From Sulfitobacter sp. THAF37 (GTDB lineage Bacteria > Pseudomonadota > Alphaproteobacteria > Rhodobacterales > Rhodobacteraceae): a DNA stretch of 64,000 bases. The position numbers and the translations under genes are program-made. Below are positions 1 through 64,000 of the stretch, piece after piece. Position 1 is the stretch's first letter. Each line of letters opens with the position of its first letter. Below the pieces are notes generated by a model that saw nothing but the letters and a program-made list of their open reading frames with translations, was not told where the DNA came from and did not search any database. Where the stretch lies: assembly GCF_009363555.1 (NCBI RefSeq), contig NZ_CP045372.1, forward strand, positions 3,297,501-3,361,500, given 5' to 3'.

Positions 1-866
1 CGGAAAGCCACCTGGCCCGCGCCGCCGCACGCCGCGAGATCCCTTATTGCATCTCTACCGTCGCCACCCAGGGCCCCGAGGACATCGCCCCCCACCTGGG
101 CCAGCACGCCTGGTTCCAGCTGTATCCCCCCCGCGACCCCGAAATTCGCGCCGACATGCTGGACCGCGCGCGCAAGGCCGGTTTCGGCACGCTGATCCTG
201 ACGGTGGATGTTCCCGCCTCGTCACGACGCGAACGGCAGGTCCGCTCGGGGCTGACGAACCCGCCCCGGCTGACACCGCGTCTGCTGGCGCAGGTGGCGA
301 CACGACCCGCCTGGGCCTGGCAGACGGCGAAACGGGGGATGCCCCACATGCGCGGGCTGGACAAATACGTCACCGATGCCACCGCGAACCTGCCGCCGAC
401 CGCACACATGGGCTATCTGCTGCGCACCGCGCCGGACTGGGATTACGTCGCCTGGCTGCGCGACGCCTGGGAGGGGCCGTTCATCGTCAAGGGCGTGATG
501 CGCCCCGACGATGCGGTGCGGCTGGAACAGATGGGCATCGACGCGGTCTGGGTGTCAAACCACGCCGGCCGCCAGTTCGACGGCGCCCCCGCCAGCATCG
601 AGGCGCTGCCGGACATCCGCGCCGCCACGGCTCTGCCGCTGATCTTTGACAGCGGGATCGAGGGCGGGCTCGACATCCTGCGCGCGCTGGCGCTGGGGGC
701 CGATTTCGTCATGCTGGGGCGGGCCTTCCACTTTGCACTGGGCGCCCTCGGGCCGCGCGGGGTCGATCATCTGATCGACATTCTGGCCAGGGACATGATC
801 TCGAACATGGGTCAGCTGGGCCTGTCCGACCTCAGCGCCCTGCCCGAGCCGATTCTACTATCCTAG
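1..866 (+). CDS. FMN-dependent alpha-hydroxy-acid (L-lactate type) dehydrogenase, 5' partial
   Basis: C-terminal 287 residues of an FMN-linked alpha-hydroxy-acid oxidase/dehydrogenase, a TIM-barrel enzyme oxidising 2-hydroxy acids such as L-lactate to 2-oxo acids. The frame is open from base 3, so the true start lies upstream. Seen: an LTVDVP strand near residue 65, KGVM with the FMN-contacting lysine, VSNHAGRQFD containing the catalytic histidine (families usually have NHGGRQ), then DSGIEGG and LGRAF phosphate-binding loops. It stops at a TAG 142 bp before pyruvate carboxylase. Lactate oxidation would feed pyruvate to that neighbour. The substrate is not certain; mandelate or glycolate relatives share all these motifs. 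Confidence 0.85.
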   Translation, partial: ESHLARAAARREIPYCISTVATQGPEDIAPHLGQHAWFQLYPPRDPEIRADMLDRARKAGFGTLILTVDVPASSRRERQVRSGLTNPPRLTPRLLAQVATRPAWAWQTAKRGMPHMRGLDKYVTDATANLPPTAHMGYLLRTAPDWDYVAWLRDAWEGPFIVKGVMRPDDAVRLEQMGIDAVWVSNHAGRQFDGAPASIEALPDIRAATALPLIFDSGIEGGLDILRALALGADFVMLGRAFHFALGALGPRGVDHLIDILARDMISNMGQLGLSDLSALPEPILLS

Positions 867-1008
867 AGTCGCATTGCCGCGCCGGGACGCCGCAGCACGG
901 CTTGCCAAAGCCGGAGCGGCGTGTGAGCTTCCGCTTGCGCCGCAGCGCAGCACGATTAGAGTGCAACGCGATCAGGATATGAACAGAACCGTTCAAAGGA
1001 AGACAGAA

Positions 1009-4000
1009 ATGACCGAATTTTCCAAGATACTCATTGCGAACCGTGGCGAAATCGCCATCCGCATCATGCGCGCCGCAAACGAGATGGGAAAAAAGACGGT
1101 CGCCGTCTTTGCCGAAGAGGACAAGCTGGGTCTGCACCGGTTCAAGGCGGACGAGGCCTATCGCATCGGTGAGGGGCTGGGGCCGGTCGCGGCCTATCTC
1201 AGCATTGACGAGATCATTCGCGTGGCCAAGGCGTCCGGCGCGGACGCGATCCACCCCGGCTATGGGCTGCTGTCGGAAAACCCCGATCTGGTGGACGCCT
1301 GCGTGCAGAACGGGATCACCTTCATCGGCCCGCGCGCCGAAACCATGCGGGCGCTGGGTGACAAGGCCAGCGCGCGGCGGGTGGCAATCGAGGCGGGCGT
1401 GCCGGTCATCCCCGCGTCGGAGGTGCTGGGCGACGACATGGACGCGATCCGCGCCGAGGCGAGGGAAATCGGCTATCCCTTCATGCTCAAGGCATCCTGG
1501 GGCGGCGGCGGACGCGGCATGCGCCCGATCATGAAGGAAGAGGAGCTGGAAGAGAAAATCCGCGAGGGGCGGCGCGAGGCCGAGGCCGCCTTCGGCAACG
1601 GCGAAGGCTACCTGGAAAAGATGATCCTCAAGGCCCGCCATGTCGAGGTGCAGATCCTGGGCGACAAACATGGCGAGATCTACCACCTGTATGAACGCGA
1701 CTGCTCCGTCCAGCGTCGCAACCAGAAGGTTGTCGAGCGCGCGCCCGCCCCGTACCTCAGCGACGCCCAGCGTGCGGAGCTGTGCGAGATGGGCCGCAAG
1801 ATCTGCGCCCATGTGGATTACGAATGCGCCGGCACCGTCGAGTTCCTGATGGATATGGAAGACGGGAAATTCTACTTCATCGAGGTGAACCCCCGCGTGC
1901 AGGTGGAACACACCGTGACCGAGGAAGTCACCGGCATCGACATCGTGCGGGCGCAGATCCTCATCGCCGAGGGCAAGACGATTGCCGAAGCCACCGGCAA
2001 GGCCAGCCAGGATGACGTCAAGCTGACCGGCCATGCGCTGCAGACCCGGATCACCACCGAGGACCCGCAGAACAACTTCATTCCCGACTATGGCCGTCTG
2101 ACCGCCTACCGCTCTGCCACGGGCATGGGCATCCGCCTGGACGGCGGGACCGCCTATGCGGGCGGTGTGATCACCCGCTACTACGACAGCCTGCTGACCA
2201 AGATCACCGCCAAGGCGCCCACGCCGGAAATGGCCATCGCCCGGATGGACCGCGCCCTGCGCGAATTCCGCATCCGGGGTGTCAGCACCAACATCGCCTT
2301 TGTCGAGAACCTGCTGAAACATCCGACCTTCCTGGACAATACCTACCACACCAAGTTCATCGACGAGACGCCGGAGCTGTTCCAGTTTTCCTCGCGCCGC
2401 GACCGGGGCACCAAGGTACTGACCTATATCGCGGACATCACCGTGAACGGCCATCCGGAGACAAAGGGCCACGCCCGCCCGCCCTCGCAGCTGCGCGACC
2501 CCAAACCGCCCGCGACACGGGGCGAGCCGATGATGGGCACCCGCAACCTGCTGGAGCAGAAAGGCCCGCAGGCCGTCGCCGACTGGATGAGCCAGCAGCG
2601 CCAGTTGCTGATCACCGACACCACCATGCGCGACGGGCATCAGTCGCTCTTGGCCACGCGGATGCGCAGCCATGACATGATCAAGGTGGCGCCCGCCTAT
2701 GCCGCCAACCTGCCGCAGCTTTTCAGCGTGGAATGCTGGGGCGGTGCCACCTTCGACGTGGCCTACCGGTTCTTGCAGGAATGCCCCTGGCAACGCCTGC
2801 GCGACCTGCGCGAACGCATGCCCAACCTGATGACCCAGATGCTGCTGCGCGCCTCCAACGGGGTGGGCTACACCAACTATCCCGACAACGTGGTGCAGCA
2901 TTTCGTGAAAACCGCCGCCAGCTCGGGCGTGGACGTCTTCCGCGTCTTCGACAGCCTGAACTGGGTGGAAAACATGCGCGTCGCCATGGACGCGGTGATC
3001 GAGGCGGAAAAGGTCTGCGAGGGCACGATCTGCTATACCGGCGACATCTATGATCCCGACCGGGCCAAGTACGACCTGAAGTATTACGTCAAGATGGGTC
3101 AGGACCTGAAGGCTGCGGGCGCCCATGTGCTGGGCCTCAAGGACATGGCGGGGCTGCTGAAACCCGCACAGGCGCGGGCGCTGGTGACGGCGCTGAAAAC
3201 AGAGGTCGGTCTGCCGATCCACTTCCACACCCATGACACGGCAGGCATTGCCTGCGCCACCATTCTCGCCGCGTCAGAGGCCGGGGTGGACGCCGTGGAT
3301 TGTGCGATGGATGCGCTGTCCGGGAACACCTCTCAGGCCACCCTGGGATCGGTCGTCTCGGCGCTGCAACATACCGACCGCGACACCGGGCTGGACATGT
3401 CCGCCATCCGCGAGATCTCGGACTATTGGGAAGAGGTGCGCGCGCATTACGCCGCGTTCGAGACCGGGATGCAGGCGCCCTCCTCCGAAGTCTACCTGCA
3501 CGAGATGCCCGGCGGCCAGTTCACCAACCTCAAGGCACAGGCGTCGTCCATGGGGCTGGATGACCGTTGGCCCCAGGTCGCCCGCACCTACCGCGACGTG
3601 AACCAAATGTTCGGCGATATCGTGAAGGTCACGCCAAGCTCCAAGGTCGTGGGTGACATGGCGCTGATGATGGTCAGCCAGGGCCTGACCCGCGCGCAGG
3701 TCGAAGACCCTGAAACCGATGTGTCCTTTCCCGATTCCGTGATCGACATGATGCGCGGCAACCTGGGCCAGCCGCCGGGTGGCTTTCCCGAAAAGATCCT
3801 GAAAAAGGTGCTCAAGGGAGAGAAACCGAACCTGGAGCGGCCGGGAAAACACCTCAAGCCGGTCGACCTGGAAGCGACCCGCAAGGAGCTGTCGGAGAAG
3901 TTCGACGATGTGGAGATCGACGAAGAGGATCTTTGCGGCTACCTGATGTATCCCAAGGTCTTTACCGACTACATGGAACGCCATCAGCAGTACGGCCCGG

Positions 4001-4449
4001 TCCGGACGCTGCCCACCTCCGCCTTCTTTTACGGGATGGAGCCGTCCGAAGAGATTTCGGCCGAAATCGACCCCGGCAAGACGCTGGAAATCCGGATGCA
4101 GGCGCTCAGCGAAACGACGGAGGACGGAGAGGTCAAGGTGTTCTTTGAACTCAACGGCCAGCCCCGCGTGATCCGGGTGCCGGACCGCAAGGTCGCGGGC
4201 ACCGCCGCGAAGCGCCCCAAGGCGGAAGCGGGCAATGACAAACATGTCGGCGCGCCGATGCCGGGTGTCGTCGCCTCGGTCGCGGCGGCCGTGGGCCAGA
4301 AGGTCAAACAGGGCGACCTGCTGCTGACCATAGAGGCGATGAAGATGGAAACCGGCATCCACGCCGAGCGCGAAGCGACGGTCAAGGCGGTGCATGTCCA
4401 GCCCGGCGCGCAGATCGACGCCAAGGACCTGCTGGTGGAGTTCGAATGA
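1009..4449 (+). CDS. pyc: Pyruvate carboxylase
   Basis: Single-chain biotin enzyme of 1146 residues that carboxylates pyruvate to oxaloacetate (anaplerosis). Order: biotin carboxylase (residues 1-450, ATP-grasp loop GGGGRGM near 164), carboxyltransferase starting at about 534 with TDTTMRDGHQSL, and a C-terminal biotinyl domain with AMKM, biotinylated Lys near 1112. I start at the ATG followed by TEFSKILIANRGE: it has an AAAGGAAG ribosome site and matches the usual family N-terminus. Upstream in-frame starts at 874 and 979 lack this. Length is normal. Allosteric control by acetyl-CoA is a family expectation, not seen here. Confidence 0.97.
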   Translation: MTEFSKILIANRGEIAIRIMRAANEMGKKTVAVFAEEDKLGLHRFKADEAYRIGEGLGPVAAYLSIDEIIRVAKASGADAIHPGYGLLSENPDLVDACVQNGITFIGPRAETMRALGDKASARRVAIEAGVPVIPASEVLGDDMDAIRAEAREIGYPFMLKASWGGGGRGMRPIMKEEELEEKIREGRREAEAAFGNGEGYLEKMILKARHVEVQILGDKHGEIYHLYERDCSVQRRNQKVVERAPAPYLSDAQRAELCEMGRKICAHVDYECAGTVEFLMDMEDGKFYFIEVNPRVQVEHTVTEEVTGIDIVRAQILIAEGKTIAEATGKASQDDVKLTGHALQTRITTEDPQNNFIPDYGRLTAYRSATGMGIRLDGGTAYAGGVITRYYDSLLTKITAKAPTPEMAIARMDRALREFRIRGVSTNIAFVENLLKHPTFLDNTYHTKFIDETPELFQFSSRRDRGTKVLTYIADITVNGHPETKGHARPPSQLRDPKPPATRGEPMMGTRNLLEQKGPQAVADWMSQQRQLLITDTTMRDGHQSLLATRMRSHDMIKVAPAYAANLPQLFSVECWGGATFDVAYRFLQECPWQRLRDLRERMPNLMTQMLLRASNGVGYTNYPDNVVQHFVKTAASSGVDVFRVFDSLNWVENMRVAMDAVIEAEKVCEGTICYTGDIYDPDRAKYDLKYYVKMGQDLKAAGAHVLGLKDMAGLLKPAQARALVTALKTEVGLPIHFHTHDTAGIACATILAASEAGVDAVDCAMDALSGNTSQATLGSVVSALQHTDRDTGLDMSAIREISDYWEEVRAHYAAFETGMQAPSSEVYLHEMPGGQFTNLKAQASSMGLDDRWPQVARTYRDVNQMFGDIVKVTPSSKVVGDMALMMVSQGLTRAQVEDPETDVSFPDSVIDMMRGNLGQPPGGFPEKILKKVLKGEKPNLERPGKHLKPVDLEATRKELSEKFDDVEIDEEDLCGYLMYPKVFTDYMERHQQYGPVRTLPTSAFFYGMEPSEEISAEIDPGKTLEIRMQALSETTEDGEVKVFFELNGQPRVIRVPDRKVAGTAAKRPKAEAGNDKHVGAPMPGVVASVAAAVGQKVKQGDLLLTIEAMKMETGIHAEREATVKAVHVQPGAQIDAKDLLVEFE

Positions 4450-4471
4450 AAGGAACCGCCCGGAGGTCCCG

Positions 4472-4867
4472 ATGCGGCTGTCGGCCCTGACACTGATCGT
4501 CCCGGACTATGACGAAGCCATCGCATATTACTGCGGCACACTTGGTTTTGTCCTGGCAGAGGACATTGATCAGGGCCGCAAACGCTGGGTTCGCGTCACA
4601 CCGACCGGCGGCGGCAGCGGCTTCATCCTTGCGCGGGCGGATGGTGAAGCGCAGCGGGCGGCCATCGGCAACCAGGGCGCGGGGCGGGTCTGGCTGTTCT
4701 TGCAAACAGACGATTTCGAACGGGATTACAATGCCTTGCGCGCCAAAGGTGTCACCTTCGAAGAAACGCCCCGGCAAGAGGTGTACGGGACCGTGGCTGT
4801 GTTCCGCGACTGCTTTGGCAACCGCTGGGACCTGATCGGCGACAGCGGCGGCGCAAGCGAAGGCTGA
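4472..4867 (+). CDS. VOC-superfamily (glyoxalase/dioxygenase fold) protein
   Basis: A 131-residue single-module vicinal-oxygen-chelate protein. The N-terminus LSALTLIVPDYDEAIAYYCGTLGF is the classic first beta-alpha unit, and the last third (ETPRQEVYGTVAVFRDCFGNRWDLIG) carries the usual closing strand with DxxGN. It starts 23 bp after pyc behind GGAGG, so it is probably cotranscribed with it. Such small proteins include glyoxalase I-like lyases and bleomycin-binding proteins; the sequence does not tell which ligand or metal chemistry applies. It converges on the TonB receptor gene 35 bp downstream. Confidence 0.8.
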   Translation: MRLSALTLIVPDYDEAIAYYCGTLGFVLAEDIDQGRKRWVRVTPTGGGSGFILARADGEAQRAAIGNQGAGRVWLFLQTDDFERDYNALRAKGVTFEETPRQEVYGTVAVFRDCFGNRWDLIGDSGGASEG

Positions 4868-4902
4868 GCCCCGCGCCCCCGCCGCCGCCCCGGCCCCGCC
4901 GA

Positions 4903-6945
4903 TCAGAACCGTGTCGTCAGCGACACCTTCAGCGTCCGCCCCGGTGCCTTCCGGGTGGGAGAGGACAGATGCCCGACGAAATCCTCGTCGAACAGGTTCT
5001 CGACACCAAAGCGCAGTTCGGTCCCGTCCAGCCACCCCCGGTCCGGCCGCCAGGTGGCGCGCAGGTTATGCGAGGTCCGGTCGGGCAGCGCAGCCCCCAG
5101 TGCATCCCGCCGGTCGGCGGCATGCACGACCTCCCAGCTCAGGTCAAAGTCATCGCCCCAGCGTTTGCCCAGGGTCAGCTGCACCCGGTCCGCCGGACTG
5201 TTGCGCCAGATCGCGGAGGTGCCGCCGGGGTTGAATTCGGTCCCCTCCCCGATATGCCCCGAAAGGTCCGCATAGATCCCCTCCGCCGTACCGTAAGAGG
5301 CTTCCAGCTCGACCCCCTTCGACTCGACGCTCTCAAGGTCCGGCCCCATGCCACCAGCCACCACGTAGCTGGTGATGTCGCGCAGCGTGGTGTGATATAG
5401 ATTGCCCCGGACCGTCAGACTGTCGTCCGCCGTGAACACAGCCCCTCCTGTATACGCCGCGCCGAATTCCAGCGTGTGGGATTTTTCCGCCGTTGCGATG
5501 CGCCGCTGCGCGGTGGCGCTGGTGCCCAGATCGTCGATGATCGGCAGCGATTCCGTATAGGCCGCACTGCCAAAGACAGAGAGGCCATTGCCGAAATCAT
5601 AGGCCAGCGCCAGCCCGCCCATCAGCGCGTCCTTGTCATAGCTGTCCGCCACCCCCGCAAGCGGCAGCGCCGAGGTGATGCGCGACGCCTCGTAGCGCAG
5701 GGCGGGTGTGATGGTGAACCGCCCCACCGACATTTCATCCACCACGAAGAGCGCCTGCCGGTTGTCGTGGCCACCGGGCGCGCCTGCAGCGGTGTTGTCG
5801 GCCCTGTCGCGCCGCTGAACCTCGAGTCCGGCCAGCATGTCATGCGATACTGCACCGGTCTGGAACAGGGCGCGGTTGCTGACGGTCAGCTTCGTTGTTT
5901 CATAGTGCTGGTCCGCGTTTACCGTAGCCAGAAGGCGCGGGAAGGACGGCGTCCCTTCCAGCGGTGAAGACCCCGGCACATAGTCGTATTCAATGATCTG
6001 ATCCGCGTAGGACAGATTTGCGCGCAGGTCGATCAGGTCGCTGGCGGGGTTGAACCGGTACTCCAGCACGGTCTGGGCCGTATCGGTCAGCCGGTCCACA
6101 TTGCCGAAACTGCCCCCCGTGGTATCGAACTGATCATAGGGCACATCCTTGTCGTCCGCCACGGTGCGCGAATGGCTGAAGGTCAGCGATTGCGCATCGT
6201 CCTGCCCAAAGGTGAATTTCCCCTTGGCCAGATAGGATGGCGTCTGGAACGCGCTGTTGCCGATCACGGCACCATCCCCGGATTGCAGATCGTTCTGATC
6301 CCGGAAGGAATAGTTCAGCAGGAATTCGGCGCGCGGCGTCGGCATCCAGGCCAGATTTGTCGAACTGACCTTGCCGTCCCCGTTGCTGCTGTACTCGAAC
6401 GTCTGGGACCCGCCAAAGCCCGGCACGCCGCCGGTGAAATCGGAGGCGTCCCTGGTCTCCAGCTTGACCACCCCGCCGACGATACCAGCGCCGTAGGCAA
6501 AGCTGCCGATGGTGCCGCGCAGCACCTCGACGCGGCGGTACAGCATCGGGTCGGTGAACAATTGCGTGCCGATGCGGTACAGTTCTTCGGATCCGACGCT
6601 GGCGCCATCCACCAGCACGGCGATCTTCTGGTCCGACCCGTAAGTCGTGTTCGCGCCGAAGCCACGGATGTTGATCCCCGACCCCTGCGGCGTGGTCCCG
6701 TTCACCAGCGAAACACCCGGCACCGAATCGATGAGCTGCGCCACGGTCCCCGCCTGCCGGTCAGCGATTTCTTCCTCGTCCACCACCGTCCGGGCCAGTG
6801 CCGTACCGTAGCTGAGATCGCGCTTGCCGGCAGTCAGGACAAGCGTACCCAGAAAACCGGGTGTGTCGTCGTCCTGCGCCAGGGCGGGGCTGGCGAGCGA
6901 CAGGCAAACAAGCGCGGTCGACCCGCGCAAAAGAGAGGTGAACAT
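4903..6945 (-). CDS. TonB-dependent outer-membrane receptor, probably for heme
   Basis: A 680-residue TonB receptor. Start chosen at the ATG with an upstream AAGGA and a Sec signal peptide (FTSLLRGSTALVCLSL, cleavage near ALAQ). A plug domain (about 40-165, containing IDSVPGVSL and NIRGFG) is followed by a 22-strand barrel ending in the aromatic KVSLTTRF. It is transcribed divergently from hmuSTUV, which is the main argument for heme as substrate. The FRAP/NPNL heme-receptor signature is not evident: the corresponding stretch reads YTESLPIIDDLG. It may therefore be a divergent heme receptor or take up another iron chelate. Confidence 0.85.
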   Translation of the reverse strand: MFTSLLRGSTALVCLSLASPALAQDDDTPGFLGTLVLTAGKRDLSYGTALARTVVDEEEIADRQAGTVAQLIDSVPGVSLVNGTTPQGSGINIRGFGANTTYGSDQKIAVLVDGASVGSEELYRIGTQLFTDPMLYRRVEVLRGTIGSFAYGAGIVGGVVKLETRDASDFTGGVPGFGGSQTFEYSSNGDGKVSSTNLAWMPTPRAEFLLNYSFRDQNDLQSGDGAVIGNSAFQTPSYLAKGKFTFGQDDAQSLTFSHSRTVADDKDVPYDQFDTTGGSFGNVDRLTDTAQTVLEYRFNPASDLIDLRANLSYADQIIEYDYVPGSSPLEGTPSFPRLLATVNADQHYETTKLTVSNRALFQTGAVSHDMLAGLEVQRRDRADNTAAGAPGGHDNRQALFVVDEMSVGRFTITPALRYEASRITSALPLAGVADSYDKDALMGGLALAYDFGNGLSVFGSAAYTESLPIIDDLGTSATAQRRIATAEKSHTLEFGAAYTGGAVFTADDSLTVRGNLYHTTLRDITSYVVAGGMGPDLESVESKGVELEASYGTAEGIYADLSGHIGEGTEFNPGGTSAIWRNSPADRVQLTLGKRWGDDFDLSWEVVHAADRRDALGAALPDRTSHNLRATWRPDRGWLDGTELRFGVENLFDEDFVGHLSSPTRKAPGRTLKVSLTTRF

Positions 6946-7060
6946 GAAAAGCCATCCTTCAGATATGAAAAGCCGAAGCTTGCTGAGGCTGGCGCGGCGG
7001 GTTTGGGAATTTTCGTCGATGACCTCGATCATCTGGGTTGCAGGCTATTAATTATCAGAG

Positions 7061-7080
7061 TAAATTAGTCAAGTAATTTA
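7061..7080. promoter_or_regulatory. Candidate iron-responsive operator in the divergent receptor/hmuS promoter
   Basis: An AT-rich inverted repeat in otherwise GC-rich DNA: arms TAAATTA (7061-7067) and TAATTTA (7074-7080) around GTCAAG. It lies between the receptor gene and hmuS. The core TTAGTCAAG (7065-7073) recurs in reverse orientation at 10932-10940 before the hemP cluster, suggesting one shared regulator. The binding protein (Fur, Irr, RirA or another iron sensor) cannot be named from sequence. Confidence 0.5.
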
Positions 7081-7141
7081 CGAAGCCACGTACCGGACCC
7101 ACGGGCGCAGCCATCGGACCCCTTCAACGCCGAGGACGCCC

Positions 7142-8185
7142 ATGACCGACATGCCCCCCGCTTCTATCCGTGCCTTCCTGGACGACCACCCCAAGATGCG
7201 CAGGCGCGACGCCGCCGACCGGCTGGCCCTGCCGGAGGCACAGCTTGCCGCCGCGCTGACCGGCAAGGGGGTGACCCACATCGACGCGCACCCTGATCTG
7301 ATCATCCCCGCCGCCGAGACGCTGGGCGAGGTCATGGCGTTGACGCGTGTGGCAGCCTGCGTTCACGAAAAGATCGGCACCTACGGCAACTACCATCCCG
7401 GCAAACATGCGGCGATGACACTGACCGAAAACATCGACCTGCGCATCTTTCCGGCACACTGGAAACATGCCTTCGCGGTCGAGACGGAGTCCGAGCAGGG
7501 CCCGCGCCGGTCATTGCAGATCTTCGATGCGGCAGGCGACGCGGTTCACAAAATCCACCTGCGCGACGGGTCCAACCAGGATGCCTGGGCCGACGTGCTG
7601 GCAGCACTCGCCACGCAGGATCAGCCCGAACGCCTGCTTCTCGCCACGCGCCAACCGGTGGAAGCGGCGCGGTCCCGCCTGGACAAGGTCGAGGTGCTGC
7701 GCGCGGAATGGCGCCGGCTGACCGACACGCACCAGTTCCTGCGCCTGTGCGCCAAGCTGGGCATGAACCGCCTGGGCGCCTACCGCATCGCCGGTGCCCC
7801 CTTCGTGCGGCGGCTGGATCCCCGTGCCTCCGACACCATGCTGCAGACGGTGCGCGACGCGGGCGTCGACGTGATGATCTTTGTCGGCAATCGCGGCTGT
7901 ATCCAGATCCACACCGGGCCGGTCGTAAACCTGCACCCCACCGGGCCCTGGCAGAACGTCATGGATCCCGGCTTCAACCTGCACCTTCGGCTCGACAAGA
8001 TCGCCGAGCTATGGGCCGTGGAGAAGCCGACGCAACGCGGCCCGGCGGTATCGGTCGAAGCCTTTGATGCAGAGGGTGGCCTGATCTTCCAGACCTTCGG
8101 TGTCGGCAAGGAAGGTCGGGATTCGCGGCCCGACTGGGGCCGCATCGTCTCGGACCTGCCCGGCCTGACAGAGGTGGCGGCATGA
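7142..8185 (+). CDS. hmuS: Cytoplasmic hemin-degrading/heme-carrier factor (HemS/HmuS family)
   Basis: A 347-residue protein of the HemS/HmuS/ChuS family, with two tandem related halves that bind heme after import and hand it on or degrade it. The first half includes VMALTRVAACVHEKIGTYGN, the second FVGNRGCIQIHTGPV and WQNVMDPGFNLHLRL, both hallmark family strands. It is the first gene of the plus-strand transport operon and its stop overlaps the hmuT start (ATGA). It lies directly behind the candidate iron operator, so iron-repressed expression is likely. Confidence 0.92.
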   Translation: MTDMPPASIRAFLDDHPKMRRRDAADRLALPEAQLAAALTGKGVTHIDAHPDLIIPAAETLGEVMALTRVAACVHEKIGTYGNYHPGKHAAMTLTENIDLRIFPAHWKHAFAVETESEQGPRRSLQIFDAAGDAVHKIHLRDGSNQDAWADVLAALATQDQPERLLLATRQPVEAARSRLDKVEVLRAEWRRLTDTHQFLRLCAKLGMNRLGAYRIAGAPFVRRLDPRASDTMLQTVRDAGVDVMIFVGNRGCIQIHTGPVVNLHPTGPWQNVMDPGFNLHLRLDKIAELWAVEKPTQRGPAVSVEAFDAEGGLIFQTFGVGKEGRDSRPDWGRIVSDLPGLTEVAA

Positions 8186-9045
8186 CCCGCCCGTTCATCC
8201 GCCGAACCGTCCTCGCCGCGCTGGCTGCCCTGACCTTCACCGCACCGCCCCTGCGCGCGGAGCAGGCGGATGTGCTGGCCATCGGCGGATCGGTGACAGA
8301 GATCGCGGTGGCGCTGGGTCAGGGCCACAGGCTGAAGGCACGCGATTCGACGTCGACCTATCCACCCGCCATCGCCGCCCTGCCCGACGTGGGCTACATG
8401 CGCGCCCTGTCGCCCGAGGGTGTGCTGTCGGTCGACCCCGCGCTGATCCTCGCCGAGGAAGGGGCTGGCCCGCCCGAGACATTGGAGGTCATCCGCGCCG
8501 CGGGCGTCGATTTCGTGGCGGTGCCGAACACGCCCACCGCAGAAGGAATACTCAACAAGATCAGGGTGATCGGGAACGCACTTGACGTCCCCGACGCAGC
8601 CGGGAAACTGGCCGCAGAGGTCAAGGCCGCGCTGGCGCAGGCGATGGCAGAGGCGGCGCGTCCCCGCGGGGACACAAAGCGTGTGCTTTTCGTGCTCTCG
8701 ACCCAGGGCGGCAGGATCAACGTCGCCGGCACCGACACGGCGGCAGATGCTCTGATCCGCATGGCGGGCGGGCAGAATGCCGTCTCCGGCTTCAGCGGGT
8801 ATCGCCAGATCAGCGAGGAAGCGGTCGGCCAGGCCGCGCCGGACGTGATCCTGATGATGGACCGGGGCGGCGACCACGGGCCGGGAGACGACGAATTGTT
8901 CGCCCTGCCCGCGATCCGCCTCACCCCCGCGGCCCGGGACCGCGCGGCGATCCGGATGGACGGGTTGCTGATGCTGGGATTTGGTCCGCGCACCGCCGAC
9001 GCGGTCCGCGCGTTGAACGCAGCACTTTACGCGCCGGAAGGCTGA
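8182..9045 (+). CDS. hmuT: Periplasmic heme-binding protein of an ABC importer
   Basis: A 287-residue class III solute-binding protein. A Sec signal peptide (TRPFIRRTVLAALAALTF, cleavage after PLRA) precedes the two-lobed binding domain: VLAIGGSVTEIAVALG, DVGYMRALSPEGVLSVDPALIL and, in the second lobe, LRMAGGQNAV-type motifs (IRMAGGQNAVSGF). It would receive heme from the outer-membrane receptor and deliver it to HmuUV. Translation is coupled to hmuS by a 4-bp overlap, and hmuU follows after 3 bp. Confidence 0.92.
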   Translation: MTRPFIRRTVLAALAALTFTAPPLRAEQADVLAIGGSVTEIAVALGQGHRLKARDSTSTYPPAIAALPDVGYMRALSPEGVLSVDPALILAEEGAGPPETLEVIRAAGVDFVAVPNTPTAEGILNKIRVIGNALDVPDAAGKLAAEVKAALAQAMAEAARPRGDTKRVLFVLSTQGGRINVAGTDTAADALIRMAGGQNAVSGFSGYRQISEEAVGQAAPDVILMMDRGGDHGPGDDELFALPAIRLTPAARDRAAIRMDGLLMLGFGPRTADAVRALNAALYAPEG

Positions 9046-9048
9046 GCC

Positions 9049-10119
9049 GTGGCCGCGTTGTCAGATGTGATCCCCACCGCCCCGCGCGACCGCCTGTCGC
9101 GGGCGCGGGCCCTGCACGGATGGCTTGCTGTCGCACTTGCGCTGGCCTGCCTTGCAAGCCTGCAGGTCGGGGCGACGGATGTGACCCTTTCGACACTGGC
9201 GGGCAAACTGGTGCAGGGCCAACCCCTGACCCGGATGGAGCATGTCGTGCTGTTCGATATCCGCCTGCCCCGTCTTGCGATGGGCGTGCTGGTGGGCGCG
9301 GCCCTGGCCGTGTCCGGTGCGGTGATGCAGGGCCTGTTCCGCAACCCGCTGGCCGATCCGGGCATCGTCGGTGTCGGCGCGGGGGCCGGTCTGGGCGCGA
9401 TCCTGGCGATCGTGCTGGGCGCGCTGCTGCCCGGCTGGATCACCGAACTCACCGGCCACCAGCTGACCCCGATCGCGGCCTTTCTGGGCGGCTGGGGGTC
9501 GACGCTGCTGCTCTACCGCGTGTCGACCCGGAACGGGCGGACCTGCGTCGCGACCATGCTGCTGGCCGGTATCGCGCTGGGGGCGTTGGCCGGTGCGCTG
9601 TCGGGCATCCTGGTTTATATCGCCGACGATCAGCAACTTAGGGACCTGACCTTCTGGGGACTGGGATCTCTGGCCGGTGCAAGCTGGGCCAAGGTGCTGG
9701 CGGCGGGGCCGCTGATGCTGCTGTCGCTCGTTGTCGCGCTGAGACTTGGCCGGGCGCTGAACGGCCTGGCCCTGGGCGAAGCCACGGCGGCGCATATCGG
9801 GATCGACGTACAGCGGATGAAGTCCGTCGCCATCCTCGCGGTGGCAGGCGCCACCGGCGCGGCCGTCGCCGTATCGGGCGGGATCGGCTTTATCGGGATC
9901 GTCGTGCCCCACCTGCTGCGGCTGGCATCGGGGCCGGACCACCGGCCCCTCCTGCCCAACGCGGCGTTGCTGGGCGCGACCTTCCTGATCCTCGCCGACG
10001 TCATCGCGCGGGTGATCATCGCGCCGGCGGAGCTGCCCATCGGCATCGTGACCGCCGTGCTGGGCGCGCCGGTGTTCCTGTGGATCCTGCTGCGGCGCAA
10101 GGGGCTTGTGGCGACATGA
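9049..10119 (+). CDS. hmuU: Heme ABC transporter permease (FecCD family)
   Basis: A 356-residue inner-membrane permease of the BtuC/FecCD family with about ten hydrophobic helices. Diagnostic stretches are DIRLPRLAMGVLVGAALAVSG near the N-terminus and the C-terminal GFIGIVVPHLLRL coupling region with PAELPIGIVTAVLGAPVF. The GTG start follows the hmuT stop by three bases, and the stop overlaps hmuV by ATGA. It forms the heme channel with HmuV as ATPase. Confidence 0.94.
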   Translation: MAALSDVIPTAPRDRLSRARALHGWLAVALALACLASLQVGATDVTLSTLAGKLVQGQPLTRMEHVVLFDIRLPRLAMGVLVGAALAVSGAVMQGLFRNPLADPGIVGVGAGAGLGAILAIVLGALLPGWITELTGHQLTPIAAFLGGWGSTLLLYRVSTRNGRTCVATMLLAGIALGALAGALSGILVYIADDQQLRDLTFWGLGSLAGASWAKVLAAGPLMLLSLVVALRLGRALNGLALGEATAAHIGIDVQRMKSVAILAVAGATGAAVAVSGGIGFIGIVVPHLLRLASGPDHRPLLPNAALLGATFLILADVIARVIIAPAELPIGIVTAVLGAPVFLWILLRRKGLVAT

Positions 10120-10940
10120 GCCTGCTGGCCGAAGACATCCACGTCTCCTACGGGTCCCGCGCCGCCCTGCGGGGCGTCACGTTGACCGCCCGGGCCGGAG
10201 AGCTGACCGCCATCGTTGGTCCGAACGGGTCGGGCAAATCCACCCTGCTGGGTGCCATCACCGCCGCGCTGCCCTGCCGGGGCAGGATCACCCTGGACGG
10301 AGAGGACATCACCACCCTGAAACCCTGGCAACTGGCGGCACGGCGGGCGGTGCTGCCGCAGGCCTCCGTGCTGGCGTTTCCCTTCAGTGTGATCGAGGTG
10401 GTGCGCCTGGGCCAACAGACCGGCACCGCCGGTGCCCTGGACGAGGTGCCGATGCAGGCATTGGCGCGGGTCGGTCTGGCCCATTACGCCGACCGCAGCT
10501 TTCAGGACCTGTCGGGCGGCGAGGCGCAGCGCGTCATGCTGGCCCGCGTGCTGGCGCAGGTCTGGGCACCGGTAGAGGAGGGTCAGCCGCGCTGGCTTTT
10601 GCTGGATGAACCTGTCTCAAGCCTCGATATCGCCCATCAACTGCAGGTGATGGAGATCGCCCGGCAGTTTGCCCGCGACGGCGGCGGCGTGATCGCGGTG
10701 ATGCATGACCTGAACCTGACCGCGCTCTATGCCGACCGGGTGGCGATACTGGCGGAGGGGCGGCGCCTGGCCTTTGGCACGCCTGCCGAGGTGCTGACGG
10801 ATGACACCCTGTCGCGGGCTTATGGCTGCAGGCTGCGGGTCTGCTGTCCGCCTGCCGCGGGGGTGCCCTATGTCCTGCCTCATGCCGCTTCTGTGGGACC
10901 GCGCATACCGCAAAATATGCGCGCAACCTTTCTTGACTAA
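10116..10940 (+). CDS. hmuV: Heme ABC transporter ATP-binding protein
   Basis: A 274-residue ABC ATPase: Walker A GPNGSGKST near residue 37, Q-loop LPQAS, signature LSGGEAQRV near 134, Walker B LLLDEP, and a switch histidine in VMHDLN. It powers HmuU. The ATG overlaps the hmuU stop. The last codons overlap a TGACT/AGTCA palindrome that appears to belong to the regulatory region of the next cluster, so the operon may end here or read through. Confidence 0.95.
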   Translation: MSLLAEDIHVSYGSRAALRGVTLTARAGELTAIVGPNGSGKSTLLGAITAALPCRGRITLDGEDITTLKPWQLAARRAVLPQASVLAFPFSVIEVVRLGQQTGTAGALDEVPMQALARVGLAHYADRSFQDLSGGEAQRVMLARVLAQVWAPVEEGQPRWLLLDEPVSSLDIAHQLQVMEIARQFARDGGGVIAVMHDLNLTALYADRVAILAEGRRLAFGTPAEVLTDDTLSRAYGCRLRVCCPPAAGVPYVLPHAASVGPRIPQNMRATFLD

Positions 10941-10948
10941 ATAAGTCA
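10932..10948. promoter_or_regulatory. Candidate iron operator before the hemP cluster
   Basis: Palindrome TGACTAAATAAGTCA (10934-10948) overlapping the hmuV stop codon. Read on the minus strand it contains TTAGTCAAG (10932-10940), the same 9-mer found in the divergent receptor/hmuS promoter. A TTGACT just inside it could serve as a -35 element for the downstream cluster. The shared word near two heme-uptake transcription units supports coordinated control, but the factor is unknown. Confidence 0.5.
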
Positions 10949-11052
10949 GAATAGCTACTCATCAGAGGATACCCGACCATAACGCTAAGATTTTTCACAC
11001 CGTCCAAGCCACCGCCCAAGGCAGCCCGGATGTTCACGAAAAGGAGACAGAC

Positions 11053-11223
11053 GTGACCACACCCGAGCGTGACACCCCAGAGCATACGCACCCCGATGTC
11101 GGGCCAGCCTGGCGCGAGATCGTGCAGTCAGCAGGCGACTGCGCCAGCATCCACGGCCTCGCCCTGGAACAGCTGATCGACATGCAGCGGGGCCGCACCC
11201 CTGGTCGGGAGGCCGCACAATGA
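11053..11223 (+). CDS. Small 56-aa ORF translationally coupled to hemP
   Basis: A short GTG-start frame missed by usual length cut-offs. It has a strong AAGGAG ribosome site 6 bp before the start, and its TGA overlaps the hemP ATG (ATGA), so ribosomes finishing it would start hemP. The peptide begins TTPERDTPEHTHPDVG, contains AWREIVQSAGDCASIHGLALEQLID and ends in a basic RGRTPGREAAQ. The middle looks amphipathic and helical. No family is recognised. It could be a functional microprotein or a leader that sets hemP translation. Confidence 0.6.
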   Translation: MTTPERDTPEHTHPDVGPAWREIVQSAGDCASIHGLALEQLIDMQRGRTPGREAAQ

Positions 11224-11393
11224 TCCTGATGCCGAACCTGCCGTCCTCCCCCCCCGAGACCCGAACCGACGACACCGCTGTCTATGACGCCCGCGATCTG
11301 GTGGTGAATGGCGAAAAGGCGAACATCGTGCTGGACGGCCAAACCTACATTCTGCGCATCACCCGCGCAGGCAAGCTGATTTTGACAAAATGA
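11220..11393 (+). CDS. hemP: Hemin uptake protein HemP/HmuP
   Basis: A 57-residue HemP-family protein (PF10636). The conserved core is DLVVNGEKANIVLDGQTY followed by LRITRAGKLILTK at the C-terminus. HmuP homologues in rhizobia and Burkholderia act as activators of heme-receptor transcription; here it sits downstream of hmuSTUV, fitting that role. It starts inside the stop of the preceding 56-aa ORF and its own TGA overlaps the next gene's ATG, so three genes are translationally chained. Confidence 0.92.
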   Translation: MILMPNLPSSPPETRTDDTAVYDARDLVVNGEKANIVLDGQTYILRITRAGKLILTK

Positions 11394-11872
11394 CCGACGC
11401 GGTGGATAGCCCCGGCAGCACGGTCGTCGGCCGGCTGACCCATGTCCCGCCCTGGGAGGCGGAGCTGATCCTGTCGATGCGGCTGTGGATGGACAGCCTT
11501 GAGGGGCAGGCCAAGGTCGGCACCGGCTTTGCCCGCTGTTTCGGCGCTGCGGGCGGTCAGGCAGAGGTACGCCAGTTCGAAAGACTGCTGACCGCGCTCT
11601 GCGCCTATGCGCGCAGGCCACTGGTACGACATAGCCTTGGCTGCGACTGCATCGGCTCGGACGAGGCGGTGCTGCAAACCCTCGTGCGGGAGGCGGCGCG
11701 CGGCAACCTGGCCGAAGCGGCGATGGTGGCCAGCCTGCTTGTGCCCGCCTCCCAGGCGGAACATGTGGCGCTGATGGCGGCTCAGGTCGGGCTGGCGATG
11801 CAGTGCATCGCCCGCCAGCCCCCACCGCCCCACGACGCCGCCCTGCCCCAAAGGGACCGCACGCTTCACTGA
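11390..11872 (+). CDS. Conserved-context unknown protein downstream of hemP
   Basis: A 160-residue soluble protein with no recognised domain and no signal peptide or membrane helix. It starts inside the hemP stop (ATGA). Predicted mainly helical (WEAELILSMRLWMD, VRQFERLLTALCAYAR, EAAMVASLLV). A CDC pair lies in the LGCDCIGSDEAVLQTLV stretch, with further cysteines at ARCFG, TALCAY and MQCIAR, so a heme- or metal-related role is conceivable. Its tail is proline- and charge-rich. Position in the heme cluster suggests an accessory role in iron metabolism; function is unknown. Confidence 0.75.
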   Translation: MTDAVDSPGSTVVGRLTHVPPWEAELILSMRLWMDSLEGQAKVGTGFARCFGAAGGQAEVRQFERLLTALCAYARRPLVRHSLGCDCIGSDEAVLQTLVREAARGNLAEAAMVASLLVPASQAEHVALMAAQVGLAMQCIARQPPPPHDAALPQRDRTLH

Positions 11873-11914
11873 TCCAACCCCCTAGCCAGACCGGGCCAGC
11901 CCCCTTCAAGCGAG

Positions 11915-12181
11915 ATGACCATGACCAAAGTTCCCAGCCCCTGCATCGACGTCTGCAAATTCAAACGCGAAGGCCATTGCATCGGATGCTCCATGACCAA
12001 GGCGCAGAAATCCCTGTTCAAGGGCCTCAAGAAGAATGCCGAGCGGGAAGCCTTTGTCGAACTGCTGGTGGCGCAACAGGCTGTGATGGGCCGCTACAGC
12101 CATTGGGACAAGGCCTATGCGACCCGCTGCCACAAGAAAAAGGTCCGCCTGTCGGTGCTGGACGGGGACAAGGCGGCATGA
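11915..12181 (+). CDS. DUF1289-family small cysteine protein
   Basis: An 86-88 residue protein with the DUF1289 signature C-X3-C-X7-C-X2-C (CIDVC...HCIGC) near the N-terminus, probably a small metal-binding knuckle. The rest is lysine-rich and helical. Two ATGs (11915 and 11921) are possible; I keep the first. It starts 42 bp after the unknown 160-aa gene and its stop overlaps the next start. DUF1289 proteins are of unknown function; this copy has an extended C-terminus beyond the usual 60 residues. Confidence 0.8.
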   Translation: MTMTKVPSPCIDVCKFKREGHCIGCSMTKAQKSLFKGLKKNAEREAFVELLVAQQAVMGRYSHWDKAYATRCHKKKVRLSVLDGDKAA

Positions 12182-12600
12182 GCGCGATACGGCACAGGAT
12201 ATCACACGACGATCGTTTCGACCCGGCGGACGTGACCGACCGGCCCGCTGCGCTGACGCTTCTGCGCCGCATCGCGCGGGACAGTCGGTGCAAGTCCTAC
12301 GTCGATCTTTTTGGCGCCTGCGCGGCGCTGTCGGGCAACAGGCAGGTGGCGGCACAGGCAGCCTGTGAGGTGCTGATCCTCGGTCTGCAGCAGGCGCTGG
12401 GACGGCGACCTGTGTTCTACCGCGAGGACGAGCACGAGACCTCCTTTGACGAAAACTGGTTACTGGCCCTCGCCCGCAGCCTCAGGACCGACGACACCGC
12501 CAGCGTGACGTTCCTTCTGCATTCGCGCGTACACCGCTCTGCACGGCGGAACCTGATTTTTCTGCTGAACAGCGTCTTCGCGAGCACGGAACAAGTTTAG
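12178..12600 (+). CDS. Unknown 140-aa protein, last gene of the hemP cluster
   Basis: Hypothetical soluble protein of 140 residues, ATG overlapping the DUF1289 stop by ATGA. No signal peptide or known motif. It is predicted all-helical, with a central ARDSRCKSYVDLFGACAALSGN stretch and an acidic patch EDEHETSFDENW. The long open frame upstream of this ATG runs through the DUF1289 gene in another phase and is not used. Its TAG lies inside the Irr-type box of the dps promoter. Its role in heme or iron metabolism is inferred from position only. Confidence 0.7.
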   Translation: MSAIRHRISHDDRFDPADVTDRPAALTLLRRIARDSRCKSYVDLFGACAALSGNRQVAAQAACEVLILGLQQALGRRPVFYREDEHETSFDENWLLALARSLRTDDTASVTFLLHSRVHRSARRNLIFLLNSVFASTEQV

Positions 12601-12612
12601 AATAATTCTAAA
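12596..12612. promoter_or_regulatory. Irr-type iron control element (ICE box) upstream of dps
   Basis: TTTAGAATAATTCTAAA, a near-perfect palindrome with seven-base arms, matches the iron control element bound by Irr in alphaproteobacteria. It lies 94 bp before dps and overlaps the stop codon of the preceding gene. Irr represses iron-storage genes when iron is scarce, so this predicts iron-induced dps. Whether it also affects the convergent end of the hemP cluster is not evident. Confidence 0.8.
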
Positions 12613-12705
12613 TCGACTTGCCAAACCAGCCGGTGCTCTCTATTTCAGTTGGTGCGAGCCAGCGGGATGCCAGCCAGCACCCATTTTGAATTGCAGGAGG
12701 CCAGG

Positions 12706-13176
12706 ATGACCCAAACAGCACAGACCCTTTCCACCGATGCCAGCGCACAGATCATCGAGGCGCTGAACCAATGCGTTGCGGAAACCGCCGTAACCACAAT
12801 GCTCGCGCAGAACTTCCACTGGAACGTCACCGGCATGGCCTTTGGCCCGCTGCACGCGTTGTTCCAGACCATTTACGAGGATCATTTCGTCGCTCAGGAC
12901 GACCTGGCCGAGCGGGTCAAGGCGCTTCAGGGCCACGCAGAAGGGACGCTGGCAGGCATGATCAAACGCTCCAAGGTGGCCGAGGTCGAAGGCACGCCCG
13001 CCGCCGAAGAGATGATCAGACTGCTGAAGGACGCGCAGGAAACGCTGGCCGAGACATTGGCGGGCGCAGGTGAACTGGCTGCCGGACAGGGCGACACGCT
13101 GACCGAGGACCTGTGCATCGCCCGCGGTCAGACGCACGAAAAATTCGCCTGGATGCTGCGCGCCCATCTGTCCTGA
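12706..13176 (+). CDS. dps: Dps-family ferritin-like DNA-protection protein
   Basis: A 156-residue Dps protein, which forms dodecamers that oxidise and store iron and shield DNA. Ferroxidase residues are visible in NFHWNVTG (His) and, about 30 residues on, the D-X3-D type motif in HFVAQDDLAERV. It starts at the ATG after GCAGGAGG. An Irr-type box 94 bp upstream links it to iron status and to the heme cluster before it. Normal length. Confidence 0.93.
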   Translation: MTQTAQTLSTDASAQIIEALNQCVAETAVTTMLAQNFHWNVTGMAFGPLHALFQTIYEDHFVAQDDLAERVKALQGHAEGTLAGMIKRSKVAEVEGTPAAEEMIRLLKDAQETLAETLAGAGELAAGQGDTLTEDLCIARGQTHEKFAWMLRAHLS

Positions 13177-13274
13177 CCCTGCCCCGGACGTGCCGGGCCA
13201 GCCCCGGCGCGCCGATGCGATGGTGGGCGCAGGTGCCGCATTGCCACCGCCTGCGAGGCGGCTATCATTCGCTC

Positions 13275-13757
13275 ATGCCCTACGAATGGACCACAAACCC
13301 CGATGAGTCGCCGCAGCGTATGCGCCTTTGGCCGCATCAATCGCTGCCCGCTCGGGGGTTTGCGGCCTTCGTCCTGACCACTTTCACCCTGATCCTGATC
13401 CCCACACTCCCGCTGCTGGGCACGATCCTGCTGTGGGGGCTTTTGCCCTTCATGCTGGCTGCGGTCGGGGGCATCTATTTTGCCCTTCAGGCCAACCACC
13501 GGTCCCGCCAGATCGAGGAAATCCTGACGTTGGACGCGGATATGGCCCGGCTGACCCACCGCACGCCGAAGGGCGAGGTGAAGGAGTGGGATTGCAACCG
13601 CTACTGGACCAGGGTCACGAAGTACGAAAAGGACGGCCCGGTGCCGCACTATATCACCCTGTCCGGACATGGCCGCGAGGTCGAGATCGGCCGCTTCCTG
13701 AGCGAGGAAGAGCGCATCGCGCTTTTTGACGACCTCAACAGATCCCTGCGGCGCTGA
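13275..13757 (+). CDS. DUF2244 integral membrane protein
   Basis: A 160-residue protein with two hydrophobic helices in residues 25-75 (FAAFVLTTFTLILIPTLPLLGTI and LWGLLPFMLAAVGGIYFAL), typical of the DUF2244 family, followed by a cytosolic beta-rich domain (DCNRYWTRVTKYEKDGPVPHYITL) and a C-terminal helix LSEEERIALFDDLNRSL. Function is unknown; in many alphaproteobacteria such genes occur near respiratory genes. The start is the ATG giving PYEWTTNPDESP, a usual family N-terminus. Confidence 0.8.
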   Translation: MPYEWTTNPDESPQRMRLWPHQSLPARGFAAFVLTTFTLILIPTLPLLGTILLWGLLPFMLAAVGGIYFALQANHRSRQIEEILTLDADMARLTHRTPKGEVKEWDCNRYWTRVTKYEKDGPVPHYITLSGHGREVEIGRFLSEEERIALFDDLNRSLRR

Positions 13758-13825
13758 CCCCCTGTTTGGGGGGTGTTGCGGGCATGCCTCACGCGATTAA
13801 GTCTGGGCAGGTTGCAAAGAACGCC

Positions 13826-14944
13826 ATGCCCCCCTTTGCCAAAGCCCCGCTTGCCCTGTCCGTGTTGCTGGCCCTCCCGGCCTGGGCCGAGGAACAGATC
13901 GCCTGCACCATTCTGGGCTGCCAGAAGGTAGAGATAGAGGTGTCGCCCTTTGCCGACGCTGACAGCTTTTCCGTGCAGGAGGTCTGGTCGGTGGTGAACG
14001 ACATTCTGGGCGTGTCCGGGCTTGCCCCCAATTTCCAGGTGGTCGAGACGCAGGAAGTCGGCAATGCCGCCGCTGTGATCATTGACGAGCAGCGTTACCT
14101 CGCCTTCAATCCGGTCTGGATGCGCACCTATCGGGACCGGCCGGACAGCAAGTGGCAGCTCTATGCCGTCATGGCCCACGAGGTCGGGCACCATCTGCAG
14201 GGCCATACGATCACGGCAGGCGGATCGCGCCCGCCCACGGAGCTGGAGGCGGATGAATACGCGGGCTTCACCCTCGCCGCCCTGGGCGCGACGCTGGACG
14301 AGACGCAGGCACTGTGGAAAGGCTTTGGCGAACGGGGCTCAGCCACGCATCCGCCGCGACACCAGCGGCTGGCAGCCGTGCAACGCGGATGGGAGCGCCG
14401 CCGCGGCGCGACGGGGTCCGCCCCGGCCACGCCGGTCGCACGACAGCCCGCGCCGCCGCCCCCCGCACCGGTCCGCGCGCCCGCCGTGGCCGGGGAATCC
14501 TGCCGCCAGCTGACCCTGCCGGTCGGATCTGCGCGGGTCTGCGCCTCCTCCACGCTGGGATCGCAGGGGCGCAACAGCTACGTGCTGACCAACATGTTCG
14601 ACGGCAACACCGCCACCGCCTGGGTGGAGGGGGTCGGCGGCACCGGCGAGGGGCGGCAGATCACCGTCAGCTTCGATCGGCCCACGACTGTCCGCCGCCT
14701 CGGGATCGTGACAGGCTATGCCAAATCGCAGGACATTTTCCTCAAGAACGCAAGGGTGCGCGAGATCTACCTGGAGGCATCCAACCGATCCGAAGGGTCG
14801 ATCGGCCTGAGCGACGTATCAGCCATGCAGCGGTTCGATACCACCGGGCTGGACAACCTTGATTGGCTGACACTCACGATCCGCGCCACCTATCCCGGAA
14901 CTCGTTACAACGACACCGCGATCAGCGAGCTGGTTTTCGAGTGA
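13826..14944 (+). CDS. Secreted zinc metalloprotease with C-terminal NADase-type glycan-binding-like domain
   Basis: A 372-residue secreted protein. Signal peptide APLALSVLLALPAWA, then a metalloprotease-like domain with HEVGHHLQGH near residue 118 and a third ligand likely in LEADEYAG. A proline-rich linker (about 195-220) follows, then a discoidin-like domain: RVCASSTL, MFDGNTATAWVEGVGGTGEG, GYAKSQDIFLKNARVREI. This matches the glycan-binding module seen beside NADase toxins. An in-frame ATG at 13784 is possible, but 13826 gives the better signal peptide. Substrate unknown; envelope glycan or protein processing is a guess. Confidence 0.75.
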   Translation: MPPFAKAPLALSVLLALPAWAEEQIACTILGCQKVEIEVSPFADADSFSVQEVWSVVNDILGVSGLAPNFQVVETQEVGNAAAVIIDEQRYLAFNPVWMRTYRDRPDSKWQLYAVMAHEVGHHLQGHTITAGGSRPPTELEADEYAGFTLAALGATLDETQALWKGFGERGSATHPPRHQRLAAVQRGWERRRGATGSAPATPVARQPAPPPPAPVRAPAVAGESCRQLTLPVGSARVCASSTLGSQGRNSYVLTNMFDGNTATAWVEGVGGTGEGRQITVSFDRPTTVRRLGIVTGYAKSQDIFLKNARVREIYLEASNRSEGSIGLSDVSAMQRFDTTGLDNLDWLTLTIRATYPGTRYNDTAISELVFE

Positions 14945-14965
14945 GCACCGCCCGATCCGGGCCTG

Positions 14966-15424
14966 TCAGCTCAGCCGTTCCTTGACCATCGGGCCGACCT
15001 TGCCGAAATCCATCCGACCGGTATAGCGGTCTTTCAGCGTTCCGATCACCTTGCCCATATCGCGGATCGAACTGGCGTTCTGAGTGGCGATTGCCTCGTC
15101 CACCGCCTTGGCGACCTCGGCGTCGGTGAGCTGTCGGGGCAGGAACTCCTCGATCACCACGATCTCGGCGTTCTCACGCTCCGCAAGGTCGAGCCGGCCG
15201 CCCTCCTCGTAGGCGCGGGCCGATTCCTGGCGCTGCTTGGCCATCTTGCCGAGGATCGCCAGCACCTCGTCGTCGCCGACGCCATCGTCGTTGCCGGTGG
15301 CACGCGTTGCGATATCCCTGTCCTTGATCGCGGCATTGATCAGCCGCAGCGTCGACAGACGGTCGGCGTCCTTGTCTCTCATCGCCTGTTTGAGCGATTC
15401 CGAAATGCGCGTGCGCAGTGTCAT
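14966..15424 (-). CDS. GatB/YqeY domain protein
   Basis: A 152-residue YqeY-family protein, resembling the tRNA-binding tail of the GatB amidotransferase subunit. Motifs: LRTRISESLKQAMRDKD at the N-terminus, LSTLRLINAAIKDR, EIVVIEEFLPRQL and MGKVIGTLKDRYTGRMDF. Its role is unproven; a link to tRNA-dependent amidation is often suggested. It is divergent from carA, a common alphaproteobacterial arrangement. The 198-bp shared intergenic region has an AT-rich stretch near 15515-15540 that may hold the promoters. Confidence 0.9.
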   Translation of the reverse strand: MTLRTRISESLKQAMRDKDADRLSTLRLINAAIKDRDIATRATGNDDGVGDDEVLAILGKMAKQRQESARAYEEGGRLDLAERENAEIVVIEEFLPRQLTDAEVAKAVDEAIATQNASSIRDMGKVIGTLKDRYTGRMDFGKVGPMVKERLS

Positions 15425-15622
15425 GAGGCCCCCATTTGGTCCTGTCGGTGTCAAAGTGCCTACCTTAGCCTTAGCCTGCGCCACAGGCAATGCAAAGAGC
15501 GCAACGTCAACCTATTGATTTCAATACAAATCTGTTTTTCCTCCCAGCCTTGACCCCACCCGCGACCGGCAGTAGTTTGCCACCCGTTTACCCTGCCACA
15601 TCCCGTTCCGGAGGCTGCCCCG

Positions 15623-16798
<1,176 letters not shown>

Positions 16799-16829
16799 CA
16801 CCGATCAGGCCGCGCCCGGCTTTCTGCCG

Positions 16830-16866
16830 TTAAGACTTTGTTAACCTTGCCTTAATATCGCCTTAA
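16830..16866. promoter_or_regulatory. Four phased CtrA half-sites upstream of the GT2 fusion gene
   Basis: TTAA occurs at 16830, 16841, 16852 and 16863, each separated by exactly seven bases, giving three overlapping TTAA-N7-TTAA CtrA sites at an 11-bp period. Two of the half-sites are the fuller TTAACC form. The array ends 50 bp before the start of the glycosyltransferase gene. CtrA is the cell-cycle/motility response regulator of alphaproteobacteria. Confidence 0.7.
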
Positions 16867-16916
16867 CCTGTTTACCCCTAGCCTGACCGGGATCGAAACT
16901 GTCGGGCTGGTAACGA

Positions 16917-18836
16917 ATGAGCAACCTTCGCCTGCACTGGCCAGAGGCGACGGTCGCGCATGCGGCTCCGCCCCGCACGTTCTTGGGGCAGTATCTTCTG
17001 GAAAACGGCGTCATCTGCGATGACGATCTGCGCCACGCCTTGCGCCTGCAAGAGACCGTCGATGCCCCGCTGGGCGAGATCCTGATCGCGGAAGGGCTGG
17101 CAGGACGCGAAGATGTACTTGAGGCGCTCTGTGCACAGCACCGGGCGCACCGCGTCGCCCTGGCGGTCGATCCACCCGATCCCGGTGTTGCGCACGACCT
17201 GCCCGCCACGCTGTGTCTGCGTTTCGGCGTCGTCCCCTGGCGTCGGGTCGGCGGTGTCCTTCTCGTCGCTACATGCCACCCCCACGCCTTCGACCGGCTG
17301 CGCGCCTGCCTCGGAACGAAGGGGCTCGCGCTGCTGCCGGTGATCTGCGAAAGGAGGGAGATCCACCAGCACATCGGCCGGTTTTACGGGGCCGAACTGG
17401 CGGCGAAGGCCGCGCAAAGGGTGCCGATGGCGGAAAGCTGCCGCAATTGGGGCACGGCGGGCCAAGCCCGGTACTATGCCGCAGCGGCCATTTCCGCCCT
17501 GCTGGCACTGGCCCTGCTGGCCGCCCCGTTCTGGGTGCTGACCCTGGCCATTCTCTGGGCTTTCGGGACATTGCTGCTGAGCACCTGGATGAAGCTCGCC
17601 GCCTTCGCGGCGCAGATGTCCCGGTCGCTGGAAAAACACCCGCCGCCGCACTGCCCGGTCGGACCGTTCCGCCTGCCCCGCGTCTCCATGTTGGTGCCCC
17701 TGCTGCGGGAAAAGGAGATCGCAGGCGCCCTGATCACGCGGTTGTCGCGGCTGACCTACCCGAAGTCCTTGTTGAACGTGATCCTCGTGCTGGAGGAGGA
17801 CGACCACCTGACCCGCGAGACCATAGCCCAGACCTATCTGCCCGACTGGATCACGGTCATTGAAGTGCCGCGCGGCGACGGGCCCACGACCAAGCCGCGG
17901 GCACTGAACTATGCGCTGGATTTCTGCGAGGGCAGTATCGTCGGCGTCTGGGACGCGGAGGATGCGCCGGAACCGGACCAGATCGAGAAGGTGGTGACCC
18001 GGTTCAGAAATGCCCCGGACAACGTCGCCTGCCTGCAGGGGATACTCGACTACTACAACAGCCGGGCGAACTGGATCGCACGGTGCTTTACCATAGAATA
18101 TGCAACCTGGTGGCGGATGATCCTGCCCGGCATCTCGCGCCTGGGGCTGGTTATCCCGCTGGGCGGGACCACCCTATTCTTTCGCCGCGACATTCTGGAA
18201 AAACTGCACGGCTGGGACGCACACAACGTCACCGAGGATGCAGACCTGGGCATCCGGCTGGCGCGCCACGGTTATGTTACGGAACTCCTGCCCACTGTGA
18301 CCTTCGAGGAGGCGAATTGCCGGGCCTGGCCCTGGGTTCGGCAACGCTCGCGCTGGCTCAAGGGGTTTCTGATCACCTGGTGCGTCCACATGCGCCGTCC
18401 CCGACAATTGCTGCGCGATCTGGGGTGGAAGAAGTTCTGGGGGGTTCAGACCCTGCTTCTGGCGACGATTTCGCAGTTTGTCTGCGCGCCGCTGCTGTGG
18501 TCTTTCTGGATCACGTTCTTCGATGTCACGCACCCAGTGTCGCACACCCTGGGTCCCGATGTCACCTGGCTGATGACCGTTACCTTCATCGTCGCCGAGC
18601 TTGCCAACCTGACCGTCGCGCTGGTGGCGGTATCGGGACAGGGTCGCCGGCACCTGATGGGCTGGGTGCTGACCATGCCATTCTACTTCACGATGGGCGC
18701 GGTCGCCGCCTGCAAGGCGCTTCACGAATTCATCGGCAGCCCCCATTTCTGGGACAAGACGGCGCATGGGCAGTCTTCCGCGCCGCCGGTCAGCCCGGTC
18801 AACTGTCCGTCTCCAGCCGCGCGGCCTCCTGCTTGA
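16917..18836 (+). CDS. Membrane GT2 glycosyltransferase with N-terminal GspE-N/MshEN-like domain
   Basis: A 639-residue processive glycosyltransferase-like protein. Residues 20-150 resemble the N-terminal domain of type II secretion ATPases: two copies of an LGxxLxxxG-type repeat (FLGQYLLENGVI and PLGEILIAEGLA, each followed by a helix ending LQ/AQ), then FGVVPWRRVGGVLLVAT. In MshE this domain binds c-di-GMP. Two helices (about 185-225) precede a GT2 domain with DAEDAPEPDQ, TEDADLG and the QXXRW motif QRSRW. Several C-terminal helices follow. It probably makes an exopolysaccharide. CtrA sites lie upstream. The 3' end overlaps the convergent GntR gene by 38 bp. Confidence 0.8.
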   Translation: MSNLRLHWPEATVAHAAPPRTFLGQYLLENGVICDDDLRHALRLQETVDAPLGEILIAEGLAGREDVLEALCAQHRAHRVALAVDPPDPGVAHDLPATLCLRFGVVPWRRVGGVLLVATCHPHAFDRLRACLGTKGLALLPVICERREIHQHIGRFYGAELAAKAAQRVPMAESCRNWGTAGQARYYAAAAISALLALALLAAPFWVLTLAILWAFGTLLLSTWMKLAAFAAQMSRSLEKHPPPHCPVGPFRLPRVSMLVPLLREKEIAGALITRLSRLTYPKSLLNVILVLEEDDHLTRETIAQTYLPDWITVIEVPRGDGPTTKPRALNYALDFCEGSIVGVWDAEDAPEPDQIEKVVTRFRNAPDNVACLQGILDYYNSRANWIARCFTIEYATWWRMILPGISRLGLVIPLGGTTLFFRRDILEKLHGWDAHNVTEDADLGIRLARHGYVTELLPTVTFEEANCRAWPWVRQRSRWLKGFLITWCVHMRRPRQLLRDLGWKKFWGVQTLLLATISQFVCAPLLWSFWITFFDVTHPVSHTLGPDVTWLMTVTFIVAELANLTVALVAVSGQGRRHLMGWVLTMPFYFTMGAVAACKALHEFIGSPHFWDKTAHGQSSAPPVSPVNCPSPAARPPA

Positions 18837-19452
18837 GCCTCGTGACGAAGGCCAGCGAAATATGCGCGCGCAGCGCCTCGTCCGCGCCCTCCTCGTCTCG
18901 CGCCTCGATCCGCGCGACGATCTTGTCGTGTTCGGCCTGTGCAATCTCGCCGCGCCCCTCAGCGGCCAGCGATGTCGTCGCCATCAGCGCCATCGAGCGG
19001 TAGACGAGGTCGAGTTGCTGGACCAGATAGCGGTTGTGCGAGGCCAGGTGAATCTGCTTGTGAAACCGGCGGTTGGACCGGGCAAGCGCCGTGGGATCCC
19101 CCACCAGCGCATCATCCGCGCTGACCATCTCGCGCAGCACACGGATTTCTTCAGCCGTGGCGTGGCGTGCGGCCAGCCGCGCCGCCAGGCCCTCCAGCTC
19201 ACCGCGCACGACATAGAGCTCCGCCGTCTGGTTATGGTCCAGCGAAGCGACGATCAGACTGCGCCCGTCGCGCGCCAGCAAGGACTGCGTTTCCAGCCGC
19301 TGCAAAGCTTCGCGGATCGGGGTCCTCGACACGCCGAAACGGTCGGCCAGCTCACTCTCCACCAGCCGGTCGCCGGGGCGGTAGATCCCCGAGTCGATGG
19401 CATCCAGGATCATCGTATAGGCATCGGTCGAGCCGGGTTTGGGCGGCGGCAT
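18799..19452 (-). CDS. GntR-family regulator, FadR/FCD subgroup
   Basis: A 217-residue transcription regulator. The N-terminal winged helix contains IDSGIYRPGDRLVESELADRFGVSRTPIREALQRLE, the classic GntR DNA-binding signature. The C-terminal helical FCD domain has NRRFHKQIHLASHN and ERDK-like AEHDKIVARIEARDEEGADEALRAHI, including histidines expected to bind a metal and effector. The ATG at 19452 has an AGGAAA ribosome site; longer frames do not. No obvious target operon is adjacent; the effector is unknown. Confidence 0.9.
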   Translation of the reverse strand: MPPPKPGSTDAYTMILDAIDSGIYRPGDRLVESELADRFGVSRTPIREALQRLETQSLLARDGRSLIVASLDHNQTAELYVVRGELEGLAARLAARHATAEEIRVLREMVSADDALVGDPTALARSNRRFHKQIHLASHNRYLVQQLDLVYRSMALMATTSLAAEGRGEIAQAEHDKIVARIEARDEEGADEALRAHISLAFVTRLKQEAARLETDS

Positions 19453-19541
19453 GGCAGGTTTCCTCTCTGACGCGCACCTTACCGCCCTTCGACCGCAGCG
19501 CAAGGCTTGCGGGACCGCACCGCTGCGCCTAACAGGGGGTC

Positions 19542-20189
19542 ATGACACGAGATGCCTTTTCCCACGTGGACACCTGGGTCTTCGACCTCGACCATACGCT
19601 CTACCCGCCCTCGGCGCGGCTATTCGCGCTGATCGAAGTGCGGATGACCGACTGGGTGATGCGTACCCTCGGCGTGGATGCCGCCGAGGCGGACCGCCTT
19701 CGGTTGCATTACTGGCAAACCCACGGCACCACCCTGGCCGGGCTGATGCGCGAACACGGGGTCGACCCCGGCCCCTACCTGGAAGACGTGCACGATATCT
19801 CGATGGACAGCCTGATCCCTGATCCGGAACTGGCCGCACATATCCGCGACCTGCCCGGGCGGCGCATCGTCTACACCAACGGCTGTGCGCCCTATGCCGA
19901 GAGGGTGTTGGCAGCGCGGGGGCTGACCGGGGTGTTCGACGCGGTCTACGGGGTTGAACACGCGGGCTTCCTGCCGAAACCCGACAGGGCCGCCTTCGAC
20001 ACTGTCTTTGCGCTGGACGGCTTGACCCCGACGCGCGCCACGATGTTCGAAGACGATGACCGCAACCTGATCGCGCCACACGCAATGGGAATGCAGACGG
20101 TGCATGTCGCCCCGACGCGACGCGATGCCGCGCATATCCACCATCATACCGACGATCTGACCGCTTTCCTTGCCTTGCTGAAGGGTTAG
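19542..20189 (+). CDS. HAD-superfamily hydrolase, pyrimidine 5'-nucleotidase type
   Basis: A 215-residue HAD phosphatase. The nucleophile motif is FDLDHTLYPP, motif II YTNG, Lys in LPKPDRAAF, and motif IV FEDDDRNL. The helical cap (RMTDWVMRTLGVD, LRLHYWQTHGTTLAGLM) matches the SDT1/pyrimidine 5'-nucleotidase subgroup, widespread in alphaproteobacteria. Substrate is likely a nucleoside monophosphate but unproven. It is divergent from the GntR gene and 9 bp upstream of the UbiH-type gene, probably one transcript. Confidence 0.88.
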   Translation: MTRDAFSHVDTWVFDLDHTLYPPSARLFALIEVRMTDWVMRTLGVDAAEADRLRLHYWQTHGTTLAGLMREHGVDPGPYLEDVHDISMDSLIPDPELAAHIRDLPGRRIVYTNGCAPYAERVLAARGLTGVFDAVYGVEHAGFLPKPDRAAFDTVFALDGLTPTRATMFEDDDRNLIAPHAMGMQTVHVAPTRRDAAHIHHHTDDLTAFLALLKG

Positions 20190-20198
20190 GTTGGGGTC

Positions 20199-21395
20199 AT
20201 GACCTATGACTGCGACATCCTGATTTCGGGCGGCGGTATCGCCGGGCTGACCGCCGCCGCGGCGTTCGGCACCGCCGGGTTCGACGTGATCTGCGTGGAC
20301 CCCACACCGCCCGTCACCACGCGCGACGCCGAGGGCGCCGACATGCGCAGCACCGCCATGCTCCAGCCCGCCCGCCGGGTGCTGGAAGAGGCAGGCGTCT
20401 GGGAAACGCTGGCCCCGCACGCGGCCCCCCTGCAGATCATGCGCATCGTCGATGCCGGCGGCGCCGACGCCGAGCCCCGCGTCAGCCGGGAATTCAACGC
20501 CGCCGACATCTCGGACGCGCCCTTTGGCTGGAACTTTCCCAACTGGCTCTTGCGCCGCGAACTGGTGGCGCGGCTTAACGCGCTGGACACCGTCGCGTTT
20601 CGTCCCGGCACCGGGACCACGTCGCTCTTCACTCGGACGGCCGAAGCGCGCGTGGGTCTGACCGATGGCAGCCGGCTGACCGCGCGGCTTGTCATCGCGG
20701 CCGACGGCCGCGACAGTCCGATGCGGATGGCGGCAGGCATCCCCGTCACCACCCGGCGCTACGGCCAAAAGGCACTGGCCTTTGCCGTGACCCATCCGAT
20801 CCCTCATGACAACGTGTCGACCGAGATCCACCGCACCGGGGGGCCCTTCACCCTGGTGCCCCTGCCCGACCACGAGGGCCTGCCCTGCTCGGCCATCGTG
20901 TGGATGGACGACGGCCCCGCGCAGCTGACGCGATCGCAAATGCCGGTCGCCGACTTCGAGCATGAGATGTCCGAACGCTCCTGCCACCTTCTCGGGCCGC
21001 TGACCCTGATCACGCCGCGCAATCTGTGGCCGATCATCAGCCAGCATGCCGCCCGGCTGAACGGCGAACGCCTGGCCCTGATCGCCGAAGCGGCCCATGT
21101 GCTGCCGCCCATCGGCGCACAGGGTCTGAACATGTCACTGACCGACATCGCGACCCTGCTGGATCTGGCGCAGGCCCGGCCCGACCGGCTGGGAGACGCG
21201 GATATGCTGGACGCCTACCACAACGTCCGCCACAACGACATCCAGCTCAGGGTGCGCGGCATCGACCTGCTGAACCGTGCCAGCCAGGCCAACGCGCCCC
21301 TGCTCCGCGACGCCCGCGCCGCCGGTCTTGACGCGCTCTACAGCTTTGCGCCGCTGCGGAAGATGTTGATGCAGATGGGCCTGGGTGTCCGGTAG
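20199..21395 (+). CDS. FAD-dependent hydroxylase of the UbiH/UbiF/VisC/COQ6 family
   Basis: A 398-residue flavoprotein monooxygenase, expected to hydroxylate the ubiquinone ring precursor. FAD-binding GGGIAGLTAA at residue 9, DG motif ADGRDSPMR, and the ribityl-binding region AEAAHVLPPIGAQGLNMSL (AE in place of the more usual GD). Which ring position it attacks (UbiH, F or I, or a broad-range UbiL/M-like enzyme) cannot be told. It follows the HAD gene closely and ends at a strong shared terminator. Confidence 0.85.
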   Translation: MTYDCDILISGGGIAGLTAAAAFGTAGFDVICVDPTPPVTTRDAEGADMRSTAMLQPARRVLEEAGVWETLAPHAAPLQIMRIVDAGGADAEPRVSREFNAADISDAPFGWNFPNWLLRRELVARLNALDTVAFRPGTGTTSLFTRTAEARVGLTDGSRLTARLVIAADGRDSPMRMAAGIPVTTRRYGQKALAFAVTHPIPHDNVSTEIHRTGGPFTLVPLPDHEGLPCSAIVWMDDGPAQLTRSQMPVADFEHEMSERSCHLLGPLTLITPRNLWPIISQHAARLNGERLALIAEAAHVLPPIGAQGLNMSLTDIATLLDLAQARPDRLGDADMLDAYHNVRHNDIQLRVRGIDLLNRASQANAPLLRDARAAGLDALYSFAPLRKMLMQMGLGVR

Positions 21396-21430
21396 GAACC
21401 CTTCGAACCTATCGACGGCGGCCCTGCCAA

Positions 21431-21495
21431 GATTGAGTATTTAGAGCATAAAGAAGGACTTGGCCCTGCTTCTTTATGCAAAAAATACTTCAATC
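21431..21495. terminator. Bidirectional hairpin terminator between convergent genes
   Basis: A long interrupted inverted repeat: GATTGAGTATTT with AAATACTTCAATC as outer arms and GCATAAAGAAG with CTTCTTTATGC as inner arms, loop GACTTGGCCCTG-like. It is AT-rich against the local GC content and lies midway between the convergent hydroxylase and aminotransferase genes. Being near-symmetric it can end transcription from both sides. Confidence 0.7.
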
Positions 21496-21526
21496 CGACC
21501 ATTCGGATCGCGGTACCGTGAGAAAA

Positions 21527-22651
21527 TCACAGAACCCGGTCCACCACCGCCCCCAGCCGCGCCAGGGTGCCTTCCACGTCGTAGAGTTTGTCCAGACCGA
21601 ACAGCCCCAGCCGGAAGGTGCTGAACCCGTCGGGTTCGCCCACCTGCAAGGGCACGCCTGCGGCGATCTGCATGCCTTGGGCGGCAAAGGCGCGGCCCGA
21701 CTGGATTTCGGGATCGTCAGTGTAGCTGACCACCACCCCCGGCGCGCCGAACCCCTCGGCGGCGACAGACACGACGCCCTTGTCCCGCAGCATCGCGCGC
21801 ACACCGTCACCCAGCCGCCACTGCGCCTCTTTCAATCGCGCAAAGCCGTAGTCGCGGGTTTCCACGATGGTATCGCGAAAAGCGCGCAGCGCATCGGTCG
21901 GCATGGTCGCATGGTAGGCATGGCCGCCGTCCTCATAGGCCTTCATGATCGCGCGCCACTTTGCCAGGTCGATGGCGAAACTGTCCGACGTCGTCTCGGC
22001 CAGCCGCGCCGCGCCGCGCTCCGACATCATCACCAGACCGGCACAGGGCGAGGCGGACCAGCCCTTTTGCGGGGCCGAGATCAGCACATCGACCCCCAGC
22101 GCCCGCATGTCGATCCAGGCACAGCCGGAGGCGATACAGTCCAGCACCATCAAGGCTCCGACCTCATGCGCCGCATCGGCCATCGCGGCAATGTAATCAT
22201 CCGGCAGGATCACCCCCGCGGCGGTTTCCACATGCGGTGCAAAGACCACCTGCGGCCTGTGTTCCGCAATCGCCGCGACCACGTCCTCGATCGGCGCGGG
22301 CGCAAAGGGGCTGGCCGGGGCATTGCCTTGCGCACGCGCCTTCATCACCGTGACATTCCCGGTCAGATCGCCGCTTTCGATGATCTGGCTCCAGCGATAG
22401 GAAAACCAGCCGTTGCGCACCACCAGCACCTCTGCGCCACGGGCGAACTGGCGCGCCACCGCCTCCATCGCATAGGTGCCGCCGCCGGGCACCAGTGCCA
22501 CCGCATCGGCCTGATAGACCTCCCGCAGCATCCCCGAAATATCGCGCATGACCTGCTGGAAAGCCGCCGACATGTGGTTCAGCGACCGGTCGGTAAATAC
22601 CACCGAGAATTCATCGAGCCCCGCAGGGTCCACGGAATCGAGCAATGCCAT
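21527..22651 (-). CDS. Class V (alanine-glyoxylate type) PLP aminotransferase
   Basis: A 374-residue fold type I PLP enzyme of the class V aminotransferase family. Seen: an N-terminal FTDRSLNHMSAAFQQVMRDI stretch, PGGGTYAMEAVARQF, the PLP aspartate region MVLDCIASG, and the Schiff-base lysine in SAPQKGWSASPCAGL. Relatives act on alanine/glyoxylate, serine or ureidoglycine. Its neighbours upstream are two Lrp regulators and ilvC, hinting at amino-acid catabolism under Lrp control. The exact substrate is open. Confidence 0.85.
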   Translation of the reverse strand: MALLDSVDPAGLDEFSVVFTDRSLNHMSAAFQQVMRDISGMLREVYQADAVALVPGGGTYAMEAVARQFARGAEVLVVRNGWFSYRWSQIIESGDLTGNVTVMKARAQGNAPASPFAPAPIEDVVAAIAEHRPQVVFAPHVETAAGVILPDDYIAAMADAAHEVGALMVLDCIASGCAWIDMRALGVDVLISAPQKGWSASPCAGLVMMSERGAARLAETTSDSFAIDLAKWRAIMKAYEDGGHAYHATMPTDALRAFRDTIVETRDYGFARLKEAQWRLGDGVRAMLRDKGVVSVAAEGFGAPGVVVSYTDDPEIQSGRAFAAQGMQIAAGVPLQVGEPDGFSTFRLGLFGLDKLYDVEGTLARLGAVVDRVL

Positions 22652-22731
22652 CGTCAGGTTCCTTCAGTGAAATGATACCTCGGTCTTAGGCGGCGATGAC
22701 GGGCATTGCAATTCCCACCGCCGCCCCCCTG

Positions 22732-23187
22732 TCAAAGCGGCCCCGGCAGGCGCTCCTCGCTCAGCAGCACATTCGCCTCCACCTCGCCCGCGCCGGGCAA
22801 CGTCATGATGCGACGCCGCAGGACGCGCTCGAAATCCGGCAGATCGCGGGCCACGACACGCAGGCGATAGTCGTACATGCCCAGCACATGCTCCACCGTC
22901 TGCACCTCTGGAATGGCCACCACCGCGCGCTCAAAATCCTCCAGTGAAACGCGCCCCTTGGTCGCCAGCTTGATGCCCAGAAAAACGGTCACGCCGAACC
23001 CCAGCGCCTCGGCGTTCAGGCGAAGATGGCGGTCCCGGATGATGCCCGCATCCTGCAGCCGCCGGATGCGCCGCCAGGTCGCGGGCTGTGACAGGCCAAA
23101 GCGTTTGCCAAGGGCGCTGGCCGATTGCCGCGCGTCGCGGGCCAGCGCGCGGATCAGCTTGCGGTCGATATCGTCAAGGTCCGTCAC
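22732..23187 (-). CDS. Lrp/AsnC-family regulator (second of a pair)
   Basis: A 151-residue Lrp/AsnC regulator: N-terminal helix-turn-helix (LDDIDRKLIRALARDARQSASALGKRFGLSQPATWRRIRRLQ) and C-terminal RAM ligand domain (VAIPEVQTVEHVLGMYDYRLRVVARD). GTG start overlapping the preceding Lrp stop (GTGA). The two probably form hetero- or separate oligomers controlling nearby amino-acid genes. The effector amino acid is not deducible. Confidence 0.92.
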   Translation of the reverse strand: MTDLDDIDRKLIRALARDARQSASALGKRFGLSQPATWRRIRRLQDAGIIRDRHLRLNAEALGFGVTVFLGIKLATKGRVSLEDFERAVVAIPEVQTVEHVLGMYDYRLRVVARDLPDFERVLRRRIMTLPGAGEVEANVLLSEERLPGPL

Positions 23188-23639
23188 AGGGGCAACGCGG
23201 CCTCGCTCTTGATCCGCGCCACATGCATCAGCGCCTCGATGTCCGCGATATGCGGCAGGGTCAGGATGCGGCTGCGGTAGATGTGCTGATAATGCGCCAT
23301 GTCGCGGGCAATGATCGACAGCCGCGCGTCCACCCGGCCGAGAAATGTCTGCACCTCGATCACCTCGGGCACCTGCCGGGCCTCTGCCAGGAAGCGGTCA
23401 AAGGCGTTGCCCTGCGTCTTGTCCAGCGTGACACGCAGCGACACCTCGACAGCGTAGCCCAGCGCCGCCCAGTTGATCACCGCGCCCACCCCGCGCAGCA
23501 CATCCGCCTCCTCCAGCCGCGCGATGCGACGCGCAGCCTTGCTGGCGGTGATGCCGCAGCGTTCGCCCAGATCGGCGGGGCTCAGCGTCGGCTCTGCCTG
23601 CCAATACCGCAACAGGCGCCGGTCCAGGTCGTCGAGCAT
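23184..23639 (-). CDS. Lrp/AsnC-family regulator (first of a pair)
   Basis: A 151-residue Lrp/AsnC protein, same architecture as its neighbour: LDDLDRRLLRYWQAEPTLSPADLGERCGI helix-turn-helix and a RAM domain with VPEVIEVQTFLGRVDARLSIIARD. It is divergent from ilvC, and the 134-bp shared gap holds an AATGA-N6-TCATT inverted repeat that could be its operator. It is only modestly similar to its partner, so the pair looks old rather than freshly duplicated. Confidence 0.92.
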   Translation of the reverse strand: MLDDLDRRLLRYWQAEPTLSPADLGERCGITASKAARRIARLEEADVLRGVGAVINWAALGYAVEVSLRVTLDKTQGNAFDRFLAEARQVPEVIEVQTFLGRVDARLSIIARDMAHYQHIYRSRILTLPHIADIEALMHVARIKSEAALPL

Positions 23640-23667
23640 GATTTTTCCGCAATCTCCGATTTATGCG

Positions 23668-23683
23668 AATGACATTTTTCATT
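23668..23683. promoter_or_regulatory. Candidate Lrp operator in the lrp/ilvC divergent promoter
   Basis: AATGACATTTTTCATT: five-base inverted arms around an AT-rich spacer, inside an AT-rich 60-bp block between the Lrp pair and ilvC. The size and AT-rich centre suit Lrp-type sites. Support is positional only. Confidence 0.35.
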
Positions 23684-23692
23684 GTTCCCTAA

Positions 23693-24796
<1,104 letters not shown>

Positions 24797-24824
24797 TCGG
24801 CCCTGCCGGTCCACTAGACACAGG

Positions 24825-24853
24825 AAGGCCCGGTCGCAGGACCGGGCCTTTTC
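24825..24853 (+). terminator. Rho-independent terminator after ilvC
   Basis: Perfect 11-bp stem AAGGCCCGGTC / GACCGGGCCTT with GCAG loop followed by TTTC, 29 bp after the ilvC stop. Confidence 0.92.
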
Positions 24854-24984
24854 GTTGCGCACCGATGCCTCAGACGTCCGCCGGTTTGCCCTTTGACGGG
24901 GCAATAGCTGTCCTGGCCGATCATCAATACCGCCCCCGGCAGATTCGGGTTGTGACGGGTTGGGACATAAGCCTATCTGGCGGC

Positions 24985-25908
24985 ATGGACACAGCCCCCC
25001 GGATCACCGCGACAAGCTGGCTGATGATTGCCACGCTCGGCATCGTCTGGGGTGGCACGTTCATGGTGACGGAAATTGCCCTGCTTGCCCTGCCGCCGTT
25101 CTGGGTCGCTACGGCCCGGATCGGGTTGGCGGCGCTTGTGATGCTGATCATCTGGACCTTGCGGGGACGGCCGCTGTTCCATACCCCACCGAACCGCGCA
25201 GAGATCGGCGCGCTGATCACCGTCAGCGCGTTGAGCGGCACATTTCCCTTTGCCCTGCTGGCCTGGGGGCAACAGCATGTCACCTCAGGCTATGCCGGGG
25301 TCAGCATGGCCTCTATCGCGTTGATCCTGCTGCCGCTGGCGCATTTCCTGGTGCCCGGAGAACGGTTGACCCTGCGGCGGCTCGCAGGTTTCCTGATCGG
25401 CTTTGCCGGTGTCGCGGTGCTGATCGGCGGCCAGGCCTTTGGCCATACCGGCAGCACATTCGAAACGGCAGGCCGCATCGCCTGCCTTGGCGCGGCGACA
25501 TGCTACGCGCTCAGCTCGATCCTGATGCGCCGCTTGCCGCCGGTCGATCCCATCGGGCTGGCCACTGTACTGACGCTGATCGGGCTGTGCATGGCCCTGC
25601 CGATGGCGCTGATCGCAGAGGGTCCTCCACCGGCAATCGACAGCGCCTACATGCTGGGCGTCATTGCGTTTCTCGGGATCGTGCCGACCGCGGCGGCGAA
25701 TTTCCTGCGGGTTCTGGTCGTGCGCAGCGCGGGGCCGGTCTTCATGTCTCTGGTGAACTACCAGGTGCCCGTCTGGTCGGTGCTTCTGGGCGCCCTGCTG
25801 CTGAACGAGCCGCTGCCGCCCAGCCTGCTGCAGGCGATGGCGCTGATCCTCGCCGGTCTCGCGATCAGCCAGTACGGCGCGCTGCGGCGTCTGTTCGTTC
25901 GGGGCTAA
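24985..25908 (+). CDS. EamA/DMT-family membrane exporter
   Basis: A 307-residue drug/metabolite transporter with about ten hydrophobic helices in two EamA repeats: WLMIATLGIVWGGTFMVTEIAL opens the first, and YALSSILMRRLPP with TAAANFLRVLVV belongs to the second. The ATG at 24985 gives a typical short cytoplasmic N-terminus; the frame is open further upstream, but those starts fall next to the ilvC terminator. Substrate unknown. It converges on glmM with 19 bp between. Confidence 0.88.
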   Translation: MDTAPRITATSWLMIATLGIVWGGTFMVTEIALLALPPFWVATARIGLAALVMLIIWTLRGRPLFHTPPNRAEIGALITVSALSGTFPFALLAWGQQHVTSGYAGVSMASIALILLPLAHFLVPGERLTLRRLAGFLIGFAGVAVLIGGQAFGHTGSTFETAGRIACLGAATCYALSSILMRRLPPVDPIGLATVLTLIGLCMALPMALIAEGPPPAIDSAYMLGVIAFLGIVPTAAANFLRVLVVRSAGPVFMSLVNYQVPVWSVLLGALLLNEPLPPSLLQAMALILAGLAISQYGALRRLFVRG

Positions 25909-25927
25909 GGCTGGGGCGCGAGCAGGC

Positions 25928-27274
25928 TCAGGCCTGAACCGACCGGGAAACCGCGTCGACAACGCTGTCCACCGCGCGGGCCATCAGGTCCGCATCCTCG
26001 TGTTCGGCCATGACACGCACCAACGGCTCGGTCCCCGACTTGCGGATCAGAAGCCGCCCGCCCCCCGAAAGCTCCGCCTCCGCCTGCGAGATCGCGGCCC
26101 GGACGTCCGGCGCGTCCAGCGGGGTCTGGCCTGCGTCAAAACGCACGTTCTTCAACAGCTGCGGCACCGGGTCGAACTGATGCAGCAGGTCCGAGGCGCG
26201 TTTGTCGGAACGCACCATTTCGGCCAGGAACTGCAACCCCGCCATCAGACCGTCGCCGGTGGTGGCGTGGTCCGTCATCACGATATGGCCCGATTGTTCG
26301 CCACCGAGGTTGTAGCCGCCCTCGCGCATCCGTTCGACGACATAGCGGTCGCCGACGCTGGTGCGTTCCAGGCGCAGGCCGCGCGCCTGAAGGAATTGTT
26401 CCAGCCCCAGGTTGCTCATCACCGTGGCCACCAGCGCATCGCCCGCCAGCCGATCCTCCGCCGCCCATCGGGCCGCCATGAGCGCCATGAACTGGTCCCC
26501 GTCGCCGACGGTGCCATTCTCGTCGACCAGGATCACGCGGTCGGCGTCACCGTCCAGGCAGATGCCGACGTCCGCCCCATGGGCCACCACCGCTTCGGCG
26601 GCGGCCTCCGGGTGGGTGGATCCGCAGCTTTCGTTGATGTTGTGCCCGTTGGGCGACACGCCCATCGGCACGACCGTCGCACCCAGTTCCCACAGCGCCA
26701 TCGGGGCCACATGGTGCGCCGCCCCGTTGGCGCAATCGATCACGACCTTCAGATCGTCGAGCCGCATCTGCCGGGGGAAACTGGATTTCACACGTTCGAT
26801 ATAGCGAAAGCGGCTGTCGTCGATCCGCTTGGCGCGGCCGATCTCGCGGGCCGTCACCATCTCGACCCCGTCGGCCACCAGCGCCTCGATCTCGGCCTCG
26901 ACCTGATCGGACAGCTTGTACCCGTCGGGACCGAAGAATTTGATCCCGTTGTCCTCTGCCGGGTTGTGGCTGGCCGAGATCATCACGCCCAGATCGGCAC
27001 GCATGGACCGGGTCAGCAGCCCCACCGCCGGAGTGGGCACTGGCCCCAGAAGCAGTACGTTCATGCCGGAACTGGTCAGCCCCGCGGTGAGCGCATTCTC
27101 GAACATGTAGCCCGACAGGCGGGTATCCTTGCCGATCACGACCCGGTGGACACCCCTGCCCTCGCGGCGGAAGTATCGGCCAACCGCCGCGCCGATCCGC
27201 AGTGCCATATCCGCCGTCATCGGGTGGATATTGGCGGTGCCGCGCACCCCGTCTGTGCCGAATAGCTTAGTCAT
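25928..27274 (-). CDS. glmM: Phosphoglucosamine mutase
   Basis: A 448-residue enzyme converting glucosamine-6-phosphate to glucosamine-1-phosphate for UDP-GlcNAc, peptidoglycan and LPS. Start [15 protein letters not shown] is the family N-terminus. Active phosphoserine in [12 protein letters not shown] near residue 102, metal loop [10 protein letters not shown], sugar-binding GEQSGH, and phosphate loop [12 protein letters not shown]. Its start overlaps the folP end by 8 bp, continuing the folB-folP-glmM order typical of this family. Confidence 0.97.
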
Positions 27275-28280
27275 CTTGTCGTCCCGAGATTGCCGCACGC
27301 CAGAGCGTGATCGCCTGCACGGTATCTCTCACGTCATGAACCCGCAACATCTGCACCCCCTGCGTCACCCCGGCAAGAGCCACACCGATGGAGCCGCCTG
27401 CGCGGCTTTCCGCCAAAGGCGCGCGTCCGAGTTTCCCGATGAAACCTTTGCGTGATGCCCCCAGCAGGATCGGCACACCCAGACCGTGGAACAGCGACAG
27501 CCCCGACAGCAGCGTCAGATTGTGCTCGACCGTCTTGCCAAAGCCGATGCCGGGGTCCGCGACGATGCGCCCGCGCGGAATACCGGAGGCGACGAGCGCC
27601 GCAATCCTGTCTTCGAGAAAATCGTAGACGTCCAGCAACACATTGTCGTAGCGCGGGTCGTTCTGCATCGTGGCGGGATCGCCCAGCGCATGCATCACGC
27701 AGACCGGCACGCCCGCCTCTGCCGCCACACCGGCGAGCGCCGGATCATAGGTAAAACCCGAGACATCGTTGATCAGCCCTGCCCCGGCATCGAGCGCGGC
27801 GCGCGCAACGTCCGCCTTGCGCGTATCGGTCGAGATCAGCGCGCCACAGTCGCGCAACCCCTCGACGACAGGCACGACGCGGTCGGTTTCTTCCTGCGCC
27901 GGGACCGTGACCGCACCGGGACGGGTGGATTCGCCCCCCACGTCCAGAATGTCCGCGCCGTCCCCGCACATGCGCTGACCCGCCGCGACGGCGTCCGCCG
28001 CAGCCGCGTGTTTGCCGCCGTCGGAAAAACTGTCCGGCGTTGCGTTGAGGATGCCCATCACGCGCGGTCGGTCCATGCCAAGCCCGCCAATCGCAGCGCG
28101 GGGGGCCGTCAGCGCCGCCAGAGTCCGGGGCGGCAAGACCTGCGCCGGTACCACGCGCGACGGCACGGACCGCGACAGGATTTCGACCTGGGTAAACCAA
28201 GCCCAGCCGCCGGCCAGTGGCACGGCGTCATCGGGCTGGCCCGGGCCAACCTGTGCCAGAGGGCGATAATAGAGCGTCAC
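27267..28280 (-). CDS. folP: Dihydropteroate synthase
   Basis: A 337-residue TIM-barrel enzyme joining p-aminobenzoate to the pterin pyrophosphate in folate synthesis; the target of sulfonamides. Motifs [38 protein letters not shown] and GASRKGFIG are intact. About 68 residues precede the barrel, as in related alphaproteobacteria. GTG start overlapping the folB stop (GTGA), so folB and folP are translationally coupled. Confidence 0.96.
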
Positions 28281-29200
28281 AGCCGCACCTGATCAACCGC
28301 CACTGCGCGCAGCGGAACATCCGCGCCTTCGGGCAGGCCCGCCCCCACCACCAGCATTTCCTGCGCATCCAGGGTGGCGGCGAACCATGCCGCAAGCGCC
28401 ACCGCATCGCTTGGCTGGACAGAGGGCGTATCGACCGAATCCAGCACGATCTTGGACGGCGCCCAGACACAGGTCTGTCCGTTTCTCATCGCCCAGTCCA
28501 ATTCGGTCCGGGTGGCGACCACCACGCACCGATCGTCGCGTGCGGCCAGAACCCACGCGTTCTGCTCTATCGCCAGCAGGTCGATGCGCCGTTGCGCCAT
28601 GCGGTGTGTCAGCCGGGGGGCCGCGACATCCGGCGCCCCCACACAAAGGATCAGAGGCCGCCCCAGTTCTTCCAACTGGTCCAGCCAGCCCGGCAAATGC
28701 GGCGAGGCGATGGCATCATTTCCCAGGTAGACCAGTTCGGGATAGGGGGCCTCACCCGGTGCAATCTCTGACATCGCGGCATCGCCCCGCGCGCGCACGA
28801 TCTCGACGCCAAGCGCACCCGGCCCGCGGTCAAGCTTTTCGATCCGCACGAACGCACGAACTGCCTGCGGCTCGAACAGGATGCGCTCGGCCACGCGTTC
28901 CGCGAGCGTCTCAAGCAGGGCCAGCCGTTCGACGGCAAGTTCGGCGGCGATCGCCTCGGTCACGCGGTCGTAGCTCAGGATACGGTCCACGTCATCATCG
29001 ACCGGCTCGGTCAGCGGCTGAACTTCGACCACCACATTGAAACAGAGGCGTTGTGTGACCCCGCGCTCGGCCTGGAAGGCGCCGATCTCCACCTCGACGA
29101 TGTGATCGCGCAGCGAGATGCGGTCCAGCGGGTCCGGCCCCGACATGGCCTCCGCCCGCTCGGAGGGGTGGGCAAAGGCTAGGCGGGCTTCATCGGACAT
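28277..29200 (-). CDS. folB: Dihydroneopterin aldolase with large C-terminal extension
   Basis: A 307-residue protein. Residues 20-140 are a FolB domain (DRISLRDHIVEVEIGAFQAERGVTQRL, LSYDRVTEAI, LLETLAERVAERIL), which splits dihydroneopterin to the hydroxymethylpterin. Ordinary FolB is about 120 residues. The remaining 165 residues (from PYPELVYLGNDAIASPHLPGWLDQLEEL) form a separate alpha/beta-looking domain with RIDLLAIEQNAWVLAARDDR and WAPSKIVLDSVD, slightly like amino-acid-kinase folds. Role of that part unknown. It heads folB-folP-glmM. Confidence 0.88.
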   Translation of the reverse strand: MSDEARLAFAHPSERAEAMSGPDPLDRISLRDHIVEVEIGAFQAERGVTQRLCFNVVVEVQPLTEPVDDDVDRILSYDRVTEAIAAELAVERLALLETLAERVAERILFEPQAVRAFVRIEKLDRGPGALGVEIVRARGDAAMSEIAPGEAPYPELVYLGNDAIASPHLPGWLDQLEELGRPLILCVGAPDVAAPRLTHRMAQRRIDLLAIEQNAWVLAARDDRCVVVATRTELDWAMRNGQTCVWAPSKIVLDSVDTPSVQPSDAVALAAWFAATLDAQEMLVVGAGLPEGADVPLRAVAVDQVRL

Positions 29201-29313
29201 GGGACGGGCTTTCGGCAGTGGTCAGGTCGCGGGCAGCCGCGCTGGGGTAGCTCTACCCGCTTGGCGCGCGCTTTACAGCCCGCAATCCGTCGGACCGGCA
29301 CCCGAAAGCGGCG

Positions 29314-29967
29314 TCAGTTCGACGCCGAACGCCAGGTGTGACGGTAGAACAGGTGCACGCCGATGCGGGTGGTCCTGGTGTAGACCTGGCTCCAGCGCGG
29401 ACGCACGGCGGTGGTGTGGTAATGGGTCGCCCCATCGGTCAGCGGCGGCACCTTGCCGTCGAGTGTGTACTGCGCAACCTTGGCCACGCGGGCAAACGCG
29501 AGCGGCTCGGCAATGACCTCCTTGTGGCCATCGCAGGTGTAGGTGAACTGGCACTGGTACTTCTTGCCGGTGCCCTGGTTGATCACCCCGCAAAAGGACC
29601 CGGGGAAGCGTCCGCTCTTGACGCGGTTCTTGATCACCTCGGCTACGGCGAACTGGCCTTTGACCGTTTCGCCCCGCGCTTCGAAGTACAGCGCCTCCGC
29701 CAGGCACCGCCATTCGGACGACCCCGACGCCTTGGGCTGGGAATCGAGCCAGGCCTTGGAGAATTTCACCGCACCCTGCGCCCCCTTGGGCGCGGAAACG
29801 AAAGACGTCAGCCGCTTGGCACCGGCGGACTTCAGACCGCTCGTTTCAAGACGTGCGAGTTCTTCCGCCTGGGAGGCGTTGGCATGAGCCGCGACCGGCA
29901 GAACGGTCATCAGCGAGAGCAGCAGCAGGCTGGCGGCAGTTGTGAACAAACGCATTTTGCGCACCAT
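29314..29967 (-). CDS. Cell wall hydrolase, SleB/Hydrolase_2 family
   Basis: A 217-residue secreted protein: signal peptide LFTTAASLLLLSLMTVLPVAAHA, a 60-residue linker, and a C-terminal Hydrolase_2 (SleB-like) domain with the catalytic glutamate in EALYFEARGE and downstream NRVKSGRFPGSFCGVINQG, TDGATHYHT. Relatives are lytic transglycosylase-like peptidoglycan hydrolases first known from spore germination, though this organism does not form spores. The start could be 29967 or the ATG at 29955. Downstream of ppdK as in relatives. Confidence 0.88.
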   Translation of the reverse strand: MVRKMRLFTTAASLLLLSLMTVLPVAAHANASQAEELARLETSGLKSAGAKRLTSFVSAPKGAQGAVKFSKAWLDSQPKASGSSEWRCLAEALYFEARGETVKGQFAVAEVIKNRVKSGRFPGSFCGVINQGTGKKYQCQFTYTCDGHKEVIAEPLAFARVAKVAQYTLDGKVPPLTDGATHYHTTAVRPRWSQVYTRTTRIGVHLFYRHTWRSASN

Positions 29968-30046
29968 TATGTTATTTCGGCTGGGGCGGGCCTAGCCAAG
30001 ATCGGACCGGGCGTAAACCCGTCTGCCGGTGCGACACGTTGGCGGA

Positions 30047-30060
30047 CCACCTCTAGGTGG
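30047..30060 (-). terminator. Short hairpin after ppdK
   Basis: CCACCT/AGGTGG six-base arms with a two-base loop, 15 bp after the ppdK stop in the minus direction. It lacks a clear U tract, so it may be only a 3' stabilising hairpin. Confidence 0.35.
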
Positions 30061-30074
30061 CAAAGAGTCGCCTG

Positions 30075-32612
30075 CTACCCGATCTTGTGGGCGATCGCCA
30101 ATTGCGCCGCGGCCAGCCGTGCAACCGGTACGCGAAACGGCGAGCAGGAAACGTAATCGAACCCCGCAGCACGGCAAAACGCAATCGATTCGGGGTTGCC
30201 GCCGTGTTCACCACAGATCGACAAGGTCACGCCCGGCTGCGCGGCGCGGCCCCGCTCCGCCCCCAGCTTGAGCAGTTCCCCCACCCCTTCGGTGTCGAGC
30301 ACGTGAAACGGGTCCTCCGGAAAGACGCCCTGCTGCACGTAGTTTGACATGAAGCGCCCCGCGTCGTCGCGTGACAGGCCATAGGTCATCTGCGTCAGGT
30401 CATTGGTGCCGAAGCTGAGAAAGGCGCAATGTGGCGCAATTTCGCCCGCGCGCAATGCAGCGCGGGGGGTTTCGACCATGACACCCAGCCGGTAGGTGAA
30501 CTGCACACCGGTCTCGTTGCGGACGGCGGCGGCGATGGCATCCACCGATGTCTTGATCAGCTCGACCTCGCGCCGGGCGCTGACCAGCGGAATCATCACC
30601 TCGGGGACCACGGGTTCGCCGTCGCGGCTGGCGGCGATGGTCGCCTCGAAAATCGCGCGGGCCTGCATTTCGTAGATTTCCGGCACCGTCACGCCCAGGC
30701 GCACGCCACGCATCCCCAGCATGGGATTGTATTCGCTCAGCCCTTCGACCCGGCGGACCACATCCGAAAGCGGCAGGTTCAACGCCTCGGCCAGTTCGCG
30801 CTGGCCCGCCTTGTCCGAGGGCAGGAATTCGTGAAGGGGCGGATCGAACAGGCGGATGCAGACAGGCTGGCCCTGCATGATGCGGAACAGCTGGGTAAAA
30901 TCCTCGCGCTGCATGGGCAGCAGACGTTCAAGCACCGCGCGCCGGTCCTCGCCGGTTTCGGCAAAGATCATTTCGCGCATGACGGTCAGGCGGCCGGGGT
31001 CGAAGAACATGTGTTCTGTCCGGCAGAGCCCGATCCCGTGCGCGTTGAAATTGCGCGCGGTCTGGGCATCCGCCGGGGTGTCGGCATTGGCACGGATGTC
31101 GATGTCGGCCACATCCTCGGCCCAGGACATCAGGCGGTTGAACGTGTCGTCCAGCGCCGCTTCGCGCATCTGGGCGGCGCCGGCCAGCACCTGGCCGTTC
31201 GATCCGTCCACCGTGATTTCGTCCCCGGTAGAGAATATCCGCCCGTCCGGCGCCGTGATCTGTCCCTTGCGCAGGTTGAAGCGCATGTTGGACGCCCCAA
31301 CGACACAGGGCAGACCGATCCCGCGCCCGATCACGGCGGCGTGGCTGGTGATCCCGCCCCGTTCGGTCAGAACAGCGGCGGCGGCATGCATCCCGCGAAT
31401 ATCCTCGGGCGATGTTTCGCGCCGAATCAGGATACAGGGTTCACCCCGCGCCGCACTTGCCTGCGCCTCGGTCGCGGTAAAGACGATCCGGCCCGTCGCG
31501 GCGCCGGGGCTGGCGGCGATGCCACGGCCGATCACGTCGCGCTTGGTGCGCGGCTCAACCTGCCGGTGCAGCAGTTCGGTCAAGGTCCGCGGCTGCACCC
31601 GCATCAGCGCCTCCTCGCGGGGGATGATCTTGTCATCCGCCAGCGCCACGGCGATGCGGACCGCCGCGCGGGAGGACCGCGCGACCCGCACACCGTCCAG
31701 GATATACAGGCGCCCGTTCTCGATCACGAATTCGACCTGCATTTCCTCGCGCAGCTTGCGACGCATGAGCGCCGCGTGCCCGGTGAGATCCGCGAAGGCA
31801 TCCGGCACCAGTTCCTCAAGCGACTCGCCGCGCGGATCCTTGGTGAGGTACAGCGCCGCCGCGTCCCCTTCGAGCGCGTCGCGCCCCTGCGACTGGCTGA
31901 GGTAGCGCCCGGTGATCTGTTGTTCGCCGGTGTCGCTGTTGACCAGTTGCAACACGCCCGAGCCACATTGCCCCGAACCGACGCCAAAGGCCATTTCCTG
32001 CACCACCAGCCCCAGACCCGCATCCGCCGGTGCCCCCTTGGCCTGGCGCAGCAACCGCGCGGAGGTGCCGTTCCACGCCCGCGCCATCGACCGCAGCACC
32101 GCCGACAGCTGCGTGGTGCGATCCTGGGGAAAGGTCTCTTCGGTTTCCTGTTCGTAGGCCTGAAGCGACTGCATGAGCGCCGCATGACCTTCGCCATCGA
32201 CGTCGTCGAACATGTCCGGGTCCAACCGGGCGACATTGACCGCATAGGCCTGGACGAAGCGGGTATAAAGGCCCGCCGCCGCCTCTTCGCCCAACGACTG
32301 CGACAGGACTTTGTACATGTCGTCGTTTATGCCGATGTTCAGAACCGCGCCCGGCCCGCCCCAATCGGGGTCCTGGCTGGACGGACGCACGCACAGCATG
32401 GCGTCCTTGTGAAACTCCGCCACGACCGCATCGACGTTGGGCAGCTGCGCGTCTGCCAGATGGCGCACCGCCTCGAAAGACAAGGCCACGGTGCGCGGCA
32501 CCGGCAGGTCCAGCCGGACCAGTCGTTGCAGGCATTTCGCGCGCCCACCGTGCGTTTCGTTGGTGATGGGCGCGGTGGCCGTGACAAGCGTGGTATAGGG
32601 ATTATTCTGCAC
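30075..32612 (-). CDS. ppdK: Pyruvate phosphate dikinase-like PEP-utilising enzyme
   Basis: An 845-residue PPDK-type enzyme interconverting pyruvate and PEP. The swivelling His domain has TERGGITSHAAVIGRG, and the PEP/pyruvate barrel has GLCRTEHMFF, SFGTNDLTQMTYG and GICGEHGG-like SICGEHGG. The N-terminal ATP-grasp half is divergent: the usual GTGV.FTRNP..GE motif reads GSGVLQLVNSDTGE. GTG at 32612 has AAGG upstream; another GTG at 32633 lacks a ribosome site. It follows glyS, a family-typical order. With pyruvate carboxylase it could run the pyruvate/PEP/oxaloacetate node. Confidence 0.88.
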   Translation of the reverse strand: MQNNPYTTLVTATAPITNETHGGRAKCLQRLVRLDLPVPRTVALSFEAVRHLADAQLPNVDAVVAEFHKDAMLCVRPSSQDPDWGGPGAVLNIGINDDMYKVLSQSLGEEAAAGLYTRFVQAYAVNVARLDPDMFDDVDGEGHAALMQSLQAYEQETEETFPQDRTTQLSAVLRSMARAWNGTSARLLRQAKGAPADAGLGLVVQEMAFGVGSGQCGSGVLQLVNSDTGEQQITGRYLSQSQGRDALEGDAAALYLTKDPRGESLEELVPDAFADLTGHAALMRRKLREEMQVEFVIENGRLYILDGVRVARSSRAAVRIAVALADDKIIPREEALMRVQPRTLTELLHRQVEPRTKRDVIGRGIAASPGAATGRIVFTATEAQASAARGEPCILIRRETSPEDIRGMHAAAAVLTERGGITSHAAVIGRGIGLPCVVGASNMRFNLRKGQITAPDGRIFSTGDEITVDGSNGQVLAGAAQMREAALDDTFNRLMSWAEDVADIDIRANADTPADAQTARNFNAHGIGLCRTEHMFFDPGRLTVMREMIFAETGEDRRAVLERLLPMQREDFTQLFRIMQGQPVCIRLFDPPLHEFLPSDKAGQRELAEALNLPLSDVVRRVEGLSEYNPMLGMRGVRLGVTVPEIYEMQARAIFEATIAASRDGEPVVPEVMIPLVSARREVELIKTSVDAIAAAVRNETGVQFTYRLGVMVETPRAALRAGEIAPHCAFLSFGTNDLTQMTYGLSRDDAGRFMSNYVQQGVFPEDPFHVLDTEGVGELLKLGAERGRAAQPGVTLSICGEHGGNPESIAFCRAAGFDYVSCSPFRVPVARLAAAQLAIAHKIG

Positions 32613-32713
32613 TGCAGCACCTTGGAGTTTCACGGCAGCATAGGCGGATTGCGTGGTCTGGCAAGCCCTGCGGGTTTCGCCGCCCCGCCCCGCCGCGCCG
32701 GGCGGGGCCGCGA

Positions 32714-34948
32714 TCAGCCGTCGATCCGGGTCAGATCGGCGACGGACGTGCAGATGGTGCGGATACGGCTCAGCAGGTTCAGACGGTTGCGCCGGATCGT
32801 GCCGTTATCGGAATTCACCTGAACCGCGTCGAAGAAGGCGTCGATGGGGCCGCGCAGTTCGGCCATGGCCGACATGGCAGCGGCAAAGTCCTGCGCCGCC
32901 ATGGCGGGCTTGATCCGCGCTTCTGCCGTATCGAGCGCCGCGAAGAGCGCGCGTTCCTCATCGGTTTCGGAAAACTTGATATCCGCGCCGAATGAATATT
33001 CCACCCCGTCGGCCTCTTCCGCCTGGGTGAGAATGTTGTTGGCGCGCTTGAAGCCCTGGATCAGGTTTTCGCCGTCGTCGGTTTTCAGCACGTCGTTCAG
33101 GGCGCGGGCGCGCTTGACCAGCAGCGTCAGGTCGTCGCCCCCTTCCATCGCGATGCAGGCGTCGATCACGTCGTGCCGGATGCCCTGATCGCGCAGGTAC
33201 ACCTTGAGCCGGTCGTGCAGGAACGCCACCAGATCGTCGGTCTTGGTTTCGGCGTCGGCAATCGCCTTTTCCGCCATGTCTATGCTCAGCACCACGGCGT
33301 CGCGTTCGATCAGCGTCCGCAACTCGTCCGCCTTGTGCTGGTAGCCCAGCCGCTTGATGCCTTCGATCACAGCCGCGGATTCGACCGTGTTGCCCCCCGA
33401 CCCCTCGCGGATCAGATGCCCCAGAAGCGGGCTGAACAACTGGAACCGGACAGCCAGGCTCACATCGTTCTCAACCAGAATACGGATCACCCCCAGCGCC
33501 GCGCGGCGCAGGGCAAAGGGATCCTTGCTGCCGGTCGGTTTTTCGTCGATGGCCCAGAAGCCGGTCAGCTTGTCGATCTTCTCGGCCAGCGCAACGGCGA
33601 TGGACACCGGCGCGGTCGGCACCGCATCAGACGGTCCCAGCGGCGCGTAATGTTCCTGCGCGGCGGCGGCGACCTCTGTGGGCAGGCGCGCGGCTTCGGC
33701 ATAGTAGCGGCCCATCAGGCCCTGCAGTTCGGGAAACTCGAACACCATTTCCGAGTTGAGATCGGCCTTGGCCAGCCGTGCGGCCTGTTCCGCGACATCC
33801 GGCGCCGCACCGACCGTCGGCGCCAGATCGCGTGCCAGCAGGGCCATTCGGTCGATCAGTTCGGCCTGGGTGCCAAGCCTGTTGTGGAACGTCACGTTGG
33901 ACAGGGCGTCGACCCAGGTCTGCATCCCCTTGTCGGAGGTGGCCACGCGCAGGTCGTTCTCCCAAAAGAACTTGGCGTCGGACAGCCGCGCCGACAGCAC
34001 CTTTTCATTACCGGCAAGGATCGTCGCACCTTCATCCGCCGTGGTGCGGTTGGCAACAGTGATGAATTTCTCGATCCGCCCGGTCTTGGGGTTCTTCACG
34101 GAAAAGAACTTCTGATGCTCACGCATGGAGGTCTGAAGAACTTCGGGCGGCAGGTCCAGGAATTCATCGGCGATCGGGCCCATCAGGACCACGGGCCATT
34201 CCACCAATCCCGCAACTTCGGCCAGCAGGCCCGCGTCCTCGACCACCGTCATGCCCGAGGCAAAGGCGGCATTGGTCGCGTCGTTCCAGATGGTATCGGC
34301 CCGTGCCTGCGGGTTCAGCGTGACGAAGGCGCGCGCCAGCTTTGCCTCGTAATCCTCGAAGCCCGTGACAGTGATCGGGCCCGGCGCCATGAACCTGTGC
34401 CCCCGCGTGCTGTCGTCCGCGCGGATGCCATCAAGCTCAAGCGGCACCACGGTGGCGCCGCTGTCGTCGGTGATCAGGCAGATGATGGAATGCAAAGGGC
34501 GCACCCATTTCAGCGCACCGTCCCCCCAGCGCATGGATTTCGGCCAGGGAAAGCCGCGGATCGTCCGTTCCAGCACCTCGGCCACGATCTCGGCCGCGGG
34601 GCGACCGGGCCTTTCGATCCGGGCAAACAGGATGGTGCCCTTGGGCGTCTCGCGCTCCTCCACCTGATCGCGGGTAACGCCTGCGCCACGCAGGAAACCT
34701 TCGACGGCCTTTTCGGGCGCATCAGCCTTGGGGCCCTTGCGCTCCTCCACCGTCCGGGGGCTGGCCCCGAGCATCCCCTCCACCGCCAGGGTCAGGCGGC
34801 GCGGCGTGGAAAAGGCGGCGGCATGGGCATAGGTCAGACCGGCCTCGACCAGTCCGTCCGTGACCAGTTTTTGCAGGTCGGCGGCGGCGCGGCTTTGCAT
34901 CCGGGCGGGGATTTCTTCGGAGAAGAGTTCGATCAGCAGGTCTGGCAC
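32714..34948 (-). CDS. glyS: Glycyl-tRNA synthetase beta subunit
   Basis: A 744-residue beta chain of the tetrameric alpha2beta2 GlyRS, which supplies tRNA recognition. N-terminus PDLLIELFSEEIPARMQ is diagnostic; central HQKFFSVKN and the DALR-like anticodon region near the C-terminus (VLSIDMAEKAIAD..., AFFDAVQVNSDNGTIRRNRLNLL) are intact. GTG start. It is separated from glyQ by two small membrane-protein genes, typical of the family. Confidence 0.97.
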   Translation of the reverse strand: MPDLLIELFSEEIPARMQSRAAADLQKLVTDGLVEAGLTYAHAAAFSTPRRLTLAVEGMLGASPRTVEERKGPKADAPEKAVEGFLRGAGVTRDQVEERETPKGTILFARIERPGRPAAEIVAEVLERTIRGFPWPKSMRWGDGALKWVRPLHSIICLITDDSGATVVPLELDGIRADDSTRGHRFMAPGPITVTGFEDYEAKLARAFVTLNPQARADTIWNDATNAAFASGMTVVEDAGLLAEVAGLVEWPVVLMGPIADEFLDLPPEVLQTSMREHQKFFSVKNPKTGRIEKFITVANRTTADEGATILAGNEKVLSARLSDAKFFWENDLRVATSDKGMQTWVDALSNVTFHNRLGTQAELIDRMALLARDLAPTVGAAPDVAEQAARLAKADLNSEMVFEFPELQGLMGRYYAEAARLPTEVAAAAQEHYAPLGPSDAVPTAPVSIAVALAEKIDKLTGFWAIDEKPTGSKDPFALRRAALGVIRILVENDVSLAVRFQLFSPLLGHLIREGSGGNTVESAAVIEGIKRLGYQHKADELRTLIERDAVVLSIDMAEKAIADAETKTDDLVAFLHDRLKVYLRDQGIRHDVIDACIAMEGGDDLTLLVKRARALNDVLKTDDGENLIQGFKRANNILTQAEEADGVEYSFGADIKFSETDEERALFAALDTAEARIKPAMAAQDFAAAMSAMAELRGPIDAFFDAVQVNSDNGTIRRNRLNLLSRIRTICTSVADLTRIDG

Positions 34949-35017
34949 GGGTCACACTTCGGTTGGGAACGTGGCGGAGGGATAACGGTCGCATCCCCTG
35001 CCGTCCAGACCCTGCCA

Positions 35018-35845
35018 TCAGCCAGTGGCCGCTTTTGCCAGTGTTTCCACGTCCGGGCCTTCGACCTTGGGCACGATGCGAAACACGGCCTCAATCATAT
35101 TGTAGAGCGCAAAGCCCAGAAGGCCCAGACCGGCAAGACCCAGAAGCACAGGCCCGTAGGGCTGTGCGCGCACGGTGTGCAGCGCCTTGCCCAGACCACC
35201 TGCCTGCGACGGATCGGCATTCAATGCCGCGATCCCGATGGACAGGGCCACCAGCGACAAGAGGATGCCGTAGATCACGAGCCCGCCCTTGATCGCCGGA
35301 TCGAACCGCGTGGTAAAGGTGGACGCCGCGAGATGCTCCTTGTACTTCCCGCTCCAGCCTTTGTAGCAATAGTATACTCCGGCACCGAGCAGCACCAGCG
35401 CCCCCACGGCGACGATGTAGCGGCCCATCGGCATGCTCATCAGCCTGGCGGTCCAGTCCTGCGTGCTGTCGCCACCCGATCCTCCGGTGCCCATCGCCAG
35501 TGACAGGACGGAAACACCGATACCCGCATGGATCAGCCCGGTCGTCACCTGCCCCGCTCGCGCGACGATACCCTTGGCATCGGTGCCGTGGTCCTCAACA
35601 TCCGCGATGCCCGCGATGACGCGCCAGACCATGTAGCCAAGCAGCCCGATGCCAATCATCCAGAGTGCTATGATCCCGAAAGGCTGCGCACGCAGAGTCT
35701 GCAGGGAATCTTTCGTGCCCGAGGCCTCGACCGAACTGAAAGCGGCGAAGATCGCGAGAATTCCGATCGTCGCATAGATCATCGCCCGCGCGCCATAGCC
35801 CGCGCGCATCACCCACTTCAGACCTTCATGTGACTTGTCCGCCAT
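35018..35845 (-). CDS. DUF1206 multi-pass membrane protein
   Basis: A 275-residue inner-membrane protein built of three DUF1206 repeats, each about two helices: YGARAMIYATIGILAIFAAF, AGQVTTGLIHAGIGVSVLSLAM and FDPAIKGGLVIYGILLSLVAL open the repeats. Repeats share an ..AQPFGIIALW/ ..AQPYGPVLLG motif. Function unknown. It lies between glyS and the DUF6446 gene in the conserved glyQ-glyS block. Confidence 0.85.
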   Translation of the reverse strand: MADKSHEGLKWVMRAGYGARAMIYATIGILAIFAAFSSVEASGTKDSLQTLRAQPFGIIALWMIGIGLLGYMVWRVIAGIADVEDHGTDAKGIVARAGQVTTGLIHAGIGVSVLSLAMGTGGSGGDSTQDWTARLMSMPMGRYIVAVGALVLLGAGVYYCYKGWSGKYKEHLAASTFTTRFDPAIKGGLVIYGILLSLVALSIGIAALNADPSQAGGLGKALHTVRAQPYGPVLLGLAGLGLLGFALYNMIEAVFRIVPKVEGPDVETLAKAATG

Positions 35846-35918
35846 GTGCAGCGCCCCCCATGGGAGACAGAGCGTCTGAAACCGGCAATTGGTTCCCGTA
35901 CTCAGGCGGAAATCGCCG

Positions 35919-36443
35919 TCAGTCCGCGGCGGTGTCGGGGCGCGGCGGGCAATCCTCGCCCACGACTGTCCCGTCGTAGGCCTTTTCGCCGCAATCGTTC
36001 AGCTCGTGCCAGACATAGCCGCGCCCGTCCTCGGTAACGGCGACGATGCGGTCCACGCCATAGGCCACGTTCTTCTGGCCCATGAACGCCAGGGCGCCAC
36101 CCTCTTCCAGCGCGGTGCCGATGGCTTCGGCGTCAAAGCACGAAAACCAGCCCGGCGCGTTGCGCGGGGTGGCATCGGGCACCATCTGATAGCTTTCGGT
36201 CAGGAAGGCCAGGCTGAGCGGTGTGGTGAAACAGGCCCGGAACCGGATCGGAGAACTGTCCGCGTCGATGGCGGTGATACCGTCGGCGGGAATTTCTTCG
36301 GGCTGCTGCGTGGTCGGCGACACCAGTGCCACGCTGTCCTGGCGCACCTCTTCGTAGTAGCCGTAGACCTGCAGGTAATACAGCGCCGCGCCCGCGACCA
36401 GTGCAGATACCAAGATGACGACCCCTATGATCTTGCCGCTCAC
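35919..36443 (-). CDS. Membrane-anchored DUF6446-type small protein
   Basis: A 174-residue protein with one N-terminal helix ([20 protein letters not shown]) and a periplasmic domain containing cysteines in [25 protein letters not shown] and GEDCPP, possibly disulfide-paired. The GTG start overlaps the glyQ stop (GTGA), so the two are coupled. This matches the family named DUF6446 found after glyQ in Rhodobacteraceae. Function unknown. Confidence 0.75.
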
Positions 36444-37378
36444 GCCGCGTCCCCGGTCCAGCCGCCCGCGCGGGTCTGCACGAAGGCATCGGCGCACATC
36501 TTGGCCAACGCGCGCACGCGCCCGATATAGGCCTGGCGTTCCGTGACCGAGATCACACCGCGCGCGTCCAGCAGATTGAACATGTGACTGGCCTTGATGC
36601 ATTGGTCATAGGCCGGATGCGCCATGACGATGCGCTTGCCGGTCTTGGGGTCCTCGGCAGGCTGGTCGAGGATGTGCTTGCAATGGGCCTCGGCCTCTTC
36701 GAACTGGCGCAGCAGCACATCTGTATTGGCGGTATCGAAATTCCAGCGCGCGTATTCCTCTTCGGTCTGCCTGAAGACATCGGCATATTTGAGCGGGATG
36801 GGCGCGTCCGGGTCGTTGAAGGGCATGTCCATCACGTGATCGACGCCCAGCACATACATCGCCAGCCGCTCCAGCCCATAGGTCAGCTCGCCCGAGACGG
36901 GGTGGCAGTCGTGCCCGCCGACCTGCTGGAAATAGGTGAACTGGCTCACCTCCATGCCATCGCACCAGACTTCCCAGCCCAGCCCCCAGGCGCCCAGCGT
37001 CGGGCTTTCCCAGTCGTCTTCGACAAAGCGGATGTCGTGCAGGTCCATGTTGATCCCGATCGCCTCCAGCGAGCCCAGATAAAGCTCCTGCAAATTCGGC
37101 GGGCTGGGTTTGATCAGCACCTGATACTGGTAATAATGCTGCAGCCGGTTCGGGTTTTCCCCGTAGCGCCCGTCGGTGGGCCTGCGCGAGGGCTGAACAT
37201 AGGCGGCTGTCCAGGGCTGCGTGCCCAGGCTGCGCAGCGTGGTGGCGGGGTGGAATGTGCCCGCCCCCACTTCCATGTCGTAGGGCTGGAGGATGGCGCA
37301 GCCCTGCCGTGCCCAATAGGTCTGGAGGGCAAGGATGATCGCCTGAAAGGAACGCGGTGCGTCGGGATTGCGGGACAT
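36440..37378 (-). CDS. glyQ: Glycyl-tRNA synthetase alpha subunit
   Basis: A 312-residue catalytic alpha chain of bacterial tetrameric GlyRS. Class II core motifs: [80 protein letters not shown]. It activates glycine and pairs with the beta chain encoded 1.5 kb downstream. It begins the minus-strand block and is divergent from the pseudo-protease gene. Confidence 0.97.
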
Positions 37379-37534
37379 CGAAAGGACCTCTTGGTATGCG
37401 CGCCCTACCTACGGCTGTCGCCGCAGCGCGTCAATTGCGCCATTGTGACTAAATCCGGTCCATAAGCCATAGCATTCGTGGCGGTTTCCTGCTTATCTGC
37501 GCCGGATTTTGATTCAGTGAAAGTACGCCCCACG

Positions 37535-39325
37535 ATGATCCGTCTTGTTCTGGCTTTTTGCGCCGCGGCCCTGGTCTTTTCCCCTCCCGTATCCCGCCCC
37601 GTGCTGGCCCAGGCCGCGGACGAGATCGTCTGGGTCCAGATCGAGGCTCAGCCAAGCCTGACCGTCGCCACCGACCGCGCGCGCGCCTATGCTTCCACAT
37701 TGGAAGACGTGAACGGATTTTCCCTTGGCGGGGGCTGGTATGGCATCGCGGTCGGCCCCTACCGGCGCGCGGACGCCGAAGAAGTGCTGCGCAGCTACGT
37801 GCGCGACGGTCTGGTGCCGCGCGACAGTTTCATTCAGCTCAGCATCCGCTTCCGCCAGCAGTTCTGGCCGGTGGGCGCGAACGTGCTGAACAACGGCGTG
37901 ATCGACCCCCCGGCGTCTGTCGCCACCACGCAGGAGGCGCCGACACAGACCACCCCCGCGGAAGAGCCGCTGGCCGAAACGCCCGCCCCGGAACCGGAAC
38001 CCGCCGACGAGACCCTGCAGGAAGCGCGGCAGTCCGAACGCCTGCTCGACGGGCAGGAACGCCGAGATCTGCAGATCGCATTGCAATGGGCGGGCTTTTA
38101 CAACGCCGCCATCGACGGCGCTTTCGGGCGGGGCACGCGGAACTCCATGGCGGGCTGGCAGGAGGCCAACGGCTACGAGGCGACCGGCGTCCTGACCACC
38201 CTGCAACGCGCCGCCCTGCTGAAACAATACAACGCCGTTCTGGACGGGCTTGGCCTGCAAATCGTCCGCGACGAAAAGGCGGGCATCGAGATCATGATGC
38301 CCACCGCCGAAGTGTCGCTTGCCGAGTACGAGCCGCCTTTCGTGCATTACAACAGTGACGGAGATATCGGGGCGCGGGTGCTGCTGATCAGCCAGGCGGG
38401 GGATCAGGACACGCTGTTCGGCCTCTACGACATCATGCAGACCTTGGAAATCGTGCCGCTGGACGGGCCGCGCGACCGCAAGAGCAACTCTTTCGAACTG
38501 ATCGGCGAGAATGGCAGCATCATCAGCCAGACGCAGGTTTCCCTGGAAAACGGGCAGATCAAGGGTTTCACACTGATCTGGCCTGCCGGTGACGAAGAAC
38601 GCCGCCGCCGTGTGATCGCCGAAATGTCCAAAAGCCTGGTACGGCTTCCCGGCGTGCTCGACCCGGCGGAAGGCGCGGGCGAAGAGCAGGCCATCGACCT
38701 CGTGGCAGGTTTGCAGGTGCGGCAACCGCGCATCGCGCGCTCGGGCTTTTTCGTCGACGCCGATGGGGCTGTGGCGACGACCGCCGAAACGGTTCAGGGC
38801 TGCGGTCGGCTGACCATCGACGGCGATACCGAGGCTGACGTGATCGCGCAGGACCGCGACAGCGGCGTCGCAATCCTGAAACCGCGCGAGGCCCTGGCCC
38901 CGCTGGCGGTGGCCGAATTCGGGCTTCAAGCGCCGCGCTTGCAGTCCGAGGTTTCGGTCGCCGGCTTTTCCTACGAGGGTGTCCTTTCGGCGGCCACGCT
39001 GACGTTCGGCACATTGTCGGACGTGCGTGGCCTGCGGGGCGAGGAAACGGTCAAACGGCTTTCTCTTGCCGCGCAGGACGGCGACGCGGGCGGGCCGGTG
39101 TTCGACGCCAGCGGAAATGTCATGGGCATGCTGCTGCCCCGCAGCAGCGGTAGCCAGGAACTGCCGGGGGACGTGAATTTCGCCGTCGACGCGGCGGTGA
39201 TCGCCGATCTGGCCACTGGCGCCGGTCTGACCCTGGATGCCAGTGACCGCACGGGCTCCATCGCGCCTCGGGACCTGCGACTGGCCGCACAGGGCATGAC
39301 CGTCCTGGTCAGCTGCTGGGAGTGA
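37535..39325 (+). CDS. Secreted SPOR/peptidoglycan-binding protein with catalytically dead trypsin-like domain
   Basis: A 596-residue exported protein. Signal peptide (ending LAQA), SPOR-like domain (about 28-110, VWVQIEAQPSL...YGIAVGPYRRADA), a Pro/Glu-rich linker, a PG_binding_1 domain (about 180-230, LQIALQWAGFYNAAIDGAFGRGTRNSM), a middle domain of unknown type, and a trypsin/HtrA-like domain (about 395-570). In that domain all three catalytic positions are altered: TNAHVV is TTAETV (Glu 418), D..DLALLK is DRDSGVAILK, and GDSGGP is GDAGGP (Ala 518). So it looks like a pseudoprotease, perhaps scaffolding at the cell wall. A GTG at 37517 is another possible start. Confidence 0.8.
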   Translation: MIRLVLAFCAAALVFSPPVSRPVLAQAADEIVWVQIEAQPSLTVATDRARAYASTLEDVNGFSLGGGWYGIAVGPYRRADAEEVLRSYVRDGLVPRDSFIQLSIRFRQQFWPVGANVLNNGVIDPPASVATTQEAPTQTTPAEEPLAETPAPEPEPADETLQEARQSERLLDGQERRDLQIALQWAGFYNAAIDGAFGRGTRNSMAGWQEANGYEATGVLTTLQRAALLKQYNAVLDGLGLQIVRDEKAGIEIMMPTAEVSLAEYEPPFVHYNSDGDIGARVLLISQAGDQDTLFGLYDIMQTLEIVPLDGPRDRKSNSFELIGENGSIISQTQVSLENGQIKGFTLIWPAGDEERRRRVIAEMSKSLVRLPGVLDPAEGAGEEQAIDLVAGLQVRQPRIARSGFFVDADGAVATTAETVQGCGRLTIDGDTEADVIAQDRDSGVAILKPREALAPLAVAEFGLQAPRLQSEVSVAGFSYEGVLSAATLTFGTLSDVRGLRGEETVKRLSLAAQDGDAGGPVFDASGNVMGMLLPRSSGSQELPGDVNFAVDAAVIADLATGAGLTLDASDRTGSIAPRDLRLAAQGMTVLVSCWE

Positions 39326-39333
39326 CGCCTGCC

Positions 39334-39373
39334 CCGGGACGGACCGGAACCAGAAGGAACTCCGTCCCGGTTT
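39334..39373 (+). terminator. Terminator after the pseudo-protease gene
   Basis: Ten-base arms CCGGGACGGA and TCCGTCCCGG with a 17-base loop, followed by TTTCC, 8 bp after the stop codon. It also lies before the end of the convergent ThDP-enzyme gene. Confidence 0.75.
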
Positions 39374-39386
39374 CCTGAAACCGAAC

Positions 39387-40988
39387 TCAGGCCGCGAGGT
39401 CCGGCGTCAGATAGATCAGCGTAGGCCCCTCGGCATCGAAGGCCCCGCGCACTGCATCCTGCATCTTGGGCAGGCTGGCGGGCTGCACGGCGCGTGCGCC
39501 AAATGCCTCGGCCAGCTTGATGAAGTCGGGGTTTCGGGCAATCACGGCATTGGGGGCAATCTGCGCCCCCACCATGCTGGCCTCGATCGCACCCAGCTTG
39601 CCGTTGTCCCACAGGATGATCGGCAGGCTCAGGCCCAGCTCCACGGCCACGCCCAGTTCGGCCATCGTGTAATGAAACCCGTAATCCCCCATGATCGCCA
39701 GCGTCGGCTGCCCGCGCCGCGCGACAGCCCCGCCGATGGCTGCGGGCAGCGCATAGCCCAGCGTGCCGAAACCGTAGGGATGGTGCCAATGGCCGGGGCG
39801 GTCCATGTCCCAGGTCTCGGTCGCGGCATAGGCGAACTGGGTCATGTCCGAGTAGATCATCGTGTCGGTCGGCAGACAGGCACGCAGCGCATCGGCGATC
39901 GGCAGGATGCCGGGGTATTCGGTATCCACCTCGCCGCGCCATTTGCCGCGGGCGGCGGCCACGTCCTGTGCGGTCCAGTCGCTCTCGCCGCGCCAGTCCG
40001 ACGTCGCCTCGGCCAGAGACCGAAGCACCGCATCAGCGTCCTGCCGCAGACGAACATCGGCGTTCTGCGCATCGCTCAGCACCTCCGGGTCGAGATCCAC
40101 CCGGATCATCAGGCTTTCATGGCCAAGATGCGCGCGCCAAAGGTCGACCTCGGCCAGTTCCGTGCCCATGGCGATCACGAGATCGGCCCGGGCGATTTCG
40201 GCCAGGCTGCCGGGCCGCGACAGGTAGGACCCGAAGAACAAGGGATAATCGGGCGCGACGATGCCGCGTCCGGCAAAGGTGGTAAAAGCCGCAGCCCCGC
40301 TCTGGCGCAGCACTGTCATCGCATGGGATGCCTCCGTGACGCCACCGCCAAAGACGAAGAGCGGTCGCCGGGCCTTCTTCAGCGCCGCAGATATCACGCC
40401 TGCGTCCTCTTCGGCGCCGACCAAGTGGCCCGCATGGTTCCCGCGCGCCTTCGGTGCCGGGGGCGCAGAGGCTTCGAGCGCCGCAATCGGCACGCTGATC
40501 GACTTGGGGCCCTTGCGCTGCGGGGCGCGAAACTCCTCGAAGGCGCGATCAATCAGCGTATAGGCCGCCTGCGCCGTGCGCGCCTCCTCTGACCAGTCGC
40601 AGACCGTTTCCGCAGCCGCGCGCTGGTCCTTCATCTGATGCAATTGGCCGCGCCGCGCCGCCGTCTCGTCCAGACATGAGGAGATCACCAGCATCGGCAC
40701 GCTGTCGGAATAGGCCTGCCCCATCGGCGTCATGATGTTGCACAGCCCCGGCCCGGTGATCACGTAGGCCACACCGGGCCGCCGCGTCGCGCGGGCGTAA
40801 CCGTCGGCCATGAATCCCGCGCCCTGTTCATGGCGGGCCAGCACATGGCTGATCCCCGCCTCCTCGATCCCGCGGTACATTTCCTGGTTATGCACCCCGG
40901 GAATGCCGAAGATCACGTCGACGCCCCGGTCCTTGAGCATGTGGGAAATCTGTGCGCCAAGCGGGCGGGTCTCTTGGTCGGCAGCCAT
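39387..40988 (-). CDS. Thiamine-diphosphate enzyme, acetolactate synthase-like (2-oxoacid decarboxylase type)
   Basis: A 533-residue ThDP enzyme with the three usual domains: Pyr domain with the catalytic Glu in ARHEQGAGFMADGYAR, a central domain (RPLFVFGGGV), and PP domain with MGDYGFHYTMAELG...WDN metal/ThDP motif. The N-terminal RGVDVIFGIPGVH and the HEQGAGFMADGYAR stretch resemble 5-guanidino-2-oxopentanoate decarboxylase more than biosynthetic IlvB. It starts one base into the trkH stop (TGATG), so it is coupled to trkH. Substrate unproven. The frame stays open upstream through trkH but that is another gene's shadow. Confidence 0.85.
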   Translation of the reverse strand: MAADQETRPLGAQISHMLKDRGVDVIFGIPGVHNQEMYRGIEEAGISHVLARHEQGAGFMADGYARATRRPGVAYVITGPGLCNIMTPMGQAYSDSVPMLVISSCLDETAARRGQLHQMKDQRAAAETVCDWSEEARTAQAAYTLIDRAFEEFRAPQRKGPKSISVPIAALEASAPPAPKARGNHAGHLVGAEEDAGVISAALKKARRPLFVFGGGVTEASHAMTVLRQSGAAAFTTFAGRGIVAPDYPLFFGSYLSRPGSLAEIARADLVIAMGTELAEVDLWRAHLGHESLMIRVDLDPEVLSDAQNADVRLRQDADAVLRSLAEATSDWRGESDWTAQDVAAARGKWRGEVDTEYPGILPIADALRACLPTDTMIYSDMTQFAYAATETWDMDRPGHWHHPYGFGTLGYALPAAIGGAVARRGQPTLAIMGDYGFHYTMAELGVAVELGLSLPIILWDNGKLGAIEASMVGAQIAPNAVIARNPDFIKLAEAFGARAVQPASLPKMQDAVRGAFDAEGPTLIYLTPDLAA

Positions 40989-42436
40989 CAGGCCCTCCAG
41001 AAGCTTATCGTGAACAGGACATAGACGACCATCAGTTCCAGCCGCCCCAGCAGCATGGCGATGATGAGGATCCACTTGGCCGTGTCGTTGAGCGTGCTGA
41101 AATTGCCCGCAGGCCCGATGATGTCGCCCAGACCGGGGCCGATGTTGGCCAGCGCCGCCCCTGCCCCGGACACGGAGGTGACGAAATCCAGACCCGTCAT
41201 GCTGAGCGCGACCGAGATCAGCCCCAGCGTCACCACGAAGAACATGAAGAAGGACATCACCGAAGACAGCACATCCTGCCCGACCGGCCGCCCGTCGTAT
41301 CGCGGTGTGAAAATGCCGTGCGGCGACCGGATCCGTCCCAGCTGCGCCCGGATCGACGCGAAAAGAAGTTGATAACGGAAGATCTTGATCGAACAGGCGG
41401 TCGAGCCCGCGCAGCCCCCGATCAGCCCGATGAAAAAGAACAGCGCGACCGCGAAGGGCCCCCATGTCATGTAATCGACCGAGGCATAGCCGGTGCCCGA
41501 GATGATGGAGGTGATGTTGAACAACGCCTCGCGAAAGCTCTGTTCCACATGGTGCGGAAAGACATGCTGCAATGTCAGCACCATCACCAGAACCAGCACC
41601 CCGATGGTCAGGACAAAGCCGCGCACCTGCGGGTCGCGGTGTAGCGCCAGCGGGTTGCCGTTGATCAGCTGCACGTAGCGCACAAAAGGCATGGCCGCCA
41701 GGACCATGAACAGGCTCGCCACATATTCCGGCGCCCCGGTGAACCGCCCGAACGAGGCGTCGTAATTGGCAAACCCCCCGGTGGAAATCGTGGTAAGCGC
41801 GTGAACGGTCGCGTCGAAGGTGTTCATGCCCAGGGCCAGATAGCTGAGCACGCAGGCCACGGTAAGCCAAAGGTAGATCACCGAAATCTGGGTGGCGATC
41901 TGCCCCGCACGCGGCAGGATTTTTCCGAAGGTATCAAAAGCTTCGGACTTGAAGATCTGCATCCCCCCGACCTTGAGTTCGGGCAGGAACACCATGGCGA
42001 CGATGATGATCCCGATGCCGCCCAGCCACTGCAGGATGCCGCGCCACAGCAGCAGCCCCTTGGGCATCGTGTCGAGCCCCGTCAGCACGGTCGATCCGGT
42101 GGTGGTCAGGCCCGACATCGCCTCGAACACCGCGTTGGTAAAGCTCGACTGCGTCTCGCCCAGCATGAAGGGCAAGGCCCCGAACAGCGGCAGCAGAACC
42201 CAGACGCCGGTGGTCAGAAGAAAGGTCTGCTGGATGGTCAGCCCCTGCTTGACCCCGTTGGCGCAGGCCAGCGCCATCATCCCGCCCGCCGCGGTGGTGA
42301 TCAGCCCCGCTTCGACGAAAACGATGACATGACCGCGCCCCTCGGCGAGGTCGACCAGCAACGGCACGATCATCGCGAGCCCCAGCACCCCCACAAGGAG
42401 GCCGACCACATAACCGACAGGGCGCAAATCCATCAT
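40988..42436 (-). CDS. trkH: Trk-type potassium transporter membrane subunit
   Basis: A 482-residue TrkH/KtrB-type K+ channel-like transporter with four M1-P-M2 repeats; selectivity loops include MSGLTTTGSTVL, TTISTGGFANYDASFG and SVSGAGAALANIGPG, with SIISGTGYASVDY between. It needs TrkA-type regulators, not in this window. Two adjacent ATGs at 42436 and 42433. The stop overlaps the ThDP-enzyme start, an odd partner for a K+ channel. Confidence 0.94.
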   Translation of the reverse strand: MMDLRPVGYVVGLLVGVLGLAMIVPLLVDLAEGRGHVIVFVEAGLITTAAGGMMALACANGVKQGLTIQQTFLLTTGVWVLLPLFGALPFMLGETQSSFTNAVFEAMSGLTTTGSTVLTGLDTMPKGLLLWRGILQWLGGIGIIIVAMVFLPELKVGGMQIFKSEAFDTFGKILPRAGQIATQISVIYLWLTVACVLSYLALGMNTFDATVHALTTISTGGFANYDASFGRFTGAPEYVASLFMVLAAMPFVRYVQLINGNPLALHRDPQVRGFVLTIGVLVLVMVLTLQHVFPHHVEQSFREALFNITSIISGTGYASVDYMTWGPFAVALFFFIGLIGGCAGSTACSIKIFRYQLLFASIRAQLGRIRSPHGIFTPRYDGRPVGQDVLSSVMSFFMFFVVTLGLISVALSMTGLDFVTSVSGAGAALANIGPGLGDIIGPAGNFSTLNDTAKWILIIAMLLGRLELMVVYVLFTISFWRA

Positions 42437-42495
42437 GCGGCAGCGTTGGCGTCTGGCATTGGCGGTGTCAAGCGCACACCCCCGCCGGACATGAA

Positions 42496-42541
42496 AACGG
42501 CCCGGCGTGCGGCTTTTGAGGCGGCACGGCTCCGGGCCGTT
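42496..42541 (-). terminator. Terminator after the DUF1127 gene
   Basis: Ten-base arms AACGGCCCGG / CCGGGCCGTT around a 26-base loop; on the minus strand the 3' arm runs into TTTTC. It lies 25 bp after the DUF1127 stop and before trkH. Confidence 0.65.
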
Positions 42542-42565
42542 GATCTCCGAACCGAAAGGCGTGTC

Positions 42566-42805
42566 TCAGAACGCGTAGAGGTCCTTGAACACATGGTGCA
42601 CGATGTCTTCGCGCTTGATGTTGAGTTTCGCCAGTTCGGCATCTGTCTTGGCTTGCAACGCCGTCACACGGTCGAGCCGCTGCTGGCCGGTGGAGCCTGC
42701 GATCATGGCTTTTCCGAAGGCATCGAAGAACGCACCGGCACGGGCCAGCACCGTTTGGACGGCAGCACCGAAACCGGTTGTGGTCATGGTGGTTTGGTAG
42801 GTCAT
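42566..42805 (-). CDS. DUF1127-type small protein
   Basis: A 79-residue protein. The C-terminal half (RVTALQAKTDAELAKLNIKREDIVHHVFKDLYAF) has the DUF1127 pattern: a helix ending in AELAKLNI followed by RxDI. Such small basic proteins are abundant in alphaproteobacteria and have been tied to stress, RNA turnover and phosphate responses. The N-terminal Thr-rich segment MTYQTTMTTTGFG is not typical. Monocistronic, with its own terminator. Confidence 0.75.
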   Translation of the reverse strand: MTYQTTMTTTGFGAAVQTVLARAGAFFDAFGKAMIAGSTGQQRLDRVTALQAKTDAELAKLNIKREDIVHHVFKDLYAF

Positions 42806-42967
42806 TTTGAAAGTACCTTGATCTCCGTGGTCTCTTCCCTGACCCGTAGATAGACCCGGTCGGCACCCGGTAGTACCGCCATTAACGCATACCCGAACGT
42901 CACGGCTTGCAGGGCTCTGCACTGCAGCATGATCCGGCGCCGGGGCGTGACGCGACCGCGGGATGAC

Positions 42968-42997
42968 AAAAGGCCCGGATCGCGCCCCGGGCCTTTT
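42968..42997. terminator. Terminator after folE2
   Basis: Eleven-base arms AAAAGGCCCGG / CCGGGCCTTTT with an 8-base loop, 22 bp beyond the folE2 stop in the minus direction. T runs on both sides make it usable in either direction. Confidence 0.88.
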
Positions 42998-43018
42998 GAA
43001 ACAGGTGCGCTGAGGATC

Positions 43019-44113
43019 TCAGCCGACGTGGAACAGCGTGTTGAACAGCTTGGGATCAATGCTGGCCATTTCGAACGTCGGCCCTTCCGTCAGCACCGAG
43101 ATCGCGTCATGCGAATGCAGGCTTTCCTGATGGCTGGCCACGATCCGGAAATCGCCGACGCGGGGTTCCTCTTGCAGCTGTTCGCAGAACAACCGCGCGG
43201 CATCCTCGACAAAGATCGGATTGGCGGCGTTCAGCTCTGCAAAGGCCTGTTCGTCCTCGCGCTTGACCATCACCTGGGTTTCGGTCGGCACCGCACGGCG
43301 GCAGGCGTCGATCAGGTCCTCGAACCACAGGCATTGGCGGTCACAGTCGATCACCGCAGAAATCCGCGCGACGGAGCGTTGCGAATGTGGTGTGGCCAGC
43401 TGACCGCGTGTGGCGCGGGCATGTTCGCTGAGTTCCAGCGAACAGGGGCAGGTGCTGGAATAGACATAGTCGAGATGGATCATCTTCTGCCGCACCCCGG
43501 CCTTTTCCACCAGTTCCAGCGCGATGTCGTAGTATTGATACCCCGACAGACCCGACCGAAGGCTTTCGATCTTCACCGGAAATGAAAACCGCATCTGAAT
43601 CCGCGCATCCATGCTGTCGAGATCGGTCTTGTAGTCGTCCAGCGCCCTTTCGATCACCTCGAAACTGAAGGTCTGCTCCGCATGGTTGTAGAAGCTGCGC
43701 ATGATGCGCGACATGTTGATGCCCTTCTTTTCCGCCTCAAGGCTGACGGAGCCTGTGACCGATGTTTCGAGCGTCAGTTCGCCATTGTCGCGGGTGCGAA
43801 AACGGATCGGCAGCCTGAAATTGGAGATGCCCACATGTTGGATTTGCTGACGTGCCCCCCGGATCAGGCTGCTGGGGCCGTTCTGAAGGTCGGGCAGCGT
43901 GGATTTATAGACCTCACCGACCGCAAAATCCTCGGGATAGTCGCGCCGGAACACGGGGTAGTCCGGCGTGTCCGACAAAAGGCGCGACAGTGCCGGATCA
44001 AGATCCGCCATCTCTTGCGCGGTGGCCGTGCTGGCCCAGGCCCGCAGCGTTTCCAGCGCCGTTTCGGCGTCTTTGCGCTCCGGCGCTTTTTCGACTGACG
44101 TAATCGCATTCAT
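43019..44113 (-). CDS. folE2: GTP cyclohydrolase I type B (FolE2)
   Basis: A 364-residue GCYH-IB enzyme making dihydroneopterin triphosphate from GTP, the first step of folate synthesis (folB and folP are also in this window). Metal-binding Cys in SSTCPCSLEL and the C-terminal HSHDA region are present; the N-terminal RGARQQIQHVGISNFRLP is diagnostic. Unlike FolE it can use metals other than zinc and is often Zur-regulated; I saw no convincing Zur box upstream. Confidence 0.96.
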   Translation of the reverse strand: MNAITSVEKAPERKDAETALETLRAWASTATAQEMADLDPALSRLLSDTPDYPVFRRDYPEDFAVGEVYKSTLPDLQNGPSSLIRGARQQIQHVGISNFRLPIRFRTRDNGELTLETSVTGSVSLEAEKKGINMSRIMRSFYNHAEQTFSFEVIERALDDYKTDLDSMDARIQMRFSFPVKIESLRSGLSGYQYYDIALELVEKAGVRQKMIHLDYVYSSTCPCSLELSEHARATRGQLATPHSQRSVARISAVIDCDRQCLWFEDLIDACRRAVPTETQVMVKREDEQAFAELNAANPIFVEDAARLFCEQLQEEPRVGDFRIVASHQESLHSHDAISVLTEGPTFEMASIDPKLFNTLFHVG

Positions 44114-44234
44114 GGCTCAGGCTCCCGTTGTCCTCGCACCTGATACTTAGGGTGCCCTGATCGGATTACCAAGACAGATATGTGATAGGACACATTCCGC
44201 ACCGCCAAACCCGACCGGCCGGCGGCTCAGACCG

Positions 44235-45410
44235 TCACTTCAGCGCCTGCATCAGATCCGCGATCAGGTCGCGCGGGTCTTCCAGCCCGGCCGACAGCCG
44301 CACGAGCCCCGGCGAGATGCCCAGCACGTCTTTCTGCTCCTGCGTCAGGCGCTGATGCGTGGTTGTCGCGGGATGGGTCGCGATGGACTTGGCGTCGGCA
44401 AAGTTGTTCGAGATCGTGATGACCTGCAACGCGTTGAGAAAGCTGAAACAGGCCTCCTTGCCGCCTTTCACTTCGAAGGCGATGACCGTACCGCCCACCG
44501 GCGCCTGCGCCAGGGCCAGCGCCTGCTGCGGATGGGCCTGATGGGTCGGGTAGCGGACACTTGCAATCTTGTCGTGCCCGGACAGCGCCTCGGCCAGTTC
44601 CAGCGCCGTCTGCGCCTGCGCGCGCACCCTCAGGCCCATGGTCTCAAGCGCCTTGAGGTGGGTCCAGGCGGCAAAGGGGTTCATCGCGCCCCCGGTATGC
44701 TTCATGTAGGCCTCGATCGGGCCGCGGATCAGATCGCGCGGGCCGCAGATCGCCCCGCCCAGCATCCGCCCCTGCCCGTCCACATGCTTGGTCGTCGAGA
44801 CGATGGCGATGTCCGCGCCACAGGCCCGGGCATAGGAAAAGACCGGTGTGGCCATGGCGTCATCCGCCAGCACCAGCGCGCCGACCGCATGGGCCGCCTT
44901 GACCACATGGCGGATGTCGACCACTTCGAGCGTGGGGTTCGAGATGCTTTCAAAGAACACCAGCCGCGTATCGGGCCGGATCGCGGCGTCCCAGGCGGCA
45001 TTGTCGGTGCCATCGACCAGCGTGACCTCGACCCCGAAGCGGCCCAGCACGTCCTCCAGCACATAGATGCAGGACCCGAACAGCGCACGCGCCGCCACGA
45101 CATGGTCCCCCGCCTTGAGCAGCGCGGTCAACGCCCCGCTGACCGCCGCCATGCCCGAGGCGCAGGCGAAACAATCCTCATAGCCCAGCAGGTCGGCGAT
45201 CCGGTCCTCGAACATGCGCACGGTGGGGTTGCCGTAGCGCGCATAGATGAACTCGTCCTCGCCCAACGCCTCGAACCGGGCTTCGGCCTGTTCGGCACTG
45301 TCGTAGACGAAGCCCTGGGTCAGGAACAGCGCCTCGCTCACTTCGCCATATTGGCTGCGGCGGGTACCCGCGTGGATCGCGCGGGTGCTGGGGTGCCAAT
45401 CTTTGCTCAT
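44235..45410 (-). CDS. metZ: O-succinylhomoserine sulfhydrylase
   Basis: A 391-residue Cys/Met-metabolism PLP enzyme making homocysteine from O-succinylhomoserine and sulfide. PLP lysine in STTKHVDGQGR; other motifs YARYGNPTVRMFEDRIADLLG, SGMAAVSGALTALL, and HPATTTHQRL near the C-terminus. MetZ rather than MetB is favoured by the overall N-terminus HPSTRAIHAGTRRSQYGEVSEALFLTQGF. A SAM-II riboswitch and terminator-like hairpin lie in its leader. Ribosome site GGAAGGAT. Confidence 0.95.
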   Translation of the reverse strand: MSKDWHPSTRAIHAGTRRSQYGEVSEALFLTQGFVYDSAEQAEARFEALGEDEFIYARYGNPTVRMFEDRIADLLGYEDCFACASGMAAVSGALTALLKAGDHVVAARALFGSCIYVLEDVLGRFGVEVTLVDGTDNAAWDAAIRPDTRLVFFESISNPTLEVVDIRHVVKAAHAVGALVLADDAMATPVFSYARACGADIAIVSTTKHVDGQGRMLGGAICGPRDLIRGPIEAYMKHTGGAMNPFAAWTHLKALETMGLRVRAQAQTALELAEALSGHDKIASVRYPTHQAHPQQALALAQAPVGGTVIAFEVKGGKEACFSFLNALQVITISNNFADAKSIATHPATTTHQRLTQEQKDVLGISPGLVRLSAGLEDPRDLIADLMQALK

Positions 45411-45443
45411 GTTCGTATCCTTCCGGCCCGGCTTGCGGGCAAT

Positions 45444-45476
45444 AAAAAAACTCCAGACGCGGTCAAGCGAAAGGAG
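45444..45476 (-). terminator. Riboswitch-associated attenuator before metZ
   Basis: On the minus strand ACTCC and GGAGT arms, with a further possible inner pairing, are followed directly by a run of seven or more T. It lies just after the SAM-II aptamer and before metZ, as expected for SAM-controlled premature termination. The stem is short, so an additional translational effect is possible. Confidence 0.6.
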
Positions 45477-45487
45477 TCTTTCCTCGA

Positions 45488-45550
45488 CCTTTTAGCGGTT
45501 TTGAAAGGCTGATGCCCCCCGTGGCCCGCAATCCGGTAACAAATCACCAC
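45488..45550 (-). ncRNA. SAM-II riboswitch aptamer in the metZ leader
   Basis: On the minus strand the leader shows the SAM-II (metA/SAM-alpha) core in order: GTGG, TGATTTG, CCGGATTGC, GGGCCAC closing the first helix, a spacer, then CGCTAAAAGG forming the pseudoknot. These are the conserved elements of the H-type pseudoknot that binds S-adenosylmethionine in alphaproteobacteria. High SAM should shut off metZ. The related SAM-V class shares this core and cannot be fully excluded. Confidence 0.88.
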
Positions 45551-45649
45551 GCCGTTGTGCTACTGCGCCGGTCCGCGCAGGTCAAGAGCGACACCTTGGC
45601 ATTCGCCCCAAAACCGGCATGATGACCCGGCGCAGCCAGGAGACACAGC

Positions 45650-46306
45650 ATGACCGCCCCCATCGACCTTTATTACTGGCCCACCCCCAACGGCTGGAAA
45701 ATCTCCATCGCACTGGAAGAGATGAAGCTGCCCTACACGACGCATCTGGTGAACATCGGCGCTGGCGAACAGTTCGACCCCGATTTCCTGAAGATCGCGC
45801 CGAACAACCGGATGCCCGCCATCGTCGATCCGGACGGCCCGGACGGCGCGCCGATCCCGATCTTTGAATCCGGTGCGATCCTGCAATACCTCGCCCGCAA
45901 GACCGGCCTGTTCTGCGGCGACACCGAACGCCAGCGGATCGCCGTGGATCAGTGGCTGATGTGGCAGATGGGCGGGCTGGGTCCGATGGCCGGACAGGCG
46001 CATCATTTCCTGAAATTCGCGCCGAAAAAGGATCCGCCGCAGGACATCCCCTATGCCAAGGACCGCTACCGGGAAGAAACCGCGCGGCTCTACGGTGTGC
46101 TGGACCGGCAGCTTGCGCAGCACGACTATGTCGCCGGCGACTTCGTCTCGATCGCGGATTTCGCGATATGGGGATGGGCGTCGTTGTGGGAAGGTCAGCA
46201 GCAAACCCTGGAGGACAAACCGCATATGGCGCGCTGGCTTGACGCGATGGCGGCGCGCCCCGGTGTGCAGGCGGGCCGGGCCCTGCACGCCGACAAGCGC
46301 AAGTAG
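45650..46306 (+). CDS. Glutathione S-transferase, YfcG/YghU-type
   Basis: A 218-residue GST. Thioredoxin-like N-terminal domain (LYYWPTPNGWKISIALEEMKLPY, NNRMPAIVDPDG, FESGAILQYLARK) and an all-helical C-terminal domain with WQMGGLGPMAGQAHHF and ADFAIWGW. The TPNGWK start of helix 1 is typical of the Nu-class GSTs (YfcG, YghU), which act as disulfide-bond oxidoreductases with glutathione. Divergent from metZ. Precise substrate unknown. Confidence 0.9.
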   Translation: MTAPIDLYYWPTPNGWKISIALEEMKLPYTTHLVNIGAGEQFDPDFLKIAPNNRMPAIVDPDGPDGAPIPIFESGAILQYLARKTGLFCGDTERQRIAVDQWLMWQMGGLGPMAGQAHHFLKFAPKKDPPQDIPYAKDRYREETARLYGVLDRQLAQHDYVAGDFVSIADFAIWGWASLWEGQQQTLEDKPHMARWLDAMAARPGVQAGRALHADKRK

Positions 46307-46363
46307 CCACGGGTATCGCTTGGGTCAAGGAAAACGGGCCGACCTTTCAAACAGGCTCGGGCC

Positions 46364-46987
46364 TCAGCCCTCGTCCTTGTCCACCCCGTACTGCTGAAAC
46401 AGCTTGCCCTGCAGCATGAAGAACCCGAACATCGCCACGGGCAGGCCGAAGGTCTTGAAATACACCCAGGTCTCGGTCGCGAAACTGCGCCAGATCAGTT
46501 CGTTCGCGACAGCAAGGCCAAAGAAAAACAGCATCAGCCGCCGGGTCAGCAGCATCCAGCCTCCGTCCTGCAGGGGCATCATCTCTTCCATCACGTATTT
46601 CAGGTAGGATTGCCCGCGCAGCAGCCCCACGGCCAGGATGCCGCCAAACAGCAGGTAGATCATCGTCGGCTTCATCTTGAAGAAACGGTCATCGTTCAGC
46701 CAGACCGACAGCCCCCCGAACACCACCACCAGAATGACGGTGGCCACCTGCATCCGGTTCAGCTTGCCCGTCAGTGCCCACATCGCCCCGGTCGCCGCGA
46801 CCAGCAGCGGAATAAAGGCCGCGGTCACGACGATGAAGCCGTCGTATTCCGTACCCGCGATGGTAAAGCTGCGGTCCTTCAGCCGCAGGTAGGCGATGAA
46901 AAACAACAGAATCGGGCCGTATTCGAGGGCCGATTTCAGAAACGGGTTCACTTCCCTGTGCGTCGCCATGTCGTCGTGCTCCTTCAT
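46364..46987 (-). CDS. ispZ: Inner-membrane septation protein A (YciB/IspZ)
   Basis: A 207-residue membrane protein with about five helices: SALEYGPILLFFIAYL, VVTAAFIPLLVAATGAMWAL, TVILVVVFGGLSVWLNDDRFFKMKPTMIYLLFG. The KMKPTMIY and NELIWR motifs are diagnostic of YciB. It acts with the division/elongation machinery in envelope integrity. The start (MKEHDD) overlaps the EamA gene by ATGA; an internal ATG at 46969 (MATHREVN) is the alternative. Confidence 0.9.
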   Translation of the reverse strand: MKEHDDMATHREVNPFLKSALEYGPILLFFIAYLRLKDRSFTIAGTEYDGFIVVTAAFIPLLVAATGAMWALTGKLNRMQVATVILVVVFGGLSVWLNDDRFFKMKPTMIYLLFGGILAVGLLRGQSYLKYVMEEMMPLQDGGWMLLTRRLMLFFFGLAVANELIWRSFATETWVYFKTFGLPVAMFGFFMLQGKLFQQYGVDKDEG

Positions 46988-47886
46988 CCGCCCAGTTCCA
47001 CTATCACAGCACCCGCCGCAATCAATGCCATCAGTGCCACCCGGCGCGGTCCCACCGTCTCCTTGAGGAAGACGACGCCGATCAGCGCGGCAAATACCGT
47101 CGATGTCTCGCGCAGGACGGCGGCCTCGCCCACCTTGTCCAGCCGGGTCGCCATCATGATCGAGCCAAAGCTGGCAAAGGCCACCAGCCCGCCGAACAAC
47201 CCGCGCATCATCAGCGGCCCCGGATCGGGCGGGTCGGCCATTCTGCGCCAGCGCAGGACCGCGATGATCGGCATCAAGACTCCGTCGATCATGAAAAACC
47301 ATGCCAGAAAGGTGAAGGGATTCTCGGTCGCCCGGATGCCGTAGGCATCGAAGGTGGTGTAAAGCGCGACGAAAAGGCCCGTCAGCACCGCCAGCCCCAG
47401 TGCCGCGTTCAGCGTGTCACGCTGCGCCTCAAGTTTGCGCAGGTTGTAGACAGCAAGGCCGAAGATGCCCGACAACAGTACCGCCACCCCGAGCCATTGC
47501 ACCCCGGTAAAGCGTTCAGAAAAAATAAGGTAGGCCCCGATCACCGCGAACAGCGGCCCGGTGCCCCGGACGACCGGATAGACCACGGTATAGGCCCCCT
47601 TGGTATAGGCCCAGGCCTGCAACAGCTTGTAGCCGACGTGGATCGCCCAGGCGCCGGCAAAGATGACCCACATGTGCGGCTCCGGCCAGGGCACGACGAA
47701 GAGCGCAAAGGGCGCGGCCATGGCGCAATAGCAGAAATCAATCGCGCCGCGCGTCAACCAGGGATCATAGCGCCCCTTTTGAAGCGCGCCGAAGACCGCG
47801 TGCAACAGCGCGGCCGACAGTGCGAGCACAAGGGCCAGTTGGTGGCCCGCAGCCGTGCCTTCGATGGCAAGCAACCATTCGGTCAT
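46984..47886 (-). CDS. EamA/DMT-family transporter
   Basis: A 300-residue ten-helix transporter with two EamA repeats (LALVLALSAALLHAVFGALQKG; VLTGLFVALYTTFDAYGIR). ATG at 47886 chosen for MTEWLLAIEG. It is coupled to ispZ by a 4-bp overlap and follows ftsY, with the MgtC gene lying between on the other strand. Substrate unknown. Confidence 0.87.
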   Translation of the reverse strand: MTEWLLAIEGTAAGHQLALVLALSAALLHAVFGALQKGRYDPWLTRGAIDFCYCAMAAPFALFVVPWPEPHMWVIFAGAWAIHVGYKLLQAWAYTKGAYTVVYPVVRGTGPLFAVIGAYLIFSERFTGVQWLGVAVLLSGIFGLAVYNLRKLEAQRDTLNAALGLAVLTGLFVALYTTFDAYGIRATENPFTFLAWFFMIDGVLMPIIAVLRWRRMADPPDPGPLMMRGLFGGLVAFASFGSIMMATRLDKVGEAAVLRETSTVFAALIGVVFLKETVGPRRVALMALIAAGAVIVELGG

Positions 47887-47930
47887 GTTTCGCCCCACGG
47901 AACCGACGCCCGCCAAGGGCTGTTGAGGTC

Positions 47931-48455
47931 ATGAACGTTCAAGCAGAAGGCGCCCCGATGTTCGAGACCATGCTGGCAGATCTGACCAACACTTTCTCTG
48001 AAATTCCGATGTCTGTTGCCGCGCTGCGCATGGGAACGGCGCTTGTGTTTGGCGCAGCCCTCGGGGTGGAGCGAGAGCTGCGCACCAAGCCTGCCGGGCT
48101 GCGGACGCATATGCTGATCTCGCTTGCCGCCTGCATCTTCATCCTCGTCGCCTTCGAAATCAGCGCGCTGGACTTCGGCGAAGACGACACCCGCAGGGTC
48201 GATCCGTTGCGCCTGATCGAGGCGGTGACAGCCGGTGTCGCCTTTCTTGCCGCGGGGGCCATCTTTACCTCCGGCGGGAACGTCAAGAACCTTACGACCG
48301 GGGCCAGCATGTGGCTGGCGGGCGCGATCGGGCTGTGTTGCGGTGCAGGACGCATCCCGCTCGCCGCACTGGCGACGGTACTGGCGCTTCTCGTGCTCAC
48401 GTTGGTGACCTGGGTCGAAGACCGTGCCCCGCTGGACGAGGACGGCGCGGACTGA
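47931..48455 (+). CDS. MgtC/SapB-family membrane protein
   Basis: A 174-residue protein matching the N-terminal membrane half of MgtC: MGTALVFGAALGVERELRTKPAGLRTHMLISLAA, AVTAGVAFLAAGAIF and ASMWLAGAIGLCCGAG. It lacks the cytosolic C-terminal domain of Salmonella MgtC, as the short SapB forms do. Family roles include magnesium limitation and inhibition of F-ATPase. ATG at 47931 has TGAGGT; 47958 is an alternative. Its 3' end nearly touches the convergent ftsY. Confidence 0.88.
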   Translation: MNVQAEGAPMFETMLADLTNTFSEIPMSVAALRMGTALVFGAALGVERELRTKPAGLRTHMLISLAACIFILVAFEISALDFGEDDTRRVDPLRLIEAVTAGVAFLAAGAIFTSGGNVKNLTTGASMWLAGAIGLCCGAGRIPLAALATVLALLVLTLVTWVEDRAPLDEDGAD

Positions 48456-48458
48456 CCT

Positions 48459-49994
48459 TCATCTGTCAAAGCCCACCAGCGCATCCGCGAATTCCTGCGG
48501 GTCGAAAGGCGACAGGTCGTCGATCTGTTCACCCACCCCGATGGCATGGATCGGCAGACCGAACTTGTCGGCCAGCGCAACCAGAACCCCGCCTTTCGCC
48601 GTGCCGTCCAGTTTTGTCATTACCAGCCCGGACACATCGGAAATGTCCTGGAAAACCTTGACCTGGTTCAGCGCGTTCTGGCCGGTGGTGGCGTCCAGCA
48701 CCAGCAGGGTGTTGTGGGGCGCGGTTTCGTCCTTCTTGCGGATGACGCGCACGATCTTTGCCAATTCCTCCATCAGGTCGCCGCGATTCTGAAGCCGCCC
48801 CGCGGTGTCGATCAGCAGCAGGTCCGCCCCTTCGGCTTGCGCCTTGCTCATCGCGTCATAGGCGAGGCTGGCCGGGTCGGAGCCTTGCGCGGCCGTCAGC
48901 ACCGGCACCCCCGCGCGGTCGCCCCAGACCTGCAATTGCTCCACGGCGGCGGCGCGAAATGTGTCGCCGGCGGCGATCACGACCTTCTTGCCCGCCGCGC
49001 GGAACTGGCTGGCCAGCTTGCCGATGGTGGTGGTCTTGCCCGACCCGTTCACACCCACCACCAGCACCACCTGGGGCGTCTTGGGATAGATGGGCAAGGG
49101 CCGTGCCACCGGGTCCATGATGCGGCTGACCTCATCGGCCATCAGCTGCTTGATCTCCACGACCGACAATTTGCGGCCAAACCGCCCCTCGGCCATGTTC
49201 GCGGTGACGCGCAGGGCGGTATCCACCCCCATGTCCGCAGCGATCAGCAGTTCCTCCAGTTGTTCGAGCATTTCGTCGTCCAGCACACGGCGCACCACGT
49301 TCGTCTGCGCCGCCCCGCGTCCCATCAGACGGCCCAGAAGCCCGCCTTTGCGCACCGGTTCCCCCACCGCATCGGCCAGTTCGGGTGCAACTGCGGTCAT
49401 CGTGGTGCGCAGCGGCGCGGGTGCGGAGGCTGGCGGCACCGGATCGGCGGGCGGCGTCACCTGGGGCGGCGGATCGTGCTGCGGCACTTCCTGCGGCGGG
49501 CTGGTCGGCGTGGGCAGCTCTTGCGGTGTCGGGTCCTGTGGCTGCGGGGCCTCGGGCGGCGGGGTCGGATTGGGCTGCGGCGGCGGCGTCGGTTCAGGCT
49601 GCGGCGCCGGGGTCGGTTCGGGCTGCGGCGCAGGCTCGGGGTCTTCCTGCGGCGCAGGCTCCGGTTCCTCCTGCGGCTGCGGGTCGGGCACGGTTTCCGG
49701 CTCGGGGTCGGGGACGGTTTCCGGCTCGGGATCGGGGACCGGCGTCGGCTCGGGGGTGGGTTTCGGATCCGGAGAGGCCGCCCTCACCTCAGCCTCATCG
49801 GCGGGCAGCGGGGCCGGTTCGCTGTCCACCGCCTCCGACAGCTCGGCGGTGGCGGCGGCCGGGGCCTGCTCCATCACCTCATCGACGGATGCGGCTTCTT
49901 CCTCGCCGCCGTCGCTGACGATCGCCTCAAGTCCTTCGTCGATCTTCGACGAGGACTTGAACAGGCGGTCTTTCAACTTCTTGAAAAAGGCCAA
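48459..49994 (-). CDS. ftsY: Signal recognition particle receptor FtsY
   Basis: A 511-residue SRP receptor GTPase that docks translating ribosomes at the membrane. N-terminus AFFKKLKDRLFKSSSKIDEG is an amphipathic membrane anchor. Residues about 30-200 are a low-complexity A domain full of Pro/Glu repeats such as PDPEPETV. The NG domain follows with GVNGSGKTTTIGKLA, DTFRAAAVEQL, DTAGR and TKLDGTAKGG. A TTG start is used, with GGAGAT six bases upstream; no in-frame ATG fits. Confidence 0.96.
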   Translation of the reverse strand: MAFFKKLKDRLFKSSSKIDEGLEAIVSDGGEEEAASVDEVMEQAPAAATAELSEAVDSEPAPLPADEAEVRAASPDPKPTPEPTPVPDPEPETVPDPEPETVPDPQPQEEPEPAPQEDPEPAPQPEPTPAPQPEPTPPPQPNPTPPPEAPQPQDPTPQELPTPTSPPQEVPQHDPPPQVTPPADPVPPASAPAPLRTTMTAVAPELADAVGEPVRKGGLLGRLMGRGAAQTNVVRRVLDDEMLEQLEELLIAADMGVDTALRVTANMAEGRFGRKLSVVEIKQLMADEVSRIMDPVARPLPIYPKTPQVVLVVGVNGSGKTTTIGKLASQFRAAGKKVVIAAGDTFRAAAVEQLQVWGDRAGVPVLTAAQGSDPASLAYDAMSKAQAEGADLLLIDTAGRLQNRGDLMEELAKIVRVIRKKDETAPHNTLLVLDATTGQNALNQVKVFQDISDVSGLVMTKLDGTAKGGVLVALADKFGLPIHAIGVGEQIDDLSPFDPQEFADALVGFDR

Positions 49995-50099
49995 GATCTA
50001 TCTCCATTCCGGTTTCCCTTGAAATATAGGCTCATCGGGCGGGATGGAAGGGTCAGCGGCGGAATTGACATGGCCGCGCGCGCGTTTCACCAAGAAGAT

Positions 50100-50978
50100 A
50101 TGAAACCCTGGCTGATCCTGATCCTTGCCCTACTTGCGCCGCCCGCCCTTGCCGACGGGCCCGGACGCATGTGCTCTTCGGGCAAATGGGGGCATGTGGA
50201 ATGCATCCGCGCGGACCATTTCGTCTACGACACCTGCAATGCCATCCGCACTTTCGCCGACCGCAGCGGGTTGAACCGCGACTTCTTTGCACGGCTGATC
50301 TGGCAGGAAAGCCGGTTCGATCCCAACGCATTGTCCCACGCAGACGCGCGCGGCATCGCGCAGTTCATCCCATCGACCGCCGCCCTGCGGGGGCTGAAAG
50401 ACCCCTACAACCCCGCCGAGGCGCTGGAACATTCGGCACACTACCTGGCCGAGATGGTCGCACGCTACGGCAACGAAGGGCTGGCAGCGATCGGCTACAA
50501 CGGCGGCGAAAGGCGGGCCGAGGGTTTCCTGCAGGGCGGCGGGCTCGCCTCTGAGACGGTGCAATACGTGCCCATCGTCACCGGGCTGACCGCCGAGACC
50601 TGGCGCGACGATCCGCCAGACGCGCATGACATGCGCCTGTCGAAAACCTCGGCCTTCCTGCCAGCCTGTTACCAGATGGCGCGGAACCGCCGGATCACCG
50701 CTCTCGCCCGTCCGAAACCACGCGTGAAACCCTGGGGCGTGCAGGTCGCCTTTGCCACCACCGAAAAACTGGCCCGCGCCCGCGTGACCGAACGCATGGC
50801 CAGTTGTCGTGGCGCGGTGAAGGGCGAAAAGACCGACCTCATCTACAAGAAAAACCGGGTTTCGGGGAAAAAGGGCTACTACTTTGCCCAGTTCGGGCGG
50901 AACAGTCGCCAGGATGCGCAGAAGCTCTGCGACGCCATGCGCCGTCAAAGCTGCATCTGCCTCGTGGTGCAGAACTGA
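50100..50978 (+). CDS. Lytic transglycosylase with C-terminal SPOR-like domain
   Basis: A 292-residue secreted peptidoglycan hydrolase. Signal peptide KPWLILILALLAPPALA, then an SLT (Slt70-like) domain with catalytic Glu in IWQESRFDPNALS, ARGIAQFIPSTA and AAIGYNGG. The last 80 residues (VQVAFATTEKLARARVTERMASC...YYFAQFGRNSRQDAQKLC) look like a SPOR domain, which would target denuded septal glycan. An upstream ATG at 50070 is possible. Divergent from ftsY. Confidence 0.88.
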   Translation: MKPWLILILALLAPPALADGPGRMCSSGKWGHVECIRADHFVYDTCNAIRTFADRSGLNRDFFARLIWQESRFDPNALSHADARGIAQFIPSTAALRGLKDPYNPAEALEHSAHYLAEMVARYGNEGLAAIGYNGGERRAEGFLQGGGLASETVQYVPIVTGLTAETWRDDPPDAHDMRLSKTSAFLPACYQMARNRRITALARPKPRVKPWGVQVAFATTEKLARARVTERMASCRGAVKGEKTDLIYKKNRVSGKKGYYFAQFGRNSRQDAQKLCDAMRRQSCICLVVQN

Positions 50979-51016
50979 ACCCGGGCGACACTTTGCGAAA
51001 AGGTCCGTGCGCCGTT

Positions 51017-51316
51017 CTACTTGCGCCGCAGGTAGGCGTAGGACGCATAGCCCCCGACGCCACGGGAGTCCGCCAGCGTCACAGCGCACCACCGGGTCGC
51101 GCCGGTGGATTCACACCGGCCCACGTCCACTTCGGTCCCGTTTGGCATGCCCAGAAGCTCGACAAAGCCAGTGCCCGGCCCCGCGCGCAGCTTGAGCATG
51201 TCGCCCTCTTCAACGCCGAACACTTCATAGCGGCCCGGCGATATGCCCGCCGAGGGTTGCGCGCAGCCACTGATAATGGCGCTGCTCATCAGCACGGCTC
51301 CGATCCATCCTCGCAT
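51017..51316 (-). CDS. SH3-domain lipoprotein
   Basis: A 99-residue predicted lipoprotein: signal WIGAVLMSSAIISGC with Cys as lipidation site, then a bacterial SH3 domain (DMLKLRAGPGTGFVELLGMPNGTEV, CESTGATRWCAVTLADSRGVGGYASYAYL). AAGGAG lies six bases before the ATG. SH3b proteins bind cell-wall or ligand peptides. Convergent to the lytic transglycosylase gene. Confidence 0.85.
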   Translation of the reverse strand: MRGWIGAVLMSSAIISGCAQPSAGISPGRYEVFGVEEGDMLKLRAGPGTGFVELLGMPNGTEVDVGRCESTGATRWCAVTLADSRGVGGYASYAYLRRK

Positions 51317-51424
51317 CGCATTCTCCTTTGGCGGCTTCGCCCCCTTTTGGCAGCGCCCTGCCGCGAAGAAAACCGGGATCATACAGCCAGCGGCGGATTT
51401 TCACCGCTGACCGGTAAACCGGGC

Positions 51425-51444
51425 CGGAATTTTCGAAAATTCCG
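51425..51444. terminator. Perfect 20-bp palindrome with TTTTCGAAAA core
   Basis: CGGAATTTT mirrored by AAAATTCCG with CG between, in the region after the formate dehydrogenase-type gene. It resembles the neighbouring palindrome split by the insertion sequence. Together they were probably tandem transcription terminators for the minus-strand gene ending at 53767. Confidence 0.55.
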
Positions 51445-51453
51445 CCCCGATCT

Positions 51454-51461
51454 TTTCGAAA
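51454..51461. repeat. Target-site duplication, left copy (TTTCGAAA)
   Basis: TTTCGAAA directly abuts the left inverted repeat and is repeated at 53743-53750 after the right one. An 8-bp duplication is the IS1595-family size. Removing the element and one copy rebuilds a perfect 22-bp palindrome. Confidence 0.9.
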
Positions 51462-51485
51462 GGCGATTGTATATTTGACAAACCC
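51462..51485 (+). repeat. IS1595-type terminal inverted repeat, left
   Basis: 24 bp, starting GGCGATTGTATA, exact inverse of 53719-53742. It includes an outward-readable TTGACA-like hexamer. Confidence 0.92.
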
Positions 51486-51590
51486 GACTAACAAGGTGCG
51501 ACGGGCTGCTTGCCGTAGTATGGAGAGGGCTAGCAAATTGCCGAAAGGCTCATCCCCTTCCGTACCGTCGCACGCTCTACATACGGGGTC

Positions 51591-51743
51591 TTAGCTAGTT
51601 CCGCCATCCTTGTCTTTATCGTCCGGCTTCTGCTTCACCAGCTTGCGCAGACGCTCGTTGAACCGTTCCTCGTCGTCGTCCGTCTCTAGCTGGCGGGCGG
51701 CTTCCTTGAAGCGTTCTAGTTGGGACTTTTCAGAATGGCTCAT
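51591..51743 (-). CDS. Small charged ORF of the IS passenger cassette
   Basis: A 50-residue protein read from the ATG preceded by GGAG; it overlaps the upstream gene's stop by 14 bp. Sequence is highly charged and helical (LERFKEAARQLETDDDEERFNERLRKLVKQK) and ends in a Lys/Asp-rich tail. Overlap and ribosome site support real translation in the same operon. It could be an accessory to the antitoxin/toxin pair. No named family recognised. Confidence 0.65.
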   Translation of the reverse strand: MSHSEKSQLERFKEAARQLETDDDEERFNERLRKLVKQKPDDKDKDGGTS

Positions 51744-52140
51744 CATCTTCTCCAGTCCAGTCTGTTGCATCTGGATCCGACCACTCAACCCATAGGAGTT
51801 CGACTTCTCGCGTTTCGCTAATTACTCTAAACCATATTGAGTAAGCCGGAACAATTTCAGGCCCCCGCCAGTGCAGTTCGGTCTTTGCTAGATAAATGCC
51901 TGCTCTGTGGGTCGGCTGGAAACCTTCAGGGTTTCGGCTGATCCCCAGCTTTACTGCGGCAATATCTTCTTCAATTACCTGATGCCCGCCGCAATTTCCT
52001 ACGCCACGGGCGAAGCTGTCAGCTTCACTTATCTGCCATCCATTACCAGCCAAATTCAGCAGCCAGTTCGTCCGTTCTTTTTCGGTCTTTTTCGGTCGGC
52101 TTCTCGTCAGAAAGAAATGCCAGTTCATACGGCATTGCAT
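51730..52140 (-). CDS. Probable toxin partner of the Panacea antitoxin-like protein
   Basis: A 136-residue protein with no named domain that I can assign. The 5' end overlaps the Panacea gene by about 98 bp (or 86 bp if the ATG at 52128 is used), in another frame. Its C-terminal half has alternating strands (AGIYLAKTELHW, YSIWFRVISETREVELLWVEW) that recall RelE/ParE-type mRNA interferases or gyrase poisons, but this is only a resemblance. Position next to a DUF4065 gene is the main reason for the toxin call. Confidence 0.55.
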   Translation of the reverse strand: MQCRMNWHFFLTRSRPKKTEKERTNWLLNLAGNGWQISEADSFARGVGNCGGHQVIEEDIAAVKLGISRNPEGFQPTHRAGIYLAKTELHWRGPEIVPAYSIWFRVISETREVELLWVEWSDPDATDWTGEDDEPF

Positions 52141-52618
52141 CGCCTAGGTTCATTACTCTCCAACGAACATCATGGGATACGTCACTGACCTGTGAACCAG
52201 TTTGGGGCCATAGCTCACGTATAACTTCGTCAACCAAGGATATCTCATCATCCGAGAAGTGGCTCAAGACCGGATCCCGCAAGGCAACTGTTCTGTCCTG
52301 CGTATATCCGCCTGGAACATCAACCTTGTCCACACGAAGTGCGCCCTCATCGACCAAGGCGCGCCGCACGTGTAACAACGATTTGGGCGCAGGCCCAAGT
52401 CTCAGCTTCTGGTACCGAACACCCGTAAGAGGCATGCCGAAGCGTCGGAACGCACGAAAATCTGAATAATAAAGTATTTTGTTGAGCTTGATCGCACCGA
52501 AGTAGGCATCGTCGGCGCACTTCGATGAGATATAGACGATCAGCTCGCGGAAGCGTTGTATCCCGCGAGGTACGTCGAACGTCTCATGTAGTGGCCGATG
52601 CTTTGTCACAACCTGCAT
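52043..52618 (-). CDS. Panacea-domain (DUF4065, SocA-like) antitoxin-type protein
   Basis: A 191-residue protein. Residues 20-90 match the Panacea domain: FRELIVYISSKCADDAYFGAIKLNKILYYSDFRAF, GMPLTGVRYQKLRLGPAP, then RALVDEGAL. Panacea proteins are antitoxins that pair with many unrelated toxins; SocA of Caulobacter is the founding relative. It has its own AT-rich promoter region (TATATATGG-like, near 52640-52660) and AGAGG ribosome site, so it need not rely on transposase transcription. It overlaps the candidate toxin gene. Confidence 0.85.
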   Translation of the reverse strand: MQVVTKHRPLHETFDVPRGIQRFRELIVYISSKCADDAYFGAIKLNKILYYSDFRAFRRFGMPLTGVRYQKLRLGPAPKSLLHVRRALVDEGALRVDKVDVPGGYTQDRTVALRDPVLSHFSDDEISLVDEVIRELWPQTGSQVSDVSHDVRWRVMNLGDAMPYELAFLSDEKPTEKDRKRTDELAAEFGW

Positions 52619-52707
52619 GTCCTCTTTGATTACAAGCTATCTACCATATATAGTCTTCGTTACCAATTTCTATCTGACAGCAGAGATCGACATTCTTGCG
52701 GCGTTAC

Positions 52708-53610
52708 TCATCTGCAATCGCCGCAGCTGTAAGTCAGCCGCTTGCCAACTGTAGCACGCAGCGCGATCTCGCCACGCTCCAAGTCTTCCACACCGTTCGC
52801 AACGCGGTTATTGTAACGAAAATCAAACTCTGCAGCGTAGCGGTGCAGGTGCTGCTTGCCGCAGTGCTGATACACGCCCTTCATGCCGCGCTTGAAGATG
52901 CTGTAGAAGCCTTCAACCGTGTTGGTATGAACCTCTGGGTTTGCGCGGCTCACATACTCATCCTTGCCATGCTCAACGACGCCGTGCGCTGCAAATTGGC
53001 GACCAATGGTGATGTAGTGGCGGGCTTCATCCCTATGCAGAACCGCCTCGCGGGACATGTTTTCATTCAAGATTTCGGTGATGGTTTTCACCTTGATGTC
53101 GTCCACAACAATGGACTTGGCTTGCTTTGTGTCGCGGTCCACCAGCGTGACCATTTTCATCTTGTGCGCCCAACCGCGCGCACCCTTCTTCTTTGGGTGG
53201 TCCGGGTCTTGGCCGTAAAAGGTCTCGTCAACCTCGACAGCGCCGCCATTACTGCCGAAGGGGGCCATTGCGCCGGAACGCATACACTCGCGGATGCGAT
53301 GGGCCAGGAACCAAGCGGACTTGTAGGTGACGCCCAGAACGCGGTGAAGCTGGTGGCTGCTGATGCCCTTCTTGCTTGATACCATCAGGTGGATTGCCTG
53401 GAGCCACAGGTGCAGCGGCAGGTGGCTTTCCTCGAAGATCGTGCCCTTGCGGACAGTGAACTGCTTGCGGCACTCCCGGCACTTCCAAAGACCGTGACGC
53501 TCTTTGCCTTCGGGGTTCTTGGCGCTCGGCTTGGTGCGAACGCCCGTCAGGGGATAGGCGCTGTCCACGACACCACAGTGGGGGCAGACCGGACCATCAG
53601 CCCAAAGCAT
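52708..53610 (-). CDS. IS1595-family transposase
   Basis: A 300-residue DDE-type transposase from the first ATG. N-terminal zinc ribbon (CPHC...CREC), then the catalytic core with VEVDETFYG, HRDEARHY and the hallmark HTNTVEGFYSIFKRGMKGVYQH. The frame continues 21 codons upstream encoding SVLSAKYIHDEAAAFAHVEA, which is the conserved family N-terminus. At the expected start (53671-53673) the codon is ATA, with AGAGG eight bases before. So either ATA is used weakly or the protein now starts at the internal ATG. Confidence 0.92.
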   Translation of the reverse strand: MLWADGPVCPHCGVVDSAYPLTGVRTKPSAKNPEGKERHGLWKCRECRKQFTVRKGTIFEESHLPLHLWLQAIHLMVSSKKGISSHQLHRVLGVTYKSAWFLAHRIRECMRSGAMAPFGSNGGAVEVDETFYGQDPDHPKKKGARGWAHKMKMVTLVDRDTKQAKSIVVDDIKVKTITEILNENMSREAVLHRDEARHYITIGRQFAAHGVVEHGKDEYVSRANPEVHTNTVEGFYSIFKRGMKGVYQHCGKQHLHRYAAEFDFRYNNRVANGVEDLERGEIALRATVGKRLTYSCGDCR

Positions 53611-53718
53611 CGCTTCGACATGGGCGAAAGCTGCTGCTTCGTCGTGGATGTATTTGGCGGACAGAACGGATATGGCGAAAACCTCTAACTTGTTGTGTTA
53701 GAAGTAGGCTTTCACCTT

Positions 53719-53742
53719 GGGTTTGTCAAATATACAATCGCC
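53719..53742 (-). repeat. IS1595-type terminal inverted repeat, right
   Basis: 24 bp, exact reverse complement of 51462-51485, at the transposase-promoter end of the element. Confidence 0.92.
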
Positions 53743-53750
53743 TTTCGAAA
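53743..53750. repeat. Target-site duplication, right copy (TTTCGAAA)
   Basis: Second copy of the 8-bp target repeat; followed by AGATCGG, the other half of the interrupted palindrome. Confidence 0.9.
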
Positions 53751-53766
53751 AGATCGGTTTCCCGCC

Positions 53767-55479
53767 TCAGACCTCGTCGGGGAAGTGCTTGATCACCATC
53801 CGGATCGGGTTCGGCGCCGCCTGCCCCAGCCCGCAGATCGAGGCATCGACCATTGCGGTGCTCAGCTCTTCCAGCAGGCCGGTGTCCCAGCGGTCCGCCT
53901 GCATCAGCTTGACCGCCTTTTCGCAGCCGACCCGGCAGGGCGTGCACTGGCCACAGCTTTCGTCCTCGAAGAACCGCAGCATGTTCAACGCCGCCGCCCG
54001 GGCGCTGTCGGCTTCGGACAGGACCACCACGGCGGCTGACCCGATGAACGATCCATGCGGTTGCAGCGTGTCGAAATCCAGCGGGATATCGTCCATCGAC
54101 GCGGGCAACAGGCCGGACGACGGCCCGCCCGGCTGATAGGCCTTGAACACATGCCCCTCGGCCATGCCGCCCGACGCTTCAATAACGTCTTTTATGGTCG
54201 AGCCTGCGGGCAGCAGATACATCCCCGGCTTGGCCACACGGCCTGACACCGAATAGCTGCGCAGCCCCTTGCGGCCGTTCAATTCGGTGCCCGACAAGAC
54301 CTCCGGCCCCTCGCGGCACACCCGCGCGACCCAATGCAGCGTCTCGACGTTGTGGACCAATGTTGGCCGGTCAAAGATGCCCACCTGCGCCACATAGGGC
54401 GGACGGTGGCGCGGGATGCCGCGTTTGCCTTCGATGCTTTCGATCATCGCGGATTCCTCGCCGCAGATATAGGCCCCGGCCCCGCGCCGCAGGTCGATGT
54501 ATCCCGGCGCCACCAGACCGGCGGTCTCCAGCGCCGCGATCTCGCGGGCGAGAATCTCCAGCACCGCCGGATATTCGTCGCGCATGTAGAGAAAGACCTT
54601 GTCGGCCTCCACCGCCCAGGCGGCAATCAGCATGCCCTCAAGAAACAGATGCGGCGTGCGTTCGAGATACCAGCGGTCCTTGAAGGTGCCCGGCTCGCCC
54701 TCGTCCCCGTTGACAGCCAGAAAGCGCGGCCCCGCGTTGCCGCGCACGAAACCCCATTTCTTGCCCGAGGGGAATCCGGCGCCGCCAAGGCCGCGCAGCC
54801 CGCTGTCCAGCACCTTTTGCTGGACCGCCTCCCAGTCGCCCTTGGCGCGCAGGTCTTTGAGGGTTTCATAGCCCCCCTCGGCGGCATAGGCGGCATAATC
54901 TTCATAGGCGGGCACATGGACATGGGTGTCATCCGCCGCGATGGCCGCCTGCACTTTTTCCGGCGTGGCATGGTCGATGTGGTTATGGCCGATCTCCAGC
55001 ACCGGGGCTGTGTCGCAGCGGCCCATACAGGGCGCCCGCAGCACCCGCACCTGCGCGGGATCAAGCCCATCTTCCAGCGCGGCCTTGAGCGCCTGTGCCC
55101 CGGCCAGTTCGCACGACAGGCTGTCGCAGACACGGATGGTCAGCGCGGGCGGCGGTGTCTCGCCTTCTTTCACCACGTCGAAATGGGCATAGAAGGTCGC
55201 GACTTCATAGACTTCGGCCATCGACAGGCGCATTTCCTCGGCCAGCGCGCGCAGATGCGCGGCGGAGAGATGGCCGTATTCATCCTGGATCAGGTGCAGG
55301 AATTCGATCAGCAGGTCGCGGTTGCGCGGCCGGTCCCCCAGCAGCGCCCGCACCTCGTCCCATGGGCCGTCCTGCAACTGCCGCCCTTTGGTGTGGCGTC
55401 GGCCTTTGCCTTTGCCGGATTTCCAGACGCCCTTCTGCGGCCCCTCGTCCCTGGTCTGCCCGTGATCGTCCAGCGCCAT
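53767..55479 (-). CDS. Fused NuoE/NuoF-type formate dehydrogenase diaphorase subunit
   Basis: A 570-residue fusion. Residues 40-170 are NuoE/FdsG-like with 2Fe-2S cysteines in CDSLSCELAG and CMGRCDTAP; residues 200-565 are NuoF/FdsB-like with the FMN/NAD site GLRGLGGAGFPSGKKWGF and the 4Fe-4S motif ESCGQCTPCRVGCEK. It should pass electrons between NAD+ and a molybdenum/tungsten formate dehydrogenase. Unusually, no alpha subunit, fdhD or fdsD gene is adjacent: downstream is a terminator (now split by the insertion sequence). A Lys/Arg-rich N-terminus precedes the first domain. Confidence 0.88.
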   Translation of the reverse strand: MALDDHGQTRDEGPQKGVWKSGKGKGRRHTKGRQLQDGPWDEVRALLGDRPRNRDLLIEFLHLIQDEYGHLSAAHLRALAEEMRLSMAEVYEVATFYAHFDVVKEGETPPPALTIRVCDSLSCELAGAQALKAALEDGLDPAQVRVLRAPCMGRCDTAPVLEIGHNHIDHATPEKVQAAIAADDTHVHVPAYEDYAAYAAEGGYETLKDLRAKGDWEAVQQKVLDSGLRGLGGAGFPSGKKWGFVRGNAGPRFLAVNGDEGEPGTFKDRWYLERTPHLFLEGMLIAAWAVEADKVFLYMRDEYPAVLEILAREIAALETAGLVAPGYIDLRRGAGAYICGEESAMIESIEGKRGIPRHRPPYVAQVGIFDRPTLVHNVETLHWVARVCREGPEVLSGTELNGRKGLRSYSVSGRVAKPGMYLLPAGSTIKDVIEASGGMAEGHVFKAYQPGGPSSGLLPASMDDIPLDFDTLQPHGSFIGSAAVVVLSEADSARAAALNMLRFFEDESCGQCTPCRVGCEKAVKLMQADRWDTGLLEELSTAMVDASICGLGQAAPNPIRMVIKHFPDEV

Positions 55480-55661
55480 GTCGTATTCCCTTCTGCCGTG
55501 CCCCGCGGGGCTGCGCCGACCCTATCAAACGCGCCGGGTCCGCAACGATCAAAAAACGACGATTTCGCCACGGTTTGCGCGTCGAATTCTCCAATCGGCG
55601 TCTTTGCGCAGCCGCATTTCGCCTATAAGAAACCCCGGACCCCGACCGGAGCCGCCAAACG

Positions 55662-56675
55662 ATGCTGTGGTACGCCTTTGCCAGCCTGCTGCCTGCGGGC
55701 CTACTGGCCCTCGCCTGCACCCTAGGCGGGGTCTGGCCGGTGCTGGCCGTGCTGTCGATCACCGTCTTCGTCTTTTTCATGGACAAGCTGCCCCGCACCG
55801 CCGGGATCAGCGAAACGACGGGCCGCGCGCTGAGCCTTGCGCTCGCGGCGGTCCATTTCCCGCTGTTGGCACTCGGGGTCCGGGCACTGGGTGCCGGTGC
55901 GCATCTGGACCTGGCCGACAAGTTCCTGATCTTTGCCGGGATGGGACTGTTCTTTGGCCAGATCTCGAACTCCAACGCGCACGAGCTGATCCATGCGCGC
56001 AGCCGCCTGCCCCGGCGGATCGGCACGGCGATATACGTGTCGCTTCTGCATGGGCATCACGTCTCGGCGCACCTCAGGGTGCATCATGTGCATGCCGCCA
56101 CCGATGCGGACCCCAACTCAGCCCCGCTGGGCATGGGGTTCTGGCGCTATTGCGGTCATGTCTTGCGTGGTGAATTCATGGCCGGGTGGCGGGCAGATAA
56201 TCGGCATCGCGCCCGTGCGGCGACACCGCCTCCGAGATGGAGCCACCCCTACCTCGGCTATCTGGCCGGTGCGGCGGCGACGCTGCTCTGTGCCTATCTG
56301 CTGGCCGGGATCAACGGGCTTGCCGTCCATATCGGCATCGCGCTTTATGCCCAGTGGCAATTGCTGCTGTCGGATTACGTGCAACACTACGGTCTGCGCC
56401 GCCGCCTGCTGGCGTCGGGCAAACCTGAACCCGTTGGCCCGCAGCACAGCTGGAACGCGCCAAAATGGTATTCCAGCGCGATGATGCTGAACGCGCCGCG
56501 CCATTCCGATCATCACATGCGCCCCGATCGCGCCTTTCCGGCGCTTGAGGTCACGCCCGAAACCATGCCCGTCCTGCCCCACAGCCTGCCGGTGATGGCG
56601 GTGGTGGCACTGGTGCCGCCGGTCTGGCGCCGGGTGATGGACCGGCGGGCGGCGCGGTGGCAGGATGTCGCATGA
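55662..56675 (+). CDS. AlkB-like membrane fatty-acid desaturase/alkane hydroxylase
   Basis: A 337-residue integral membrane di-iron enzyme. Histidine boxes: HELIH in NAHELIHARSR, HHVSAHLRVHHVH, and NAPRHSDHHMRP, matching the alkane 1-monooxygenase pattern (HE[LM]xHK-type, HxxHH, xRHSDHH). Multiple N-terminal helices. It would hydroxylate alkane-like or alkyl chains using rubredoxin-type electron donors; a 2Fe-2S ferredoxin lies 5 kb away but is not clearly linked. Divergent from the formate dehydrogenase subunit. Substrate not certain. Confidence 0.86.
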   Translation: MLWYAFASLLPAGLLALACTLGGVWPVLAVLSITVFVFFMDKLPRTAGISETTGRALSLALAAVHFPLLALGVRALGAGAHLDLADKFLIFAGMGLFFGQISNSNAHELIHARSRLPRRIGTAIYVSLLHGHHVSAHLRVHHVHAATDADPNSAPLGMGFWRYCGHVLRGEFMAGWRADNRHRARAATPPPRWSHPYLGYLAGAAATLLCAYLLAGINGLAVHIGIALYAQWQLLLSDYVQHYGLRRRLLASGKPEPVGPQHSWNAPKWYSSAMMLNAPRHSDHHMRPDRAFPALEVTPETMPVLPHSLPVMAVVALVPPVWRRVMDRRAARWQDVA

Positions 56676-56724
56676 GAACCGATGCCCACTGGCACCGCGG
56701 GCGGCTTTCTGGCACTCTGACCCG

Positions 56725-57120
56725 ATGAGATATGCCGCCCTGTTCTTTGCCGCCCTGTCTGCCCTGCCCGCCGCCGCGCAGGACCTGATGACAGCCGAGG
56801 AATTCGATGCCTACACCCGTGGAAAGACCTTATTCTACGGGCGCGACGGCAGCGCCTATGGCGCTGAAATCTATCACGAAAACCGCCGCGTCGAATGGTC
56901 CTTTCTTGACGGTGAATGCCGCGAGGGTGAGTGGTATCAGGATGGCGAGCTGATCTGCTTTGTCTACGAAGACAACCCCGACCCCCAGTGCTGGAGCTTT
57001 TCGCGCGGCAACGGCGGGCTGATCGCCCGGTTCGAGAACGACCCCCGCACCACCGAGCTTTACGAGGCACGGGACGCGGACGAGGAGATGATCTGCCTTG
57101 GCCCGAAGGTCGGCGTGTGA
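56725..57120 (+). CDS. Small secreted protein, family of three paralogues (copy 1)
   Basis: A 131-residue protein: signal peptide RYAALFFAALSALPAAA, then a compact domain with FDAYTRGKTLFYGRDGSAYGAE, WSFLDGECREGEWYQDGELICFVYEDNPDPQCW. The pattern W..DG.C..G.W....G.ICF.YE.N....CW is shared with the genes at 57117 and 60441. Four conserved cysteines may form disulfides. Function unknown. Its stop overlaps the next copy's start. Confidence 0.82.
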   Translation: MRYAALFFAALSALPAAAQDLMTAEEFDAYTRGKTLFYGRDGSAYGAEIYHENRRVEWSFLDGECREGEWYQDGELICFVYEDNPDPQCWSFSRGNGGLIARFENDPRTTELYEARDADEEMICLGPKVGV

Positions 57121-57515
57121 AACCGCTGCTCGTGGCATTGCTGCTTGGCGCGGGCGCCGCGACGGCAGAGCCGCTGGATACGGCGCAAGCGTTTCAGGAC
57201 TACGTGGGCGGCAGGACGGTCTACTTCGACCGGGGCGACGGGCGCGGCGTGAGCGCGGCGGAAAGCTATCTTGAAGACCGGCAGGTCCGCTGGTCCGAAC
57301 GGGACGGCACCTGCATCGAGGGCGAATGGTTCGCCCGCGACGGGCTGATCTGCTTTACCTACGAGAACAATCCGGACCCGCAGTGCTGGGCGGTAGAGCG
57401 GACCGCAACCGGGCTGGTCGCGGTGCTGCGCAACGGCGGCTTTCCCACCCGGATCGTCGAACGCGACCCCGGTGGCGAGAGCTTTCAATGCCTTGGTCCC
57501 AAGGTCGGCGTCTGA
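57117..57515 (+). CDS. Small secreted protein, family of three paralogues (copy 2)
   Basis: A 132-residue tandem paralogue of the preceding gene, GTG start overlapping its stop (GTGA). Signal KPLLVALLLGAGAATA; domain with YVGGRTVYFDRGDGRGV, WSERDGTCIEGEWFARDGLICFTYENNPDPQCW and the same CLGPKVGV C-terminus. The shared ending and overlap show a tandem duplication. Function unknown. Confidence 0.82.
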   Translation: MKPLLVALLLGAGAATAEPLDTAQAFQDYVGGRTVYFDRGDGRGVSAAESYLEDRQVRWSERDGTCIEGEWFARDGLICFTYENNPDPQCWAVERTATGLVAVLRNGGFPTRIVERDPGGESFQCLGPKVGV

Positions 57516-57524
57516 GCCTGCAGG

Positions 57525-59078
57525 TCAGAACAGCGAGCCCTGCTCGGGCGGCTTGCCCGCCTTGCGCGGCGCGGCCCTCCCCCCGCCACCGGCGCCACCG
57601 ACCGTCACCCGGCCATCTGCAAACTCGATTTCCAGCATCGCCGCCTTTTTCGCCGCCGCGGTCCCGGTGATCACCTCGCCGTCGCCGCGCACGACGGCAT
57701 AGCCGCGGGCCAGCGTCGCCTTGTAGCTCAGGGTTTCGCGCAACCGGTCCAGCGCGTCGATCCGCTGCCGCCAGCCGCGTGTCTGGCGCTGTCCGGCTTC
57801 CGACAACCGACCGACCAGCGCGGCAAAGGCGTCGGCCTTGCGGGCCCGGTCCCGCTCCAGCGCGGCGGGGCGGAAACCGCGCGCACGGGTTTCAAAGCGG
57901 TCCCTCCGCGCCGCGATGAGCCGGTCCAGCGCAGGAGCCAGCCGCGCGGCGATCTCGTTCAGCCTGCGACGATCCTGCCCCACACGCTGGCGCAGGGTCG
58001 AAGGCCGCAGGGAGCCTGACACATCCGCCAGCCTGACCCGCCGGCGCTGCACCCCGGCGATCAACGCCGGTTCCAGTTTCTCAGCCGCGCGGTCGAGCCG
58101 CTGGCGTGGCCCGTCGAGCAACGTATCGGCGCGCGGCAACGCCCGCGCCATGTCACGCAACCGCTGGTCACGACGGCTCAGCCCCTGGCTCAGCAGCACC
58201 CGCATCCGGGCCTCCTGGCTGTCCAGCCAGGCCGACAATTCATGCCGGACCGGTACGGCCAGTTCAGCCGCCGCCGTGGGCGTGGGCGCCCGGCGGTCCG
58301 ACACGTAGTCGATCAGTGTCGTGTCCGTCTCGTGCCCCACCGCCGAAATCAGCGGGATCTGCGAAGCCGCCGCCGCCCGGGCGACGATTTCTTCGTTGAA
58401 CCCCCACAGATCTTCGACCGAGCCGCCGCCGCGTGCGACGATCAGCAGGTCCGGGCGCGGCAGGGCACCGCCGGGGGTCAGCGCGTTGAAGCCTTCGATG
58501 GCGCGGGCCACTTCGGGTGCGCATTTCGCGCCCTGCACCGCCACGGGCCAGATCAGCACCTTGCGCGGGAAACGGTCGCGCAGCCGGTGCAGGATGTCGC
58601 GGATCACCGCCCCCGAGGGCGACGTCACCACGCCGATCACATCCGGCAGGTAGGGCAAGGGCCGCTTGCGCGACTGGTCGAACAGACCCTCCGCCGCCAG
58701 CGCCTTCTTGCGCTTTTCCAGCAGTGCCATCAGCGCGCCCATGCCTGCCGGTTTAATGTCCTCGATCACGATCTGGTACTTCGACTGGCCGCCGAAGGTG
58801 GTGACACGCCCCGTCGCGACCACTTCCATCCCCTCTTCCGGCTGGGTTTCAAGCCGCGCGGTGACGCCTTTCCAGATCACGCCCGAGATCACCGATTTGT
58901 CGTCCTTGAGGTCCAGGTAGACATGCCCCGACCTGGGCCTGCTGACGCGGCCCACTTCGCCACGGATGCGCACATGGCCGAATTCGCCTTCGATCACCCG
59001 CTTGATCGCCCCCGAAATTTCGGTAACGGAGAATTCCGGGCTGTTGAGCCCCGCGCTGGGATCGTCGATCAGGTCCAT
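57525..59078 (-). CDS. xseA: Exodeoxyribonuclease VII large subunit
   Basis: A 517-residue XseA: OB-fold (FSVTEISGAIKRVIEGEFGHVRIRGEVG) then the catalytic region with SPSGAVIRDILHRLRDRFP, LIVARGGGSVEDLWGFNEE and SAVGHETDTTLIDYVSDRRAPTPTAAAE, followed by a long helical tail. With XseB (not seen here) it degrades single-stranded DNA. The tail is Arg-rich and somewhat longer than in E. coli. Divergent from purD. Confidence 0.96.
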   Translation of the reverse strand: MDLIDDPSAGLNSPEFSVTEISGAIKRVIEGEFGHVRIRGEVGRVSRPRSGHVYLDLKDDKSVISGVIWKGVTARLETQPEEGMEVVATGRVTTFGGQSKYQIVIEDIKPAGMGALMALLEKRKKALAAEGLFDQSRKRPLPYLPDVIGVVTSPSGAVIRDILHRLRDRFPRKVLIWPVAVQGAKCAPEVARAIEGFNALTPGGALPRPDLLIVARGGGSVEDLWGFNEEIVARAAAASQIPLISAVGHETDTTLIDYVSDRRAPTPTAAAELAVPVRHELSAWLDSQEARMRVLLSQGLSRRDQRLRDMARALPRADTLLDGPRQRLDRAAEKLEPALIAGVQRRRVRLADVSGSLRPSTLRQRVGQDRRRLNEIAARLAPALDRLIAARRDRFETRARGFRPAALERDRARKADAFAALVGRLSEAGQRQTRGWRQRIDALDRLRETLSYKATLARGYAVVRGDGEVITGTAAAKKAAMLEIEFADGRVTVGGAGGGGRAAPRKAGKPPEQGSLF

Positions 59079-59149
59079 GTCCTGTCCTTGTGTCTTGGGC
59101 AGGTGCAGAATAGAACGCCGACAGACAAAGGCCAAGGGAGAGCAGCCCC

Positions 59150-60412
59150 ATGAACATCCTCATTCTGGGCAGCGGCGGACGCGAACACAGCCTCGCCTGG
59201 GCTACCCTGCAGAACCCCAAGTGCGACAAACTGATCGTGGCACCGGGCAACGCGGGCATCGCCAAGATCGCGGATTGCGCCGATCTGGACATCATGGACG
59301 GCGGCGCGGTCACGGTGTTTTGCGAGGCGAACAACATTGATTTCGTCATCATCGGCCCGGAGGCCCCGCTGGCCGCAGGTGTCGGGGACGATCTGCGGCA
59401 GGCGGGCTATCCCGTTTTTGGTCCTTCGGCAGCGGCAGCCCGGCTCGAAGCGTCCAAGGCGTTTACCAAGGAAATCTGCGATGCCGCCGGCGCCCCCACG
59501 GCGGACTACGGCCATTTCACCGACGCCGAGTCAGCCCGCGCGCATGTGCGCGAACACGGCGCACCCATCGTGGTCAAGGCCGACGGGCTGGCAGCGGGCA
59601 AAGGCGTCATCATCGCAATGACCGATCAGGAGGCCATGGAGGCCATCGACACGATGTTCGACGGCACCTTTGGCGACGCGGGCACCGAAGTCGTGATCGA
59701 GGAGTTCATGGAGGGCGAGGAAGCCTCCTTCTTCGTGCTCTGCGACGGTGAAACCGTGCTGCCCATCGGCACCGCCCAGGACCACAAGCGTGTGGGCGAA
59801 GGCGATACCGGGCCGAATACCGGCGGCATGGGGGCCTATTCGCCCGCGCCCGTGCTGACGGACGAGATCGCGCAGCGTGCCCTGGACGAGATCATCCGCC
59901 CCTGCATGGCGGAGATGGTCCGCCGTGGCACGCCCTATCAGGGGGTGCTTTATGCCGGGTTGATGATCAAGGACGGCGCGCCGCGTCTGGTGGAATACAA
60001 TGTGCGCTTTGGCGATCCGGAGTGCCAGGTGCTGATGATGCGGCTGGGCGCGCAGGCCTTCGACCTGATGCACGCCGCCGCCGACGGCCGCCTGTCGGAG
60101 GCCCGGGTCAACTGGGCCGAGGATCACGCGATTACCGTGGTGATGGCCGCGCAGGGCTATCCCGGCAGCTATGAAAAAGGCACCGTGATCCGCGGCATCG
60201 ACACCCTGCCCGAGGACAGCGGCAACATGGTCTTTCACGCCGGGACCACCCGCAAGGACGGGCAGTTCCTGGCCGCGGGCGGCCGCGTGCTGAACGTCAC
60301 CGCCCGCGGTGCGTCGCTGGCCGAGGCACAGGCGCGGGCCTACGCGATGGTTGATCAGATCAACTGGCCCGAGGGGTTCTGCCGCCGGGACATCGGCTGG
60401 CGCGCGCTGTAG
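59150..60412 (+). CDS. purD: Phosphoribosylamine-glycine ligase
   Basis: A 420-residue GARS of purine synthesis joining glycine to phosphoribosylamine. N-terminus NILILGSGGREHSLAWAT, ATP-grasp motifs GPEAPLAAGVGDDL, KADGLAAGKGV, DHKRVGEGDTGPNTGGMGAYSPAP and VEYNVRFGDPECQ are all intact. Normal length. Confidence 0.97.
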   Translation: MNILILGSGGREHSLAWATLQNPKCDKLIVAPGNAGIAKIADCADLDIMDGGAVTVFCEANNIDFVIIGPEAPLAAGVGDDLRQAGYPVFGPSAAAARLEASKAFTKEICDAAGAPTADYGHFTDAESARAHVREHGAPIVVKADGLAAGKGVIIAMTDQEAMEAIDTMFDGTFGDAGTEVVIEEFMEGEEASFFVLCDGETVLPIGTAQDHKRVGEGDTGPNTGGMGAYSPAPVLTDEIAQRALDEIIRPCMAEMVRRGTPYQGVLYAGLMIKDGAPRLVEYNVRFGDPECQVLMMRLGAQAFDLMHAAADGRLSEARVNWAEDHAITVVMAAQGYPGSYEKGTVIRGIDTLPEDSGNMVFHAGTTRKDGQFLAAGGRVLNVTARGASLAEAQARAYAMVDQINWPEGFCRRDIGWRAL

Positions 60413-60440
60413 CGCAGAGGCGGTTCAGACCCTTGCGGGG

Positions 60441-60833
60441 TCAGGACATGGGCTTGTCCTGACAAAGAACCGGCAGATCGGTGATCCGGGTTACGTGCTG
60501 TATCGCGCCGTCTGGCGAACGGACCATGAGCGTGCCCGCGTTGTCATAGGGGACCCAGCAGTGTAACTCGCCCCAATTGTCTTCGTACTGGAAACAGATC
60601 GTTTCCCCGTCCACTGTAACCTGACCATAGGTGCAGCTGCCGTCTTCGCGGGCCCATTTTGTCTGGTGCCGCGACAGAAATTCCTCGATCCCGACGACCC
60701 TGCCCGTGCCAGCACTTTTGAATGTCAGGGTGCGGCCCTCGGCCCTGTCCAGGAAAGCGTCCGGCGTCAGTTGCTCTTGCGCATGGGCAGCGCCCGAGAC
60801 CGTCACGCAGAAAAGGAGGGCGCGGATCAGCAT
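60441..60833 (-). CDS. Small secreted protein, family of three paralogues (copy 3)
   Basis: A 130-residue relative of the genes at 56725 and 57117, on the other strand. Signal LIRALLFCVTVSGAAHA; shared pattern RAEGRTLTFKSAGTGRV, WAREDGSCTYGQVTVDGETICFQYEDN and CW. It lacks the CLGPKVGV ending. It overlaps the end of the VCBS gene by 7 bp, and may be cotranscribed with it. Function unknown. Confidence 0.78.
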   Translation of the reverse strand: MLIRALLFCVTVSGAAHAQEQLTPDAFLDRAEGRTLTFKSAGTGRVVGIEEFLSRHQTKWAREDGSCTYGQVTVDGETICFQYEDNWGELHCWVPYDNAGTLMVRSPDGAIQHVTRITDLPVLCQDKPMS

Positions 60834-61564
60834 GCCAATGCGTTCGCAAAGCTCTGGCGACCAAGATGCGGGCCGATGTCGCGCCGGTTCAGCGCGCCGC
60901 CCGTCAGCGTCACCGCAATCAGCCGTTCCCAGTTTGCATCTGCCACGATCATCTCAGGCGCGCCGCCACAGTGGCGGATGCCGCCCGCGATGTCGCGTTC
61001 CCCGATGCGGTGGTTGGTCAGCCCGTCCAGCTCAGCAACCTGTTCCAGCCTGCCTTCGCGATACCGCCAGACGCGCAGGGTCCTGGCCAGATGTGGCCGG
61101 TCGATATAGGCGATTTCGACCGCGCCATCGCCATCCAAATCCGCCGCCCCGACAACCGCCAGCCAGCGGTGCCGACGCCCGATCGGTGGCGTTTCGGCCA
61201 CCAGCGCAACGGTCGTACCCTTCGGGTCGTCTGCCGCTGCAATCTCGTCATAGATGCGGACTGCGGCCCCCCGATCGAAGTAGGATACCACGGCGATCAC
61301 CTCTGCACTGCCATCACCGTCCAGATCGACGAGGCGGGGTGTCGTATCCTCGAACACGGCTTCATGAAGTCCCACGCCGATCTCGCGCCCGTCAGACAGC
61401 CGGACGCCCAGTGCGGCATATTCGCCGCCGGGCAGGACGCCGTGCCCGTAGACCGGGGTGGGGATATCGTAATAGGCGCCTTCGATATCGGCGGTCGCGG
61501 ATTGTCCGACAAGAAGTGTACCGACCAGCCAGGCAGCGCGACAGACGCGTTGCGCCCTGGACAT
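60827..61564 (-). CDS. Exported VCBS/FG-GAP-repeat protein
   Basis: A 245-residue exported protein. ATG at 61564 gives an N-terminal signal (SRAQRVCRAAWLVGTLLVGQSATA); a TTG at 61588 is the longer option. Two integrin-like calcium repeats are visible: LVDLDGDGSAEVIAVV and AADLDGDGAVEIAYID, spaced by about 80 residues, each with DLDGDG ligands. The rest is beta-rich, likely a propeller. Function unknown; such proteins often display or bind at the cell surface. Confidence 0.75.
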   Translation of the reverse strand: MSRAQRVCRAAWLVGTLLVGQSATADIEGAYYDIPTPVYGHGVLPGGEYAALGVRLSDGREIGVGLHEAVFEDTTPRLVDLDGDGSAEVIAVVSYFDRGAAVRIYDEIAAADDPKGTTVALVAETPPIGRRHRWLAVVGAADLDGDGAVEIAYIDRPHLARTLRVWRYREGRLEQVAELDGLTNHRIGERDIAGGIRHCGGAPEMIVADANWERLIAVTLTGGALNRRDIGPHLGRQSFANALAC

Positions 61565-61591
61565 CCGCGAGGCCGGTCGGCGCCGCAATGC

Positions 61592-61930
<339 letters not shown>

Positions 61931-62065
61931 TCATCTGTGCTGCTGCATGTTCTAGCGGCACGGCCAAGCCACTGCCACCCCCATTTCGCCGCCGCGGCAC
62001 GCTAGGCAAGGTCGCGAAAACCCTCTAGGGTCGCGGCAAAACACCAGACCCACAGGTATGGGGCC

Positions 62066-62623
62066 ATGTCACAGGCGATTGTCCGTTCGGCGCGCGTATT
62101 GCGCCCCAGTCTCTACGTAGTCTTCTGCGCCGGTCTCGCGGCTTGCCAGCTGATGGCCCCGGTGGCGGACCCGCCTCCCGTTCCGGGCGTGGTGGAACCC
62201 ACCCGCAACGGTCCCGAGGGGGCGCCGCCCGGCAGCTGCTGGGGCCGTACCGTCAGCCCTGCCGTGTTCGAGACGGTGACCGAACAGGTGCAGGTCGAAC
62301 CGGCCAAGGTCAATCCCGATGGCAGCGTGGCAAAGCTGCCGGTCTATCGCACCGAAACCCATCAGGAGATGGTCGTGGAGCGCCGCGACAACTGGTTCGA
62401 AACACCCTGCCCCGAGGTCCTCACGGCAGAATTCGTCTCCTCGCTCCAGCGCGCCCTTGCCGCCAGAGATCTCTACAGTGGCGAGATCACGGGCACGCTG
62501 GACGATGCCACGCGCGACGCGGTGCGCCGCTACCAGCGCGCCGGCGGACCCCAAAGCGGCGTCCTGTCGCTTGATGCGGCACGCAGCCTGGGGCTGATCG
62601 CCGTCGCGCGGGACCAGGTCTGA
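62066..62623 (+). CDS. Lipoprotein with peptidoglycan-binding-like domain
   Basis: A 185-residue predicted lipoprotein: signal SLYVVFCAGLAAC with lipobox LAAC, a Pro-rich spacer, a middle section with ETVTEQVQVEPAKVNPDGSVAKLPVYRTETHQEMVVERRDNWFETPCPE, and a C-terminal PG_binding_1-like domain (FVSSLQRALAARDLYSGEITGTLDDATRDAVRRYQR). It likely tethers envelope to cell wall. A hairpin terminator follows. Confidence 0.8.
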   Translation: MSQAIVRSARVLRPSLYVVFCAGLAACQLMAPVADPPPVPGVVEPTRNGPEGAPPGSCWGRTVSPAVFETVTEQVQVEPAKVNPDGSVAKLPVYRTETHQEMVVERRDNWFETPCPEVLTAEFVSSLQRALAARDLYSGEITGTLDDATRDAVRRYQRAGGPQSGVLSLDAARSLGLIAVARDQV

Positions 62624-62657
62624 TACGCAAACCGCCGGACAGCAGCGCCGCATGGAA

Positions 62658-62690
62658 AAAGGGGCACCCGCGATGGGTGCCCCTTTCGGT
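62658..62690. terminator. Bidirectional terminator between the lipoprotein and DegP genes
   Basis: Twelve-base arms AAAGGGGCACCC / GGGTGCCCCTTT with GCGAT loop; A and T runs flank both sides, so it can serve both convergent genes. Confidence 0.88.
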
Positions 62691-62717
62691 TTGGTCGTGC
62701 ATCTGTGCCAGCGCGGT

Positions 62718-64000
62718 TCAATCGCCCAGCGTCAGCGCCACGAAACGGGGATCGCCCGCGCGCCGGACCAGCAGCAGCAGCGATTTGCGGCCCGCCTCCT
62801 GCGCGGCCTGAACACGCTCTTCCAGGTCCGCGATGGAGCTGACCTTTTGCTGGCCCGCCTCGGTGATGATATCGCCGGTGCGCAGGCCTTTTTCAAAGGC
62901 CTCGGATGCCTCATCGACTTCGGACACAGCCAGCCCTTCCATGCCCGCATCCGCGCCCAGTTCCTCGCGGAGTTCGTCGGTCAGCGGGGTCAGCGTCAGA
63001 CCCAGCATCGACTGCTGCATGGGTGCTTCTTCCAGCTCTTCCTCCTGGGATCCGGTCGCCGCTTCGCTGTCCGCGTCCTCGCGACGGCCCAGCACGACCT
63101 TGACGGTCTGGCTCTTGCCTTCGCGCATGACGGTCACGCGCACGCTGGCTCCCACGGGCGAGTTGCCCACCTGGCGCACCAGGGCGCGGGTGTCGGCCAC
63201 CTCGACCCCGTCGAAGGACATGATCACGTCGCCGGTCAGCAGTCCCGCTTCCTTGGCGGGGCCGTCGGGTACATCCGTGATCAACGCGCCCGAGGCCGTC
63301 TCCAGCCCCATGGCGTCGGCCACGTCGTCGGTCACGTCCTGAATGCGGACACCCAGCCAGCCGCGCCGCGTCTCGCCGTATTCCTTCAGCTGGTCGACCA
63401 CGCGGGTCACGACGTTGGCCGCCATGGAAAAGCCGATGCCGATGGAACCGCCGTTGGGCGACAGGATCGCGGTGTTCACGCCGATCACCTGGCCGTCCAT
63501 GTTGAACAACGGCCCGCCCGAGTTGCCCCGGTTGATGGCGGCATCGGTCTGGATGTAGTCGTCATAGGTCCCGGACAGGGCACGGTTGCGGGCAGAGACG
63601 ATGCCGGCGCTGACGGAAAAGCCCTGGCCCAGCGGGTTGCCCATCGCGATGACCCAGTCGCCCACGCGGGCCTCGTTGCTGTCGCCAAAGCTGACGTAGG
63701 GCAAGGGACCGTCGGCTTCGACCTTCAGCAGGGCGATGTCTGTATTGGGGTCGGTGCCAATGACCTTGGCGGTCAGCTCCTCGCCCGAAAAGAATTCGAC
63801 CGTGATTTCATCGGCGCCGTCGATCACATGGTTGTTGGTAACAACGTACCCATCCTCGGAAATGACAAATCCGGACCCCAGCGCCGAAGACCGGCGCGGC
63901 CGCTGGCCGTTGCCGCCGTTGCCGCGGTCGCGGAATTCGCGAAAGAAATCTTCGAAGGGCGACCCCTCGGGCACGATGCCCTGCGGGCCGGTGCGGCCTT
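62718..64000 (-). CDS. DegP/HtrA-family periplasmic serine protease, 5' partial
   Basis: C-terminal 427 residues of a Do-type protease-chaperone; the frame is still open at base 64000, so the signal peptide lies beyond. Catalytic triad intact: His in VVTNNHVID, Asp in NTDIALLK, Ser in GNSGGPLF. Two PDZ domains follow (GWLGVRIQDVTDDVADAM; MLGLTLTPLTDELREEL). An acidic Gln/Glu-rich linker (EEELEEAPMQQ) joins them. It handles misfolded envelope proteins. Contrast with the dead protease-like domain at 37.5 kb. Confidence 0.94.
   Translation of the reverse strand, partial: GRTGPQGIVPEGSPFEDFFREFRDRGNGGNGQRPRRSSALGSGFVISEDGYVVTNNHVIDGADEITVEFFSGEELTAKVIGTDPNTDIALLKVEADGPLPYVSFGDSNEARVGDWVIAMGNPLGQGFSVSAGIVSARNRALSGTYDDYIQTDAAINRGNSGGPLFNMDGQVIGVNTAILSPNGGSIGIGFSMAANVVTRVVDQLKEYGETRRGWLGVRIQDVTDDVADAMGLETASGALITDVPDGPAKEAGLLTGDVIMSFDGVEVADTRALVRQVGNSPVGASVRVTVMREGKSQTVKVVLGRREDADSEAATGSQEEELEEAPMQQSMLGLTLTPLTDELREELGADAGMEGLAVSEVDEASEAFEKGLRTGDIITEAGQQKVSSIADLEERVQAAQEAGRKSLLLLVRRAGDPRFVALTLGD

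Follow-up and report, generated by a model that had tools for sequence, protein, structure and literature searches.

A complete IS1595-family transporter insertion sequence in Sulfitobacter with a predicted Panacea toxin–antitoxin cargo

The window, the whole stretch of 64,000 nucleotides of Sulfitobacter sp. THAF37 that was analysed, contains an IS1595 element with four genes, all on the minus strand: a transposase, a Panacea-type antitoxin-like gene, a toxin candidate and a small open reading frame (ORF). The features at the locus are the following.

51426..51461, remainder 53743-53757, no strand: dispersed palindromic host repeat whose second palindrome is the insertion target (inverted arms, sibling alignment, copy count)
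51454..51461, no strand: left target-site duplication, TTTCGAAA (sequence read, scored)
51462-53742, genes all on the minus strand: IS1595 element, delimited by its ends and duplication
51462..51485, no strand: terminal inverted repeat (TIR) distal to the transposase, GGCGATTGTATATTTGACAAACCC, 24/24 positions matching
51591..51743, minus strand: small ORF, 50 aa from ATG 51743 (65 aa from TTG 51788), also conserved among IS1595 relatives, whether or not these carry toxin–antitoxin cargo
51616..51730, minus strand: conserved block B, element positions 2013-2127, 80-85% nucleotide identity to relatives L006, L105 and L098
51730..52053, minus strand: toxin candidate, 107 aa from TTG 52053 (136 aa from ATG 52140), database entry P0001, predicted RelE/ParE/HigB-type fold
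51731..52729, minus strand: cargo slot, the part not common to the closest relatives with other or almost no cargo (boundary from the L006 comparison)
52043..52618, minus strand: Panacea (SocA-type) antitoxin-like protein, 191 aa, PF13274
52708..53610, minus strand: IS1595 transposase, 300 aa from the first ATG, PF12762, PF12760, NF033547
53719..53742, no strand: TIR at the transposase end, GGCGATTGTATATTTGACAAACCC, 24/24 positions matching
53743..53750, no strand: right target-site duplication, TTTCGAAA (sequence read, scored)

The initial annotation had described a complete IS1595 element with perfect 24-bp TIRs and an 8-bp duplication, and this description holds: the ends agree at 24/24 positions, TTTCGAAA is duplicated around them, and the transposase matches PF12762 at 1.6e-29, with an N-terminal zinc ribbon (PF12760, 1.3e-8; both Pfam) and a score of 186 bits against NCBIfam NF033547 (cut-off 75). 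TIRs starting with GG and an 8-bp target duplication fit the IS1595 family, and the combined test for TIRs and duplication (TSD) gave 0/24 matches in shuffled-tail controls. The inverted arms 51447-51485 and 53719-53757 are 100% complementary over 39 nt, an apparent inverted repeat that consists of the 24-bp TIR and a palindromic target. The target is a double-palindrome repeat dispersed in the genus, with four copies in the own genome, 18 in sibling G681 and none in G683 at up to 3 mismatches; the reversed pattern gives none in each genome. When the host flanks are joined without the element, they align across the junction in G681 (82%, 1245 columns), which reveals an empty site, and also in sibling G682, where the left arm is short. 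At the remaining sibling loci, either the right flank alone aligns or there is no alignment across the junction. The insertion site adjoins a formate-dehydrogenase-type flavoprotein gene.

The whole element is present as one copy in its 4.26-Mb genome, and the further whole copies for which a search had been suggested were not found there. A second IS1595 element, L075 (G000:C1:3370682-3371092), lies about 20 kb downstream, with ends matching at 21/24 positions and the duplication ACGGCGTG; it is a distant relative, not another copy. The transposase frame of the window element extends upstream to an ATA at 53673-53671, where 11/11 inspected relatives have ATG, and the next in-frame ATG is 21 codons further on. 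As ATA occupies the start used by the relatives, the window copy may move rarely. Neither a resolvase nor a Tn3 transposase was found among the four window proteins scanned with Pfam and NCBIfam.

The Panacea protein matches SocA_Panacea (PF13274) at 1e-13 and 52.6 bits, the gathering cut-off being 25.7. Together with the conservation of the adjacent partner gene in other Panacea loci, this bears out the proposed arrangement, an antitoxin-like gene of Panacea type followed immediately by that of a probable toxin. The toxin candidate had been read as a protein of 136 aa; the gene stands, but the protein is probably shorter, since a start at TTG 52053 (107 aa, as in P0001) is more likely than one at ATG 52140. 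With the TTG start the two genes overlap by 11 nt, and both open frames are intact. The four genes of the element are co-directional; the pair begins 89 bp behind the transposase, and a promoter scan gave no minus-strand promoter candidate in this gap. No NCBIfam model, the SocA equivalog included, matched the window Panacea protein up to E 1, and no PADLOC model matched any of the four window proteins.

The family of the toxin candidate was originally given as not recognised. In sequence comparisons this remains so: nothing exceeded a cut-off in Pfam, NCBIfam, PADLOC or the sequences of solved structures, and no RelE-type match was found among the latter. Pfam, searched with 18 members of the toxin family, gave none over cut-off, the best being YhaV for one member (0.029, below cut-off). 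The predicted model, on the other hand, has a RelE/ParE/HigB-type fold, whereby the family can no longer be called unknown; the candidate is predicted to belong to this fold group, which it resembles in modelled structure but not in any detectable sequence match. As no family model within the superfamily was matched over cut-off, we file the protein as RelE-fold rather than as a member of the RelE family. A second model, of the toxin candidate in L036, is weaker (pLDDT 73.9, pTM 0.60, best Foldseek E 0.034), with HigB/ParE entries on top. A single-sequence search returned the toxin candidate alone, but locus and profile searches found relatives, and we rejected the idea of an orphan. The profile search yielded 14 proteins at E <=0.01, of which P0124 and P0128 probably share contigs with Panacea proteins (P0007 and P0014), as their longest contigs are equal in length. 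Within 198 genomes drawn from the bacterial family, the candidate was found in its own genome and as one weak 37% match within a 357-aa frame.

Whole-element nucleotide comparison separates three conserved blocks: the left end with the transposase (about 1 kb), a stretch of about 100-125 bp containing the small ORF, and the terminal 23-25 bp. In the window the second of these begins at the last base of the stop codon of the toxin candidate. The closest relative, L006 from a Pseudosulfitobacter plasmid, has almost no cargo and keeps transposase, small ORF and ends without the passenger pair, with 78.9%, 85.2% and 100% identity in the three blocks. The corresponding values are 75.8%, 80.2% and 95.8% for L105, which carries a 200-aa cargo gene, and 74.2%, 83.8% and 100% for L098 from Sulfitobacter guttiformis pSD118, whose cargo comprises two genes, one weakly DUF1829-like (0.018). 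L098 and another relative, L101, have matching ends, but a perfect duplication was not found. Two elements of genome G101, L077 and L074, agree at 93.0%, 89.5% and 100%; L077 holds Panacea and a toxin candidate and L074 a DUF3800 gene (1.2e-11), so that Panacea and DUF3800 versions of nearly the same element occur in one genome. The duplication of L074 is a run of A and is therefore weak evidence. Cargo has been swapped while the transposase block on one side and the small-ORF block on the other stayed fixed.

The small ORF, which the initial annotation had counted as a third, charged member of the cassette, thus belongs to the element and not to the cassette, since its block is conserved whatever the cargo. 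Membership in the cassette was rejected because a profile hidden Markov model (HMM) of the small ORF, built from eight copies, also matches elements without Panacea: among 54 rows it recovered 13 further elements, with 11 matches at <=1.4e-6 and every match on the same strand as the transposase. The 50-aa reading from ATG 51743 is the one common to relatives, and the differences at codon positions 1, 2 and 3 (148, 117 and 208 in 15 pairs) are coding-like.

Panacea with a related partner recurs both in and outside IS1595 elements. The adjacent partner gene is conserved beside Panacea in L007, L008/L032, L009, L036, L033 and L010. Relatives of the toxin candidate with 36-43% identity immediately follow Panacea in Roseivivax jejudonensis (L007), Paracoccus haematequi (L008), a viral contig (L032, whose match values equal those of L008) and a Kiloniellales bin (L009); more distant ones do so in L033 and L036. 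No IS1595 transposase was found in the L007, L008/L032 and L009 loci, and the pair is therefore not dedicated to the transposon. That the cassette also travels with IS1595 repeats elsewhere, a point on which the original proposal depended, is borne out by L036/L077 and, more distantly, L010, with other Panacea pairs in L070, L072 and L073. The L036/L077 element comes from G101, of the same family as the host. It has ends matching at 21/24 positions, the duplication CTAGAAAA, a transposase and a Panacea protein with 59% and 40% identity, respectively, as well as a toxin candidate and the small ORF. In L010, from an Acidobacteriaceae bin, the ends match at 22/24 positions around the duplication CCTCTGAC, and Panacea and a 92-aa gene lie on the strand opposite to the transposase; this gene (23% identity) was placed as a toxin relative by position and profile alignment alone. 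In one scan of genome contigs, two of 25 loci had an IS1595 transposase match, complete in L010 and a fragment in L014; L014 and L037 hold transposase fragments alone. In P0024, a single open frame runs from an IS1595 transposase end into Panacea. A search of plasmids for Panacea yielded three records, all distant.

Of 385 genomes sampled from the class, 58 have a Panacea match, and in five of these (the own genome, G433, G474, G512 and G519) a Panacea gene is no more than 2.5 kb away from an IS1595 transposase match. With the own genome excluded, this is 4 observed against 0.28 expected (Poisson P 2e-4). L070 (G512), L072 (G433) and L073 (G519) have Panacea between matching ends with a perfect duplication; in G474, where Panacea lies beside the transposase, no TIRs with duplication were found, even in a wider stretch. 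The Panacea partners in the three delimited elements are unlike one another (125 aa with hydrophobic stretches, 148-166 aa and 124 aa), and none exceeded a Pfam cut-off. In a Panacea tree of 60 of the 66 sequences, from which the near copy L032 and five fragments of <120 aa were omitted, the six rows from IS elements require six label changes, each imposed by well-supported branches, and L073 sits on a long branch.

A transposase-only search of the class gave matches in 71/385 genomes. The cargo sample was taken from the 50 best rows (E <=7.6e-67), of which three partial ones (G531, G591 and one of G321) were omitted; among the 47 kept, G433:C7 corresponds to L072, and the other 46, including the window's own, were scanned for ends. 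Ends were found in 34 of the 46, with a perfect duplication in 31; none of these 34 elements is shorter than 1.3 kb, and their median length is 2483 bp. One to three ORFs per element were scanned against Pfam. Among the 35 delimited elements from these best rows (the 34 and L072), domains of toxin, antitoxin or defence type exceed the cut-off in 10: Panacea (L001, L072), DUF433 with PIN_10 (L107), PIN (L109, L111), HEPN (L122, just over cut-off), NYN (L131), GmrSD_N with HNH (L135, 1900-3552), RelA_SpoT (L139, 2203-3381) and GmrSD_N with HEPN_MAE_28990 (L141, 3535-5281). From their domains, the cargoes of L139, L135 and L141 are possible mobile toxin or defence modules. L127 matches DUF1828 in Pfam, and in 24 of the 35 elements the scanned cargo ORFs gave no family over cut-off. 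As the selection of ORFs greedily favoured length, some may be antisense artefacts, one in L119 among them. PADLOC returned weak matches alone for ten cargo proteins of relatives (E 4e-4 and 0.0095). Outside the sample, delimited elements of Methylobacterium oryzae pMOC1 (L102) and Roseomonas marmotae p1318-1 (L103) have consecutive genes for the transposase, a 266-288-aa protein, a PIN protein and the small ORF. In the transposase tree, where L010, L070 and L075 form long branches, a well-supported group of 18 rows (96/99) includes all five PIN pairs and 3/6 Panacea carriers; 12 of its rows stem from the unselected sample, and 5 of these 12, the window element included, have a PIN or Panacea pair.

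We interpret the locus, with a probability of about 0.7, as a complete IS1595 transporter insertion sequence with a predicted toxin–antitoxin cargo, in which Panacea likely neutralises a predicted RelE/ParE-fold partner and the pair would favour retention of the element. The candidate toxin would harm the cell by mRNA cleavage or gyrase poisoning, and the Panacea protein would block it by direct contact, by analogy with tested PanA–PanT pairs. A cell that lost the element, or the DNA around it, would then be exposed to residual toxin, and the element would for this reason be kept by selection. The transposon would likely owe its persistence in part to cargo of this kind and less to frequent jumping. 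Points against this reading are the missing Pfam match of the toxin family, the weaker L036 model, the occurrence of the pair outside IS1595, the 24 of 35 elements whose scanned cargo gave no family, the few plasmid records and the ends not found in G474. The single copy and the altered transposase start also speak against simple addiction, but neither prove nor disprove it.

Because defence-type genes are found among the other cargo of the group, the main rival is that the pair forms an anti-phage or inter-element competition module hitchhiking on a transporter IS, retention of which would be a by-product. It is the less probable reading: the cargoes of L141, L135, L139, L122 and L131, the DUF3800 gene of L074 and the related Panacea pair on viral contig L032 speak for it, but PADLOC recognised none of the window proteins and gave weak matches alone for the ten relative cargo proteins. 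It is improbable that the pair is tied to transposition itself, with Panacea or the toxin controlling transposase expression or host growth during jumping, a role proposed for the pairs of Tn3-family transposons. Pairs embedded in the Tn3 transposition module offer a precedent in the available text of PMC7157771, and the four co-directional genes with only 89 bp behind the transposase would suit such a role; L006 nevertheless has transposase, small ORF and ends but no pair, the L010 pair is on the opposite strand, and the promoter scan gave no minus-strand candidate in the 89-bp gap. About equally improbable is neutral cargo, genes trapped by a decaying element and without effect on its fate. 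The single copy, the lost transposase ATG and the free variation of cargo among relatives would agree with decay, but the spread of IS1595-borne Panacea over six separate branches and toxin-, antitoxin- or defence-type domains in 10/35 unselected elements (best rows) argue for selection on such cargo, and the open frames are intact. Least probable is a SocAB-like type VI system, in which Panacea, itself the SocA domain, would route its partner to a protease and not inhibit it through binding: the Panacea proteins of L070, L072 and L073 match NCBIfam SocA at 84, 63 and 24 bits, under the cut-off of 190, but that of the window has no NCBIfam match, its partner is RelE-like in the predicted model, and SocB is another kind of protein than RelE-like toxins. 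Validated Panacea pairs moreover form complexes typical of type II, according to the available text of PMC8832971.

Beyond retention through a toxin–antitoxin cargo, it is conceivable, though we consider it rather unlikely, that this IS1595 branch is a dedicated toxin–antitoxin and defence shuttle, its slot taking up one unrelated toxin pair after another while the small protein aids cassette exchange or ties the cargo to the element. If so, an element of about 2 kb would acquire roles in addiction and immunity of the kind that plasmids and Tn3-type transposons have. The question also arises whether an insertion sequence of this size can attach a cost to its own loss.

Transporter IS (tIS) of the IS1595 family, such as ISNha5, were reportedly described by Siguier et al. 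in 2009. The window element fits this category: like them it has an IS1595 transposase, 8-bp duplications and passenger genes between its ends, dispensable for transposition judging by L006, which is without them. The passengers of ISNha5 are transcription regulators (PMC11891212, available text), whereas here a Panacea and predicted RelE-fold pair occupies a slot whose boundary is marked by a conserved small ORF. Tn3-family transposons likewise embed two-gene toxin–antitoxin units, with repeated acquisition and several toxin families including RelE/ParE, but they are larger and carry the pairs beside a resolvase and res site, in contrast to a 2.3-kb IS1595 element in which no resolvase was found; Panacea is not among the antitoxin families given in the portion of PMC7157771 at hand. 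PanAT systems resemble the window pair in the juxtaposition of a Panacea/DUF4065 gene and a toxin gene, with ParE among the predicted partners and many located near transposases. The survey (PMC8832971, as far as its available text goes) took transposases as neighbours or spurious partners, whereas the pairs described here are enclosed by the terminal repeats of elements with defined ends; the toxin candidate, compared with PanAT toxins, belongs to a family that reaches no Pfam model. Passenger-carrying IS1595 elements (PMC11891212), Tn3 transposons with toxin–antitoxin pairs (PMC7157771) and PanATs near transposases (PMC8832971) were thus already known from these texts. Among the literature matches listed, subscription papers excluded, neither a Panacea or other toxin–antitoxin pair inside an IS1595 element nor an exchangeable slot was found, and the available parts of PMC6209633 and PMC11578231 describe no such pair. 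The PanAT study speculates, in the same available text, on transposons to explain the pairing of many unrelated toxins with Panacea (PMC8832971). IS1595 elements with the pair inside, or with a common transposase and ends but other cargo, together with the two versions in G101, provide a concrete and testable vehicle for such pairings.

Further observations concern other elements. L110, L122 and L133 have in common an antisense-oriented family of 262-313 aa (25-37% identity). A two-gene cargo recurs in L098, L127 and L130, where a gene of 247-285 aa accompanies a 163-182-aa partner. The larger gene matches DUF1828 in L127, is weakly DUF1829-like in L098 and has no match in L130; the likeness of the L130 genes to the others was judged by eye. 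In L113 (G372:C85), two adjacent IS1595 elements with duplications CTTAAAAA and TTTTAAGG lie in opposite orientation, their transposase ends facing each other. The longest element of the class sample, L111 (4306 bp), has a 532-aa antisense ORF at element positions 2625-4223 that looks, by eye, like a DNA methyltransferase.
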